In this document: positions 1 to 50,286 of the stretch, piece after piece
How positions within the stretch are numbered: the stretch's first letter is position 1
How the letters are laid out: each line of letters begins with the position of its first letter
Assembly (NCBI GenBank): GCA_027045875.1
Contig: JALUAG010000058.1
Span: 1 to 50,286 of the forward strand
Length of the DNA: 50,286 nucleotides
Reading direction: 5' to 3'
Origin: Alphaproteobacteria bacterium
GTDB lineage: Bacteria > Pseudomonadota > Alphaproteobacteria > Geminicoccales > Geminicoccaceae
Notes under the pieces: generated by a model
The model's input: only the letters and a program-made list of their open reading frames with translations
Databases searched by the model: none
Told to the model about the DNA's origin: nothing
Program-made: the position numbers and the translations under genes

Positions 1-197
1 GGACGGTCGGCCCGCCGGTGGAGATGGCGTCCCTCGATCGTGTCGGCGCTGTCCGCCCATTCCTGCTGCACCCACATGAGATAGGCGAGGCGCGGACAGT
101 AGACGTATTCGTTGACCATCCGCGCCGGCAGCGGCGGCAGGTCTTCCGGCAGGGGTGGTGCCGGCAGGGGCAGTTCGGGCTGGTCGCGCTCGGACAC
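1..197 (-). CDS. cas4-cas1: Cas4-Cas1 fusion protein, N-terminal part (gene runs off left edge)
   Basis: Only the first 65 codons are in the window. Translation from a GTG at 197 gives a proline-rich leader and then MVNEYVYCPRLAYLMWVQ and WADSADTIEGR. This is the start of the Cas4 domain found in Cas4-Cas1 fusions of type I-G systems. Cys34 in CPRLAYL would be the first Fe-S cluster ligand. Cas4 trims prespacers and selects for PAM while Cas1 (with Cas2) integrates spacers; the Cas1 half is not visible. The GTG has a GGGAGG about 9 bases upstream, and no ATG lies upstream in frame. It is the last visible gene of the cas operon, 78 bases after the 333-residue effector gene. The fusion itself is inferred from subtype and motif. 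Confidence 0.82.
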   Translation of the reverse strand, partial: MSERDQPELPLPAPPLPEDLPPLPARMVNEYVYCPRLAYLMWVQQEWADSADTIEGRHLHRRADR

Positions 198-275
198 GGT
201 CTCCGTCCTCCCGATCCGGCAGCATAGCGGCGGCGGGAGGGGAAGGGGACGGAAGCGGCGGTGGGCGGTACGATC

Positions 276-1277
276 CTATGACGCCGCTCCGCCCCAGAGC
301 GCCTCGCCGCGGGTGAAGTTGGGATAGTCGTTGGGCGGATTGCCCAGCCATGCCACCCGGCATTCCACGAGCTCGACCACGCCGTGGGGAGCGAGGCGGG
401 AGCGGTCGGGCCGATCGGCGACGAGCCCCGGGTGCGACAACAGACTGCGAATGGCCGCAGGCCGCGCAGGTGGGCTCCACAGCGGCCAGCGCAGACACAG
501 TCGGCGCGGGGTGGGATCGAGGAAGCCGGGCGCGGTGGCACCTCCGTGCACGGGGTGGAGCGGGAACAGCGGGATCGCGAGGACGGCGAGGCGCACGGCC
601 GCTTCCACCGTCTCTGCCGGCTCCTTTGACGGGTCCTGCCAGCGGAGCGCCCACGAGCGAAACTCGCCGGGGTCCCATCGAAGGGCGAGCGGTGACGGAC
701 GCAGGCGCCACGCCTCGAACAGGGTTTCGTCCAGCAGTTCGGAAAGGGTCGGCATGTCGCGTCCGCGTCGGCCGCGGCGCGTCCCCCCTCGGCACCCGTC
801 GAGCCCTCGGGTCACCTCGGCGATCCGCGCAACGAAGTTCTGTCTTGCCGCCGTGGGCTTCGGCAGGAACGGAGTGTAGCGCGTTCCGACCCGCCACATC
901 GGCTTTCGCCCGGGCGTGGCGCGCTCGATGGTGACGCCGAGAAGCGCGGACACGGCTTCGGCCCGGCGCGGGTCCTTCTGGGCCTCCTGCAGCAGCCGGG
1001 CTGGATCGTTCTCGCCCGTGAGCCGTCGCGCCATCTCGGCGATGGGCTCGGCCAGCTCCCGGATGCCGTCGATTGCAGCGTCCACGACCTCGGCCCGGTT
1101 CGGACTGCCAGCGGTGTCGAGGACCGCGGTCCAGGGCCCCCTGCCGCCCGCCCGACGCCAGAACGCCCGGACCCGCCAGTCGGGTCGCGCACGGTCGAGC
1201 GCGCGCAGCAGACCGAGCAGCGCCAGAAAGGCGAGCAGATTGTCGAAGCGCAGCGGGCTCAGCTCGAACGCGCTCAT
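276..1277 (-). CDS. Type I-G Cas effector protein (Cas8-like / Cas3-extension family)
   Basis: A 333-residue protein whose ATG overlaps the cas3 stop (ATGA), so it is translationally coupled to cas3. The N-terminus (LRFDNLLAFLALLGLLRALD) matches the pattern in large-subunit-like or 'Cas3-extension' proteins of type I-G loci, where a hydrophobic LAFLAxLGLLR helix opens the protein. It sits between cas3 and cas4-cas1, the slot often held by Cas8g/Csx17, but Csx17 proteins are usually about twice as long. An Arg/Gly-rich stretch lies near the middle, just before a segment reading LSELLDETLFEAWRLRP. It is likely part of the Cascade-like complex or an accessory to Cas3. Family placement rests on context and the N-terminal motif only. 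Confidence 0.62.
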   Translation of the reverse strand: MSAFELSPLRFDNLLAFLALLGLLRALDRARPDWRVRAFWRRAGGRGPWTAVLDTAGSPNRAEVVDAAIDGIRELAEPIAEMARRLTGENDPARLLQEAQKDPRRAEAVSALLGVTIERATPGRKPMWRVGTRYTPFLPKPTAARQNFVARIAEVTRGLDGCRGGTRRGRRGRDMPTLSELLDETLFEAWRLRPSPLALRWDPGEFRSWALRWQDPSKEPAETVEAAVRLAVLAIPLFPLHPVHGGATAPGFLDPTPRRLCLRWPLWSPPARPAAIRSLLSHPGLVADRPDRSRLAPHGVVELVECRVAWLGNPPNDYPNFTRGEALWGGAAS

Positions 1278-4114
1278 CCGCCGGCCTCCTCCTCGGAAAC
1301 GCGGTGATCGGCGAGCCGCAGGAGCGCCTCGAGGAAGGCGAGCTGCCACGGGCCGAAGCGCGCCTGCAGCCGCTCCGCGAGCTCGAACCAGAAGGAATCG
1401 AGCCGGTGAAGCCCGGGATCGCCGGGGACACGGATATCCCGCCCGTTCGCGAGGATGGCGAAGTCCGCCGCCGCTGCGTCCGTCACGGGCGGAAAGAACG
1501 GCCGGCCGTGGCCGTGGTGGGTTCCGACGAGCCAGAGCACCAGCTCGCGCCGCGTCTCCACCTCATCCTCCAGAAGCACATCGACGGCCGCCACCGACCA
1601 GCTCTCGTGCCGGATCCCGGCCGGCAGGCCGGCGAGCGCCCGCGCCCGGGCCGGATCGCCGATCGGGTGCGACTTGGCGAGCAGCTCGTCCACCGGGTGC
1701 AGACGGTCGCCGCCGCGCAGCAGGATCTGGAAGCGCGGCTCGGCCTTGCCGAGATCGTGCAGGCGTCCGGCGCGGGCGATCGCGTCGCACAGATCTTCGC
1801 GAAGACCGACCCGCTGCGCGAAGGCCTCTGCGCATTCGCCCACGCGGTCGAGATGATCGGCGAGCCGGACGGGCGCGGCTGCCGCGAGCGACAGACGGTC
1901 GGTCTCGGTGACCGGCTCGCCTTCCGCGCCGTCCCGCGCGGCCGCAACCCGTCGCCTCACCGCCAGCACGCAGCCCGCCGCCGCATCCTCCCCGTACGGC
2001 CGTTCGAGCCGGAGGCCGTGTTCGAGCAGCAGCTCCAGCCGGTTTCTCAGCTGCGCGGGCAGATCGGTGCGGGCGAGCAGGTTCGTGATCAGTTCCTCGG
2101 CATCCGGGTCGGCGAGCGCCTCGATCTCCTCCCGCACCGGACGCCAGAGGTCCGCGGCCGGGCGCGCATCGTCCGCATCGGGCCAGCTCTCCGCGAGCGC
2201 CGGATGCAGCCGCAGCACGAGCCGTCCGCGCTGGCGCTCCGCCGCCTCTTCCGCGAGATCCGTCACCGGCTCGCGCGCGGCCGGGTTCCAGCCGAACCGG
2301 TCGCAGCCGCCGTAAGCCGAGGGCACTACCAGCGTGTCGCCCGGCCGGATGTCGTCGGGGAGAACCGGGCCGGTTCCGTCGCCATCGGGGCCGCGCCAGC
2401 GAAGCACCCGGCGGGACTCGCGCGCCCTACCGGCTGTCGTTTCGGCCGAGCCCTCGATATCCGCGAGGTCGGCGATCCGGTCTCCGAGCCAGTCCCGGAC
2501 GGCCGCCAGCGGCAGGTCGAGGGCTTCGAGGGAGGAGGGCGGGAGGGTGGCAACGATCGCCCGCGCGCGGTCGCCGTCCTCGAGGTCCGCTTCGGCGAGG
2601 TCGGCGCGCCAGACGATGCGCACCTCCGCCGGACCGGAACGGGGCCCGTGCAGCAGCAGCGCCGGATCGGGTTGTGCCGCCGGGGGCGGAGAGGTGCGCG
2701 CGAGGGCTTCGACGTGGACGGGCAGCAGGACCGGCGCGCTCGCCCGCGGGGCCAAGAGCCCGTCGCCGATCTCCGTCTCGTGTGCGCGGAACGCCTCGAT
2801 GCCGAAATCGACCGTGGCGGTGCCTTTCTTCGCCAGGTCCCGGAGCCACCGCCAGGTCGCGGCCGGTGCGGTCCCGTACACCGGATCGTCCGCGCCCTTC
2901 GCGACATCACCCTTGCGCGCGAGGATCACGGCGGGTGCGGTGCCGAGGCGTCCGCGCCGGTCCAGCCGCCCGAACCGCTGGCGCAGCGCGTCGAGCGGAG
3001 CGAGTTCGGTGACGAGCGCGTCGAGGTCGAAATCGGCTCCCACTTCCAGGGTCTGGGTGCCGACCACCACCACGGGCGGGCCGTCGGCGGTGCTGTCGGC
3101 CGAGAGACGGGCTTCGAGGTCGGCTGCGATCCGTTCGCGATCCAGCGGCCGGATGCGGCCGATGGCGAGCAGCACCTCCACCCCTTCGCCCACCTCCCGA
3201 CGGAGCCGCTCGTGGATCCTCCGCGCCCGGAGCACACGGTTGACGACAATGCCGATCCGCCTGCGACCGGCATCGAGGAACACGCGGGCTTCGGCCGCGC
3301 AGGCGGCAACGAACGCATCCTCCTCGTCTTCGACCTGCCGCAGCCGCGCGGGCTTGGAGGCTCCTGTCCGCCGCCGGATCTCCGCGTTCCCGAGATCATT
3401 CGCGTCGAGGCCGAACCCCTCGTCCGCGGCGTCGGCGGCGGTGGCGCTGAGCTGCACCACGGCAAACGGCAGCCCGAGGTCCTCCCCGGCGAGCCCACGC
3501 CGCAGATGCCCCACCGCCCGGAGCGTTTCGAGAAACGGCTGCGAAAGGTGGGCTTCGTCGACGAGGTACAGGCAGTCGCTGCCGAGCAGCCCGGCGTGCA
3601 CCGGCCACATGCGGTTCGAAACGCCGTAGCCGCGGAACAGCAGTCGCGAACCCGCCTGGTCGACGGTCGAAAGGATCACGGTCGGCTGGTGCGGCGTGCG
3701 CACCCAGTCCGGATCGAGCGGCATGCCGCCGCGCAGCCGCACGACACCAAGCGGGGGTCCGTCGCCGGCGAGGCCACGGAGCGCGCCTCCCACCGCCGCG
3801 CGCGGGCCGTCTCCGGCTTCGCGCAGCTTCGCGGCGATGGTGTGCGCCCGCCGTGCCGCCTGGTCCACCACCAGCCGGCGATCCACCACGTACACCATCC
3901 GCACCGGCGCCCGGCGCGGCCTCTCATCTGCCTGCCGGGCGAGATGCCACACGGCGACGTCGATCGCCGCCGTCTTGCCGCAGCCCGTCGGGATGTCGAG
4001 AAGGCCGGGCCAGCCCTCGTTCGCGACATGCTCGGCGAGGCGCGCCTGCCAGGGGAACGGATCGTGGCCCCAGAGGGCGCGGAAGAAGGTCGGGAAATCG
4101 GGCAGACCGGCCAT
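1274..4114 (-). CDS. cas3: CRISPR-associated helicase/nuclease Cas3, type I-G (HD at C-terminus)
   Basis: A 946-residue Cas3. Walker A (DIPTGCGKTAAID) lies near residues 40-52 and the DEAH box (LYLVDEAHL) at 186-189. The helicase core ends with a QRFGRLDRRGR motif VI. The HD nuclease is C-terminal rather than N-terminal: LHDLGK with the HD pair at 786-787, GIRHE near 835, THHGHGRP near 864 and LADH near 935. This helicase-then-HD order is the type I-G (GSU0051-like) arrangement. Cas3 is recruited to target-bound Cascade, unwinds DNA and degrades it. The start lies 3 bases after the csb2 stop and the end overlaps the next gene by 4 bases, so it is one operon. All key motifs are intact. Confidence 0.93.
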   Translation of the reverse strand: MAGLPDFPTFFRALWGHDPFPWQARLAEHVANEGWPGLLDIPTGCGKTAAIDVAVWHLARQADERPRRAPVRMVYVVDRRLVVDQAARRAHTIAAKLREAGDGPRAAVGGALRGLAGDGPPLGVVRLRGGMPLDPDWVRTPHQPTVILSTVDQAGSRLLFRGYGVSNRMWPVHAGLLGSDCLYLVDEAHLSQPFLETLRAVGHLRRGLAGEDLGLPFAVVQLSATAADAADEGFGLDANDLGNAEIRRRTGASKPARLRQVEDEEDAFVAACAAEARVFLDAGRRRIGIVVNRVLRARRIHERLRREVGEGVEVLLAIGRIRPLDRERIAADLEARLSADSTADGPPVVVVGTQTLEVGADFDLDALVTELAPLDALRQRFGRLDRRGRLGTAPAVILARKGDVAKGADDPVYGTAPAATWRWLRDLAKKGTATVDFGIEAFRAHETEIGDGLLAPRASAPVLLPVHVEALARTSPPPAAQPDPALLLHGPRSGPAEVRIVWRADLAEADLEDGDRARAIVATLPPSSLEALDLPLAAVRDWLGDRIADLADIEGSAETTAGRARESRRVLRWRGPDGDGTGPVLPDDIRPGDTLVVPSAYGGCDRFGWNPAAREPVTDLAEEAAERQRGRLVLRLHPALAESWPDADDARPAADLWRPVREEIEALADPDAEELITNLLARTDLPAQLRNRLELLLEHGLRLERPYGEDAAAGCVLAVRRRVAAARDGAEGEPVTETDRLSLAAAAPVRLADHLDRVGECAEAFAQRVGLREDLCDAIARAGRLHDLGKAEPRFQILLRGGDRLHPVDELLAKSHPIGDPARARALAGLPAGIRHESWSVAAVDVLLEDEVETRRELVLWLVGTHHGHGRPFFPPVTDAAAADFAILANGRDIRVPGDPGLHRLDSFWFELAERLQARFGPWQLAFLEALLRLADHRVSEEEAGG

Positions 4115-4117
4115 CGG

Positions 4118-5524
4118 TCAGCCCTCCTCCCCCAGCGGCAGCATCAACCCGAGACCGAAATGGCGTCCGGCGCCGAGCAGCAGCGGCCCCCGCACCGGCC
4201 CATCGAAGCGGATGCGGGCGTGCACCAGCGACCGGGTGCCGAAGGCAGCCCGCACGATCCAGCCGCGACCGGCGCGGTCGTCCTTCGCCCGGCGGTGGGC
4301 GAAACTGGTGCCGGGCAGATACGGGTGCGGCCCGGCCTCGATCTCGGCGGGCCCCGGCAGGCCCTGCTGACGGCAGGCGAGGGCGACCTGGGATGCCGGA
4401 TCGTCGCGCCCCTTCTTCATGTGCCGCGGCAGCACGAGCGGAGTCACGCTGGCGAACCTCCTCGCCGTGCGCAGGTAGCGGCCGGGGCGCAGCGAGGCCC
4501 GTTCCGGTGCCGGATCGTGTTCGAGCCGAAAGCTGCCGAAGCGCCCGAGGCGGAGTTGGCCGCCCGCATCGAGAAACCGCCCCACCGCCCGCTCCAGCGC
4601 CAGTCGCACCGGATCGGCGAGGCCGTCGTGCTCGGCGGGCAGGACGAGGGCGAGTCCGAACAGCCGGCCGTCCGAATGTGCGAAGCCGGCGTTGGCGAGG
4701 GGTACGATGGCGAGATGCGCCGGGTCCTCCGCTCCATGGCCCGAGAGCACGGCGGGAACCGGCTCGTCGGCATGTGCGAGGACGGCCCCGCGCATCGCCT
4801 CGGCGACCGGGACGAAGGCTTCGAGCGCCGGCACGGCCGCATCGCGGTAGCGCAGCACGATCCAGCGGCGGCCGAAAGGTGAGACGGCGGGGTCTACCGC
4901 GGCTTTGTGGAGGTCGCGATAGGCCGTGGCAGGTCCCGGCTCGGGTCGCCAGCCGTGACCCCTTCCTGTTGCGTGGCCCTCGAGCAGCTCGTCGAGGCGG
5001 CCGGGCCAGGGCAGGCGCAAGCGACAGGCGGCCGGCCTGCCCGGGACGAAGCGGGGGTTCGGGGTGCCGGGCTCCTGCAGGAACCGCATGGCGACGAGCG
5101 AGCTCGAGTGGCCGAGATAGCTCACCGCCCGTGCGATCCGGTCGAGCGCTCCGACGTGCCGCGCGGTCTCCGATTCGGTGGCCTTCCACCAGAAGCGGAC
5201 CACGGGCTCGTCCGGCACCATCGCGGGAAAGAACCTCTCCCGGCGTGTGCGCAGCTCCGGCAGCGCCCCGACGTCGTTCGGCGGCACGAACACGGGGGCG
5301 ACGTCACGCGGGCGGGCGTCGGATGCGTCGAGCACCGGGGCGTCGAGCGCCTCGAGCCAGCGAAGCGCCGCTTCGCCCTCTGGATCGCAACCCTGTTCCG
5401 CCCAGGCGCAGACCAGCGCCGAGAAGATGCGGTCCGGGTGCGGCGGCCATTCCGGTTCGTCGCGGGCCGCAACCGAAGCCGCCCGGAAGGCGCCGGTCAG
5501 CAGGTGAATGTCGAGGCGGAGCAC
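4118..5524 (-). CDS. csb2: Type I-G Cas5-Cas6 fusion Csb2
   Basis: A 468-residue protein of the Csb2/GSU0054 family. The N-terminal half starts VLRLDIHLLTGAFRA and contains EWPPHPDRIFSALVCAW, the family signature. The C-terminal end has the glycine-rich loop GAGRHFGLGLMLPL typical of Cas6-type RAMP proteins. In type I-G this fusion supplies the Cas5 subunit that caps the crRNA 5' end and a Cas6-like crRNA-processing domain. The open frame extends upstream inside csb1, but a GTG at 5524, 4 bases after the csb1 stop, is the natural start because the conserved N-terminus begins there. The overlapping ATGA at the csb1 stop is in a different, short frame. Reading the two halves as Cas5 and Cas6 is family knowledge. 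Confidence 0.9.
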   Translation of the reverse strand: MLRLDIHLLTGAFRAASVAARDEPEWPPHPDRIFSALVCAWAEQGCDPEGEAALRWLEALDAPVLDASDARPRDVAPVFVPPNDVGALPELRTRRERFFPAMVPDEPVVRFWWKATESETARHVGALDRIARAVSYLGHSSSLVAMRFLQEPGTPNPRFVPGRPAACRLRLPWPGRLDELLEGHATGRGHGWRPEPGPATAYRDLHKAAVDPAVSPFGRRWIVLRYRDAAVPALEAFVPVAEAMRGAVLAHADEPVPAVLSGHGAEDPAHLAIVPLANAGFAHSDGRLFGLALVLPAEHDGLADPVRLALERAVGRFLDAGGQLRLGRFGSFRLEHDPAPERASLRPGRYLRTARRFASVTPLVLPRHMKKGRDDPASQVALACRQQGLPGPAEIEAGPHPYLPGTSFAHRRAKDDRAGRGWIVRAAFGTRSLVHARIRFDGPVRGPLLLGAGRHFGLGLMLPLGEEG

Positions 5525-5528
5525 CGGC

Positions 5529-6731
5529 TCATTCCCCGCCCTCGTCGGCGGCTTCGCCGGCGAGCGCCCGCCGGCGGCTCTCGGCAACGATGCGCACGAG
5601 CTTCGGCTGGGGAGCGAGGCGAAGGGGCTCGTCGCGCCAGGGCAGCCCCGTTTCCTTCGCGGCCTCGACCGCCTCGTCGTAGAGCGCACGGGCGGCTTCG
5701 AGATCGAGCGAAAATTCGCGCACGCCGCCGTCGGCATCGAGGATTTCGAACGAGGCGGCACCGTCCGAGACCAGATCGCAGCGCGAGCGGAGGTTGTAGC
5801 CGGCGCGATCCTGGGCGGTGACGGCGAGCAATGCCAGCGCCGCGAGCACGCAGCGCGCCGCCTCGTCGCGTTCCGCACCGTTCTCGCCATCGATCGGGAA
5901 TCTCAACCGGCGCAGCGTCGGCAGGCTGATCACGACGGTATGGAGCGCGTGGTCGACGGTGACACCGAGACCTTCGATGGTAGGCGCGATGTTGCCGTGG
6001 TTGACTTCGGAAGGGCGTACGCGCTTCGCTTTTTCCCCACCCTCCTCCTTGGTGAGGCCCCAGCCGGCGGCGCCCTTGTAGATTTCGACCTCGCGGCGGA
6101 TCTGCAGCGGATCGATGCGGCTGCCGGTGCGTTTGCCGGGGACCGCATCGACGCCGACGATCTCGGAGACGATGGCGCGCGGGAACTTGGCGCCGAGGCC
6201 GCCGCCCTGACCGGTCGAGTGCCAGCAGCCGAAGACCAGGGCCGTCGGCGAGAGCTCGAAGATCGCGGTGGCGTTGTCCGGCTTCGCCGCGACGAGCCGC
6301 CTGCCCTCGGCGCTGTGCCAGAAGGGCGTGCCGGAGAGCAGGCTGTCGCGGAAGATGGCGTCGAACACCCGGTGCGGCGCCTCCAGCGACGTGACGGCGC
6401 CGATGTCCGAAAGATCCACTTCGCCGTCCTTCTGCCCTCCGAAGTCGGTGAGAACGTGGGGGATCCACACCTCGTCCCCGCGCAGGAGTTCGCGCAGGGC
6501 GAGTTCCATCCGGTTGGCCTGGCTTTGGACGGAATCGAGCAGCACACAGCTCTTCCGCTCGCCCCCGAACATGCGTTCCTCGAACACGTGCGTCGGTCCA
6601 CCGTTGTCCGGATAGGTCGGCGGAAACACCTTGTCGCCCGGACCGCCCGCAGGCGCGAGGCGGCGGATACGGCGGACCGCCGCATCCTCCCGGACGGCGT
6701 CGCGCAGACCGGCGAGATCGAATACCGGCAT
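5529..6731 (-). CDS. csb1: Type I-G Cascade backbone protein Csb1 (Cas7)
   Basis: A 400-residue RAMP protein of the Csb1/GSU0053 family. Recognisable segments are PPTYPDNGGPTHVFEER near the N-terminus, LLDSVQSQANRMELAL, TSLEAPHRVFDAIFRDSLL, FWHSAEGRRL and SPTALVFGCWHSTG. These define Cas7 of type I-G, which polymerises along the crRNA spacer. It is the first gene of the visible operon: the 54 bases upstream of its ATG separate it from ctaG, which lies in the same direction, so the cas promoter is probably in that gap or read-through comes from ctaG. No inverted repeat or strong promoter is obvious there. The Cas7 assignment is secure on motifs and neighbours. Confidence 0.92.
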   Translation of the reverse strand: MPVFDLAGLRDAVREDAAVRRIRRLAPAGGPGDKVFPPTYPDNGGPTHVFEERMFGGERKSCVLLDSVQSQANRMELALRELLRGDEVWIPHVLTDFGGQKDGEVDLSDIGAVTSLEAPHRVFDAIFRDSLLSGTPFWHSAEGRRLVAAKPDNATAIFELSPTALVFGCWHSTGQGGGLGAKFPRAIVSEIVGVDAVPGKRTGSRIDPLQIRREVEIYKGAAGWGLTKEEGGEKAKRVRPSEVNHGNIAPTIEGLGVTVDHALHTVVISLPTLRRLRFPIDGENGAERDEAARCVLAALALLAVTAQDRAGYNLRSRCDLVSDGAASFEILDADGGVREFSLDLEAARALYDEAVEAAKETGLPWRDEPLRLAPQPKLVRIVAESRRRALAGEAADEGGE

Positions 6732-6785
6732 TCCGTTTCCTCCCGGAGCATGGCGGGGCCTCGCGGCCCCGGTCGAATATCCGTG

Positions 6786-7865
6786 CTACCCGCCCACCAT
6801 ACCGTAGAGAATGCCCACCGCGAAAGCGCCGAGGAAGGCGGTGAGGGCGAAGGCGGCGAAACCCAGGGCGAGCCGGCGGTTGCTGCGGGAGAGGTCGGGG
6901 GTCGTGGTGGCGGCGGGGCGGCCGCCGCGTCCGGCGAGGGCGCGCAGCAGGCGGCGGGTCTCGTCGCGGCCGAAGCGATGGATGACGATGAGGGCCGCCA
7001 GCACGCTCATCATGCTGCTGGGGATCCAGATGGTGATGCCGCCCATCTGCTGGTCGGCGAGGGGCGTGTAGCCGAAATGCAGTCCGCCCTCGCCGTAGGC
7101 GGGATAGAGGATGCCGCCGGTGAAGGTGGTGGAGGCGCCGAGCAGGATGTTCGAGAGGATGACGAAGCAGAGCATGGCCGCCCGGGCGCCGAAGCGGAGG
7201 CCCTGGGGCGGCGGGCGCAGATCGAAGATCCGCCACCAGAAGAGCAGCCCCGCGGCCAGCATGCTGATGTGCATGGCGTAGTGCACGCCGGCCCGTCGCA
7301 GCGCCAGTTCGTGCAGATAGGGGATCTGCCAGAGGTAGAGGGAGCCGATGAAGAGGAGCGTCAGCGGCACCGGCCCGAGCAGGGGCGCGATCAGCCGCCG
7401 CGGTGCGGAGGCGCCGGCGAGCGGGGCCAGCATCTGCCGGCGCAGGAGGGACGGCAGGCCGGCCACGAGCAGCGCCTGCGGCGCCGACAGGGCGAGCAGC
7501 ATGGGCCCGATCATGCGCAGCAGCAGGTGCTGGATCTGGTGTACGAAGAAGAGTTCCCCGGCGAGCGCGTCCACCGGCGACTGGAGGGCGAGGAACAGGG
7601 CGGTGAGACCGCCGAAAAAGCCGAGATGGCGCAGCCGCGAGGGCGGCTGCCCGGCATCGCGGCGGCGGCGCAGCCCGGCGAGATACAGGACCGCGAGGAG
7701 CAGCAGCGGGATCGCGATGTCCGGGGTGACCGGCCAGGCGCCGGCGGGGTCGGCGCCGTCGGCCAGGACATGGGCGCCCGCCGGTCGGCCGGCGAACAGG
7801 AACGGAAAGGCGACCGCCGCGCGCATGGCGGAACGGAAGCCAACGTTCGACGACCACGGACGCAC
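6786..7865 (-). CDS. ctaG: Cytochrome c oxidase assembly factor CtaG (caa3 type)
   Basis: A 359-residue membrane protein with about seven or more hydrophobic segments after a signal-like N-terminus (AVAFPFLFAGRPAGAHVLA). Conserved pieces include FFVHQIQHLLLRMIGPMLL, LYLWQIPYLHELAL, HYAMHISMLAAGLLFWW and GGITIWIPSSM, which place it in the caa3-type CtaG family (PF09678), distinct from the Cox11 proteins also called CtaG. It acts in the inner membrane in assembly or copper loading of the haem-copper oxidase. The GTG at 7865 is preceded by GGGAGG at good spacing; an internal ATG at 7826 is the alternative. No oxidase subunit genes are adjacent, so it stands alone between the cas operon and a divergent isomerase gene. 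Confidence 0.87.
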   Translation of the reverse strand: MRPWSSNVGFRSAMRAAVAFPFLFAGRPAGAHVLADGADPAGAWPVTPDIAIPLLLLAVLYLAGLRRRRDAGQPPSRLRHLGFFGGLTALFLALQSPVDALAGELFFVHQIQHLLLRMIGPMLLALSAPQALLVAGLPSLLRRQMLAPLAGASAPRRLIAPLLGPVPLTLLFIGSLYLWQIPYLHELALRRAGVHYAMHISMLAAGLLFWWRIFDLRPPPQGLRFGARAAMLCFVILSNILLGASTTFTGGILYPAYGEGGLHFGYTPLADQQMGGITIWIPSSMMSVLAALIVIHRFGRDETRRLLRALAGRGGRPAATTTPDLSRSNRRLALGFAAFALTAFLGAFAVGILYGMVGG

Positions 7866-7955
7866 GGCGACCACCTCCCGGCCCGCTATTGTCCTTCGCG
7901 ACGGAGGTTGTAGGCTTCCGGCATGGCGGGTCAACGTCGCGGGGGAGCGGACGGC

Positions 7956-8708
7956 ATGTACGGTTGGCGGGGACGGATCGGCCTGCTGGTGCCCACCGGC
8001 AATTCGGTGATGGAGCCCGAATTCCAGCGCATGGCGCCCGAGGGGGTGACCACCCACGCCAACCGGGTGGAGCTTCGGGACGTGACCCCGGAGAGCCTGC
8101 GCCGGATGGAGGCGGATACGGCGCGGGCCGCGCGCGGCATCGCCAGCGTGCGGGTCGGAGTGATCGCCTTCGGCTGCACCTCGGGCAGCTTCGTCGGCGG
8201 CCGCGGTTACGATGAGAGGCTGCGGCGGCTGATCGAGGAGGCCACCGGGGTTCCGGCCACCACCGCCAGTGGCGCCGTGCTGCGGGCGCTGCGTCTCCTC
8301 GGGGTGAGACGCATCGCGCTGGTTACGCCCTACACCGAGGAGGTAACGCGGCTCGAGGTGGCCTTCCTTGAGGCCAACGGCTTCGAGGTCACGGCGTCCA
8401 GCGCGGGCGGCCTCGTGGAAGTGGCGGACATGCAGGAATGCCCGCCCTGGACGGCCTACCGGCGCGCCCGCGAGGTGGACGATCCCCGCGCCGAGGCGGT
8501 GTTCGTCTCCTGCACCGGCTTCCGGACCATCGAGATGATCGCGGCGCTGGAGGCCGATCTCGGCAAGCCCGTGGTGACCTCCAACCAGGCCCTGTTCGCG
8601 GACTGCCTGCGCATCCTCGGGATCGGCGAGATCGCCGGGGATTTCGGTTCGGTCGTCTCGCGCATGATCGCCGAGCGGCCTCGGGAGCCGGCGGACGCCG
8701 CCGACTGA
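7956..8708 (+). CDS. Maleate isomerase / arylmalonate decarboxylase family protein
   Basis: A 250-residue member of the Asp/Glu racemase superfamily. Two cysteines occupy the catalytic places: Cys74 in AFGCTSGSF and Cys186 in VSCTGFR, as in maleate cis-trans isomerases. The N-terminus GLLVPTGNSVMEPEF is typical of that group. Maleate isomerase turns maleate to fumarate in nicotinate and other ring-degradation pathways; arylmalonate decarboxylase and related racemases share the fold, so the substrate is not proven. The ATG at 7956 is chosen over 7923 because GGGGGAG sits 7 bases before it and the conserved region begins there. It is divergent from ctaG. A NicX-like gene lies 6 kb away. Confidence 0.8.
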   Translation: MYGWRGRIGLLVPTGNSVMEPEFQRMAPEGVTTHANRVELRDVTPESLRRMEADTARAARGIASVRVGVIAFGCTSGSFVGGRGYDERLRRLIEEATGVPATTASGAVLRALRLLGVRRIALVTPYTEEVTRLEVAFLEANGFEVTASSAGGLVEVADMQECPPWTAYRRAREVDDPRAEAVFVSCTGFRTIEMIAALEADLGKPVVTSNQALFADCLRILGIGEIAGDFGSVVSRMIAERPREPADAAD

Positions 8709-8710
8709 CC

Positions 8711-8739
8711 CCCGCGACATGCTGCGGCATCGTCGCGGG
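8711..8739 (+). terminator. GC-rich hairpin after the maleate isomerase-like gene
   Basis: CCCGCGAC pairs with GTCGCGGG, and inside it ATGC pairs with GCAT around a TGCG loop. Together this is a 12-bp stem with one bulged base, starting just after the stop codon. The downstream bases lack a U tract, so it may stabilise the 3' end or act as a weak terminator before purA. Confidence 0.5.
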
Positions 8740-8829
8740 GCGCTTTGCCTCGGTCGCGGGAGGGTGTAGGAAGCCGCCGGCCGTGCGCGGAGCACGGTCG
8801 GGGTTCCCTCGTGGCGGGAGCAGGCACCG

Positions 8830-10137
8830 ATGACCAACGTCGCCGTGGTCGGCGCCCAGTGGGGCGACGAAGGCAAGGGCAAGATCGTCGACTGGCTGTC
8901 CGTCCGGGCCGACGTGGTGGTGCGTTTCCAGGGCGGGCACAACGCCGGCCACACGCTGGTCATCGACGGCCGCACCTACAAGCTGTCGCTGCTTCCCTCC
9001 GGGGTCGTGCGGCCCGGCAAGCTGTCGGTCATCGGCAACGGGGTGGTGATCGACCCCTGGGCGCTGCTGGCCGAGATCGAGACGCTCCGCGGCCAGGGCG
9101 TCGCCGTCTCGGGCGAGAACCTGCGGATCGCCGAGAACGCGCCGCTCATCCTGCCGCTGCACAGCGAACTCGACCGCGCGCGCGAACGGGCGCGGGCCGA
9201 GAGCCGCGAGGGGACCGGCAAGATCGGCACCACCGGACGCGGCATCGGCCCCGCCTACGAGGACAAGATCGCGCGCCGGGCGATCCGGGTCTGCGATCTC
9301 GCCGACCGCGCGGTGCTGGAGGCCAAGATCCACGAGCTGCTCCTTCACCACAACGCCCTGCGGCGGGGCTTCGGCATCCCGGAGGTGGACGGCGACGAGC
9401 TCCTGGAGCGGCTCTCGGCCCTCGCTCCCCGGCTGCTGCCCTTCGCGGAACCGGTGTGGATCCGCCTCGCCGAGCTCAAGCGCGCGGGCCGCCGCATCCT
9501 GTTCGAGGGGGCGCAGGGGGCGATGCTCGACGTCGACCACGGGACCTACCCCTTCGTCACCTCCTCCAACACGCTCGCCGCCCAGGCGGCCCTGGGTTCG
9601 GGCGTGGGGCCGGACAGCGTCGGCTACGTGCTCGGCATCTGCAAGGCCTACACGACGCGGGTCGGTGCCGGCCCCTTTCCGACCGAGCTCGCGGACGAGA
9701 CCGGCCGCCGGCTCGGGGAGCGCGGCAACGAATTCGGCACCGTCACGGGACGGCCGCGGCGCTGCGGCTGGTTCGATGCGGTGCTCGTGCGCCAGGCGGT
9801 GCGTCTCGGCGGCATCGACGGGCTCGCCCTCACCAAGCTCGACGTGCTCGACGGTTTCGACAGGCTCAAGGTCTGCACCGCCTACAACCTCCAGGGGCAG
9901 CTCCTGCACCATCTGCCGGCGGGCATGGCGGCCCAGGCGGCGGCGAAGCCCGTCTACGAGGAGCTCGAGGGTTGGCGGGAAAGCACGCGGGGCGCGCGGA
10001 GTTTCGCCGAGCTCCCCGCCAACGCCGTCAAATACGTGAAACGCCTGGAGGAACTGGTGGAATGTCCCGTGGCCCTGCTTTCCACCAGCCCCGACCGGGA
10101 CGATACCATCCTCGTGCACGATCCCTTCGCCGACTAA
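8830..10137 (+). CDS. purA: Adenylosuccinate synthetase
   Basis: A 435-residue enzyme of full family length. It opens with [20 protein letters not shown], the P-loop-like GDEGKGK signature with the catalytic Asp, followed by [10 protein letters not shown] with the catalytic His. Further signatures are [38 protein letters not shown] and the GTP-binding [10 protein letters not shown]. It joins IMP and aspartate with GTP to form adenylosuccinate, the first committed step to AMP, in the cytoplasm. The start ATG has GGGAG about 10 bases upstream. The neighbours are unrelated, so it is probably transcribed alone. No residue looks aberrant. Confidence 0.98.
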
Positions 10138-10150
10138 GCGCAGCTCCCGT

Positions 10151-10178
10151 TTGACTTGCGCCGGCGCCGTGCCATTCT
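10151..10178 (+). promoter_or_regulatory. Possible sigma70 promoter for the solute-binding protein gene
   Basis: TTGACT at 10151-10156 is followed after 16 bases by CATTCT at 10173-10178, about 60 bases before the ATG. The -35 is good and the -10 is poor, as often seen in GC-rich alphaproteobacteria. Weak evidence. Confidence 0.3.
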
Positions 10179-10240
10179 GCGGGCGGCCGAGGCGGAGCAC
10201 GCTCCGTTCTCGCCGGTTTCCGATCAGGGAGGATCAAGGC

Positions 10241-11773
10241 ATGGGCATCTTCAGCAGATGGACGCGTCGTCGGTTCATGGGCAGTGCGGCCGCCGCCGGT
10301 CTCGCCGGCGGGCTCGGTCTGCCGCGGCTCGCACGGGCCGGTCTGCCGCCGGTCAAGGCGCCGAAGCGTTGGGACATCGACCTCACCTACTTCCAGGACA
10401 GCAACTGGCTGCACGCGCCCCTCTGGCTGTCCCCCATCTTCAAGAAGGACGCCGGCGTCGGCATCAAGTCCCGGGAGATGTATTCGGGCGGCGACACGGT
10501 GGCCAAGGTGCTGCCGCAGCTCCTGTCCCGGCGCGCCCGCTTCGACTGGGTGCAGTTCCCGTCCCTGTTCTTCGGCACCTTCGCCGAGACCGGCATGCTG
10601 GAGCCGCTGGACGACTATCTGGCCCAGTACGAGGGTTCCGAGGACTATCTGAAGTGGGTGATGCCGGCCTACGGCGAGTTCTATTCGAAATGGAACGGGA
10701 AGACCTACGGTCTCGTCGTGGACGGCGACATCCACGTCTTCCACTACCGCCCCAGCTACTTCAACAATCCGGAGCTCCAGAAGAAGTTCTCCAAGCGGTT
10801 CCAGCGTGAGCTCGAAATCCCCAAGACCTGGCGCGAGTTCATCGACACCGCCCAGTTCTTCACCGAAGAGCTCTCGAGCCAGGGCATCTACGGCACCTCC
10901 ATCGTCGTCAATCCGCCCAATTTCGGCTGGGGGTTCTGGTTCAACATCGCGGCCAGCATGGGGGTCAACTACTTCGACGAGAACATGAACCCCACGATCA
11001 ACACGCCGGCCGCGGTGGAGGCGCTCGATCTCTACAAGGAGATCATCCGCTGGGGACCGCCCGGGCGCGAATCGATGGACATCGACCAGACCATCCAGCG
11101 CTGGCAGGCGGGTGCCGACGTGATGTCCATCTGGTGGATCGACCTCTCCGAGTTCACGGTCCAGCAGCAGGGACCGGAGAAGGCCGAGGACCAGGCGACG
11201 GCGATCATTCCCGGCACACCGCTCGAGGACGGTACCATCCGCAACCGCGCGATGTCGCTCTGGTGCCGCACCCTGGCCATTCCCAAGAACATCCCCGACG
11301 ACATCAAGGAAGCGGCCTTCTACTACATCTATCGGATGTCGCATCCGGAGGTGTCGGAATACATCGTCGCCGATCCGTTCTGCGGTTCCGATCCCTTCGG
11401 CGCCACCCATTTCGGCGAGGAGGCGGCCCGCAAGTACCTGGAGCCCAACCCGCAGCGGGGAACCTCCGATCTCTGGCCGACCAACGAAGGTATCTTCAAG
11501 ACCATGGAGACGGCCGTCAATCACCTCGCCGGCAACGAGGCCTGCGTGAAGGTGGGCTATCCGCAGTTCTACTGGGAGGGCACGCCCGAGCTCGCCGACG
11601 CCCTCGGTCGCAACATCTCGAAGGCGGTGGTGGGCCAGCTCACCTCCCAGCAGGCCCTCGACGAGGCGGCCGAGGAATGGGTCAAGATCGTCCAGAAACT
11701 CGGCATCGACAACCAGAAGCGCCAGTACCGGAACTTCATCGAAGGGGCGCGCAAGCTCGGCTACAAGATCTGA
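10241..11773 (+). CDS. Tat-exported ABC transporter solute-binding protein (carbohydrate type)
   Basis: A 510-residue protein. The N-terminus TRRRFMGSAAAAGLAGGLG is a twin-arginine signal, with cleavage expected near ARAG, so the protein is probably periplasmic. The mature part has features of family 1 extracellular solute-binding proteins: YGLVVDGDIHVFHYRPSYF, PKTWREFIDTAQFFTEEL and SIWWIDLSEF, with mixed Trp and Tyr residues suited to sugar or polyol binding. The ATG follows AGGGAGGA. No permease or ATPase gene is nearby, so it is an orphan binding protein that must share a transporter encoded elsewhere or act as a sensor. The ligand cannot be read from sequence. Confidence 0.85.
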   Translation: MGIFSRWTRRRFMGSAAAAGLAGGLGLPRLARAGLPPVKAPKRWDIDLTYFQDSNWLHAPLWLSPIFKKDAGVGIKSREMYSGGDTVAKVLPQLLSRRARFDWVQFPSLFFGTFAETGMLEPLDDYLAQYEGSEDYLKWVMPAYGEFYSKWNGKTYGLVVDGDIHVFHYRPSYFNNPELQKKFSKRFQRELEIPKTWREFIDTAQFFTEELSSQGIYGTSIVVNPPNFGWGFWFNIAASMGVNYFDENMNPTINTPAAVEALDLYKEIIRWGPPGRESMDIDQTIQRWQAGADVMSIWWIDLSEFTVQQQGPEKAEDQATAIIPGTPLEDGTIRNRAMSLWCRTLAIPKNIPDDIKEAAFYYIYRMSHPEVSEYIVADPFCGSDPFGATHFGEEAARKYLEPNPQRGTSDLWPTNEGIFKTMETAVNHLAGNEACVKVGYPQFYWEGTPELADALGRNISKAVVGQLTSQQALDEAAEEWVKIVQKLGIDNQKRQYRNFIEGARKLGYKI

Positions 11774-11784
11774 GGCGCGGACCG

Positions 11785-11817
11785 GAGGCCCGCGGACCCG
11801 GCCGGTCCGCGGGCCTC
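11785..11817. terminator. Strong hairpin between convergent genes
   Basis: A perfect 14-bp stem (GAGGCCCGCGGACC against its complement) around a CGGCC loop sits 12 bases after the solute-binding protein stop and before the stop of the convergent DUF1931 gene. It has no U tract but would form on both strands, so a bidirectional terminator or 3'-end stabiliser is likely. Confidence 0.6.
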
Positions 11818-11852
11818 GCCGGCGGCGCGAGAGGCGCTCGCCCGAGAGGCAC

Positions 11853-12302
11853 TCAGAACAGCAGGTCGAACAGTTCCTCGACCCGCTCCCAATGCTCGGT
11901 CTGCGGGTTCTTGAGGCCGGGATCGAGGATCTTGAAGGCGTGGGCCAGGGCCACCGTGAGGCCGCCGGTGATCTCGGGCAGCTTCTCCTCCACCTCGGCG
12001 GCATAGGCGAGCTCCAGGGGCGGCAGGGTCGCCAGCATCTCCAGCACCGGTTCCAGCGCCACCGCCACCTCGTATCTGCGGAACTCGTGGATGCGCTCCT
12101 GGAACCCCTTGGTGATCGGCAGGTCGTGGGGCCGGATCACGTCGCGACCGTTGGCCTTGGCGCGGGCCACTGCCACCACCAGCATGTCGTGCAGCTTCTG
12201 GTTGACGAAGCCGGCGAGTCTCCGGACGTCGTTCTTGTCGATGTCCAACGAGGCGGCGAGGCGGAACAGCCGCTCGAAATGTTTGACACCCTCGACCTGC
12301 AT
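11853..12302 (-). CDS. DUF1931 family histone-fold protein
   Basis: A 149-residue protein that matches the DUF1931 (PF09123) pattern. Characteristic pieces are FERLFRLAASLDIDKNDV, FVNQKLHDMLVVAVARAKAN, GRDVIRPHDLPITKGFQ, ERIHEFRR and DPGLKNPQTEHWERVEELF. Known members (for example from Aquifex) fold as a tandem histone-fold pair, with helices related to archaeal histones, and their role in bacteria is poorly understood. The ATG at 12302 is preceded by GAGGAGA; an upstream in-frame extension to 12380 lacks similarity and was discarded. It has no signal peptide or membrane segment. It converges on the solute-binding protein gene. DNA binding is an inference from fold only. Confidence 0.85.
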   Translation of the reverse strand: MQVEGVKHFERLFRLAASLDIDKNDVRRLAGFVNQKLHDMLVVAVARAKANGRDVIRPHDLPITKGFQERIHEFRRYEVAVALEPVLEMLATLPPLELAYAAEVEEKLPEITGGLTVALAHAFKILDPGLKNPQTEHWERVEELFDLLF

Positions 12303-12405
12303 ACCGGTTCTCCTCGTTGCGGGTTGCCGCCTTTCGGCTCCCTGGCCGAGCCTCAGGTAGGGAGCCGGTGCCGACCGCACAAGGAGGCGGGACGGGTGGC
12401 CGCGC

Positions 12406-13653
12406 TCAGTCGTCCGATTCGCCCTCCTCGTACAGCGCCGCCCGGCCGAGCCGGTCGAGGCAGAGTTCCGCCGTCCAGGGAAGCATCAGCGAGCCGCAGC
12501 GGGAATCGCGGTAGATGCGTTCGAGGGCGAAGCTCTTCAGCATCGACTGGCCGCCGCAGGTACGGATCGCGAGCTGGGCGAGCTCGTTGGCGTTCTCCAT
12601 CACCGTGTACTGCGCCGCCCAGGCGCGCATGACCTGCTCCTTGGAGGGATCGATGCGGGCGTCGTCGAGCGCCTTGACCCAGAGCGCCTTGGTCTGCTCG
12701 AGCATGATCCGCATCTGCGCCACGGCGAGCTGCTTCGTCGGATACATGCGCCGCTTGACGGGGGGCATGCCGGGCACCTCGCCGCGAAGATAACGCACGG
12801 TGAAATCGTAGGCCGCCTGGGCGAGGCCCATGTAGGAGGGGGTGAGGGTCATGAACATGTGCGGCCATCGGGTGGCCGCCTGGTAGTAGGCGCCCCGTGG
12901 CATGAGCTGCTCGTCCTCGCCGACGAAGACCTCCTCGAACAGGAGATTGCGGGAGACGGTCCCCCGCATGCCCAGGGGATCCCATTCGCCGACCACCCGT
13001 ACGCCCGGGGCGTCGCGCGGCACCGCCAGATAGAGGGTGTCGCGGCGCCGGAGCCGGCCGTCCTCCCGCGCCTCGGTGCACAGCACGCCGTAGTAGTCGG
13101 CATGTCCCGCCAGCGAGGCGAAGATCTTGCGGCCGTCCACCACCCAGCCTCCCTCCACCCTGCGGGCGGTGGTCTGGAAGGCGGCGACGCCGGCCGCCGC
13201 GGCGCCCCCTTCCGAGAAGGGCTGGGCGTAGACCTTGCCCTGCTCGACGATGCGCCGGTAGTGGATCGCGCGCCTGCGCTCGTGCTCGGCCCGCTCTTCG
13301 GCGGTCATCTCGAGATCGTCGGCGAGGCGTCCGGTCCACAGGCAGGAACAGACGTGCATGTTGAAGGTGAGGGCGGTGGAGCCGCAGTAGCGGCCGATCT
13401 CCGCCGCCGCCAGCATGTAGGTCTTGTAGTCGGCCCCGAGCCCCCCGTAGGCGGTCGGCACGCAGAAGCCGAGCAGACCGCTCTGCCGGAGATCCTCGTA
13501 GTTCTCGACCGGAAAGCCGGCCTCGCGGTCGTAGCGGGCGGCCCGCTCCCGGAACCGGCTTTGCCCCAGCTCGCGGCACAGGGTGGTGAGCTCGATCTGC
13601 TGCGGGGTGAGGCCGAAGGCCTCGGCGTCGAACATGGGGGCGTCGGGTTCCAT
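12406..13653 (-). CDS. Acyl-CoA dehydrogenase family flavoprotein
   Basis: A 415-residue protein. Domain order is an N-terminal helical domain (residues about 10-125), a beta domain (ARRVEGGWVVDGRKIFASLAG, DPLGMRGTVSRNLLFEEVFV) and a C-terminal helical domain ending CGGQSMLKSFALERIYRDSR, where CGG and the Arg-Asp pair help bind FAD. It is of the acyl-CoA dehydrogenase superfamily, which also includes flavin monooxygenases acting on aromatic rings. The usual catalytic Glu is not obvious, so dehydrogenase activity on a CoA ester is not certain. It is the last gene of a three-gene unit after an alpha/beta hydrolase, 12 bases apart, with GGAGG before the ATG. Context suggests catabolism of a small cyclic compound. 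Confidence 0.85.
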   Translation of the reverse strand: MEPDAPMFDAEAFGLTPQQIELTTLCRELGQSRFRERAARYDREAGFPVENYEDLRQSGLLGFCVPTAYGGLGADYKTYMLAAAEIGRYCGSTALTFNMHVCSCLWTGRLADDLEMTAEERAEHERRRAIHYRRIVEQGKVYAQPFSEGGAAAAGVAAFQTTARRVEGGWVVDGRKIFASLAGHADYYGVLCTEAREDGRLRRRDTLYLAVPRDAPGVRVVGEWDPLGMRGTVSRNLLFEEVFVGEDEQLMPRGAYYQAATRWPHMFMTLTPSYMGLAQAAYDFTVRYLRGEVPGMPPVKRRMYPTKQLAVAQMRIMLEQTKALWVKALDDARIDPSKEQVMRAWAAQYTVMENANELAQLAIRTCGGQSMLKSFALERIYRDSRCGSLMLPWTAELCLDRLGRAALYEEGESDD

Positions 13654-13665
13654 GGGGGCCTCCGC

Positions 13666-14442
13666 TCAGGAATGGTCGGCGAGAAAGCTGTCGAGGACGC
13701 GCTCGAAGGCGCGCGGGCGTTCGAGCGGCAGCAGATGCCCGGCTCCGGCGATCTCCACGAACACCGCGGTCGGGATGCGCTGGGCCATCCGCCGCATCAT
13801 CTCGGGCGGCGCATTGCGATCCCTGCCGCCCGCCACCACCAGGACCGGCATCCGATAGGAGGCGAGCGCGTCCCGCCGATCGAAGGTGACGAGGCATGCC
13901 ATCGCCGCCCGATAGGCGGTCTCCGGTACCCGGCGCATGCAGGCCACCGCCAGCGCCACCCCTTCCGGGTCCGGATCCTCGCCCACCAGCGAGGCGACGA
14001 TCTCCGGCGCCAGATCGGCCAGGCTCCGGCCGGCATCGAGCGGTCCCAGGCGCTCGGCCAGGAAACGCTTCTGGAAGTCGCCGTCGAGACGCCCGAAGGC
14101 GGGGCTGGTGGCCACGAGCGTCATCGAGGCCACCCGCCCGGGAAAGCCGGCGGCGAACTCCTGGGCGATCATGCCGCCGATGGAATGGCCGACGAGATGG
14201 ACCTCGTCGATGCCGTGTCGATCGAGGAAGGCGGCCAGCGCGCCCGCGAGCCCGCGGAAGGTGAGCGGCGCGAGCGGCGGCGAGCCCCCGTAGCCGGGCA
14301 TGTTCCAGGCGAAGGCGCGGAAGCGGTCGCCGAAATGGTCGAGTTGGTGGCGGAAGGCCTCGGCACCGCCCCCGATGCCGTGGAGGAACAGGAGCGCCGG
14401 GCCGGCCGTGCCCGAGGCGAGGAAGGTGACCTCGGGGCTCAC
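13666..14442 (-). CDS. Alpha/beta hydrolase
   Basis: A 258-residue alpha/beta hydrolase. LLFLHGIGGGAEAF supplies the oxyanion region, and the nucleophile elbow LVGHSIGG places Ser87. The acid is Asp208 in VAGGRDRNAP and the base His236 in GAGHLLP, a complete triad. The GTG start at 14442 overlaps the stop of the upstream NicX-like gene (GTGA), so the two are co-translated. In nicotinate degradation the NicX product is opened by NicD, also an alpha/beta hydrolase, which makes a deformylase or amide hydrolase role plausible. NicD has its acid residue in another place, so identity with NicD is not supported directly. Confidence 0.85.
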   Translation of the reverse strand: MSPEVTFLASGTAGPALLFLHGIGGGAEAFRHQLDHFGDRFRAFAWNMPGYGGSPPLAPLTFRGLAGALAAFLDRHGIDEVHLVGHSIGGMIAQEFAAGFPGRVASMTLVATSPAFGRLDGDFQKRFLAERLGPLDAGRSLADLAPEIVASLVGEDPDPEGVALAVACMRRVPETAYRAAMACLVTFDRRDALASYRMPVLVVAGGRDRNAPPEMMRRMAQRIPTAVFVEIAGAGHLLPLERPRAFERVLDSFLADHS

Positions 14443-15485
14443 ACCAGCGGCTCCTGGAGCGCGCCCTCGCGCACGACCACCCGATCGTCGAGGCGGATGG
14501 TGCAGCCGCGCACCGGGATGTCGAAATGGCCCTGGGTGTAGCGGCCGGCGAACTCGTTGGCGCCGGTGGAGAACAGGAAGTTGCCGGCAAAGGCACGGAT
14601 CTCGGTGCCGTTGGTCTCCCGCTGGTCGTACATGGCCAGCGCCTCGTAGCGGGCACCGGGGTTCATGCCGAAGCCGACGTGGCTCACCGCATAGGCCTCG
14701 CGGTCGCCCCAGGCCGCCAGATAGCGGCGCATGAGCTCGGCATCGGTGCCCTCGCCCTCGATCGCCGTCACATAGTCGTCCTCGAGGGTGAGCCGCACCG
14801 GGCTCTCGAGATAGCGCTTGAAGGTCAGGTTGACGTCGCCGCGGTCGAGGACCAGCGTGCCGTTGACCGTGCCCGCCCGCGGAAAGCTGACGACGACGCC
14901 TCCCGGCCAGTGGGCCACCGTTTTGGGCCGGTCGCAGTAGCCCCAGACCCCGACCGTGACCGCCCCCTCCATGTCGATCGCGAGATCGGTGCCGGCGCGC
15001 GATGTCACCGTCATGCGGCGGGCCTCGCGGCAGAGTTTCACCGCGGCGCGCACCTTGGGCTCGAGGGCCGGGTCGGGCACCAGCCGTTCGAGCGCCTCCG
15101 GATGTTCGTTGGAGATCATCAGGAGACGCGCGCCGCCCTCGAGGATGGCGGGCAGTTCGGGCGCGTGCAGCAGCCCCTCGACGGTGAGATCGACGATCAG
15201 GCCGGAGCTCCGCAGCGCCGCCAGCACCGCGGGATGATGGCGCAGGCTGTGGGAGGCGCCGGTGGAGCGTACCGGCACGGGCGCCGTCTGGGGCGGGGTC
15301 GGCACGGAGATGTGGAACGGCCGGGTGCCGAGGCGCAGCAGGGCGAGCTCGGCGAGATGGAGGTTGAGCTCCCGCGACTGGGTCTCGGAGAGGATCGCCA
15401 CCGGCTCCCCGGGTTCGGCCTTGCACAGCGCGAAGACCCGCTCGAAGGCGTCGATCCATTTGGCTTCGATGCGATCGGCGAACAT
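14439..15485 (-). CDS. NicX-like 2,5-dihydroxypyridine dioxygenase family protein (peptidase M29 fold)
   Basis: A 348-residue protein resembling NicX, the Fe(II) dioxygenase that cleaves 2,5-dihydroxypyridine, in a family annotated as M29 aminopeptidase-like. Candidate metal ligands are His269 in AVSHVGFGMNP and His320 and Asp322 in TQGHFDIPVRG. Their two-His-one-Asp pattern and positions near 265, 318 and 320 match what is known of NicX. Other conserved pieces are YLESPVRLTLEDDYV, GMNPGARYEA and GNFLFSTGANEFAGRYT. It begins a unit with the hydrolase and the flavoprotein and is divergent from a MarR regulator. Activity on a pyridine or another hydroxylated ring is inference; a leucyl aminopeptidase annotation would be less likely. 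Confidence 0.75.
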   Translation of the reverse strand: MFADRIEAKWIDAFERVFALCKAEPGEPVAILSETQSRELNLHLAELALLRLGTRPFHISVPTPPQTAPVPVRSTGASHSLRHHPAVLAALRSSGLIVDLTVEGLLHAPELPAILEGGARLLMISNEHPEALERLVPDPALEPKVRAAVKLCREARRMTVTSRAGTDLAIDMEGAVTVGVWGYCDRPKTVAHWPGGVVVSFPRAGTVNGTLVLDRGDVNLTFKRYLESPVRLTLEDDYVTAIEGEGTDAELMRRYLAAWGDREAYAVSHVGFGMNPGARYEALAMYDQRETNGTEIRAFAGNFLFSTGANEFAGRYTQGHFDIPVRGCTIRLDDRVVVREGALQEPLV

Positions 15486-15523
15486 GGCTACGGCTCCTCC
15501 CCGGACGCGGCCCTTCCCATATC

Positions 15524-15553
15524 ATGACAAAGATCTATGAAAAAGAATATTTT
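15524..15553 (+). promoter_or_regulatory. MarR/NicX divergent promoter and probable operator
   Basis: A very AT-rich patch in GC-rich DNA. It holds a tandem repeat, ATGACAAAGA at 15524 and ATGAAAAAGA at 15537 (9 of 10 identical, 13-base period). ATGACA (15524-15529) and TATTTT (15548-15553), 18 bases apart, could be the -35 and -10 for the MarR gene. This is the natural place for autoregulation by the adjacent MarR protein. Confidence 0.5.
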
Positions 15554-15589
15554 TATGGTTCAAGCACCCCGCCGAGGGGAGACGCGCCC

Positions 15590-16105
15590 ATGCGCTTCGT
15601 GGACGGCTACCTGCCCTATCTGCTCGCCCGTGCGAGCCATCTCGTCTCCGGCGGATTCCACGCCGAGTTGCATCGCCGCGGCGTGCCCGTGGGGGTCTGG
15701 CGGGTGCTGGCGACGCTCGCCGACGGGGAGCCCTTCACCGTCGGCGAGCTGGCCGAACGGGTGCTGATGAAGCAGCCCACCCTGACCAAGCTCGTGGACC
15801 GCATGGAGGCCGACGGGCTGGTCCGCCGCCGCGAAGTGCCGGGCGACCGACGCAAGGTCCGGGTGGCGATCACCGCCCGCGGGCGGGCGCTCCTGGAGCC
15901 GCTCCTGGCGGCGGCGCGCCGCCACGAACGGGAGATCCTCGCGATTGTCGCGCCGGAGGAAGCGGAGCTCCTCAAGCGGACCCTCGCGCGACTGATCGCG
16001 GCGCTGGCACCGGCGCCCTCAGCGGGCGAGATGGAGGAGGATCACGCCGAGGGTGACGACGCCCGCGGAAAGCAGGCGGACGCGGCCGAAGGGCTCGCCC
16101 AGTAG
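15590..16105 (+). CDS. MarR family transcriptional regulator
   Basis: A 171-residue winged-helix regulator. The recognition helix region is FTVGELAERVLMKQPTLTKL and the wing is VRRREVPGDRRKVRVAIT, with flanking helices that make the dimer. The ATG at 15590 has GAGGGGAGA upstream and begins at the conserved RFVDGYLPYLLARASHL; ATGs further upstream are rejected because they lie in the AT-rich control region. It is divergent from the NicX-like unit, so it probably represses that unit and itself and responds to the pathway substrate. The last 30 or so residues (after LIAALAPAPS) have odd composition because the reading frame runs into the convergent transporter gene, overlapping it by 87 bases. 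Confidence 0.88.
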   Translation: MRFVDGYLPYLLARASHLVSGGFHAELHRRGVPVGVWRVLATLADGEPFTVGELAERVLMKQPTLTKLVDRMEADGLVRRREVPGDRRKVRVAITARGRALLEPLLAAARRHEREILAIVAPEEAELLKRTLARLIAALAPAPSAGEMEEDHAEGDDARGKQADAAEGLAQ

Positions 16106-16861
16106 GCGGACGCCCAGCCAGGCGGCGATCACGACGCTCGTTTCCCGGACCGCCGAGACATAGGCCATCGGCGTCACGCTCATGGCCCAGATGACGAGGG
16201 CATAGGCGAGGGTGGACATCACCCCGCCGCCCACGGCCGGCAACCACGAGCGGCCGCTGCCGAAGAGCAGGAGCTCGCGCCGCCACCAGAGGACGAACAG
16301 GCCGAAGGGCAGGGCTTCGAGCAGGAACAGCCAGGCGATGTAGTGCCAGGCGGTCTGGGAGGCGCGGGCGCCGAGCCCGTCGCTCAGGGTGTAGACGGCG
16401 ATGGCGCTGCCGGCCAGAAGGGCGCTCGTGACGGCCCGCCGGTCGCGCCGCCAGCGGCTGCCGGCGAAGGCCAGGGAGACGATGCCGGCGGCCACGAGCG
16501 CGATCGCCAGCACGCCGCCGGGGCCGAGGAGCTCCCCCGCCAGGGCGGCGCCACCCACCGCCACGAGCGGCGGCGCGAGACCGCGGGCGATGGGATAGAC
16601 CTGGCTCAGATCGCCGGTCTCGTAGCCGCGGGCGAGGGTGGCGTAGTAGACGGTATGGGCGAGGATCGAGCTCACGAGCCAGGGCCAGGCCGCCGCCGGC
16701 GGCGGGGCCAGGACGAGGGCGGGGCCGAGGGCCAGGGCGCTGCCGGTGAGCATCACCACCGCCACCCGCAGCCAGGGATCGCCGCCCTGCTTGACGAGGG
16801 CGTTCCAGCCGGCGTGGAGGAAGGCGGCGGCGAGGACGACGGCGAAGACGAAGGGGCTCAC
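16019..16861 (-). CDS. EamA/DMT family permease
   Basis: A 280-residue inner-membrane protein with about ten hydrophobic segments in two repeats. Pieces typical of the drug/metabolite transporter family are FLHAGWNALVKQGGD near the start, YETGDLSQVYPIARGLAPPLVAV closing the first repeat, and MAYVSAVRETSVVIAAWLG in the second. The GTG start overlaps the stop of the RraA-like gene (GTGA), so it is the second gene of a two-gene unit. Its 3' end overlaps the convergent MarR gene. It probably moves a small metabolite related to the aldolase pathway, but the direction and substrate are unknown. Confidence 0.85.
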   Translation of the reverse strand: MSPFVFAVVLAAAFLHAGWNALVKQGGDPWLRVAVVMLTGSALALGPALVLAPPPAAAWPWLVSSILAHTVYYATLARGYETGDLSQVYPIARGLAPPLVAVGGAALAGELLGPGGVLAIALVAAGIVSLAFAGSRWRRDRRAVTSALLAGSAIAVYTLSDGLGARASQTAWHYIAWLFLLEALPFGLFVLWWRRELLLFGSGRSWLPAVGGGVMSTLAYALVIWAMSVTPMAYVSAVRETSVVIAAWLGVRLLGEPFGRVRLLSAGVVTLGVILLHLAR

Positions 16862-17571
16862 GGGCGCTCCTTGGCCGCCCGCCAGGCGGCGAACCGCCGC
16901 CGGCTCTCCTCGCTCGCCGGATAGAGGCCGGGCAGTGCGCGGCCGGCCCGCACCTCGAGGCTCACCCATTCCTCGTAGAGGGTCATTTCCGCCGCCTCCT
17001 CCGCGATCTCGGCCGCCAGATGGCGGGGGATCACCACCACCCCTTCGCCGTCGCCGACGAGGATGTCCCCCGGATAGACCGCGACCCCGCCGCAGCCTAT
17101 GGGCAGTCCGACGTCGGCGGCATGGTGGAGGATGGGGCCGGTGGGTGCGGAGGGACGTCGGTGGTAGGCGGGAAAGCCCAGCCGGGCGATCGCGGGCGTG
17201 TCGCGAAAGCCGCCGTCGGTGACGATCCCGGCTACCCCGCGGACCTTGAGCCGGGTCACCAGGATGTCGCCGGCCGAGGCAGCGCGGGCGTCCCCGCGGC
17301 TGTCGATCACCAGCACCTGGCCGGGCGGACAGTGCTCGACGGCGTAGCGCTGCGGATGATCGGGGTCGCGATAGGCCTCGAGGAGGTCGATGTCCTCCCG
17401 CGCCGGAATGAACCGCAGCGTGTAGGCCTCGCCCACCATCGGCGTGGCCGAGGGATTGACGGGATGGACGTCCTGCAGGAAGCAGTTCCGGAACCCCCGC
17501 TTGAAGAGACAGGTGGTCAGGGTGGCGGTGCTCACCCCTTCGAGGATCTCGCGGCAGGCCTCGTCGAGCAT
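16858..17571 (-). CDS. RraA-like family protein (HMG/CHA aldolase-type)
   Basis: A 237-residue protein of the RraA family, which includes 4-hydroxy-4-methyl-2-oxoglutarate aldolases and oxaloacetate decarboxylases. The phosphate/carboxylate site motif VRGVAGIVTDGGFRDTPAI carries the conserved Arg-Asp pair, and GDILVGDGEGVVVIPRHLA is a typical C-terminal signature. The family name 'RraA' comes from an RNase E inhibitor, but forms with this metal-binding Arg-Asp motif are mostly aldolases. ATG at 17571 has GGAGGAG upstream. It leads a unit with the EamA permease. Placement beside ring-degradation genes fits an aldolase of a C4-C6 dicarboxylate, which is inference. Confidence 0.85.
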   Translation of the reverse strand: MLDEACREILEGVSTATLTTCLFKRGFRNCFLQDVHPVNPSATPMVGEAYTLRFIPAREDIDLLEAYRDPDHPQRYAVEHCPPGQVLVIDSRGDARAASAGDILVTRLKVRGVAGIVTDGGFRDTPAIARLGFPAYHRRPSAPTGPILHHAADVGLPIGCGGVAVYPGDILVGDGEGVVVIPRHLAAEIAEEAAEMTLYEEWVSLEVRAGRALPGLYPASEESRRRFAAWRAAKERP

Positions 17572-17761
17572 GGTTCGCTCCTCCCCGGTCGATGTCGGGC
17601 CGTGGGGCGCGTCCGGCCGACGGGCGCCTCTAGCACGAAAGCGCGGGTGACGGCAGGGGGGCGGGAATCCGGAGGCGCGCCGTTTTTTCTTGCGCTTTGC
17701 GGTGGCCGGGGCAGATTCACGGGCATCGCGCGGCTTTGGGCCGTCGCGCCCGGGAGACGGG

Positions 17762-19558
17762 ATGAACGAGACCGCGGCGCCCTCCTTCGCATCCCTCGCC
17801 GAACTGGCCGAGCTCGGAGAGACCAGCCGGCGCGTCCTCGAGCGGCTGGCGGTGGCGCCGGCCGGGGACGATGAATTGCGGATCCCCGATCCCGACGACA
17901 TCGCCCGCACCTTCGCCGAGGCGTCCCGCCTGCTCGCCGCCGATCCCGAGCGGGTCCTGCGCCAGCAGGGCCACTGGTGCCTGGAGATGGCCGATCTCTG
18001 GCGCTATGCGGCGGCCCGGGCCGCCGGCGAGGCGCCGGAGCCGGTGGTACCGCCGGAACGGGGCGATCGGCGGTTCGCCGATCCCGCCTGGCAGCAGCTC
18101 CCGGCCTTCGACGTCGTGCGCCAGGCCTATCTCGTCACCGTCCGACGGCTGCGGGCGCTCTACGCCGATCTCCCGGGCCTCGACCGGCAGGCCCGGCGCA
18201 AGCTCGATTTCTATCTGCGGCTCTACCTCAACGCCATCGCCCCCTCGAACTTCCTCGCCACCAACCCGGTGGCGCTGCGCGAGGCGGCGGCGACCGGCGG
18301 GCACAGTCTCCTGCGCGGCCTCCGGCAGCTGCTCGAGGATCTGGAACGGGGGGAGGGGCGGCTCCGCATCCGCAGCACCAGGGAGGATCTGTTCACCCTC
18401 GGGGTCGATCTGGCGACGACCCCGGGCAAGGTGGTGTTCCGCAACGAGCTCATGGAGCTCATCCAGTACGCGCCCGCGACCGAACGGGTGCACCGGCGGC
18501 CGCTCCTGATCGTGCCCCCCTGGATCAACAAGTACTACATCCTCGATCTGCGGCCGCGGAACAGCTTCGTGCGCTGGGTGGTGGAGCAGGGCATCACCGT
18601 CTTTCTGATCTCCTGGGTCAATCCGGGACCGGAGCTCGCCCACAAGAGCTTCGAGGACTATCTGTCGGAGGGCCCCATCGCCGCCCTCGACGCCATCCGG
18701 ACCCAGCTGGGCGGCCGCGCCGGCTGCAACGTTCTGGGCTACTGCATCGGCGGCACCCTGACCGCCTGTCTCCTGGCCTGGCTCGCGGCACGCGGCGAGC
18801 GCCGCATCGGCGCCGCCACCTTCCTCACCGCCATGACCGACTTCTCCGAGCCGGGCGATCTCGGCGTGTTCATCGACGACGCCCAGCTCGCCCGCCTCGA
18901 GCGCCACATGGAGACCTGCGGCTGTCTGGACGCGGCCTACATGCAGACGGTGTTCAGCCTCCTGCGGGACAACGATCTGATCTGGAACTTCGTGATCAAC
19001 AACTATCTGCTCGGGCGCGAACCGCCCCCCTTCGATCTCCTGTTCTGGAACGCCGACGGCACCCGCATGCCCTGCATGATGCACCGCTTCTATCTGCGGA
19101 AGTTCTATCTCGAGAACCGGCTGGTGGAGCCGGGCGGTATCACGCTCCTGAGCGAATCGCTCGATCTCGGTCGCATCACCCTTCCCTGCTATTTCCTCGC
19201 CACCCGCGAGGACCATATCGCCCCCTGGGAGAGCATCTATCGCGGCGCCCGTCGCTTCGGCGGTCCGGTACGCTTCGTGCTCGGCCAGTCGGGCCATATC
19301 GCCGGTGTCGTCAATCCGCCCGTCGCCGGCAAGTACGGGTACCGGACGCACGGCCGCCCGCCCGCCGAACCCGCGGATTTCCTCACCCGCGGTCGCCGTC
19401 ACGACGGCTCTTGGTGGCCCGACTGGATGCGCTGGCTGCGGCGACGCAGCGGCGCGCTGGTGCCGGCGCGCGATCCGGCCGCGGGGCCGCTCACACCGCT
19501 CGACGAGGCGCCGGGAAGCTACGTGCGGCAGCGGGTGGCGGCCGCGGAGCGACCATAG
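17762..19558 (+). CDS. phaC: Class I poly(3-hydroxyalkanoate) synthase
   Basis: A 598-residue PHA synthase. The lipase-like box is LGYCIGGTL with catalytic Cys328; the other triad members are Asp484 (FLATREDHIAPW) and His512 (GQSGHIAGVVNPP). The N-terminal domain (residues about 80-240) contains FYLRLYLNAIAPSNFLATNP, and the catalytic domain starts PLLIVPPWINKYYILDL, which is diagnostic. It polymerises (R)-3-hydroxyacyl-CoA at the granule surface. The length and single-subunit form fit class I. The ATG is about 190 bases from the divergent RraA-like gene. No phaA, phaB or phaR is adjacent. Confidence 0.96.
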   Translation: MNETAAPSFASLAELAELGETSRRVLERLAVAPAGDDELRIPDPDDIARTFAEASRLLAADPERVLRQQGHWCLEMADLWRYAAARAAGEAPEPVVPPERGDRRFADPAWQQLPAFDVVRQAYLVTVRRLRALYADLPGLDRQARRKLDFYLRLYLNAIAPSNFLATNPVALREAAATGGHSLLRGLRQLLEDLERGEGRLRIRSTREDLFTLGVDLATTPGKVVFRNELMELIQYAPATERVHRRPLLIVPPWINKYYILDLRPRNSFVRWVVEQGITVFLISWVNPGPELAHKSFEDYLSEGPIAALDAIRTQLGGRAGCNVLGYCIGGTLTACLLAWLAARGERRIGAATFLTAMTDFSEPGDLGVFIDDAQLARLERHMETCGCLDAAYMQTVFSLLRDNDLIWNFVINNYLLGREPPPFDLLFWNADGTRMPCMMHRFYLRKFYLENRLVEPGGITLLSESLDLGRITLPCYFLATREDHIAPWESIYRGARRFGGPVRFVLGQSGHIAGVVNPPVAGKYGYRTHGRPPAEPADFLTRGRRHDGSWWPDWMRWLRRRSGALVPARDPAAGPLTPLDEAPGSYVRQRVAAAERP

Positions 19559-19613
19559 CGATGTATGATCGTTGCCGAGGTGCAACAGGAATCGCCATTG
19601 CCGGTGGAAAGCC

Positions 19614-19638
19614 GGAATAATCACGGGTGGGGGGCGTC
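19614..19638 (+). promoter_or_regulatory. Candidate ECF-sigma promoter (GGAAT-N16-CGTC)
   Basis: GGAAT at 19614-19618 and CGTC at 19635-19638 are separated by 16 bases. ECF sigma factors commonly read GGAAN-N16/17-CGTN promoters and activate their own gene. This site would start a leader of roughly 190-200 bases ahead of the ECF gene. No other promoter-like signal is clear in the gap after phaC. Confidence 0.5.
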
Positions 19639-19781
19639 TTTGCAGTGCACACGTCAGCCGGAGCCGGGAGGGTTCGCTCGTGACTGCAGGTCGCAATTGG
19701 TTCGGGGATTTCGAGAGGCGGCCACGAGGGACGTGTTCCGGAGCCGGCGGGCGGGTGCTCGTTTACCGCCCAACTGCCTGG

Positions 19782-19813
19782 CTCCGCCGGTTCGAACCGG
19801 CGGAGCATTTTTT
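19782..19813 (+). terminator. Palindromic rho-independent terminator in the leader of the ECF sigma gene
   Basis: A perfect 24-base palindrome (arms CTCCGCCGGTTC and GAACCGGCGGAG) is followed by CA and six T. This is an intrinsic terminator for the plus strand only. It lies after phaC but only 41 bases before the sigma factor ATG, so it may end the phaC transcript or attenuate the ECF transcript starting near 19645. Confidence 0.75.
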
Positions 19814-19854
19814 CGCGAGGACGGGAAAGGGAGTGCGTGCTCTTGGCTGACCGC

Positions 19855-20442
19855 ATGAAGTCGACGGCGCGAATCGGCCGGGAGGAGACCGCGGCGGATC
19901 CGCTTCCCGGCGGCAGCGATCGGCGCCGTGCGAGGGACGCGGTCGGTGAGGATCTGGTCCAGCATGTGACGGCGTTGCGGCGGTACGCGCTCCTGTTGAT
20001 CGGCGACCCCAGCGAGGCGGACGATCTGGTCCAGGAGGCGCTCACCCGGGTGCTCGTTCATACCCGGGCGTGGAAGCCGGTACGCGACCTTCGCGCGTAT
20101 CTGTTTACGACGTTGCACAACGTGTTCGTCGACGGTCATCGGCGCCGGCGTATGCTGCGTGACGACATTCCGGTGGATTCCCTCGCCGGTCGTCTCGCGA
20201 CGCCGCCTTCGCAGATGGACCGTCTGGAGTTGCGTGATCTCGCCAAGGCCCTCGGCAAGCTGCCGATCGAACAGCGCGAGGTGGTGCTGCTGATCGGCCT
20301 CGAGGGCATGAGCTATCGGGACGCCGCGCGGGTGCTCGGCGTGCCGATCGGGACCATCATGTCGCGCCTTTCACGCGGGCGGGAGGCCCTGCGCCATCTC
20401 ACCCACCGCGGCGCGGCACTCAAGCTGCGTGTGGTCAAATGA
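19855..20442 (+). CDS. ECF-type RNA polymerase sigma factor
   Basis: A 195-residue sigma factor with region 2 (residues about 35-105: RYALLLIGDPSEADDLVQEALTR, LRAYLFTTLHNVFVDGHRR) and region 4 (about 125-185: LGKLPIEQREVVLLIGLEGM, YRDAARVLGVPIGTIMSRLS) and no region 3 between, the extracytoplasmic-function form. The start is uncertain: ATG at 19855, or TTG at 19843 and GTG at 19837, which lie nearer the GGGAG at 19829-19833. Its stop overlaps the anti-sigma start (ATGA), so the pair is coupled. It may activate its own promoter at 19614. The signal it serves is not visible. Confidence 0.93.
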   Translation: MKSTARIGREETAADPLPGGSDRRRARDAVGEDLVQHVTALRRYALLLIGDPSEADDLVQEALTRVLVHTRAWKPVRDLRAYLFTTLHNVFVDGHRRRRMLRDDIPVDSLAGRLATPPSQMDRLELRDLAKALGKLPIEQREVVLLIGLEGMSYRDAARVLGVPIGTIMSRLSRGREALRHLTHRGAALKLRVVK

Positions 20443-21401
20443 GCTGGTTCATGTTCACTCGCGACAGGCCGGTCGAGGAGGCCGATCTCCAGGCGTGGGT
20501 CGACGATCGACTGACGCCGGCGCGACGGCGAGCGGTGGAGGCGCATCTCGCCTTCCATCCCGAGGATGCGGTGCGGGCGCAGACCTATCGCGAGCAGCGG
20601 CGGCTGCTGGCCGAGCTGGCGGAAGGTCTCCCGTTCGAGGATGCGCGGGACTTCCGTCCCGAGCTCCTGGAGGCGCTGGCGGCGCGGCTCGATCGCGGGC
20701 GGCGCGTGCGCCGGACGGCGATGGCCGCGACCGTGGCCGGCCTGCTGGCGGTGGGCGGCGCCACCAGCTGGTACGGCATGGCGACGCGGACGGCCGATCC
20801 CCCCATCACCCAGGCGGCGGTCCCGGATCTGCTGTTCGATCCCTCGAACTTCACCAACATCGAGGAGGTGGCGGCGGAGGAGGACTCGATCGACTGGCTG
20901 GGCAAGCACCTCGTCGGTCGCTCCCTGCGCCGGCCCGATCTCGCCACCCTGGGGCTGCGCTTCGTGCGCGGATCGGTGCTGCGCAACCTGCAGACGCCGG
21001 CCATCCGCCTCGTCTACGAGGACGAGCGGGGCAGCAAGCTCTACATCTTCGTCGGCGTGGTGCGGGGCGAGGAGGAACCCGCCTTCGGCATCGTGCCGGA
21101 GGGCTACGTCTCGCTGCAATGGCGCAGCGGGCCGGTGGTGTTCGCGCTCATCGCCCCCTCGGACAGCCCGCAGCTCGTCTACGCGATGGAGCTGGTGAGC
21201 GCCAGCGTCGGCGACGAGCAGTCGCAGCCCATGGAGGCGGCGGCGGTGGCGCCGAGCGAGGAGACGCCTGCCGCCGAGCCGCTCGAGAAGGTGGCGGTGC
21301 CGCCGGCCGACGGCGAGCCGGCGCCGATGCCGGCGGCCACCGACAGCCCGCCGACGGTGGTGCCGCAGGGTGGCGAGGAATCGCCCACGAAGCCGCTGTG
21401 A
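20439..21401 (+). CDS. Membrane-anchored anti-sigma factor
   Basis: A 320-residue protein. The N-terminal part DLQAWVDDRLTPARRRAVEAHLAFHPED is the anti-sigma helix bundle, though the zinc-binding Cys-His residues of classical ZAS proteins are absent. A single membrane segment (AMAATVAGLLAVGGATSWYG) lies near residues 93-112. The periplasmic part (about 115-270) contains GLRFVRGSVLRNLQTPAIRLVYED and ends in a long Ala/Pro/Glu-rich tail. It should hold the ECF sigma at the inner membrane until a signal releases it. Overlap by 4 bases with the sigma gene supports this pairing. The inducing signal is unknown. Confidence 0.87.
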   Translation: MSWFMFTRDRPVEEADLQAWVDDRLTPARRRAVEAHLAFHPEDAVRAQTYREQRRLLAELAEGLPFEDARDFRPELLEALAARLDRGRRVRRTAMAATVAGLLAVGGATSWYGMATRTADPPITQAAVPDLLFDPSNFTNIEEVAAEEDSIDWLGKHLVGRSLRRPDLATLGLRFVRGSVLRNLQTPAIRLVYEDERGSKLYIFVGVVRGEEEPAFGIVPEGYVSLQWRSGPVVFALIAPSDSPQLVYAMELVSASVGDEQSQPMEAAAVAPSEETPAAEPLEKVAVPPADGEPAPMPAATDSPPTVVPQGGEESPTKPL

Positions 21402-21410
21402 CGGCGGGGG

Positions 21411-22178
21411 TCAGCCGCGCGGAAGGGGCTCGAGCAGGGCGCGCGCCGCCCGCTCGATGATCATCACGTCATAGGCGAGGAGCAGAAAACGGTAGCCGCG
21501 CGCCACGAGCGCCCGCGCGCCCTCGGCGTCGCGCGCGAGACCGCCCAGCACCACCGGCGAATCCGCGATCACCCGCTCCGCCGCGGCGACCGCCTCCAGA
21601 AAGGCGGGGTCCTCGAACCGCCCCGGGATGCCCAGGCTCACGGAAAGATCGAAGGGGGCGATGAGGGTCACGTCGAGCCCCTCGGTGGCGACGATGGCCT
21701 CGATGTCGGCCACCGCGTCCACATGCTCGATGAGCGCGATGCGCATCACGGCCGCGTCGGCGTCGCGGGTGTAGGTGAAGGCGTCGGTGCCCCAGCGCGA
21801 GGGCGCGTAGAAGGGGCCCCAGCCGCGCTCGCCGCGGGGCGGGTAGCGGCAGGCGGCGACCGCCGCCGCGGCCTCCTTCGCCGAGCGGATCATGGGAAAG
21901 ACGATGCCCAGCGCCCCCGCATCGAGGGCCGGCTTGACCAGCCAGTCGACGTTCCAGGCCACCCGCACGAGGGGCACGCAGTCGGAAACCGCGGTGGCGG
22001 CGATCATCGCCTGGGCCGATTCGATGCCGATGGCCCCGTGCTCCATGTCGATCATCAGCCAGTCGAAGCCGCAGCCGGCGAGGAGCTGGGCGAGCTGGGG
22101 ACTGGGCATGGTGGCGAGGGTGCCGTAGACGGGGCGTCCCTCGGCGAGCTTGCGTCGAAGCGGATTGACGAGCGCCAT
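21411..22178 (-). CDS. HpcH/HpaI family aldolase
   Basis: A 255-residue class II pyruvate aldolase-type TIM barrel. Recognised pieces are WLMIDMEHGAIGIESAQAM (with the active-site His), PLVRVAWNVDW, GALGIVFPMIRS, ALIEHVDAVADIEAI with the metal-binding Glu, and LIAPFDLSVSLGIPG with the metal-binding Asp. The family splits 2-keto-3-deoxy or 4-hydroxy-2-oxo acids to pyruvate and an aldehyde; the exact substrate is not readable. ATG at 22178 has GGGAGG upstream. It is convergent with the anti-sigma gene (9 bases apart) and divergent from the HAD dehalogenase. A second, different member of the family is at 30671. Confidence 0.9.
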   Translation of the reverse strand: MALVNPLRRKLAEGRPVYGTLATMPSPQLAQLLAGCGFDWLMIDMEHGAIGIESAQAMIAATAVSDCVPLVRVAWNVDWLVKPALDAGALGIVFPMIRSAKEAAAAVAACRYPPRGERGWGPFYAPSRWGTDAFTYTRDADAAVMRIALIEHVDAVADIEAIVATEGLDVTLIAPFDLSVSLGIPGRFEDPAFLEAVAAAERVIADSPVVLGGLARDAEGARALVARGYRFLLLAYDVMIIERAARALLEPLPRG

Positions 22179-22267
22179 CCTTGCCTCCCTTCGGGAGGGG
22201 AGTGTCCGACTTCCCGGCCCGCGCCGCAAGGGCTAGGATCGCGCCCGCCTTGCGAGGAGTTCCCGGC

Positions 22268-22987
22268 ATGCGCCTCGGCGATTTCCGCATCCTCACCTTC
22301 GACTGCTACGGGACCCTGATCGACTGGGAGACGGGGATCGTCGACGCCCTCGGCCCCTGGCTCGCCCGCCACGGCGCGGCGATCGGCCGCGAGACGCTGC
22401 TGGCCGCCTTCGCCCGCCACGAATCGGCCCAGCAGGCGGCAACGCCCGCCATGCGCTACCCCGAACTCCTGGCGCGGGTGCTGCGGCGGATGGGGGAGGA
22501 GCTGGGGCTTCCCGTGAGCGATGCCGAAGCGGAGGCCTTCGGCGCGTCAGTGGGGGACTGGCCGGCCTTTCCGGACAGCGCCTCGGCCCTCGCCCATCTC
22601 GCCGGGCACTACCGCCTGGTGGTGCTGTCCAACGTCGACCGGGCGAGCTTCGCCCGCTCCTCGGCCCGCCTCGGCGATCCCTTCGACGCCGTCTACACGG
22701 CCGAGGAGATCGGCTCCTACAAGCCCGATCCGCGGAACTTCGCCTTCATGCTCGAGCGCCTCGCGGCGGCGGACTGCCGGCGCGGGGAGATCCTGCACAC
22801 CGCCCAGAGCCTCTTCCACGACATCCGGCCGGCGAAGGCGGCGGGCCTCGCCACCTGCTGGATCGACCGCGGCGGCGGGCGCGCGGGAGGGGCGACGCCG
22901 GCGGTGGACGAGCCGGTGACGCCGGATTTCCGCTTTCCGAGCCTCGCCGCCATGGTCGAGGCCCACCGCGCCGAAACCGGGAACTAG
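22268..22987 (+). CDS. HAD-superfamily 2-haloacid dehalogenase type II-like protein
   Basis: A 239-residue HAD hydrolase. Motif I is LTFDCYGTLIDW with Asp12 as nucleophile; motif II is VVLSNVDR with Ser121; motif III is GSYKPDPRNF with Lys152; motif IV is LFHDIRPAKAAGL. The FDxYGTL form and SYKPDPRNF are typical of the (S)-2-haloacid dehalogenase group, but many such proteins are general phosphatases. The ATG at 22268 begins at the conserved domain. The last 4 bases overlap the end of the convergent AhpD-like gene. The neighbours are catabolic, so a role in releasing halide or phosphate from a small acid is possible but unproven. Confidence 0.87.
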   Translation: MRLGDFRILTFDCYGTLIDWETGIVDALGPWLARHGAAIGRETLLAAFARHESAQQAATPAMRYPELLARVLRRMGEELGLPVSDAEAEAFGASVGDWPAFPDSASALAHLAGHYRLVVLSNVDRASFARSSARLGDPFDAVYTAEEIGSYKPDPRNFAFMLERLAAADCRRGEILHTAQSLFHDIRPAKAAGLATCWIDRGGGRAGGATPAVDEPVTPDFRFPSLAAMVEAHRAETGN

Positions 22988-23379
22988 CGGTCGCGGCGGA
23001 AGACCCGGTCCACCGGCACCTGCAGGGCGGTGGCGAGCCGGTTGGTCTCCGCCGCCATGCCGACGATGGCGAGCAGCTCGCCGTACATCTCCGGGGTCAT
23101 GCCCCTGGCGCGGGCCGAGGCGGTGTGGCTGGCGATGCAGTACTCGCAGCCGTGGGCGACGCTGACCGCGAGATAGAGGAGCTCCTTGGTGAGCGGGTCG
23201 AGGGCGCCCGGGGCCATCACCTCCTTGAGGCTCTCCCAGGTGCGCCGCAGGGTCGGCGGATGGACGGCGAGCGCCTTCCAGAAGTTGTTGACGTCGGGAA
23301 TCCCGCGCGTGGCCTTGATATCGTCGTAGACCGCCCGCACCTCGGCCGGCGCCTCCGCATATTCCACGAGCCGCGTCAT
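22984..23379 (-). CDS. Carboxymuconolactone decarboxylase/AhpD family protein
   Basis: A 131-residue all-helical protein with the AhpD redox motif HGCEYCIASHT: Cys78, Cys81 and His85. The preceding LTKELLYLAVSVAHG is typical of the family. Such proteins act as thiol-disulfide peroxidase partners or decarboxylases; the CxxC with the His favours peroxidase-type activity. It follows mutT by 59 bases in the same direction and ends overlapping the HAD gene by 4 bases. No ahpC is nearby. Function beyond family is not supported. Confidence 0.9.
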   Translation of the reverse strand: MTRLVEYAEAPAEVRAVYDDIKATRGIPDVNNFWKALAVHPPTLRRTWESLKEVMAPGALDPLTKELLYLAVSVAHGCEYCIASHTASARARGMTPEMYGELLAIVGMAAETNRLATALQVPVDRVFRRDR

Positions 23380-23438
23380 GCCTCCGTCATCCTCCCGTCT
23401 GTTCGTCGTTTATACCCGTTTCGTTCCCGTTACGTCTC

Positions 23439-23852
23439 TCAGAGGAGATCCCGCAGCATGGCCACCAGCGGCCGGTCCGCCGGCGGCATCGCCAGCCGCT
23501 CGAGTTCGGCCGGCGCCACCCATCGCAGCTCCTGCCCCTCGCGCGGCCGCGGCAGCCCGCGCCAGACGCGGCAGACGTAGAGCGGCATCAGCAGGTGGAA
23601 ATCCGGGTAGGCGTGGGAGGCGAAGGTGAAGGGGGCGAGACAGCTCGCCTCGGTGTCGATGCCGAGCTCCTCGCGGAGCTCGCGCACGAGACAGGCCTCC
23701 GGCGTCTCCCCCGGCTCCAGCTTGCCGCCCGGGAACTCCCACAGCCCGGCCATGCAGCGCCCCTCCGGCCGGCGCGCCACCAGCACCCGCCCGTCGGCGT
23801 CCACCAGCGCGCAGGCCACCACCAGCACCAGCTCAGGAGCGGTAGCTGGCAT
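23439..23852 (-). CDS. mutT: Nudix hydrolase, MutT type (8-oxo-dGTP diphosphatase)
   Basis: A 137-residue protein. The Nudix box GGKLEPGETPEACLVREL continues REELG at residues 42-64 and has all Glu residues. The N-terminus LVLVVACALVDADGRVLVARRPEGRCMAGLWEFPGG is characteristic of MutT, which hydrolyses 8-oxo-dGTP to prevent A:T to C:G mutation. It overlaps the 3' end of argJ by 20 bases, the common alphaproteobacterial argJ-mutT arrangement, and the two are probably co-translated. Confidence 0.92.
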   Translation of the reverse strand: MPATAPELVLVVACALVDADGRVLVARRPEGRCMAGLWEFPGGKLEPGETPEACLVRELREELGIDTEASCLAPFTFASHAYPDFHLLMPLYVCRVWRGLPRPREGQELRWVAPAELERLAMPPADRPLVAMLRDLL

Positions 23853-25068
23853 TGATGTCGATGTAGCCGTGGGTGAGATCGCAGGTCCAGACGGTGGCGG
23901 CGCCGGGCCCGTCGCCCACCGTCACCGCGATCTCCACCTCCCGCCCGCGCAGATGCGCCGCCACCGGCGCCTCGTCGAGGTCGGGCACCGCGCGCCCGTC
24001 CCGCGCCACCTCCCGGCCGCCGAAGGCGATGGACAGGCGGGCCGGATCGACGGGCTCGCCGGCCTTGCCCACCGCCATCACGATGCGTCCCCAGTTGGCG
24101 TCGGCGCCGGCGATGGCCGTCTTGACGAGCGGCGAGTTGGCGATGGCGAGCCCGATGCGGCGCGCCGAGCCCTCGTCCACCGCCCCCGCGATGCGGATGG
24201 TGACGAACTTCTGCGCCCCCTCGCCGTCGCGCACGATCTGGCAGGCGAGGTCCCGCGTCACCTCCCCGAGCGCCGCCCGGAACGCCGCCAGCGACGGATC
24301 CTCCGGCCCCACGGGCGCCGGATGGTCGGCGCGGCCGGTGGCGAACAGCAGCACCGTGTCGGAGGTGGAGGTGTCGCCGTCGACCGTGATGCTGTTGAAG
24401 GAGCGGGCCACCGCGGGCTCGAGGAGCGCCTGCAGGATGGGCGCCGGCAGCCGCGCGTCGGTGACGAGAAAGGCCAGCATGGTGGCCATGTCGGGGGCGA
24501 TCATGCCCGAGCCCTTGGCGACCCCGGCGACGGTCACCGCCACGCCGCCGATCGTGCACCGGGCGACGGCACCCTTGGGGAAGGTGTCGGTGGTCATGAT
24601 CGCCGGCGCCACCGAGGCGAGTCCGTCCGCGCGCAGGCCCGCCACCAGCTCCGGCACCCGGGCGGTGATGCGCTCCACCGGCAGCCGCTCGCCGATCAGC
24701 CCGGTCGAGGCGACGAACACCTCCTCCGGCGCGCAGCCGAGGGCCGCCGCCACCGCCTCGGCCTCGGCGGCCACCGCCGCGTCGCCCTCCGCGCCGCGGA
24801 AGACGTTGGCGTTGCCGGCGTTGACGAGGAGCGCCCGCGCCCGCCCGGCGGGCAGGATCCGCCGGCACCAGAGCACCGGATGGCCGGCCGTGCGCGAGCG
24901 GGTGAAGACGCCGGCCACGCCGGTGCCGGGCTCGAAGGCCATGAGGGCGAGATCGGGCCGGCCACGGTAGCGGATCCCGGCCGCGAGGGCGGCGAAGCGG
25001 GCGCCCGCCACCGGCGGCAGCGGCGGGAAGCGCCCGGGTGCCAGTGGCGAGACCGTGCCGCCGCCCAT
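23833..25068 (-). CDS. argJ: Bifunctional glutamate N-acetyltransferase/amino-acid acetyltransferase
   Basis: A 411-residue ArgJ. The self-cleavage motif is KGSGMIAPDMATMLAF, with the nucleophilic Thr196 that frees the beta chain; Asp replaces the more usual Asn two residues before Met. Other signatures are VNAGNANVFRG, VFVASTGLIGERLP, AIMTTDTFPKGA, NSITVDGDTSTSDTVLLFA and the C-terminal THGYIDINASYRS. It transfers acetyl from N-acetylornithine to glutamate and may also use acetyl-CoA, in the arginine cyclic pathway. It lies between a parvulin gene and mutT with short gaps. Confidence 0.97.
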   Translation of the reverse strand: MGGGTVSPLAPGRFPPLPPVAGARFAALAAGIRYRGRPDLALMAFEPGTGVAGVFTRSRTAGHPVLWCRRILPAGRARALLVNAGNANVFRGAEGDAAVAAEAEAVAAALGCAPEEVFVASTGLIGERLPVERITARVPELVAGLRADGLASVAPAIMTTDTFPKGAVARCTIGGVAVTVAGVAKGSGMIAPDMATMLAFLVTDARLPAPILQALLEPAVARSFNSITVDGDTSTSDTVLLFATGRADHPAPVGPEDPSLAAFRAALGEVTRDLACQIVRDGEGAQKFVTIRIAGAVDEGSARRIGLAIANSPLVKTAIAGADANWGRIVMAVGKAGEPVDPARLSIAFGGREVARDGRAVPDLDEAPVAAHLRGREVEIAVTVGDGPGAATVWTCDLTHGYIDINASYRS

Positions 25069-25080
25069 CGCCCGTCCGGT

Positions 25081-25923
25081 CTAGTTGCCGCCGGGCTCGG
25101 CGGCCGGCGCCGCCGGGGCGAAGCTCTCGTCGATGACGATCTCGGCCTTCGACCGCGCTTCGTCGAGATAGGCCATGATGGCCTCGCGGGCGACCTGCTC
25201 GCGGATCCGGTTCTCCACCTCCTCGAAGCTCGGCACGTTCCGGCGCTTGTCCTCCAGCCGGATGACGTGCCAGCCGAAGCGGGTCTGGACGGGATCCTTC
25301 GTATAGGTGCCGGGCTCGAGGGCGAAGGCCACCTCGGCGAACTCGGGCACCAGCGCCTCCTTGCGGAGGTAGCCGAGGTCACCCCCCTGCGGCCCCGAGG
25401 GGCCGGTGGAGCGCTCCTTCGCGAGGGCCGCGAAATCGGCGCCCGCATTGAGCTCCTCGATGACGGCGCGGGCGTCCGCCTCGGATTCGAGGAGGATGTG
25501 GGAGATGCGCGCCTCCTCGACGGCGAAATCGGGCTGCGCTTTCATCTCCTCGTAGACCGCCCGCAGCCGCTCGTCGGTGGAGGCCTCCTCGATCACCTGC
25601 TCGAGGAGCGCCGCCCGCATCACCCGCGCCCGGGCGCGGGCGAGCTCGCGCGCCACCCGCTCGTCCCGGTCGAGCTCGCGCCGTTCCGCCTCGGCGCGCA
25701 GCAGCTCGTCGTCGATCAGCCGCTCGCGCAGGGGAACGAGCAGCGCTTCCCTGGGAAGCTGGCGGTACTGTTCGGGCAGTTCGGCGTAGGCCGCGTCGAG
25801 GTCGCTTTCGCGGATGGCGACGCCGTTCACTTCGGCGATGACGGGATCCCCGGTCTTCTCCTGGGCGAAGACCGGGGGCGCCGCGAACAACAGGGTCGCG
25901 AGCAGGGGCAGCGAGAGGCGCAT
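25081..25923 (-). CDS. Periplasmic parvulin-type peptidyl-prolyl isomerase
   Basis: A 280-residue protein. Signal peptide MRLSLPLLATLLFAAPPVFA is followed by Gln. A helical SurA-N-like segment (about 25-120: VIAEVNGVAIRESDLDAAYAELP) precedes a parvulin domain (about 135-235: RISHILLESEADARAVIEEL, GPSGPQGGDLGYL, TRFGWHVIRLEDKR). It should assist folding of exported proteins. The ATG has AAGGAG at good spacing. The gap to argJ is 12 bases, so they likely share a transcript. The C-terminus ends in an Ala/Pro tail. SurA or PrsA identity cannot be assigned because only one parvulin domain is present. Confidence 0.92.
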   Translation of the reverse strand: MRLSLPLLATLLFAAPPVFAQEKTGDPVIAEVNGVAIRESDLDAAYAELPEQYRQLPREALLVPLRERLIDDELLRAEAERRELDRDERVARELARARARVMRAALLEQVIEEASTDERLRAVYEEMKAQPDFAVEEARISHILLESEADARAVIEELNAGADFAALAKERSTGPSGPQGGDLGYLRKEALVPEFAEVAFALEPGTYTKDPVQTRFGWHVIRLEDKRRNVPSFEEVENRIREQVAREAIMAYLDEARSKAEIVIDESFAPAAPAAEPGGN

Positions 25924-26023
25924 CGATATCTCCTTCGGAACGGCGCTCGGCGCGTATTGAGGCACAGAAACCCCGCCCCCACAAGCGGCGGATGACGGCC
26001 TGCGGCGGCTCCGGACCGCGCCT

Positions 26024-27493
26024 TCATTCTCCGAGCCGGAAGGTGCAGTCGAGCGCACCTTCCTTGAGCACGCGCCGCTGTGCGGAATTGTCCCGACGGG
26101 CACTGAGCGCGCCGAGCGCATAGGTATAGAGGGCGGCGGGCACGAAGGTCACCGCGTGGCGGGTGGGGAGCCGGCCGCGTCGGCAGTGCCCCTTCGTCGT
26201 GACGCCGAGGACGAGGCCGGGATAGCGGGCGGCGAATTCGGCCAACGCGGCGAGTTCCCCACGGCGGGACACCGCACGATCGGTCCATTTGACCTCCACC
26301 GCCCAGCTCGGGCGCTGGCTCGCGGGCTCGAGTCGCAGGATGTCGACCTCCCCGTCCCTCCATCGCGCGTAGTGAATCTGCGAACGATCGGGGAGATGGA
26401 GGAATTGGGCGAGAACCGCGCTCTCCACCACCGTTCCGAATCGGGCGTCCTCGGGCGTCGTCGGTGCGAACAGGGCCGCCCGCATCGACGGATTGACGAG
26501 GTGGACCTTGAAGCCACGCTCGCGCCGGAAGCGGCGCGCGTTCGCGTCGACCCGCCGCAGACGGTACACGAGGAAGGCCGTTTCCAGATACTCGAGGTAC
26601 CGCTTGATGGTCGGTTTCGCGACACCGGCGTTACTCGCCAGATCCTCGAGGCTCACCTCCTGCCCGGTGTTGTAGGCGAGCACCGAGAACAGGCGGTTGA
26701 GCCCGGGGATGTTGCTTATGCCGTAGAGAACCGGAAGGTCGCGCAGCAGGACCTTGTCGACGATGTCTCGGCCCACGAACTGGCGGAAACCGGCGCGCAC
26801 CTCGTCGACCAGAATGGCCTCGGGATAACCGCCGTAGTTGAGGTATTCGACGAAGCAGCGATTGAGGCGGGCGATGTCAGGGCAGGCGAACATCGGCGGC
26901 TGGCGATCGGCCTCCTCCCGGACGACGGCCTCGTCGCGGAACGTCAGGAATTCGGCGAACGTCAGCGGCGGCAGAAGGAAGTCCGTAAAACGCCCGGCGC
27001 CGCTCTCGGTGCTGGCGCGCTGTAAGGCCGCACCGGCCGAGCCGCTGACGACGAACCGCGTGTGCGGAAAGCGGTCGACCAGGACCTTGAGATGCCGTTC
27101 CCAGTCACGGAGGTACTGGACCTCGTCGAAGACGACGAGACGGGAAGCGGTGGGATCGTGGGGCCGGGCCTCGGCGAACAGGCGCAGGAGCTCGTCCAGC
27201 GAGAGGTCCGCGTAGGTCGGGGTGTCCAGCGAGGCGAAGAGGACCTCGGGAAAGCGGCGGTCCCGCACGCACTCGCCGATGAATTGCATGAGCAATGTCG
27301 TCTTGCCCACGCGTCGGGCACCGAGAAGCACGACCGCGCGGCGCACCGGCCCGAGCACGAGGTTGCGGAAGGCGTCGTAGAAGGCGCGGCGACGCCAGGA
27401 GAGCGGTGGCTCCGACGGATCCGGTTCGCGGCGCCACCACGGATTGTCTTCGCCCATGCGGGCGAGGATGTCTTCACGTCCGATCGATAGCAT
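26024..27493 (-). CDS. AAA ATPase with DUF4143 (PD-(D/E)XK nuclease-like) domain
   Basis: A 489-residue protein. Walker A is GARRVGKTTLL (residues 58-68) and Walker B is RLVVFDEVQYL (near 117-127). A winged-helix segment follows, SLEDLASNAGVAKPTIKRY, and then the DUF4143 domain with a nuclease-like signature: GTVVESAV, WRDGEVDILRL and SWAVEVKW. Genes of this family are scattered among genomes, often as single mobile cargo; roles in defence or regulation have been proposed but are unsettled. It is a lone gene between the parvulin gene and mntR. The ribosome site is weak, and a palindrome centred about 25 bases upstream of the ATG probably controls it. Confidence 0.9.
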   Translation of the reverse strand: MLSIGREDILARMGEDNPWWRREPDPSEPPLSWRRRAFYDAFRNLVLGPVRRAVVLLGARRVGKTTLLMQFIGECVRDRRFPEVLFASLDTPTYADLSLDELLRLFAEARPHDPTASRLVVFDEVQYLRDWERHLKVLVDRFPHTRFVVSGSAGAALQRASTESGAGRFTDFLLPPLTFAEFLTFRDEAVVREEADRQPPMFACPDIARLNRCFVEYLNYGGYPEAILVDEVRAGFRQFVGRDIVDKVLLRDLPVLYGISNIPGLNRLFSVLAYNTGQEVSLEDLASNAGVAKPTIKRYLEYLETAFLVYRLRRVDANARRFRRERGFKVHLVNPSMRAALFAPTTPEDARFGTVVESAVLAQFLHLPDRSQIHYARWRDGEVDILRLEPASQRPSWAVEVKWTDRAVSRRGELAALAEFAARYPGLVLGVTTKGHCRRGRLPTRHAVTFVPAALYTYALGALSARRDNSAQRRVLKEGALDCTFRLGE

Positions 27494-27506
27494 CGCCGGC
27501 TCACGA

Positions 27507-27530
27507 ATAGTGAAAGTACGCTTTCACTAT
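27507..27530. promoter_or_regulatory. Palindromic operator candidate upstream of the DUF4143 ATPase
   Basis: An inverted repeat with 10-base perfect arms (ATAGTGAAAG and CTTTCACTAT) around TACG. It lies 14 bases before the ATG of the DUF4143 gene and is the only such AT-rich dyad nearby. A repressor bound here would block transcription or ribosome access. The protein's own winged-helix segment makes self-regulation plausible. Confidence 0.6.
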
Positions 27531-27623
27531 CGGTGGAGGCGGCGGGAAAGCAAGGAGAATCAAGGGTTCGCGGGCAGCGTTTTGTGACATGGCGGGCGCG
27601 GATCGGAGGATGCGCAGCGGCGC

Positions 27624-28106
27624 TCAGCCTCGGCGCCGTTCCTCCAGCAGGCGCTCGAAGGCCTCCAGGGTCTCGGGGCTGCAATAGTGTTCGATGCCCT
27701 CGGCGTCGCTGCGGGCCACCTCTTCGGGCACGCCCAGCGCGCGCAGGAAGTCCACCACGATCCGGTGGCGACGGCGGCAGGCGCGGGCCAGCCGCCAGCC
27801 CTCCTCGGTGAGGAAGATCGCCCGGTAGGGTTCGGCGGTGACCAGCCCCATCTCCCTCAGCCGGGCGATCATCTTGGTCACCGTGGCGGGGGTGACGCCG
27901 AGCCGGCGCACGATGTCCACCGCGCGGGCCTCGCCGCACTGCTCGAACAGGTCGGCGATCAGTTCGACATAGTCCTCGACCACGGCGCTTTCCTTGGCGC
28001 GCCGCGTCCGCCGATGGTGGCGTGCCTGCTGGTCGGGCGTCACCTCGGCCGAGATGCCGCCCACGGGCCGGACCCGATCGCGAGGCCGCGGGCCGCTGCC
28101 TGACAT
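27624..28106 (-). CDS. mntR: Manganese-responsive DtxR-family regulator MntR
   Basis: A 160-residue regulator. The N-terminus RRAKESAVVEDYVELIADLF and helix-turn-helix ARAVDIVRRLGVTPATVTKMI belong to MntR. The C-terminal metal site is kept: RRRHRIVVDFL with the His, and DAEGIEHYCSPETL with the Glu, Glu and His ligands of the known Mn2+ sites. It should bind DNA with Mn2+ and shut down manganese uptake. A basic N-terminal extension of about 35 residues is present. It lies after the ZIP transporter and the copper oxidase in the same direction (94-base gap), which suggests that these are its targets or operon partners. Confidence 0.88.
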   Translation of the reverse strand: MSGSGPRPRDRVRPVGGISAEVTPDQQARHHRRTRRAKESAVVEDYVELIADLFEQCGEARAVDIVRRLGVTPATVTKMIARLREMGLVTAEPYRAIFLTEEGWRLARACRRRHRIVVDFLRALGVPEEVARSDAEGIEHYCSPETLEAFERLLEERRRG

Positions 28107-28200
28107 TCGCTTTCCCCGCTTCGCCGCCGCGGTCGGCGACGGACGCTCCCGCTTTGGCGCAGGCCGCCGGTGCCGTCAACCGGCGCTGCGGGCGGGAGCT

Positions 28201-29355
28201 TCAGAGGGTCACGAGCAGGGCGGTGCCGTACATGATGCCGACGCCGCTCGCGAAGCCGGCGGCGTTGCGCGGGTTCAGCCAGGTGGCGCCTTCGCGGCGG
28301 GCCAGACGGTGGATGTAGACGACGAGCTCGACCACCACCTGCAGGATGGCACCCGCCGCGACGCCGAAACAGACCGCGATCCAGAAGGGGGTGACGGCGA
28401 AGGCGCCGGCCCAGGTGCCCGGCACCGTGGGCAGGCCGGCGAGGGCGACGAGGGCCAGGAACAGCCACGCCTTCGGCCGGTGACCCACGAGCGGGGCGGC
28501 GATGCCGATGCCCTCGGTGAAGTTGTGGAGCATGAAGCCGACCACCAGGAAGGAGGCGAGCGCCACCTCGCCCGCCGAAAAGGCGGCGCCGATGGCGAGA
28601 CCTTCGCCCAGATTGTGCAGACCGATGCCGAGCGCGACGAAGAAGGCGAGCCGTCGCCCCTCGGGCGCGCCCCCGGTCCATCGCCCGGCGAGCAGCAGGG
28701 CCAGGGTGGTGAGGAGCGCCACCAGCCAGAACACCTCCCGCGCTCCCAGCGCCGAGGGAGCCGAGGCCGCCGCGTCCAGGCCCTCGACGACGGTGTCGAG
28801 CAGCAGGAAAAGCAGCAGACCGACGGTCAGCGACAGCAGGAACCCGAGGTTGCTTCGGCCCATGCCGGCGAGGGCGGGGTAGAAGAGGGTGCCGAGACCC
28901 ACCGGAACGACGCCGACCAGGAGGCCGATCAGCGCGTAGGCGGCGAGGCGGACGGGATCGACGGTCGGCGTCGCCACCGCCACCTCGATGGTGTGGGGGA
29001 TGGTGATGCCGGTGGCGGTGACGAAGACGAGCTCGTGCACCGCACCCTCCATCCAGGGATAGGGGATGCGGATCACGGCGGTGCCGAGGCGCGGTATCGG
29101 CCCCGGCGGGATCGTTTCGAAGCGCCAGTAGGCGCCGTCCACCTGGACCTGGGCGATGCTCACGGGCTGGCTGCCGTCGCCCCGCAGACGCACGGTGATG
29201 CCGCCGGAATCAAGCTCCACCCGTTCGACGGTGACGGCCTCGATGGGCGGTACGTCGCGGGTGAGAAAGTCGAGCGGGCGGAGCCACAGGATCGCCGCCG
29301 CGATGCCGAGCAGCAGCAGGAAGGCGGCGGAGGCGAGGGCGCGCGAGCGGATCAC
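28201..29355 (-). CDS. ZIP family metal transporter
   Basis: A 384-residue membrane protein. The first segment (about residues 5-25) is followed by a 100-residue extracytoplasmic beta-rich domain (VERVELDSGGITVRL, WRFETIPPGPIPRLGTAVI), then about eight more membrane segments. The ZIP metal site appears as HNLGEGLAIG and HNFTEGIGIAAPLVGH, both with the His and Glu of the binuclear site. ZIP proteins move Zn2+, Fe2+ or Mn2+ into the cytoplasm. The GTG at 29355 overlaps the oxidase stop (GTGA), so it is coupled to the oxidase gene. Adjacent MntR favours manganese or iron; the N-terminal domain is unusual for a ZIP. Confidence 0.85.
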   Translation of the reverse strand: MIRSRALASAAFLLLLGIAAAILWLRPLDFLTRDVPPIEAVTVERVELDSGGITVRLRGDGSQPVSIAQVQVDGAYWRFETIPPGPIPRLGTAVIRIPYPWMEGAVHELVFVTATGITIPHTIEVAVATPTVDPVRLAAYALIGLLVGVVPVGLGTLFYPALAGMGRSNLGFLLSLTVGLLLFLLLDTVVEGLDAAASAPSALGAREVFWLVALLTTLALLLAGRWTGGAPEGRRLAFFVALGIGLHNLGEGLAIGAAFSAGEVALASFLVVGFMLHNFTEGIGIAAPLVGHRPKAWLFLALVALAGLPTVPGTWAGAFAVTPFWIAVCFGVAAGAILQVVVELVVYIHRLARREGATWLNPRNAAGFASGVGIMYGTALLVTL

Positions 29356-30491
29356 GGCCCGTCCCCGACCTCGAAGAAGCCCATCCAGCCGAGCTCGGTG
29401 AACTCGGCCTGGTGGGCATGGAACATGTAGCGGCCGGGTTCGTGGTCCCGGAAATGGAACTCGAGGATGCCCCGCTGTGCCTGGCACTGCATGATCGTGT
29501 CGACCACGGGAAGGGTCGGCACGAGCGTCGTGCCGTGGTCGTAGTAGTCGAAGAAATTGCCGTGCAGATGGAAGGAGTTGATCGGATCGAACTCGGTCAC
29601 GTTGACGAGGTAGATGCGCACCGGCCGGCGGCGGTCGATGCGGATCGGGCGGTCGGCGAAGGCGAAGGCGACGGTGTTGACGGCGTAGAACTCGTTTTCC
29701 TGGTCGAAGTCGGTATCGAAGCCGTTCATCACCATCACGAATTCCTGCCATTCGGCGTTCTCGGGCGTGCCCAGGAGACGCGAACGCGCCACCGCTTCCT
29801 GGCCGGGATGCCGCTCGGGATCGGGATCGACGATGAAGGCGCCATAGAGCCCCCGGTGCAGGTGATGTTTCAGGGGCAGCGAATGGCAATGATAGAGATG
29901 GCAGCCGAAGGGCCTCGCCTCGAACTCGTAGGTGAAGCTCTCGCCGGGGAAGACCTCGCCGGCTCCGGGAATGCCGTCCATGCGGGCCGAATGGATGCCG
30001 TGGAAGTGCATGGTGTGGGGCATGGTGCCGGCGTTGGAGAAGCGGATCCGCACGAGATCGCCCTCGGTGGCGCGGAGCGTCGGGCCGGGCACCCGTCCGT
30101 TGTAGGTCCAGGCGGGAAAACGCACGCCCGGTGCGATCTCGATCTCCCGGTCCACCGCCACCACCTCGTACTCCCGCAGCCGGCGTCCGTCGGGCAGCCG
30201 GGACACGGTACCGGTGTCGAAGTCGGTCAGGAGCGCGTACGGATCGAAGCCGTTGGCGGCGTGATCGACCTCGCCGACGGTTCCGAGCCCGGTGTGGTCG
30301 GGAGCCGGCCCGTCGCCGGCGGGCGGCTCGGCCGCTGCCGCCGCGCGGCCCGCAGGCGGGAAGGTGCCGGTGCCGAAGCCCGCGAGGAGCCCGGCCAGCA
30401 ACGATCCCGGTCCTGCCGTAACCAGCGTGCGCCGGCGAAGACGCGGCAGGCGGAGCCCGGAAAACGCGAATCCGTCCGTTCGTCGAACCAT
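29352..30491 (-). CDS. Tat-exported two-domain multicopper oxidase
   Basis: A 379-residue protein. A twin-arginine signal (LPRLRRRTLVTAGPGSLL) ends near residue 45. Two cupredoxin domains follow. The first carries TMPHTMHFHGIHS and the Cys-containing FGCHLYHCHSLPLKHHL; the second carries NSFHLHGNFFDYYDHG and YMFHAHQAEFTELGW, which has no Cys. So the blue type 1 copper site is in domain 1 only, as in some two-domain oxidases. It should oxidise a metal ion or phenol with oxygen in the periplasm. It starts the oxidase-ZIP-MntR unit. ATG 30491 is preceded by a GTG in frame, either of which could start. The substrate is not known; Mn(II), Fe(II) and Cu(I) are possible. Confidence 0.85.
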   Translation of the reverse strand: MVRRTDGFAFSGLRLPRLRRRTLVTAGPGSLLAGLLAGFGTGTFPPAGRAAAAAEPPAGDGPAPDHTGLGTVGEVDHAANGFDPYALLTDFDTGTVSRLPDGRRLREYEVVAVDREIEIAPGVRFPAWTYNGRVPGPTLRATEGDLVRIRFSNAGTMPHTMHFHGIHSARMDGIPGAGEVFPGESFTYEFEARPFGCHLYHCHSLPLKHHLHRGLYGAFIVDPDPERHPGQEAVARSRLLGTPENAEWQEFVMVMNGFDTDFDQENEFYAVNTVAFAFADRPIRIDRRRPVRIYLVNVTEFDPINSFHLHGNFFDYYDHGTTLVPTLPVVDTIMQCQAQRGILEFHFRDHEPGRYMFHAHQAEFTELGWMGFFEVGDGP

Positions 30492-30518
30492 CACACCGCA
30501 CCGCCTGGAAGTGGCAGA

Positions 30519-30546
30519 AGTTTAGCCGTCACCAATTTTATGTCAA
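30519..30546 (-). promoter_or_regulatory. Sigma70-type promoter of the oxidase-ZIP-mntR unit
   Basis: On the minus strand, TTGACA (30546-30541) is followed after 16 bases by TAAACT (30524-30519), about 28 bases before the ATG. The -35 is perfect. The AT-rich stretch around it contains the short dyad ATGT-CA-ACAT (plus strand 30540-30549), which could bind a metal regulator such as MntR. Confidence 0.5.
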
Positions 30547-30670
30547 CATGCTGAATTTCTGGGCGGGGGCGTCGGTCGCGCGCCCGCCGGGCCGCGGGCG
30601 TGGACAGGGGGGCGCGGTGCCAATAGGTTCCGAAAGGCGCCGCGCCGGATGCGCGGGAAAGGGGGGAACC

Positions 30671-31465
30671 GTGCGAAAGAACCGCCTGCGGGAGCGGTGG
30701 GCCGAAGGGCGGAAGACCGTCAACGGCTGGCTCGCCGTACCGAGCGCCTTCAGCGCCGAACTCATGGCCCACCAGGGCTGGGACAGCCTCACCGTGGACA
30801 TGCAGCACGGCATCGTCGACTACCAGGCGGCGGTGACCATGCTGCAGGCGATCTCCACCACCGGGGCGGTGCCGATGGTGCGGGTCCCCTGGCGGGAGCC
30901 CGGCATCGTCATGAAGATGCTGGACGCCGGTGCCTACGGCATCGTCTGTCCGATGGTCAACGATCGCCGGGAGGCCGAGGAGCTCGTCTCCTTCGGCCGC
31001 TACGCGCCGGCCGGCAGGCGCAGCTTCGGGCCGATCCGCGCCCAGCTCTACGGCGGCGCCGACTATCCCCGGCACGCGAACGAGGAGATCCTGCTGATCG
31101 CGATGATCGAGACCGCCGAGGCGCTGGCCAACCTCGACGAGATCCTGGCCGTCGAGGGACTCGACGCGGTCTATGTCGGCCCCGCCGATCTGGCGCTGTC
31201 GCTGGGCTGCACGCCGGGCTTCGATCCCACCGAGCCGCGGGTGCTCGACGCGATCGGCGAGATCCTCGACAAGGCCAAGGCGCACGGTCGCTTCGCCGGC
31301 ATCCACTGCGGCTCGCCCGATTTCGCGCGGCGCATGTGGGCGCGGGGGTTCGATTTCGTGACCCTGCTCTCGGACGCCCGGCTGATGGCCATGAAGGCGG
31401 GGGAGGTCCTGAACGCGGTGCGTGCGGCCGAGGGCAACGGCGAGGCCGGCGGCGGCAGCTACTGA
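30671..31465 (+). CDS. HpcH/HpaI family aldolase (2,4-dihydroxyhept-2-ene-1,7-dioate type)
   Basis: A 264-residue TIM-barrel aldolase. Signature pieces are SLTVDMQHGIVDYQAAVTML with the active-site His, PMVRVPWREPG, GAYGIVCPMVNDRREAEE, LLIAMIETAEALANLDEI with the metal-binding Glu, and VYVGPADLALSLGC with the metal-binding Asp. The reaction is reversible cleavage of a 4-hydroxy-2-keto acid to pyruvate and an aldehyde. GTG at 30671 after GGGGGGAACC is taken as start; an in-frame extension to 30548 is low-complexity. It is divergent from the multicopper oxidase and 42 bases ahead of an oxidoreductase, probably as one unit. Confidence 0.9.
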   Translation: MRKNRLRERWAEGRKTVNGWLAVPSAFSAELMAHQGWDSLTVDMQHGIVDYQAAVTMLQAISTTGAVPMVRVPWREPGIVMKMLDAGAYGIVCPMVNDRREAEELVSFGRYAPAGRRSFGPIRAQLYGGADYPRHANEEILLIAMIETAEALANLDEILAVEGLDAVYVGPADLALSLGCTPGFDPTEPRVLDAIGEILDKAKAHGRFAGIHCGSPDFARRMWARGFDFVTLLSDARLMAMKAGEVLNAVRAAEGNGEAGGGSY

Positions 31466-31507
31466 CACGACGGGCGAGGACGGTTTCGGGCGGGGAGCGA
31501 GGCGGCG

Positions 31508-32659
31508 ATGAGGGAGATCGGCATCGGCATCATCGGCACGGGCTTCATGGGTACGGCCCACGCCCTGGCGCTCGCCACCGCGGCCCGTCTCTTCGACCTG
31601 CCGGCCCGCCCGCGCTTCGAGATGGTGGTCGATCCCGACCCGGCGCGCGCCGAGACCCTGGCCCGGCGGTTCGGCTTCGCTCGCCACCACACCGACTGGC
31701 GGGCGCTGGTCGAGGATCCGGCGGTGGACCTCGTCTCCGTGACGACGCCCAACCATCTCCACGCGCCCATGTCCCTCGCCGCCATCGCCGCCGGCAAGGC
31801 CGTGTGGTGCGAAAAGCCCCTGGCCCCCACCACCCGCGAGGCGGTGGCGATGGCCCGGGCGGCGGAGGAAGCCCGCGTCGCCACCGCGGTCGGCTTCAAC
31901 TATCTCAAGAACCCGCTCGTGCGCTTCGCCCGCGAGCTCCTGGCCGCCGGCGAGATCGGCGAGATCTGGAGCTTCCGCGGCATCCACGCCGAGGACTACA
32001 TGGCCGATCCGGAGCTGCCCTGGAGCTGGCGCCTGGATCCGGTGGCGGGGGGCGGCGTGGTGGCCGATCTCGGCAGTCACATCGTCGCCCTGGCGCGCTT
32101 TCTGGTCGGCGAGATCGCGGAAGTGAACGGCGATCTTTCGACGGTCGTCGGCGAGCGGCCGAAGGCGCCGGGCGCCGCCGAACGCGTGCCCGTCGAGGTG
32201 GACGACGTGGCGCGCGCGCTCCTGCGCTTTTCCTCGGGCGCCGGGGGCAGCATCGAGGCGAGCTGGGTCGCCGCCGGCCGCAAGATGCATCTCGCCTTCG
32301 AGGTCACGGGCTCGCGGGGGGCGCTGCGGCTCGACATGGAACGGCTCAACGAGCTGCACCTCTTCGTGCGGGGCGGGCCCGCCGGCCGCGAGGGCTTCGT
32401 CGAGATCCCGGCCGGCCCGGACCACCCCGACTACGCCGCCTTCTGTCCGGCGCCGGGCCATCAGATCGGCTTCAACGACATGAAGGCCATCGAGGCCCGC
32501 TACGTGGTCGAGGCGGTGGCCGGCGGCCGCCCCTTCACCCCCGACTTCGGCGAGGCGGCGGCGGTGCAGGCGGTGATCGACGCGATCCGCCTGTCGGCGC
32601 GCGAGGGCGGCTGGCGGCGTCCCGCCGAGCTGCTTTACGAAGCCGGCGGCAGCCCGTAG
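31508..32659 (+). CDS. Gfo/Idh/MocA family oxidoreductase
   Basis: A 383-residue NAD(P)-dependent dehydrogenase. The Rossmann motif GIGIIGTGFMGTAHA opens the protein and the active-site Lys lies in VWCEKPLAPTTREA. The C-terminal alpha/beta domain starts near GFNYLKNPLVRFARELL and contains GVVADLGSHIVALARFL. Such enzymes oxidise or reduce the C2 or other hydroxyl of sugars, inositols and sugar acids. It follows the aldolase by 42 bases. The C-terminal GHQIGFNDMKAIEARYVVEAV is typical of MocA/glucose-fructose oxidoreductase-like members. The precise substrate cannot be named. Confidence 0.9.
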   Translation: MREIGIGIIGTGFMGTAHALALATAARLFDLPARPRFEMVVDPDPARAETLARRFGFARHHTDWRALVEDPAVDLVSVTTPNHLHAPMSLAAIAAGKAVWCEKPLAPTTREAVAMARAAEEARVATAVGFNYLKNPLVRFARELLAAGEIGEIWSFRGIHAEDYMADPELPWSWRLDPVAGGGVVADLGSHIVALARFLVGEIAEVNGDLSTVVGERPKAPGAAERVPVEVDDVARALLRFSSGAGGSIEASWVAAGRKMHLAFEVTGSRGALRLDMERLNELHLFVRGGPAGREGFVEIPAGPDHPDYAAFCPAPGHQIGFNDMKAIEARYVVEAVAGGRPFTPDFGEAAAVQAVIDAIRLSAREGGWRRPAELLYEAGGSP

Positions 32660-32724
32660 ATCGGGCGCGGAGCGGTCCGGAAGAGGCCGCGGGATCCCCA
32701 TTCCGACCGACCGGAGACGACCCC

Positions 32725-32964
32725 ATGACCGAGCCCAAGATCGCCCGGAAGGCGCCCTATGCCGTCGCCCTCGAGGCGGGGAAGAAATACGCCTGGTGCC
32801 GTTGCGGGCTCAGCCAGAAGCAGCCCTTTTGCGACGGCAGCCACAAGGAAACCGACATGAAGCCCTTGGTGTTCGTCGCCGAGAAGAGCGAGACCGCCTA
32901 CCTCTGCGGCTGCAAGCGGACGAACAACGCCCCCTTCTGCGACGGCACGCACAAGACCCTCTAG
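32725..32964 (+). CDS. Small protein with two CDGSH iron-sulfur motifs
   Basis: A 79-residue protein made of two CDGSH-type motifs. The first has Cys25, Cys27, Cys36 and His40 (CRCGLSQKQPFCDGSH). The second has Cys61, Cys63, Cys72 and His76 (CGCKRTNNAPFCDGTH). Each would bind one 2Fe-2S cluster with three Cys and one His, as in mitoNEET-like proteins. There is no signal or membrane segment. It follows the Gfo/Idh/MocA gene by 65 bases, starting ATGACCGAG after CCGGAGACGACCCC, and is convergent with an SDR gene. It is probably an electron-transfer or cluster-carrying protein; partner unknown. Confidence 0.93.
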   Translation: MTEPKIARKAPYAVALEAGKKYAWCRCGLSQKQPFCDGSHKETDMKPLVFVAEKSETAYLCGCKRTNNAPFCDGTHKTL

Positions 32965-32986
32965 CAGGAGACGGCGGCGCGGCGGG

Positions 32987-33751
32987 CTACATGGTGGCGG
33001 CGAGCCCGCCGTCGACCACCAGGATGTGGCCGTTGACGTAGCTCGCGGCATCGGAGGCCAGGAACACGGCCGCCCCGCCGAGCTCGTGGCTCGCCCCCCA
33101 GCGCCCGAGGGGCGTGCGGCGTTCCACCCAGCCGCTGAACTCGCGGTCGGCGACCAGCGCCTCGTTCATGTCGGTGGCAAAGAAGCCGGGGGCGATGGCG
33201 TTGACCAGGATCCCCCGGGGCCCGAGCTCGGCGGCCAGCGACCGGGTGAGCCCGTGCAGCCCGGTCTTGGCCGCCACGTAGGCGTGGATGGAGCCGCGGG
33301 CGAGGAAACCCGTCACCGAGCCCATGTTGATGATCCGGCCCGCACCCTGCGCCAGCATCAGCCGCGCCGCTTCCCGGGCGAGGCGGAAGCAGGCGACCAG
33401 ATTGGCCGAAAGGATCTTCTCGAACTCGGCGTCGCTCCACTCGAGGAGCGGCTTTCGGAGCTGGATGCCGGCGTTGTTGACGAGGATGTCCAGCCTGCCG
33501 TGGACTTCCCGGATGCGTTCCACGGCGTCCACCGCGGCATCGGCGTCGGTGACGTCGAACGGCAGCCTCTCGGCGTGGTAGCCCTGCCCGGTGAGCCTGC
33601 CGGCAGCTTCCTCGAGCAGGCGCGCGTTGCGGGCATTGAGGATGACGTGGGCGCCGTGGGCCGCCAGCGCCTCGGCGACGGCGAAACCGAGACCGCGCGA
33701 CGCGCCGGTGACCAGCGCGATCCGTCCCTCCAGCCAGAACAGACTCGACAT
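32987..33751 (-). CDS. SDR family NAD(P)-dependent oxidoreductase (gluconate 5-dehydrogenase-like)
   Basis: A 254-residue classical short-chain dehydrogenase. The cofactor motif is TGASRGLG, the NNAG motif is ILVNNAGIQLRKP, and the catalytic Ser145, Tyr158 and Lys162 are in MGSVTGF and YVAAK. The C-terminus is VNGHILVVDGGLAATM. It resembles gluconate 5-dehydrogenase and related sugar-acid reductases, which is a family-level guess. It leads off the minus strand 88 bases after the alcohol dehydrogenase-type gene, possibly with it in one unit. Confidence 0.88.
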   Translation of the reverse strand: MSSLFWLEGRIALVTGASRGLGFAVAEALAAHGAHVILNARNARLLEEAAGRLTGQGYHAERLPFDVTDADAAVDAVERIREVHGRLDILVNNAGIQLRKPLLEWSDAEFEKILSANLVACFRLAREAARLMLAQGAGRIINMGSVTGFLARGSIHAYVAAKTGLHGLTRSLAAELGPRGILVNAIAPGFFATDMNEALVADREFSGWVERRTPLGRWGASHELGGAAVFLASDAASYVNGHILVVDGGLAATM

Positions 33752-33838
33752 GGGCCTCTCCCCCTGCGGATGGTCGCTGCCGCGATGTCGAGCAGATCCG
33801 TCGCCCCGGCACAAGGCGCCGATGGCCGCGGCCGCGCC

Positions 33839-34873
33839 TCAGGATCCGGTCATGTCGAGGACGATCTTGCCGATCTGCCGCCCGGCCTCGAGATCGTCCA
33901 GCACCTCCACCGCGCGGGTGAAGGGCACCACCCGGTCGACCACCGGCCGCAGCATGCCGCGAAGGAAGAGATCGACCAGCGCCCGGAACTCCGCGAGCGA
34001 GCCCAGGGTCGAGCCGAAGACGGCGATCTGGCGGATGAACAGCCGTTGCAGTTCGGCCGGCGGCATGCCCCCCGTGGTGGCACCGCAGGTGACGATGCGG
34101 CCGCCGCGGCGCACCGCCCGCAAGCTCTGGCCCCAGGTGGCGGCGCCCACGTTCTCCACCACCATGTCGGCGCCCTCGCCGTCGGTGAGCTCCGCCACCG
34201 CCCGCCAGAGCTCGGGCTCGCCGGGATCCAGCACCGCATCGGCGCCGAGCTCCAGCGCCCGGCGCCGCACCTCGGGGCGGCGCGACACGAGGATCGTCCG
34301 CGCGCCGGCGATCCGGGCGAGCTGCAGGGAGGCGATCGCCACCCCGCCGCCACCGCCCTGGATCAGCACCGTCTCCGCCGGGCGCAGGGGCGCCTTGCCG
34401 AACAGCATGCGGAAGGCGGTGAGATAGGCGGTCGGAAGGCAGGCGGCCCCGGCGGGATCGGCGTCCTCCGGCAGGGGGAACAGGTTGGTGGCCGGGGCGG
34501 CGATACGCTCGGCGAAGACGCCGTCGCGATGCTCGCCGAAATAGCGCACCCGTCGGCACAGCGGCTGGTCGCCGGCGAGGCAGTAGCGGCAGCGGCCGCA
34601 GAAGAGCGCCGGATAGAGCACCACCCTCTGCCCGGGGGCGAGGCCGCTTTCCGCATCCGCTTCGAGTACCTCGCCCACCGCGTCGAGGCCGAGGATCATC
34701 GGCAGCTCATGACGGATGCCCTGGCCGCTCCGGCGCATGTACACATCGACCCGGTTGAGGGAGGCCCGGAGGACCCGCACGAGCACCCAGCCCGACGGGC
34801 GTTCGGGTTCCGGGACCTCGCGCAGGGCGAGACCGTCCGCATGCTCGCGATCGCTCAGCACCAGCGCCTTCAT
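33839..34873 (-). CDS. Medium-chain dehydrogenase/quinone reductase-like protein
   Basis: A 344-residue MDR-superfamily oxidoreductase. The four-Cys structural zinc lobe is visible in YPALFCGRCRYCLAGDQPLC, but the catalytic zinc Cys and His-Glu positions are replaced (SLNRVDVYMRRSGQG, LGLDAVGEV), as in quinone reductases. The nucleotide motif is LIQGGGGGVAIASLQLA. It probably acts as an NADPH-dependent alcohol/ketone or quinone reductase without catalytic zinc. It is divergent from the MBL-fold gene by 178 bases; I see nothing firm in that gap apart from the ribosome-binding site of the next gene. Confidence 0.87.
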   Translation of the reverse strand: MKALVLSDREHADGLALREVPEPERPSGWVLVRVLRASLNRVDVYMRRSGQGIRHELPMILGLDAVGEVLEADAESGLAPGQRVVLYPALFCGRCRYCLAGDQPLCRRVRYFGEHRDGVFAERIAAPATNLFPLPEDADPAGAACLPTAYLTAFRMLFGKAPLRPAETVLIQGGGGGVAIASLQLARIAGARTILVSRRPEVRRRALELGADAVLDPGEPELWRAVAELTDGEGADMVVENVGAATWGQSLRAVRRGGRIVTCGATTGGMPPAELQRLFIRQIAVFGSTLGSLAEFRALVDLFLRGMLRPVVDRVVPFTRAVEVLDDLEAGRQIGKIVLDMTGS

Positions 34874-35051
34874 GCCGCACCTCCCGCCGGTCGCCCGTTT
34901 CCGCGCCCGGGCTTAGCGCGAACGGGCGGCGATGGCGAGGGGCGCACCGTCGCCTCGGCCCGCGGGTCACGACGGGCCGGGACATCCGGCGGCATCCGCA
35001 TTAATGTGGCGCCACCCGGGGTCCCGTTGCCGCAGCGAGGAGGAGCCGATC

Positions 35052-36122
35052 TTGAACGAGGTGAGCCAGGCAAGCGACGCAACCGCGCTGCGCGCCGCGA
35101 GCGGGGAGGGTATCCGCTACGGTGCCGCGATGCCGCCCTACGACGAGCCGTTCGAGGTCGTGCCGGGCATCTTCTGGCTGCGGCTGCGACTGCCGCTCCG
35201 CCTCAACCACGTCAACGTCTGGCTGATCGAGGAGGAGGACGGCTGGACGGTGATCGACACCGGTTTCGACACGCCCGAGACACGGGCGGTCTGGCAGGCG
35301 GTGCTGAAGGGGCCGATGGCCGGCCGGCCGCTGCGGCGGCTGCTGGTGACGCACTACCATCCCGACCATTGCGGGCTCGCCGGTCATCTCTGCGCCCGCA
35401 CCGGGGCCGAGTGCTGGACCACCCGCACCGAATGGCTGACGGCGCGGCTCTTGGCCCTGGATACCAGCGAAGGGTTCAACGCCGCCTACGAGGCCTACGA
35501 TCGCGCCGCCGGCCTGCCCGAGGCCTTCGTCCGCCAGCGCCGGCAGGCGGGCAACACCTACCGCAAGCGCGCCGGTCCGCCGCCGCCCTCCTACCGGCGG
35601 GTCGTGGCCGGCGAGGAGATCGTCCTCGGTGGCCGGCGCTTCTCGGTGATCGTGGGCGAGGGGCACGCGCCCGAGATGATCACGCTCCTCTCGGCGGAAG
35701 GGGATCTGCTGATCGCCGCCGATCAGATCCTGCCGCGCATCAGCCCGGTGGTGGCGGTGGCCCCCAGCGCTCCCGACGCCGATCCGCTGACCGAGTTCCT
35801 GGATTCCCTCGTGCGCTACGAGGGGATCGGACCGGACTGTCTGGTGCTGCCCTCGCACGGCCGCCCCTTCTTCGGCCTGCCGGCACGCATCGCCGAGCTG
35901 CGCCACCACCACGAGGAGCGGCTCGAGCGGGCGCTCGCCGCCTGCCGCGAGCCCGCCACCGCGTTCGAGATCATGCCGGCCCTGTTCGACATCGAGATCG
36001 TGCCGGGGCAGCTCGGGTTCGCCCTCGGCGAGACCTACGCCCACATGAACCATCTCCTGCGGCGCGGGCAGGTGGAACGCTGGCGCGGCGAGGACGGCGC
36101 CTGGCGTTTCCGCGCCCTCTAG
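35052..36122 (+). CDS. MBL-fold metallohydrolase
   Basis: A 356-residue metallo-beta-lactamase-fold protein. The metal motif THYHPDHCGLAGH holds His101, His103, Asp105 and His106, with further ligands in GEGHAPEM and AADQILPRI. The C-terminal helical part (LRHHHEERLERALAACREP) is typical of the glyoxalase II-like/LACTB2 group, which act as thioesterases or hydrolases. The TTG at 35052 is preferred because GAGGAGG lies at ideal spacing; ATG at 35130 is the alternative. It is 39 bases ahead of an SDR gene, so the two probably form an operon. Substrate unknown. Confidence 0.9.
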   Translation: MNEVSQASDATALRAASGEGIRYGAAMPPYDEPFEVVPGIFWLRLRLPLRLNHVNVWLIEEEDGWTVIDTGFDTPETRAVWQAVLKGPMAGRPLRRLLVTHYHPDHCGLAGHLCARTGAECWTTRTEWLTARLLALDTSEGFNAAYEAYDRAAGLPEAFVRQRRQAGNTYRKRAGPPPPSYRRVVAGEEIVLGGRRFSVIVGEGHAPEMITLLSAEGDLLIAADQILPRISPVVAVAPSAPDADPLTEFLDSLVRYEGIGPDCLVLPSHGRPFFGLPARIAELRHHHEERLERALAACREPATAFEIMPALFDIEIVPGQLGFALGETYAHMNHLLRRGQVERWRGEDGAWRFRAL

Positions 36123-36161
36123 CGGGGGCGGCTGGTGACCATCAGCGAGGGAGGGGAGGCC

Positions 36162-36932
36162 ATGGAACTCGAGGGAAAAAAGGCGGTGGTGACCGGTGCG
36201 GCGAGCGGCATCGGACGGGCGATCGCCGAGCGTTTCGCCGCCGAGGGAGCGGCGCTGGCGCTGCTCGATCGCGATCCGGGCGGGCTCGAGGAGACGGGGG
36301 CGGCGATCGCCGGGCGCGGCGGAAGGGCGCTCACGGTGGCCGCCGATCTCGGCCGCGAGACGGAGGCGTGCACGGCCATGGCGCGCGCGATCGACGGGCT
36401 CGGGGGCATCGACATCCTGGTTGCCAGCGCCGGCATCGGCCTGCAGAAGCGCCTGCTCGACCACGATATCGCCGATTTCGAACGCATCTTCGCGGTCAAT
36501 CTGTTCGGGCTCTTCGTCTGTCTGCGGGAGGCCGGAAAGGCCATGCGGGAGGCGGGCCGGGGCGGACGGATCGTCAACATCGCCTCGGTGGCGGGGCTGC
36601 GGGGCGCCACCGGCCGCGCCGCCTACGGCGCCTCCAAGGCGGCAGTGGTCAACCTCACCCAGACGGCGGCGGTGGAGCTGGCGGACTACGGCATCACGGT
36701 GAACGCCATCGCCCCCGGCCCCATCGACACGCCCCTCGTCAAGCAGATGCACACCGCGGCCACCCGGGAGGCCTGGAAGCGGGCGCTGCCGCTCGCCCGC
36801 TACGGCGAGCCCGAGGACGTGGCGGCCGCCGCCCTCTATCTGGTCGGCGAGGGGGCGCGCTTCGTGACCGGCCATGTGCTGGTGGTGGACGGCGGCTACA
36901 TCGCGGCCGGCATCCGCTTCGCCCTCGACTGA
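36162..36932 (+). CDS. SDR family NAD(P)-dependent oxidoreductase
   Basis: A 256-residue short-chain dehydrogenase. Cofactor binding is TGAASGIG, the SAG motif is ILVASAGIGL (Ala and Ser replace the usual Asn-Asn), and the catalytic Ser142, Tyr155 and Lys159 are in NIASVAGL and YGASK. The C-terminus is TGHVLVVDGGYIAAG. ATG 36162 follows GAGGGGAGG. It probably oxidises or reduces a hydroxy acid or sugar with the neighbouring MBL-fold gene's pathway. No closer substrate can be named. Confidence 0.9.
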   Translation: MELEGKKAVVTGAASGIGRAIAERFAAEGAALALLDRDPGGLEETGAAIAGRGGRALTVAADLGRETEACTAMARAIDGLGGIDILVASAGIGLQKRLLDHDIADFERIFAVNLFGLFVCLREAGKAMREAGRGGRIVNIASVAGLRGATGRAAYGASKAAVVNLTQTAAVELADYGITVNAIAPGPIDTPLVKQMHTAATREAWKRALPLARYGEPEDVAAAALYLVGEGARFVTGHVLVVDGGYIAAGIRFALD

Positions 36933-36988
36933 GCGCGGGGCATCGGCGGGAACACGCGCTCCCGGCCCTGGCCGGGGATGCGAGGACG

Positions 36989-37267
36989 GTGGAAGCCCGG
37001 CTGCGCGAGGCGGCGGAAGGGCTGGCCGGTCTCCCGGTCGGCGAAGAATCTGCCGCGAGGTTGTCGCGGGATCCCTTGAAACGGCTTCCCCCAGACCTCA
37101 TCCAAAGGGGGGTGGGCCTCGCCATCCTCGACGGGGCGGTCGCCGGGCGGTTGCCCGCCCCGGCGTCCGAACTCGCGGGCGTACCGCGGCCCCGGAAGAT
37201 CACCCGAGGCGGTCCCCGCCCCGGAGAACGGACGCAACCCCGAGCTCTGCTCGAGCCGATCGGATGA
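36989..37267 (+). CDS. Possible small uncharacterised ORF between SDR and 82-residue gene
   Basis: A 92-codon frame from GTG 36989 to TGA, ending 4 bases before the next start. The translation (VEARLREAAEGLAGLPVGEE, LPPDLIQRGVGLAILD) has a plausible amphipathic start, but there is no recognised domain and no clear ribosome site. The rest of this 339-base stretch (36933-37271) shows no other feature I can support. Confidence 0.25.
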   Translation: MEARLREAAEGLAGLPVGEESAARLSRDPLKRLPPDLIQRGVGLAILDGAVAGRLPAPASELAGVPRPRKITRGGPRPGERTQPRALLEPIG

Positions 37268-37271
37268 GACG

Positions 37272-37520
37272 ATGACCGAAAAGCGCCGCCGCGCACCGCA
37301 CCTGCACCCCACCCTGAGCGAGATCGCCGAACTCGTCGGTGGTGACGATCCCGTCAAGCATCTGCGGATCCTCCGGACCGGCGCCACCTTCGGCGAGATC
37401 GAGCAGGCGCTGGCCTGGGCGAGCGGGGCCGGCGAGGCGCTCGGTGCCGAGGAACGGCCGCTGGCGGGACGGGTGGCCGCCGTCTACGAGATCCTGACCG
37501 AGGACCGGGAGACCGACTGA
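37272..37520 (+). CDS. Small hypothetical protein (82 residues)
   Basis: An 82-residue protein (HPTLSEIAELVGGDDPVKHL, RILRTGATFGEIEQALAWAS) with high helix content and no motif I recognise. The GC-biased third codon positions and the good helical periodicity suggest real coding. A gene for a host-attachment-family protein starts 51 bases after its stop. The preceding frame at 36989 ends 4 bases before its ATG. Function unknown. Confidence 0.6.
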   Translation: MTEKRRRAPHLHPTLSEIAELVGGDDPVKHLRILRTGATFGEIEQALAWASGAGEALGAEERPLAGRVAAVYEILTEDRETD

Positions 37521-37570
37521 AGCGGCCCGTGGCCGGCGGGCCAGCGATGGCGAAATCCGGAGGAAAGCCG

Positions 37571-38032
37571 ATGCCGAAGCGGAAGGTCTGGGTGGTCGTG
37601 GCGGACGGGGCGCATGCCCGGCTGTTCCGGGCCGGGGGCGCCGACCACAGGCTCGAGCCCCTGCGCGAGGAGGTCTACGATCCGGCGCGACGCAAGGGCC
37701 TCGATCTGGTGGCCGACCGACCCGGGCGCACCTTCGACCGCTCCCACGACCAGGGGCGGCACGCCATGGAGCCGGACACCGATCCCAAGCGGGTGGAGAA
37801 GCAACGCTTCGCCCGCCATCTGGCGGAGGTCCTGGAGACGGGCCTCAACGAGGGCGCCTACAACGAGCTCGTGCTGGTGGCCGCCCCGCGTACTCTGGGC
37901 GATCTGCGGGCGGTTCTGAGCGAACGGGTCCGTACGCATGTGCGCCGGGAGATCGACAAGGACCTCACCGGCCTGCCGCAGACCGAGCTCGAGGCTCAGC
38001 TCCGGCCCGTCATCTGGCCGCATCTCGCCTGA
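37571..38032 (+). CDS. Host attachment family protein (PF10116)
   Basis: A 153-residue protein of the 'required for attachment to host cells' family. Typical pieces are WVVVADGAHARLFRA, DRPGRTFDRSHDQGRHAMEP, KRFARHLAEVLETG (here EKQRFARHLAEVL), YNELVLVAAPRTLGDLR and a C-terminal EIDKDLTGLPQTELEAQLRPVI. The family is related to bacterial eRF1-like (baeRF) proteins, and its name derives from a mutant phenotype in plant-associated bacteria; the molecular function is unclear. ATG 37571 is chosen because GGAGGAAAG precedes it. Its last 23 bases overlap the end of the convergent FG-GAP protein gene. Confidence 0.85.
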   Translation: MPKRKVWVVVADGAHARLFRAGGADHRLEPLREEVYDPARRKGLDLVADRPGRTFDRSHDQGRHAMEPDTDPKRVEKQRFARHLAEVLETGLNEGAYNELVLVAAPRTLGDLRAVLSERVRTHVRREIDKDLTGLPQTELEAQLRPVIWPHLA

Positions 38033-39377
38033 GCCGCCGCCCCGGATGGGGGACGCGGTGGAGGCGGCCGGGAGCGGGAGCGACGATCTCGAAATAGGCG
38101 CTGTCCGGCCAGCGGATCTCGACCCGCTCCGGCCGGCCGTCCCGCCCCAGGCCGAAATGGGCCACCGGCTCGCTCTGGACGGCGCCGTTGCCGCAGTCGA
38201 TTACCCGCCGGCGGCAGCGTCCGCTTTCGACCAGGACGACCGTCGCACCGCGCGCCGGGGCCCCCTCGGGGGCCAGCGGCAGGACACGGATCCAGCCGTG
38301 GCCGGTCGCCGGCGGGGCCCGGAAGACGACGCCTTCCCCGTGACCCGGGGTGCCCGAGAACAGCAGGAGCTCGAGACAGCCGTCGCCGTCGACGTCGAGC
38401 GCCGCGGCGAGCTCGTGGGCGCCGAGCGGCAGGGTGGCGGCGCCGACGTCGAGGGGCCGCCAGCCGCCCTCGCGCCAGCCGAACAGCCGGTTGGGCTCGC
38501 CCCGACAGCAGAGAAAGAGCTCGTCCGCCCCGTCGTTGTCGAAATCGGCCACCAGCGCGGCCGTGACCTGCGCGGGTGCGGCCAGGAGCGGCGGCGAGAC
38601 GTCGGTGAGGAGCTCGGCGTCGAGCCCCGTGAACAGGCCGAGCGGTCCCTCGGCGGCGCCCAGGAAGAGATCGAATCCGTCGTGAGCGGCCGAGGGCACG
38701 GCCGCGCCGCAGCGGGCACCCGGCAGGATCGCCCCGGTGCCGCGGCGCCGTTCGGCGAACATGCCGCTGCCGTCCGGCAGCAGGAGCTGCAAACCGCCGA
38801 TCTCCGAGAACACCGCCAGCACCGCCCGTTCCCCGAACAGGGGCGCGAACAGCAGCGAGGAGGCGGCCAGAAGCTCGGCGAGGCCGAAGCCGGCGGCGAG
38901 GTCGCGGCAGCCGCCGTCGTCGAGGGTGAAGAAGCCCGCGGGACCACCCCGTGGCGCTACCAGCACACCCTGCGGGCGGCCGATGTCGGCGGGCAGGGTA
39001 CAGGCACGCGCTTCACCGAGCCGGGCGAGGGCGGTCGCCTGCTCCTCCGCCAGCCGCTCGCGCAGGATCCCCTCCTCGAGATCGAGCAGATGCGCCCGGC
39101 CTTCGGCGGCACTCGCCGCCCTACCGGCGAGGAAAATCTCCTCCGCCCCGTCACCGTCGAGATCGCCGGCGGCGAGGCTCGTGGTCGCCTCCTCGGGACA
39201 GGCCGTCGCATCGGCGGCGCAGGGTACCGGACCGCGCGGGGTGAGGGCGAACAGCCGGTTGGGACCGCCTTCCACGCCGAGCAGTAGTGCCGGCGAGCCG
39301 CAGCCGTCGATCTCCGCCACGCAGAGGCTGCGCACCGCGGCGCCGCCGGCGAGATCGATGGCGAGACGTTCGAACAT
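38010..39377 (-). CDS. FG-GAP repeat protein with C-terminal UnbV/ASPIC domain (CRTAC1-like)
   Basis: A 455-residue beta-propeller-type protein. Repeats carry calcium-binding D-x-D/N-x-D-G loops: LAAGDLDGDGAEEIFLAG, ALVADFDNDGADELFLC and AALDVDGDGCLELLLFSG. The C-terminal region is ASPIC/UnbV-like: RRVIDCGNGAVQSEPVAHFG then RPERVEIRWPDS. Such proteins are usually secreted adhesins or bind ligands, yet this one starts MFERLAIDLAGG without a signal peptide, and no upstream in-frame start restores one clearly. Role unknown. The gene overlaps the host-attachment gene at its 3' end by 23 bases. Confidence 0.85.
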   Translation of the reverse strand: MFERLAIDLAGGAAVRSLCVAEIDGCGSPALLLGVEGGPNRLFALTPRGPVPCAADATACPEEATTSLAAGDLDGDGAEEIFLAGRAASAAEGRAHLLDLEEGILRERLAEEQATALARLGEARACTLPADIGRPQGVLVAPRGGPAGFFTLDDGGCRDLAAGFGLAELLAASSLLFAPLFGERAVLAVFSEIGGLQLLLPDGSGMFAERRRGTGAILPGARCGAAVPSAAHDGFDLFLGAAEGPLGLFTGLDAELLTDVSPPLLAAPAQVTAALVADFDNDGADELFLCCRGEPNRLFGWREGGWRPLDVGAATLPLGAHELAAALDVDGDGCLELLLFSGTPGHGEGVVFRAPPATGHGWIRVLPLAPEGAPARGATVVLVESGRCRRRVIDCGNGAVQSEPVAHFGLGRDGRPERVEIRWPDSAYFEIVAPAPGRLHRVPHPGRRLRRDAAR

Positions 39378-39442
39378 CCGTGCTCCGTCGCCGCCGCCCG
39401 CCCGGCGGATCCCTCCCGGCCGCGGGCGGTTCCGGAAGGATC

Positions 39443-39688
39443 CTAGTCGTAGCCCACCCGGTCGTCGTAGCCGTGGCGATGGCTGTGGTAGACGAGGCGC
39501 ATGAGCCCGATGCCGAGCCCCAGGGTCGCCGCCACCCCGAGCAGCAGCGCCAGGATTCCGTGCAGGCCGAGTTCGATGTCGGCCAGCGCGCGCCACACCG
39601 TGACCGTGACGGCGAGACCGAGGGTCAGCAGCAGGCCGAGCGCCACTGCCACGAGGTAGAGACCGCCGCGGGCCTCCTGTCGGGACAT
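39443..39688 (-). CDS. Small membrane protein, uncharacterised
   Basis: An 81-residue protein with two hydrophobic stretches, roughly residues 10-32 (LYLVAVALGLLLTLGLAVTV) and 43-65 (HGILALLLGVAATLGLGIGL), and a charged His/Tyr/Asp-rich tail (YHSHRHGYDDRVGYD). The N-terminus is short and hydrophilic. It is 65 bases upstream of the FG-GAP gene on the same strand and divergent from the methyltransferase, so it may be its operon partner. No family recognised. Confidence 0.6.
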   Translation of the reverse strand: MSRQEARGGLYLVAVALGLLLTLGLAVTVTVWRALADIELGLHGILALLLGVAATLGLGIGLMRLVYHSHRHGYDDRVGYD

Positions 39689-39759
39689 CGGTCCGGCTCC
39701 TTGCGCGTCGTCGACGGCCCAAGCTAAGACGAGGACGGCTCCGGCGGAAAGGGGAAATC

Positions 39760-40446
39760 GTGGGGGCGCGGCCACGCAGGCGCAACAGCGAGGTTCTGGC
39801 GGAGCTGCTCGAGCTCGAGGGAGCGCGGGTGCTGGACCTCGGATGCGGCGACGGGGCGCTTCTGCGCTGGCTGCTGCGGCGGGGTGCCGACGCCTACGGG
39901 CTCGATTCCCAGCTTTCCGTGCTGCGGCGTGCGACCGAAGCCGTGGGATCGGGGCGCTGCATCCGCGGCCGGGCCGAGGCGCTGCCGTTCGATGACGGAT
40001 GCTTCGACGCCGCGATCTTCTTCAACAGCCTGCATCATCTGCCGGAGGGCGCGATGACGCGCGCCCTCGAGGAGGCGCGGCGGGGCCTGCGGGACGGTGG
40101 CCGCCTCGCGGTGGTCGAGCCCCTCGCCGAGGGCGGCTATTTCGAGGTGATGCGTCCGCTCGAGGACGAGACGACGGTGCGGGCGGCCGCCCGGCGGGCG
40201 GTGCGGGAAGTCGCCGGCGAGGGATTCCGGCCGGTAGGGGAAACGGAATACGAGACCCTCGTGCCGGTGCCTTCCGCCGATGCGCTGCTGGCTCGTCTGG
40301 CCGCCGCGGATCCCCGTCGCGCGGTGCGGCTCCGGTCGGTGCGCAGCGAGATCGAGCGGCTTTTCGCCGCCCATCGGTGTCGGGACGCCGAGGGCCGGCC
40401 GGCGCTCGAGCAGCCGATGCGGATCGATCTGCTGCGGCGGGACTGA
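39760..40446 (+). CDS. Class I SAM-dependent methyltransferase
   Basis: A 228-residue methyltransferase. Motif I is VLDLGCGDGALLRWLL, motif II is AYGLDSQLSVL, and motif III is GRAEALPFDDGCFDAAIFF, followed by NSLHHLPEGAM. The C-terminus lacks other domains. Methyl transfer to a small molecule or lipid is likely; the motifs resemble the UbiE/Methyltransf_11 group. GTG 39760 is the start, with AAAGGGGAAATC upstream. It precedes the sugar transferase by about 60 bases and may be part of a polysaccharide cluster. Confidence 0.85.
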   Translation: MGARPRRRNSEVLAELLELEGARVLDLGCGDGALLRWLLRRGADAYGLDSQLSVLRRATEAVGSGRCIRGRAEALPFDDGCFDAAIFFNSLHHLPEGAMTRALEEARRGLRDGGRLAVVEPLAEGGYFEVMRPLEDETTVRAAARRAVREVAGEGFRPVGETEYETLVPVPSADALLARLAAADPRRAVRLRSVRSEIERLFAAHRCRDAEGRPALEQPMRIDLLRRD

Positions 40447-40508
40447 GCGGCACCGGGACTGGCGCCCGAGTTCGCTCGATGATAGAAGCATGTCTGCATA
40501 TCTCATCC

Positions 40509-42008
40509 ATGAGGAGAAAACGGCGGGAGATCACCCGCCCGGACGGAGCGTCTGTCTTGGACTTCGCCTTTCCCCCGTGGTCGCGCCGGGCAGCCGGAAC
40601 CGCGAGGCCGCGCCCGGACTGGCTGACACCGGCGGTGATCATCGGTTTCGTGCGGCTCGCCGACGTCGGCGTGGTGGTGGCGGCGGGTCTCGCTGCCCGT
40701 GCGATGGCGGGCGGATCCGGCGTCGACGGGCTGCGTGCGGCGCTGCTCGCGCTCGCGATCCTGCTCACGCTGAACGGCTTCCAGCTGGCCGGGCTCTACG
40801 CCTTCGACCGGATCACGGCGCGCGACCATCAGCTCACCCGCGCCGCTCTCGTCTGGAGCCTCGTGGCGATGGCCCTCGTGAGCCTCGGCTACGCCACCGC
40901 CAGCCTCGGCGCGATACCGCGGTCGGAGGCGGGGACCTTCTACCTTCTCGGCCTGCTGGGGCTCGGGAGCGTGCGCCTCGCCGCCGGCTTCTGGGTCACG
41001 CATCTGAAACGGACGGGCAGGCTGGTCTGCAATCTCGTGGTGGTGGGTGCCGGCGAACACGGGCAGCGGCTGGTCCGCCATCTCCGTGAGGCCGGGGAGG
41101 GTATCCGGCTGATCGGGCTGTTCGACGACCGCCGCGACCGGGTCCCGGACTACGTGGCGGGCTATCCGGTGCTGGGCACGGTGGACGATCTCGTCGCCTT
41201 CGTCCGCCGTCATCCCGTCGATCAGGTGGTGGTGGCCCTTCCCTGGGGTGCCGAGACCCGTCTGCGCGGCTGGCTCGAAAAGCTCGCGGAGCTGCCGGTG
41301 GACGTCCGCCTCTGCCCCGATCTCGCCGGCCATTACGTCCAGCAGCGGGGCGTTTCCCACGTCGCCGGGGTTCCCCTGGTCCATGTGTTCGACCGCCCGC
41401 TGGCCGGCTGGAACGCCCTCGTCAAGCTGATCGAGGACCGGCTGCTGGCGGCGCTGGCGATCCTGGTCACGGGGCCCCTGATGCTCGCCATCGCGCTGGC
41501 CGTCAAGGCGACCTCGAAGGGACCGGTCTTCTACCGCCAGATACGCTACGGCTTCGCCAACGAGCCCATCGGCGTGCTCAAGTTCCGGACCATGTACGCG
41601 GAGCACTGCGACGACGGCGTGCACGGCGCCGTTCCCCAGGCCCGCGCCGACGATCCGCGGATCACCCCCCTGGGCCGCGTCCTGCGCCGCTTCTCCCTCG
41701 ACGAGCTGCCGCAGTTCTTCAACGTGCTCCGGGGCGAGATGTCGATCGTCGGTCCGCGTCCCCATGCGGTGGCCCACAACGAGCTCTACGCCGAACTGCT
41801 CGGCGGCTATCTCGCCCGCCACCGGGTGCGGCCGGGTATCACCGGCTGGGCGCAGGTGAACGGGTTGCGGGGCGAGATCCGCGACCTCGAGACCCTGCGG
41901 CGACGCGTGCAGTACGATCTCTACTACATCGAGAACTGGTCGCTGCTGTTCGACCTGCGGATCATCTTCCGCACCCTCCTCGTGGGCTTCTACGCCCCCG
42001 AGGACTGA
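40509..42008 (+). CDS. Exopolysaccharide polyprenyl glycosylphosphotransferase (sugar-1-phosphate transferase)
   Basis: A 499-residue initiating transferase. The N-terminal part (about 40-160) has four hydrophobic segments (VIIGFVRLADVGVVVAAG, LLALAILLTLNGFQLAGLY). A Rossmann-like CoA-binding-type domain follows (LVVVGAGEHGQRLV). The C-terminal Bac_transf domain (about 300-499) has KATSKGPVFYRQIRYG, LKFRTMY, SLDELPQFFNVLRGEMSIVG, PGITGWAQVNGLRG and YDLYYIENWSLLFDL. It transfers hexose-1-phosphate to undecaprenyl phosphate to start exopolysaccharide synthesis. The start is uncertain: ATG at 40479 or 40509, or TTG 40557 after GGACGGAG. No other polysaccharide genes are in view. It is convergent with fliX. 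Confidence 0.9.
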   Translation: MRRKRREITRPDGASVLDFAFPPWSRRAAGTARPRPDWLTPAVIIGFVRLADVGVVVAAGLAARAMAGGSGVDGLRAALLALAILLTLNGFQLAGLYAFDRITARDHQLTRAALVWSLVAMALVSLGYATASLGAIPRSEAGTFYLLGLLGLGSVRLAAGFWVTHLKRTGRLVCNLVVVGAGEHGQRLVRHLREAGEGIRLIGLFDDRRDRVPDYVAGYPVLGTVDDLVAFVRRHPVDQVVVALPWGAETRLRGWLEKLAELPVDVRLCPDLAGHYVQQRGVSHVAGVPLVHVFDRPLAGWNALVKLIEDRLLAALAILVTGPLMLAIALAVKATSKGPVFYRQIRYGFANEPIGVLKFRTMYAEHCDDGVHGAVPQARADDPRITPLGRVLRRFSLDELPQFFNVLRGEMSIVGPRPHAVAHNELYAELLGGYLARHRVRPGITGWAQVNGLRGEIRDLETLRRRVQYDLYYIENWSLLFDLRIIFRTLLVGFYAPED

Positions 42009-42056
42009 CGCCCACCGGCCCGGCCGGTTCCCGACGGCTCCGACCGGTCGCGGACG

Positions 42057-42485
42057 TCAGCGCCCACCCGCCCGCTCGAGCTTGGCGAGCTCCACCTCGG
42101 TGCGCAGCTCCACCTCGCGCATCAGGGATTCGAGTCGCGGATCGTCGAGGTCCGCCGGGCGGTCGGCGAGGAGCGCGCGGATGCGGTGCAGGGTGGCGGC
42201 GGGCAGTCGGCCGGTGAGCAGGGCGTTGCGGACGTCCTCGAGCTCGTCGAGCAGGGCGTTCGCCCGCGTGACGGCCCGCCGCCGCCGTTCGCCCACGTCC
42301 TCCACCTCCTGAAGGGCGATGAGGGCGCTGCTCGCCGCCACCGTCGCCGTGGCGCCGGCCCGCCCGGCACCGGCGGCGCCGCCGGCCGCGCGCAGCATGT
42401 CGGCGAAGGCACCCGCTTCGCCCGGGCGCGGCGCGGGCGCCGACCGGGCGGTCGGGGAGAAGCTGGAGGCGCGCTCGATTTTCAT
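42057..42485 (-). CDS. fliX: Flagellar assembly regulator FliX
   Basis: A 142-residue protein of the alphaproteobacterial FliX family. Features are the N-terminal MKIERASSFSPT, ALIALQEVEDVGERRRRAV, ANALLDELEDVRNALLTGR and the C-terminal LMREVELRTEVELAKLERAG. FliX links early assembly to late flagellar transcription by acting on the enhancer-binding protein FlbD, which drives sigma54 promoters. It is divergent from flgI, as in Caulobacter. A CtrA-like site lies about 51 bases upstream. It is not essential for structure but is a checkpoint factor, by family knowledge. Confidence 0.92.
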   Translation of the reverse strand: MKIERASSFSPTARSAPAPRPGEAGAFADMLRAAGGAAGAGRAGATATVAASSALIALQEVEDVGERRRRAVTRANALLDELEDVRNALLTGRLPAATLHRIRALLADRPADLDDPRLESLMREVELRTEVELAKLERAGGR

Positions 42486-42535
42486 GACGACGCGATCCCG
42501 GGTTGGATGCCGCCGTCGAGCTTGGCGCCGAAAGC

Positions 42536-42550
42536 TTAATTTTTTCTGAA
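42536..42550. promoter_or_regulatory. CtrA-like binding site upstream of fliX
   Basis: TTAA-N7-TGAA, 3 of 4 matches in the second half to the CtrA consensus TTAA-N7-TTAA, in an AT-rich patch starting 51 bases upstream of the fliX ATG. In Caulobacter fliX is an early gene under CtrA. One mismatch means binding is not assured. Confidence 0.45.
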
Positions 42551-42566
42551 GGGGGAGCGGGCGGGA

Positions 42567-42581
42567 CGGCAAGATTTGCCG
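42567..42581. promoter_or_regulatory. ftr-like FlbD-binding palindrome
   Basis: CGGCAAGATTTGCCG is a perfect inverted repeat with 6-base arms around GAT. It strongly resembles the ftr enhancers bound by FlbD in Caulobacter (CGGCA...TGCCG core), and lies about 100-120 bases upstream of the flgI promoter, where such enhancers act on sigma54 polymerase. It could also repress fliX. Confidence 0.6.
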
Positions 42582-42668
42582 GGGACGGCGGTTTTTTCCC
42601 GGTTCCGCGCCCGGTGCCGGGGCGCCGATCGGCGGGAAGCGGCGCTCGCGCGCGGGCCCCGCGGAAGC

Positions 42669-42684
42669 TGGCACGGATCTCGCG
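42669..42684 (+). promoter_or_regulatory. Sigma54 (-24/-12) promoter of the flgI operon
   Basis: TGGCACGGATCTCGCG has the GG at 42670-42671 and GC at 42682-42683, exactly 10 bases apart, as in the sigma54 consensus TGGCACG-N4-TTGC. Transcription should begin near 42695, leaving a leader of about 49 bases before flgI. Confidence 0.72.
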
Positions 42685-42743
42685 AGGGCTGTGGTGCCCG
42701 ACCGACGACGGCGGGTGGACACACCGGAGGAACACGGACGCCG

Positions 42744-43868
42744 ATGCCCAGACCCGTGCCCGTCTTCGCGCTTTCCTGGATGCTCGCCATCCTCGTCCTG
42801 CCGTGGCTCGCGAGCGGCAGCGCCGTCGCCTCCCGCATCAAGGACGTGGCCAGTTTCGAAGGGGTGCGCGACAACATGCTCGTCGGCTACGGGCTGGTGG
42901 TCGGGCTCAACGGCACCGGCGACAGCCTGCGCAATGCCGCCTTCACCGAGGCCAGCCTGGTGGCCATGCTGGAGCGCCTCGGGGTGGGGACCCGCGGCAG
43001 CAAGCTCAACACCAAGAACGTGGCCGCGGTGATGGTGACCGCCACCCTGCCGCCCTTCGCCCGCCAGGGCACCCGCATCGACGCCACGGTGAGCGCCCTC
43101 GGCGATGCCAAGTCGCTCCTCGGCGGCACGCTCCTCGTGACGCCGCTGGTCGGCGCCGACGGCGAGATCTACGCCGTCGCCCAGGGCTCGCTGGTGGTGG
43201 GCGGCTTCGAGGCGGGCGGCGCGGCCGAAACGGTGACCAAGGGGGTGCCCACCGTGGGCCGGGTGCCCGCCGGCGCCATCGTCGAGCGGGAGGTGGATTT
43301 CGCCCTGGCCGACATGCGCGAGCTGCGCCTCGCGCTGCACAATCCCGATTTCACCACCGCGCAGCGGGTGGCGCGGGCGATCAACGAGCGGCTCGGCCGC
43401 GAGGTGGCGGCGGTCGCCGATTCGGCCACCGTGCGCCTGGTGCTGCCCGAGGACTACCGGGCCCGCACCGCCACCCTGCTGGCCGAGCTCGAGCAGCTGC
43501 CGGTGGAGCCCGATCAGCCGGCCCGCATCGTCATCGACGAGGGGGCGGGGATCATCGTCATGGGCGAGAACGTGCGCATCAGCAAGGTGGCGGTGGCCCA
43601 GGGCAATCTCACCGTCCGCGTCACCGAGGCCCCCCAGGTCTCCCAGCCCCAACCCTTCAGCGACGGCTCCACGGTCGAGGTGCCCCGCACCAACGTCGCC
43701 GTCGACGAGCAGAGCGGCCGCAAGATGGCGATTCTCGAGAGCGGCGTGACCCTCGACCAGCTGGTGGACGGGCTCAACGCCCTGGGCGTGGGTCCCCGTG
43801 ACATGATCAGCATCATTCAGGCCATCCGGGCGGCCGGAGCCCTGCAGGCCGAGATCGAGGTGATGTGA
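42744..43868 (+). CDS. flgI: Flagellar P-ring protein FlgI
   Basis: A 374-residue protein. A signal peptide (LSWMLAILVLPWLASGSAVA) is followed by SRIKDVASFEGVRDNMLVGYGLVVGLNGTGDS, the family hallmark. Other conserved parts are LNTKNVAAVMVTATLPPFARQGTRIDATVS, LEQLPVEPDQPARIVIDE and VQQG-type ends (DMISIIQAIRAAGALQAEI). It forms the P ring around the rod in the peptidoglycan layer. It is the first gene of the flagellar operon, under the sigma54 promoter at 42669. Length is normal. Confidence 0.97.
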   Translation: MPRPVPVFALSWMLAILVLPWLASGSAVASRIKDVASFEGVRDNMLVGYGLVVGLNGTGDSLRNAAFTEASLVAMLERLGVGTRGSKLNTKNVAAVMVTATLPPFARQGTRIDATVSALGDAKSLLGGTLLVTPLVGADGEIYAVAQGSLVVGGFEAGGAAETVTKGVPTVGRVPAGAIVEREVDFALADMRELRLALHNPDFTTAQRVARAINERLGREVAAVADSATVRLVLPEDYRARTATLLAELEQLPVEPDQPARIVIDEGAGIIVMGENVRISKVAVAQGNLTVRVTEAPQVSQPQPFSDGSTVEVPRTNVAVDEQSGRKMAILESGVTLDQLVDGLNALGVGPRDMISIIQAIRAAGALQAEIEVM

Positions 43869-43870
43869 GC

Positions 43871-44161
43871 ATGGAACCGACCCCGACAACCGCCCTCGGC
43901 GTCGCTGCGGCCGGTGATCGGCCCGTCGTTCCGGAGGACGTCGAGCGCACCGCCCGGGAGTTCGAGGCGGTGTTCCTGGCCCGGATGCTGCAGACGGTCG
44001 GTCGGCCGCTGCGGGGGCCCGGGGCCGCCGCCAGCGGCAGCGACGATCCCTGGGGATCGATGCTGATCGACGCCTATGCGCGCATGATCGCCAAGGCGGG
44101 GGGGATCGGCGTCGCCGACGCCGTGATGCGCGAGATGCTGCGCCTGCAGGAGGGCGGCTGA
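43871..44161 (+). CDS. flgJ: Rod-binding protein, FlgJ N-terminal type (CheL-like)
   Basis: A 96-residue protein homologous to the rod-capping N-terminal half of FlgJ, without the muramidase half. Conserved parts are REFEAVFLARMLQTVGRPL, DDPWGSMLIDAYARMIAKAGGIGVADAVM and the C-terminal LRLQEGG. ATG 43871 has GAGGTG upstream; a GTG at 43865 overlaps the flgI stop. It helps rod assembly. The stand-alone form is usual in alphaproteobacteria, sometimes called CheL. It ends TGATG, where the next ATG begins. Confidence 0.9.
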   Translation: MEPTPTTALGVAAAGDRPVVPEDVERTAREFEAVFLARMLQTVGRPLRGPGAAASGSDDPWGSMLIDAYARMIAKAGGIGVADAVMREMLRLQEGG

Positions 44162-44565
44162 TGGAGCCTCTCGAACGGGTGAGTGCGCTTTTGGCCCTGA
44201 TGCGCGAGCTCAAGGGGGTGCTGGAGCGCGAGAACGCGCTCCTGCGGAGCATGGGGGTCGAGGAGCTGCGCGCCCTCCAGGAGCAGAAGCTGGCGCTCGC
44301 CGATGCCTACGAGGTCGAGGTCCGCCACCTGCGCCGTTCGCCCGACTTCGTCGGCAGTCTGGACCCCGAGGTGCGCGAACTGCTGGCCGAGGCGACCCGC
44401 GAGCTGCAGGCCACCATGCGCACCAATCTGAGCGCGCTGGCGGCCGCCAGGCTGGTCGTGGAACGGGTCGCCCGGCACCTGGCCGAGGTGCTCGGTGCCG
44501 GCCACGGCCGACGGGTCGGCGGCGGCGCCGAAGTGGTACCCCTGACCCTCGACCGGCAGGTCTAG
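44161..44565 (+). CDS. flgN: FlgN-like flagellar export chaperone
   Basis: A 134-residue, mostly helical protein beginning MEPLERVSALLALMRELKGVLERENALLR. The long helix and its Glu-rich pattern, together with a position just ahead of flgK and flgL, fit FlgN, the cytoplasmic chaperone that keeps FlgK and FlgL from aggregating before export. Its start overlaps the flgJ stop by one base (TGATG). Sequence similarity is limited in this family, so the call rests on length, helix pattern and neighbours. Confidence 0.8.
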   Translation: MEPLERVSALLALMRELKGVLERENALLRSMGVEELRALQEQKLALADAYEVEVRHLRRSPDFVGSLDPEVRELLAEATRELQATMRTNLSALAAARLVVERVARHLAEVLGAGHGRRVGGGAEVVPLTLDRQV

Positions 44566-44589
44566 GCGCGGATCCGGGAGCGCGATGCC

Positions 44590-46410
44590 ATGACCCTGAC
44601 TACCGCCCTTTCCACTGCCCTCACCGGGCTCGACGTCGCCCGACGCAGCCTCCAGGTGACCGCCAACAACGTCGCCAACGTCAACACCGAGGGTTTCGTC
44701 CGCAAGAAACTGGAACAGTCCTCGCTGGTGCTCGACGGGCGCGGCATGGGCGCCCGCAGCGAAGAAGTGGAACGCATAACCGACCGTTTCCTGACCGGCG
44801 AGCTGCGCCGCCAGCGCAGCGTGGCGGCGCGCGATTCGACGCTCGCCAGTGGACTGCTGGACGCCCAGAACGGTCTGTTCGGGCGGCCGGGCGACGACGG
44901 CGGCGGGCTCCAAAAGCGCCTGTCCGAGCTCGCTACCGCGCTGCAGAACTTTTCCCTGCAGCCCGAAAAGACGGCGAGCCGGGTCCACGTGCTCGGCGCG
45001 GTGAGCGATTTCCTCGACCGCATCCGGACCTCGGGCGAGCTCGTGCAGAAGCTCCGCTACGACACCGACCAGCGGATCGCCCAGACGGTGGCCGAGATCA
45101 ACAGCGACATCCTGGCCCTCGACCGGATCAACGAGGAGTTCGCCCGCGGCATCCCCACCGCCGAACTCGAGGACCAGCGCGATCGGCTGCTCGAGAGCCT
45201 CGCCGAGAAGCTCGACATCACGGTGGTCGGTCTCGAGCGCAACACCATCGCCGTTTACGCCCGTGGGGGCACGCCGCTACTCGAGTACTCTCCGCGTCAG
45301 CTCGTCTACTCGCCGGCCGCCCGGGTGGCCGCCGACACGCCGTTCGACGCCATCGAGGTCTACGACGTCTCGCAGCTCGACGAGGACACCGGCGAGCCGC
45401 TCGCCGGCGAGACCGGCATCACGCTGGTGAGCGGCGGCGCCACGCCCGCCACCGGCATCACCGGCGGCCGGCTCAAGGGGCTGCTGGAGCTGCGCGACAG
45501 CCGCCTGCCGCAGCTCGCCGGCCAGTTCGACGAGCTCGCCGAGCTGACCCGCTTCGCGCTCAACGAGGCGCACAACGCGGCCACCGCCTATCCGCCGCCC
45601 ACCTCCCTCACCGGCACCAACGAGACGGCGGCCGCTGCCTACGATGCCGCCACCCGCTCGGGTACCGCCTATCTTTCGGTGATCGACCGCTCGACCGGCG
45701 ACACGGTGACCACGGTGGCCGTCGACATGAGCGACGATGCGGCGACGCTGGTGGCCAATCTGTCGACCGCACTCGCCGCCTACGGCACGGTGACCCTCAC
45801 CGGTGACGGACCGCTCGCCATCGACCTCGGCACCTACGGCATCGCCATCAGCGAGGGCGACAGCTCCATCACCGTCACCGATGCCGACGGACGGACGCGG
45901 GACTACAGCTTCTCGCACTATTTCGGGCTCAACGATCTGGTGGTCAAGACCGGCGACGAGGCGACCGCGCTCGCCGTCAACCCGACGCTGGAGGCGGATC
46001 CGAGACTGCTGGCGGCGGCCAGCCTCGAGGTGGACACCGGCGGTCCGCCGGTCGGCACCCTCGGCGGGGCCGGCGACAATCGCGGCGCGCTCGGGCTCAT
46101 TGGCGCCCTCGAACGCAAACTCGACACCCTCACCCAGGGCGCGCTGCCGGGGCGGTCGACGAGCATGCGCGACTATGCGGTGGACATGGTGGCGGTGCAG
46201 GCGCAGGCGGTGGATCGGGCGCGGACGGCGGCCGACGCCTCCGAAAGCCTCGTCGCGGACCTCGAGTTCCGGCGTTCCTCGGTGTCGGGCGTCAATCTCG
46301 ACGAGGAGCTGTCGCGGCTGGTGCTCTACCAGCAGGCCTACACCGCCTCGGCGCGGGTGCTCACGACCACGAGCGAGCTCTTCGACGAGCTCATGAACCT
46401 CGCGCGCTAG
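44590..46410 (+). CDS. flgK: Flagellar hook-associated protein 1 FlgK
   Basis: A 606-residue hook-filament junction protein. The N-terminal rod/hook motif TTALSTALTGLDVARRSLQV with ANNVANVNTEGFVRK is conserved, and the C-terminus VNLDEELSRLVLYQQAYTAS, ARVLTTTSELFDELMNL is the FlgK signature. The centre is variable (Thr/Ala-rich). It assembles between hook and filament with FlgL. It follows flgN closely. The start has GGAGCGCGATGCC upstream. Confidence 0.95.
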   Translation: MTLTTALSTALTGLDVARRSLQVTANNVANVNTEGFVRKKLEQSSLVLDGRGMGARSEEVERITDRFLTGELRRQRSVAARDSTLASGLLDAQNGLFGRPGDDGGGLQKRLSELATALQNFSLQPEKTASRVHVLGAVSDFLDRIRTSGELVQKLRYDTDQRIAQTVAEINSDILALDRINEEFARGIPTAELEDQRDRLLESLAEKLDITVVGLERNTIAVYARGGTPLLEYSPRQLVYSPAARVAADTPFDAIEVYDVSQLDEDTGEPLAGETGITLVSGGATPATGITGGRLKGLLELRDSRLPQLAGQFDELAELTRFALNEAHNAATAYPPPTSLTGTNETAAAAYDAATRSGTAYLSVIDRSTGDTVTTVAVDMSDDAATLVANLSTALAAYGTVTLTGDGPLAIDLGTYGIAISEGDSSITVTDADGRTRDYSFSHYFGLNDLVVKTGDEATALAVNPTLEADPRLLAAASLEVDTGGPPVGTLGGAGDNRGALGLIGALERKLDTLTQGALPGRSTSMRDYAVDMVAVQAQAVDRARTAADASESLVADLEFRRSSVSGVNLDEELSRLVLYQQAYTASARVLTTTSELFDELMNLAR

Positions 46411-46431
46411 GTCGACGGGAGGGATCGAGCG

Positions 46432-47331
46432 ATGACCACGCGGGTCGGCGACGTTGCCCAGCAGGCTCTGCTCATGCAGGCCCTGCAGACCACCCAGGGG
46501 CGGATACGCGAAACCCAGATGGCGATCGCGTCCGGCAAGCAGGAGCGCAGTTTCGACCGCATGGCGGCGGAGGTGCCACGGCTCCTGAGCACCCGTTTCG
46601 ACCGCAGCCTCAATGCCGGCCACATCCGCCAGAACGAACATGTGATCGACCGCATGCAGGCGATGGACGGGGCCCTCGAGAGTCTGGGCCGCATTGCCGA
46701 ACGGGCGCGTACCCTGATCGTGCAGCGTCTCAACGACGGCATCGGCGAGGACGTGCCCCTCGACGCCGAGCTCGAATCGATGCTGGAGGAGGTGGAGGCG
46801 CGGCTCAACACACGGCTCGACGGACGCTATCTGTTCGCCGGCAGCCGCACCGACAGCCGACCGGTCTCCATCCCCGATCCGCCGCCGACGACCGCCGATT
46901 CCTCCCTCTACTACGCCGGCGACGATCTCGAGCTCGTCGTCCAGGCCGAGGAAGGGGTGGAGCTCGCCTACGGCATCCCGGCCAGCAATTCCGCCTTCGA
47001 GTGGCTGGTGGGCGCGCTCGGGCTCGCCCGCCAGGCGCATCTCGCCAACGATACCGGCGATCTCGAGAGCGCGCTCGACAATCTCACCACCGCCATCGAG
47101 CGTCTCGCCGATCTGCGCGGCGATCTCGGCGCGAAACGCGACCGCCTTGAGGCCATCGTCGAGGTACAGAAGGCCGACCAAGTCTACTTCGACGAGATGG
47201 TGAGCGACATCGAGGATACCGATCTCGCCGCGGCGTTGAGCCGTCTCGCCCGGGACCGCAGCGCCCTCGAGGCCTCCTATCTGGCCGTGACCCGGCTCTC
47301 GCAGCTGAGCATTGCGGAATATCTGCGGTGA
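46432..47331 (+). CDS. flgL: Flagellar hook-associated protein 3 FlgL
   Basis: A 299-residue protein of the flagellin/FlgL superfamily. The N-terminus (LLMQALQTTQGRIRETQMAIASGKQ) and C-terminus (LAAALSRLARDRSALEASYL, AVTRLSQLSIAEYLR) are the paired coiled-coil ends of the family. Mid-regions LNTRLDGRYLFAGSRTD match FlgL. It caps the hook with FlgK. The start is 21 bases after flgK, so it is in the same operon. It is shorter than many enteric FlgL but normal for alphaproteobacteria. Confidence 0.93.
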   Translation: MTTRVGDVAQQALLMQALQTTQGRIRETQMAIASGKQERSFDRMAAEVPRLLSTRFDRSLNAGHIRQNEHVIDRMQAMDGALESLGRIAERARTLIVQRLNDGIGEDVPLDAELESMLEEVEARLNTRLDGRYLFAGSRTDSRPVSIPDPPPTTADSSLYYAGDDLELVVQAEEGVELAYGIPASNSAFEWLVGALGLARQAHLANDTGDLESALDNLTTAIERLADLRGDLGAKRDRLEAIVEVQKADQVYFDEMVSDIEDTDLAAALSRLARDRSALEASYLAVTRLSQLSIAEYLR

Positions 47332-47413
47332 CGGCCGGCCGCTTAGGAGAAAATTAACCCTGATCCGTCATGTTGCGCGCACCATCGCGGGCCGCCAACG
47401 GAGGTGTACAGCC

Positions 47414-47911
47414 ATGCAGGAACTCGCTTCGAACAGGAGGGAGGCGGCTGCCGGGAACGGCGGCACCGTTCCCGCCCATCCCGTCGCCGACCGGCATCCC
47501 GCCGAGATGGCCGCCGACGCCGTCGCCCTGCCGCGCGGTCTGCCCGGGTTCCCGCAGGCCCGGGGGTTCCGGCTGGAGGAGCTGCCCCGCTGCCAGGGCA
47601 GGTTCCTGCTGCTGCGACTGATCGCCGAAGAGCCCGCCTCGCTGATCGTCATGCCCACCGCGCCGGAGACCGCCCCGCTGGCCGCCGCCGACGTCGCGGC
47701 CGTCTGCGGTGCGCTGGACATCGCGCCGGCGGATCTTTGCCTGCTGCTGGTGGTCACCCTGGCCCGCGAGGAGGGAGAGGAGGGGGTGCGCGCCTACGTG
47801 AACCTGCGAGCCCCCATCTTCCTCGACACCCGCCGCCGGCTGGCCGCCCAGATGGTGCTCGCCGACAGCAGCTATCCGCTGCGTCATCCGCTGCAGCGGC
47901 AGGCCGCATGA
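47414..47911 (+). CDS. fliW: Flagellar assembly factor FliW
   Basis: A 165-residue protein. LPRGLPGFPQARGFRLEELP and the C-terminal LRAPIFLDTRRRLAAQMVLA, DSSYPLRHPL are FliW signatures. FliW binds flagellin and CsrA in other bacteria, coupling flagellin level to translation. The N-terminal 35-40 residues are an unusual extension before the conserved part. It lies 82 bases after flgL and its stop overlaps the next gene's ATG (ATGA). FliW is not the usual regulator of flagellin in alphaproteobacteria, where FlaF/FlbT serve, so its presence here is notable. Confidence 0.88.
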   Translation: MQELASNRREAAAGNGGTVPAHPVADRHPAEMAADAVALPRGLPGFPQARGFRLEELPRCQGRFLLLRLIAEEPASLIVMPTAPETAPLAAADVAAVCGALDIAPADLCLLLVVTLAREEGEEGVRAYVNLRAPIFLDTRRRLAAQMVLADSSYPLRHPLQRQAA

Positions 47912-50133
47912 AGAACGCCCTCGGCCGGCGGGCGGCCACCGCGGTCGGCGAGCTCCTGACGGGAGCCGTCTCCGACGAGGCCGGACCCGCACCGGCCGCC
48001 GGAGCGGCCGCCGTCTCGGCATTGCTCGTCGCTGCCGCCGAGCGGCACAGGGCGGGCGATCTCCTCCGCGCCGAACAGCTCTATCGCAGGGTTCTCGGGC
48101 GGTTTCCCGATCAGCCAGACGCGCTCCAGCTGCTCGGCGCCCTTCTCGGCAGCAGGGGGCGGTTCCGCGAAGCCCGCAAGCTGTTCGAGCGAGCGCTCCG
48201 GTTGTCTCCCGACCGGCCGCCCGTTCTTTCCAACTACGGTAACCTGCTGCTGCGGTCGGGCGAGGCGCAGGCGGCGATCGCGGCCTATCGCCGCGCGCTG
48301 GCGCTCGATCCCGGGTTCGCGGATGCCGCCGCCAACCTGGCCGGCGCCCTCAACAGCCTCGGTCTCGGCCGCGAAGGCGAGGCGACGGCGAGAAGGGCCC
48401 TCCGGGAGGATCCGCACCACACCGTCGCGCGGGCCAACCTCGTCGGGGCCCTCATCCTGCAGGGGCGTTACGCCGAGGCGCGTGAGCATATGCGGACCCT
48501 CGCCGAGGAAGGTGTCGAGACGCCGGAAATCTGGCTCAATCACGGCCATCTGATGCTCGTCGACGGCCAGCCGGCGGCTGCCGAGGTCATGTTCCGGCGC
48601 ATCCTCGAACAGCGGCCGGGGGACCTCGAGGCGAAGAAGTGGCTGGGCATCGCGCTCACCCACCGGCGCCGGCTCGCGGAAGCGGAGGAGCTCCTCACCG
48701 AATACGTGGCGCACGATCCCTCTCCCTCGCCGGCCCTGTCGATGCTGGGCCATCTCGAAGTCATCACCGGCCGCACCGAGGAGGGCCTCGCGCGGATGCG
48801 CGAGAGCGTACAACGCGACTATGTCGGGACGTCCGAATTCTCGACCTACGTGTTCAATCTCAACTACAGCGCCGAGGTCTCCAGGGACGAGCTCTGGGCC
48901 GCCCACCGCGAATGGGACCGGCGCTTCTCGCCGTCGCCGGCACCGCGGGAGTGGCCCAACCGGCCGGATCCCGAACGTCGTCTCCGGATCGGCTTCCTGT
49001 CGCCCGACCTTCGCGCCCATTCGGTGACCTTCTTCCTCAAGCCGCTTCTGCGCCACCTCGATCGCGAGGCCTTCGAGGTGCTGTGCTACAGCAACTGTCC
49101 GAACCCCGACAATGTGAGCCTCGAGCTCGCGGAGCTCGCCGACGGCTGGCGCGACATCTGGGCCAAGGAAGACGGGCCGACCGCGGAGCGGATCGAGGCC
49201 GACGGCATCGACATACTGATCGATCTCGCCGGGCACACCGCCAACAACAGGCTGCCGCTGTTCGCGCGCCGGGTGGCGCCCCTCCAGGTGACCTATCTCG
49301 GCTATCCCAACACCACCGGGCTCGCGGCGATGGACGCCCGGATCGTGGACGCCACGAGCGACGGGCCGGAGGCGGACCGCTACGCCAGCGAGCGGCTGGT
49401 ACGTCTGCCGCGCTGCTTCCTCTGCTACGAGCCCGCCGCCTACCCCGCCATCGCGCCGCCGCCGGTGCGCCGCAACGGCTTCGTCAGCTTCGGATCCTTC
49501 AACAACATCGCCAAGATCACTCGCCCGGTGATCGCGGCCTGGGCCCGGATCCTCGAACGGGTGCCCGCCTCGCGCCTGGTGCTCAAGCACGATCTGTCGG
49601 GGCACGGGGCGGTGCAGGCACGGCTCCGTTCGGCCTTCGCCGATGCGGGCACCGATCCGGAGCGGATCGTCTTTCTCGACCGCGCTCCCGATCTCGAGGC
49701 CCATCTCGACTGCTATGCGGAAGTCGACATCGCTCTCGACACCTGGCCCTACAACGGGACCACCACCACCTGCGAGGCCCTCTGGATGGGGGTGCCGGTG
49801 GTGACGCTCGCCGGTGACCGGCATGCCGCGCGGGTGGGCGTGAGCCTGCTCTCCACGACCGGCTTCACGGCCGGGATCGCAGAGGACGTGGACGACTATG
49901 TGGCCATCGCCGTCTCCCTGGCGCAGAACGCCGATCTCCTCGAAGGACTGCGTGGCTTCTTCCGCATCGAGACCGCCGGTTCTCCGCTGTGTGACGGGGC
50001 CGCCCATGCCGCGTCCTTCGGCGGTGCCCTGCGGGAGCTGTGGCGGGAGTGGTGCCGGAGCGGCGAGATCGCCCGCGGGGCCGCGGCGGTGACCGAAGAC
50101 GGGGACGTCCGGCCCACGGCGGCCGGAGGCTGA
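47908..50133 (+). CDS. TPR-containing O-GlcNAc transferase-like glycosyltransferase (GT41, SPINDLY type)
   Basis: A 741-residue protein. TPR-like repeats run from about residue 45 to 300 (AEQLYRRVLGRFPDQPDALQLLG, ARKLFERALRLSPDRPPVLSNYG, AAIAAYRRALALDPGFADAA). The catalytic GT41 region follows (LRIGFLSPDLRAHSVTFFL, IDILIDLAGHTANNRLPLFA, VTYLGYPNTTGLAAMDARIV, NGFVSFGSFNNIAKITRPV, YNGTTTTCEALWMGVPVV). It should transfer GlcNAc or a related sugar from a UDP-donor to Ser/Thr. Its ATG overlaps the fliW stop, and it follows flgK, flgL and fliW, so a flagellin- or hook-protein-modifying role is likely; the target is inference. Confidence 0.92.
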   Translation: MKNALGRRAATAVGELLTGAVSDEAGPAPAAGAAAVSALLVAAAERHRAGDLLRAEQLYRRVLGRFPDQPDALQLLGALLGSRGRFREARKLFERALRLSPDRPPVLSNYGNLLLRSGEAQAAIAAYRRALALDPGFADAAANLAGALNSLGLGREGEATARRALREDPHHTVARANLVGALILQGRYAEAREHMRTLAEEGVETPEIWLNHGHLMLVDGQPAAAEVMFRRILEQRPGDLEAKKWLGIALTHRRRLAEAEELLTEYVAHDPSPSPALSMLGHLEVITGRTEEGLARMRESVQRDYVGTSEFSTYVFNLNYSAEVSRDELWAAHREWDRRFSPSPAPREWPNRPDPERRLRIGFLSPDLRAHSVTFFLKPLLRHLDREAFEVLCYSNCPNPDNVSLELAELADGWRDIWAKEDGPTAERIEADGIDILIDLAGHTANNRLPLFARRVAPLQVTYLGYPNTTGLAAMDARIVDATSDGPEADRYASERLVRLPRCFLCYEPAAYPAIAPPPVRRNGFVSFGSFNNIAKITRPVIAAWARILERVPASRLVLKHDLSGHGAVQARLRSAFADAGTDPERIVFLDRAPDLEAHLDCYAEVDIALDTWPYNGTTTTCEALWMGVPVVTLAGDRHAARVGVSLLSTTGFTAGIAEDVDDYVAIAVSLAQNADLLEGLRGFFRIETAGSPLCDGAAHAASFGGALRELWREWCRSGEIARGAAAVTEDGDVRPTAAGG

Positions 50134-50150
50134 GGCGGGAGTCGTCCGAT

Positions 50151-50286
50151 GTGTCCAGGGAATCGCCGCCGTCCGGTACCGGCTCGGAGCCCGCGCTGCC
50201 GGGGCGGGTGGGACGCGAGCGGCCGGGATCGCACCGCCGGATCCCCGTCCCCCGCCGCTACCGCTTCCGCCGCCGCCCGCCCCGGC
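50151..50286 (+). CDS. Possible start of a further gene (incomplete at right edge)
   Basis: A GTG at 50151 opens a frame to the window end, 10 bases after GCGGGAG. The translation is Arg/Pro-rich (VSRESPPSGTGSEPALPGRV) with no motif, so this is a guess. A real gene start and a random frame in GC-rich DNA cannot be separated from 136 bases. Confidence 0.2.
   Translation, partial: MSRESPPSGTGSEPALPGRVGRERPGSHRRIPVPRRYRFRRRPPR

Follow-up and report, generated by a model that had tools for sequence, protein, structure and literature searches.

A divergent fliX/flgI interval in Geminicoccaceae with the features of a Caulobacter-type bidirectional flagellar control region

In the stretch of Geminicoccaceae DNA analysed here (50,286 nucleotides, hereafter the window), fliX is transcribed leftward and flgI rightward from an interval of 258 bp (42486–42743). 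The genes of the locus and the elements predicted between them are collected in Table 1. The best NCBIfam match of FliX was NF050808, at 105.5 bits and below the curated cut-off of 175. Its residue L82, lying 14 residues past the middle of a charged run, is a leucine in 133 of 135 aligned rows, the other two being gaps. In Caulobacter, L85 of FliX is needed for the binding of FlbD (PMC3096577), and to judge by that description L82 may be the equivalent residue. A second FliX match in a genome of the same genus (L026, G017:C6:77660–78010) scored 21.3 bits, which is below the cut-off, and was unrecognised by the family FliX profile. On the other side of the interval, the spacing of the genes makes it likely that the flgJ-like, flgK and flgL-like genes belong to one operon with flgI.

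Table 1. Genes and predicted elements of the fliX/flgI locus, in window coordinates
Feature	Position	Strand	Description
fliX	42057–42485	-	Flagellar assembly regulator / FlbD partner, 142 aa; PF10768, E 2e-32, above cut-off
CtrA-like box	42536–42550	-	TTAA-N7-TGAA on the + strand, TTCA-N7-TTAA towards fliX; TTAATTTTTTCTGAA; one half imperfect
ftr-like palindrome, predicted FlbD enhancer	42567–42581	.	CGGCAAGATTTGCCG; exact CGGCA-N5-TGCCG
Degenerate second ftr	42586–42600	.	CGGCGGTTTTTTCCC; 3/10 mismatches; 19 bp past the first ftr
Predicted sigma54 -24/-12 promoter of flgI	42669–42684	+	TGGCACGGATCTCGCG; TGGCACG-N4-TCGC, exact GG-N10-GC
flgI	42744–43868	+	P-ring protein, 374 aa; NF003676, E 3e-137; PF02119
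flgJ-like	43865–44161	+	Rod-binding protein; PF10135, 27.4 bits, cut-off 25.1
flgK	44590–46410	+	PF22638, PF00460, PF06429
flgL-like	46432–47331	+	Flagellin_N and Flagellin_C
FliW-family gene	47312–47911		PF02623; behind flgL

The initial annotation had placed three elements in this interval, a CtrA-like box near fliX, an ftr palindrome and a sigma54 promoter with an exact GG-N10-GC near flgI, and all three were located there both by reading and by script. Measured to the start codon of fliX, the CtrA-like box stands at 50 bp, a spacing often met across the class. A gap of 16 bp separates it from the ftr palindrome (gaps of 3–17 bp are common among relatives), which in turn precedes the -24 box by 102 bp, within looping distance. 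A second ftr site is present in many relatives; in the congener G017 it is a 1-mismatch copy 20 bp beyond the first. The region had also been described as complete, a word that proved too strong given the degenerate second ftr of the window and a linker between ftr and promoter, 20% AT, with no IHF-like site. The best match in this linker to the IHF consensus carries 5/9 mismatches, and neither the window nor its congeners have an IHF-like site within 3 mismatches. Among 139 linkers, IHF-like sites (at most 2/9 mismatches) were found in 82, against 38.5 expected from mononucleotide shuffles. In both respects, the degenerate second ftr and the flgI linker free of an IHF-like site, the window is unlike Caulobacter, where IHF is required according to PMC3096577.

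How far such patterns would arise by chance differs between the elements. TTAA-N7-TTAA, with at most one mismatch, occurs twice in the 50-kb window (here and at 47343), against 0.11 expected. The exact CGGCA-N5-TGCCG occurs once against 0.25 expected, with at least one occurrence in 22 of 100 shuffles, and TGGCACGN5YGC once against 0.83 expected, with at least one in 58 of 100 shuffles. A stricter form of ftr, CGGCAANNTTTGCCG, gave two matches within one mismatch (both strands of a single site) against 0.01 expected, this pattern having been picked after the site was seen. Genome-wide, the exact ftr palindrome is not enriched, with 27 places against 33 for a control pattern; at least 4 of the 27 lie in flagellar promoters (flgI, fliK and two at flagellin). 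By themselves, neither the ftr nor the sigma54 pattern stands clear of chance or would convince, so that the case for them rests on conservation and joint position.

The palindrome could in principle act as an RNA hairpin or terminator rather than as a DNA operator, and a terminator-like stem with a T-run was in fact called at 42576. Yet 0.5 such sites are expected by chance, the palindrome folds as RNA no better than shuffled sequence (z 0.40) and the stretch 42300–42900 has no Rfam match, on which grounds this reading was rejected. Moreover, the congeners have lost or lack the T-run, and the palindrome stands upstream of both fliX and flgI. We regard an RNA role as extremely improbable and treat the palindrome as a candidate operator.

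Conservation was followed at the level of the genus, the family and the class. In the 31 genomes of the family that were searched, the window's included, FliX was detected at E ≤ 0.001 in 24, and in 20 of these fliX and flgI are divergent on the fetched stretch, one locus each. The family loci, 80 further loci and 30 class loci made up a first set of 135 (set 1), which consists of the best-scoring FliX matches and is not a random sample. After 15 were dropped (nine without flgI in the stretch, one without fliX and five at an unsuitable distance), 120 usable divergent pairs were left, nearly all alphaproteobacterial, with one record titled Marinimicrobia (L120). A sigma54 box (at least 9/12 positions, with GG and GC fixed) was found in 119 of the 120 regions, against about 13 expected from summed shuffles; allowing at most one mismatch, ftr was found in 90 (about 5 expected) and a CtrA-like box in 79 (about 10 expected). 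Without five near-duplicates the counts are 114, 86 and 75 of 115. The three elements occur together in 57 of the 120 regions, and in 52 of the 54 such regions left after removal of the near-duplicates they follow the order CtrA, ftr, sigma54. The TCGC at the -12 position of the window's promoter is no defect, since it is the commonest form (74/114). Within the family, ftr is exact or has a single mismatch in 20/20 loci, and the congeners G016 and G017 have each preserved TTAA-N7-TGAA together with an exact ftr and a sigma54 box.

A hold-out set was assembled from the listed matches that had no set-1 locus, minus four of the window's family and minus G288, which lies at a contig edge. Of 115 loci fetched, 28 were dropped (27 without flgI in the fetched stretch and one too short), and the 87 usable ones contained a sigma54 box in 81, ftr in 53 and a CtrA-like box in 40, where reversed or mirrored controls gave 12, 6 and 13. 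Not every locus shares the divergent layout: in 27 of the 115 hold-out loci (L266–L380) the 1.4 kb fetched upstream of fliX contained no flgI. At least one stretch is truncated by the end of its contig, and in one locus the two genes stood too close together. No usable divergent pair came from 19 of 69 families. The expectation that the region is conserved in its lineage was thus borne out, in both congeners and widely in the family and class, in set 1 as well as in the hold-out. As to the lineage, the genome belongs not to Rhodospirillales but to the Geminicoccaceae, NCBI order Geminicoccales.

One half of the CtrA-like box is imperfect, and no such box was found within one mismatch in 41 of the 120 regions, including 4 of the 20 of the family. 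Five Caulobacter-titled loci (L068, L069, L070, L123 and L125) all have fliX and flgI in divergent orientation, with a sigma54 box and a 1-mismatch ftr in 5/5; only L068 has a CtrA-like box within one mismatch, and the other four differ from the window in this respect. That the box is missed in four of five Caulobacter-titled loci makes the 1-mismatch threshold an insensitive test of CtrA control. It might nonetheless be argued from these absences that only the flgI side, with FlbD and sigma54, is real, and that fliX is read from an ordinary promoter with the TTAA box as a chance AT-rich patch. Against this stand the 0.11 occurrences expected by chance per 50-kb window, the presence of TTAA-N7-TGAA in 3/3 genomes of the genus, counting that of the window, although the N7 between the halves varies in part, and the failure to find a promoter of the sigma70 type in 42400–42800.

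A further argument against a one-sided region comes from genus g5 (G004 and G005), where fliX and flgI are unlinked. There, flgI has an exact ftr, CGGCAGGAATTGCCG, an imperfect second copy and a sigma54 box, TGGCCCGGCCTTTGCT, and its region contains no CtrA-like box. The unlinked fliX, in turn, has TTAA-N7-TTCA or TTCA-N7-TTAA beside it, but no ftr at up to one mismatch. In genus g5, each element stays with the gene predicted by the Caulobacter-type model, and comparative sequence thus shows that the two halves of the fliX/flgI switch are separable. We therefore think it improbable that the flgI half alone is functional, and prefer a region in which both sides are controlled.

The regulators that such a region would need are encoded in the genome. 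The absence of FlbD had been named as a finding that would speak against the proposed circuit; FlbD is present (NF050807, E 6e-210, 697.8 bits, below the curated cut-off of 750, the next best family scoring 366 bits), and its gene adjoins flhA, behind fliF, fliG, a fliH-like gene, fliN and a motA-like gene. CtrA matches NF045991 with 389.4 bits (cut-off 350), and one RpoN is encoded. A DUF1153 gene, whose product we take to be SciP-type, lies between flgE and fliF. Across the family, 23 of the 31 genomes have an FlbD match beyond E 1e-150 and the core-binding domain of RpoN was found in 28 of 31, the three without a match being G014, G016 (a congener) and G025; the assemblies of G016 and G014 are in 660 and 380 contigs, respectively. 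No FlbD turned up in G011, G012 or G014, though each keeps ftr within one mismatch. An assembly gap is likely in these three, because G011 and G014 have contigs that begin within flhA and a search of G012 recovered no flhA. An apparent absence of FlbD in G013 was set aside, a 68.6%-identical fragment being present.

The receiver domain of FlbD is degenerate in all 22 family FlbDs that were aligned (from 24 sequences, of which two were fragments and were excluded): the conserved Lys is substituted and the acidic pair changed, in one case to Glu-Glu, and in 3/3 of the genus a Glu occupies the Asp position. In Caulobacter as well, the FlbD receiver is without key residues, and FliX regulates FlbD instead of phosphorylation (PMC3096577). 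Two genomes of the family have lost elements. In G026 no FliX match was found, no enhancer-binding protein scored like FlbD (best 345.9 bits), and flgI follows immediately on a flgL-like gene, with no sigma54 box and no ftr in front of it. In G001, likewise without a FliX match, flgI lacks both ftr and sigma54 box and fliK keeps the two. Its FlbD (L232 / L257), encoded in the usual fli locus, retains an AAA+ and HTH part that is 68% identical, and has a diverged receiver. This single genome, with a diverged receiver and no FliX match, suggests that the receiver is the dock of FliX. Loss of the elements in close relatives with intact genes had also been named as evidence that would count against conservation; both congeners keep them, and flgI is without ftr and sigma54 box in G001 and G026, both of which have no FliX match.

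Beyond presence and order, the distance between ftr and the sigma54 box appeared periodic in set 1 at about 10.5 bp, which is what looping by FlbD would predict. A hold-out test of the spacing was fixed in writing before further loci were fetched. All spacing tests were confined to ftr sites that precede the sigma54 box by 40–160 bp, and of 52 hold-out rows 4 were removed as similar to set 1. The test was passed (V=0.53, n=48), with 0 of 5000 jittered sets as high, and the phase fell within 0.5–0.8 bp of that in set 1. With one locus per family (32 families) the median p was 4e-5 and the largest 4e-4, and with exact ftr sites only, per family (17 families), p was 0.005. When 78 FliX clusters were pooled, R was 0.44–0.49, against 0.11–0.15 for three control distances, which were flat. 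With 15 coarse clusters R was 0.58–0.71 (p 0.0004–0.008), the corresponding CtrA–sigma54 control in 11 clusters giving R 0.49 (p 0.09). Sister-pair contrasts were weaker, with 34 of 69 pairs changed, V 0.21–0.23 and p 0.008–0.04. These tests control for ancestry only in part, and set 1 and the hold-out may share families. The 102-bp spacing of the window departs from the modal phase by 2.6 bp, and the spacings in its congeners by 3.6 and 4.6 bp.

The gap between the CtrA-like box and ftr also appears periodic in set 1 and in the pooled data (R=0.54, 46 clusters). This bears on a further idea, namely that ftr in addition represses fliX, so that FlbD would shut off its own partner while activating flgI. 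In its favour are the gap of 16 bp in the window, with similar gaps common among relatives, and the precedent of repression by FlbD at fliF, through ftr4, in Caulobacter (PMC3930126). However, the phasing is weak in a hold-out test that was likewise specified beforehand (V=0.21, n=22, p 0.05–0.09) and in nine coarse clusters (p 0.14), for which reason it is not claimed here, and the unlinked fliX of G004 and G005 has kept its CtrA-like box with no ftr within reach of one mismatch. Feedback of FlbD on fliX is accordingly a speculative addition that we consider rather unlikely, and activation of flgI is taken as the role of ftr in what follows.

Read jointly across the class, the spacing data make it probable, on our reading of the sequences, that selection fixes the helical register of ftr and sigma54 box at flgI and that the spacing, which ranges over about 58–144 bp, tends to shift by whole turns. 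The region would then work as one looped nucleoprotein switch, possibly with a phased CtrA box, and genus g1, that of the window, may be a shifted-register or IHF-free variant. Face-of-the-helix dependent activation of sigma54 promoters is described for one two-site NtrC system in a review (PMC7408454). For FlbD the dependence is drawn here from natural sequence variation rather than from insertion mutants. The class-wide periodicity provides a way of testing, from sequence, how FlbD loops.

The encoded regulators, the conserved elements, the class-wide periodicity of the spacing and the segregation of these elements with the predicted genes in G004 and G005 all support a Caulobacter-type reading, as the initial annotation had suggested. 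We are strongly inclined to see in the 258 bp a bidirectional flagellar control region of this type, including the proposed CtrA/FliX/FlbD/sigma54 circuit; binding, activation, timing and the assembly checkpoint are carried over from Caulobacter by analogy. Phosphorylated CtrA would bind the TTAA box, some 50 bp ahead of fliX, to start the leftward, class II transcription of that gene. FliX would license FlbD after the early flagellum is built, and FlbD would bind the ftr palindrome and reach, through a loop of about 100 bp, the sigma54-RNA polymerase at TGGCACG-N4-TCGC. FlbD and sigma54 together would thereby switch on the rightward class III transcription of flgI-flgJ-flgK-flgL.

The region is a conserved and ordinary example of a known regulatory kind, to which the present analysis adds the segregation test and the periodicity of the spacing. 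With it, a predicted divergent switch of CtrA and FlbD-sigma54 is located in the Geminicoccaceae, outside the family of the model organism. The fliX/flgI region is reportedly the subject of older papers, Mohr 1998 and Khambaty and Ely 1992, and its layout is perhaps already in print for Caulobacter. In a literature search that covered few subscription papers, no paper title on the fliX/flgI control region was found, nothing was found on FlbD with FliX in Rhodospirillales, and the literature on FlbD, ftr and spacing was nearly empty. A query combining FlbD, FliX and flgI, with the same coverage, returned only a paper on gum synthesis in Sphingomonas (PMC8921679). The fla2 system of Rhodobacter sphaeroides, as presented in PMC6180460, resembles the present region in its divergent flagellar promoters with CtrA boxes and differs from it in that CtrA drives both directions; FlbD is reported to be absent from the Rhodobacteraceae shown there.

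The likeness to the hierarchy of Caulobacter crescentus extends through the genome. CtrA, FlbD, FliX, RpoN and the DUF1153 protein are shared, and the divergent arrangement of fliX and flgI is also that of the five Caulobacter-titled loci. CtrA-like boxes lie at fliX, at fliF (TTAACCTCCTGTTCA, one mismatch) and at the flgB-like gene, where a perfect TTAA-N7-TTAAC was read by eye. Besides flgI, ftr occurs together with a sigma54-type box at three further genes: fliK has an exact ftr and a sigma54 box (TGGCACGGGCGTTGCA), the flgF-like gene a 1-mismatch ftr and a sigma54 box (TGGCCCGACGTTTGCT), and flagellin tandem exact ftr sites with a sigma54-like box, TGGCACGGTTCTTGGA, which was seen by eye and was not passed by the sigma54 scan because it has GG rather than GC at -12. 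The interval between fliL and flgF (L261, about 8090–8340) constitutes a second divergent region, in which the 1-mismatch ftr and the sigma54 box are accompanied on the fliL side by a TTAA box that lies beyond one mismatch. As a side observation, a csrA-family gene is found elsewhere in the genome (L181), divergent from the flgB-like gene; with a FliW-family gene also present, behind flgL, control of the FliW-CsrA type may coexist with FliX-FlbD.
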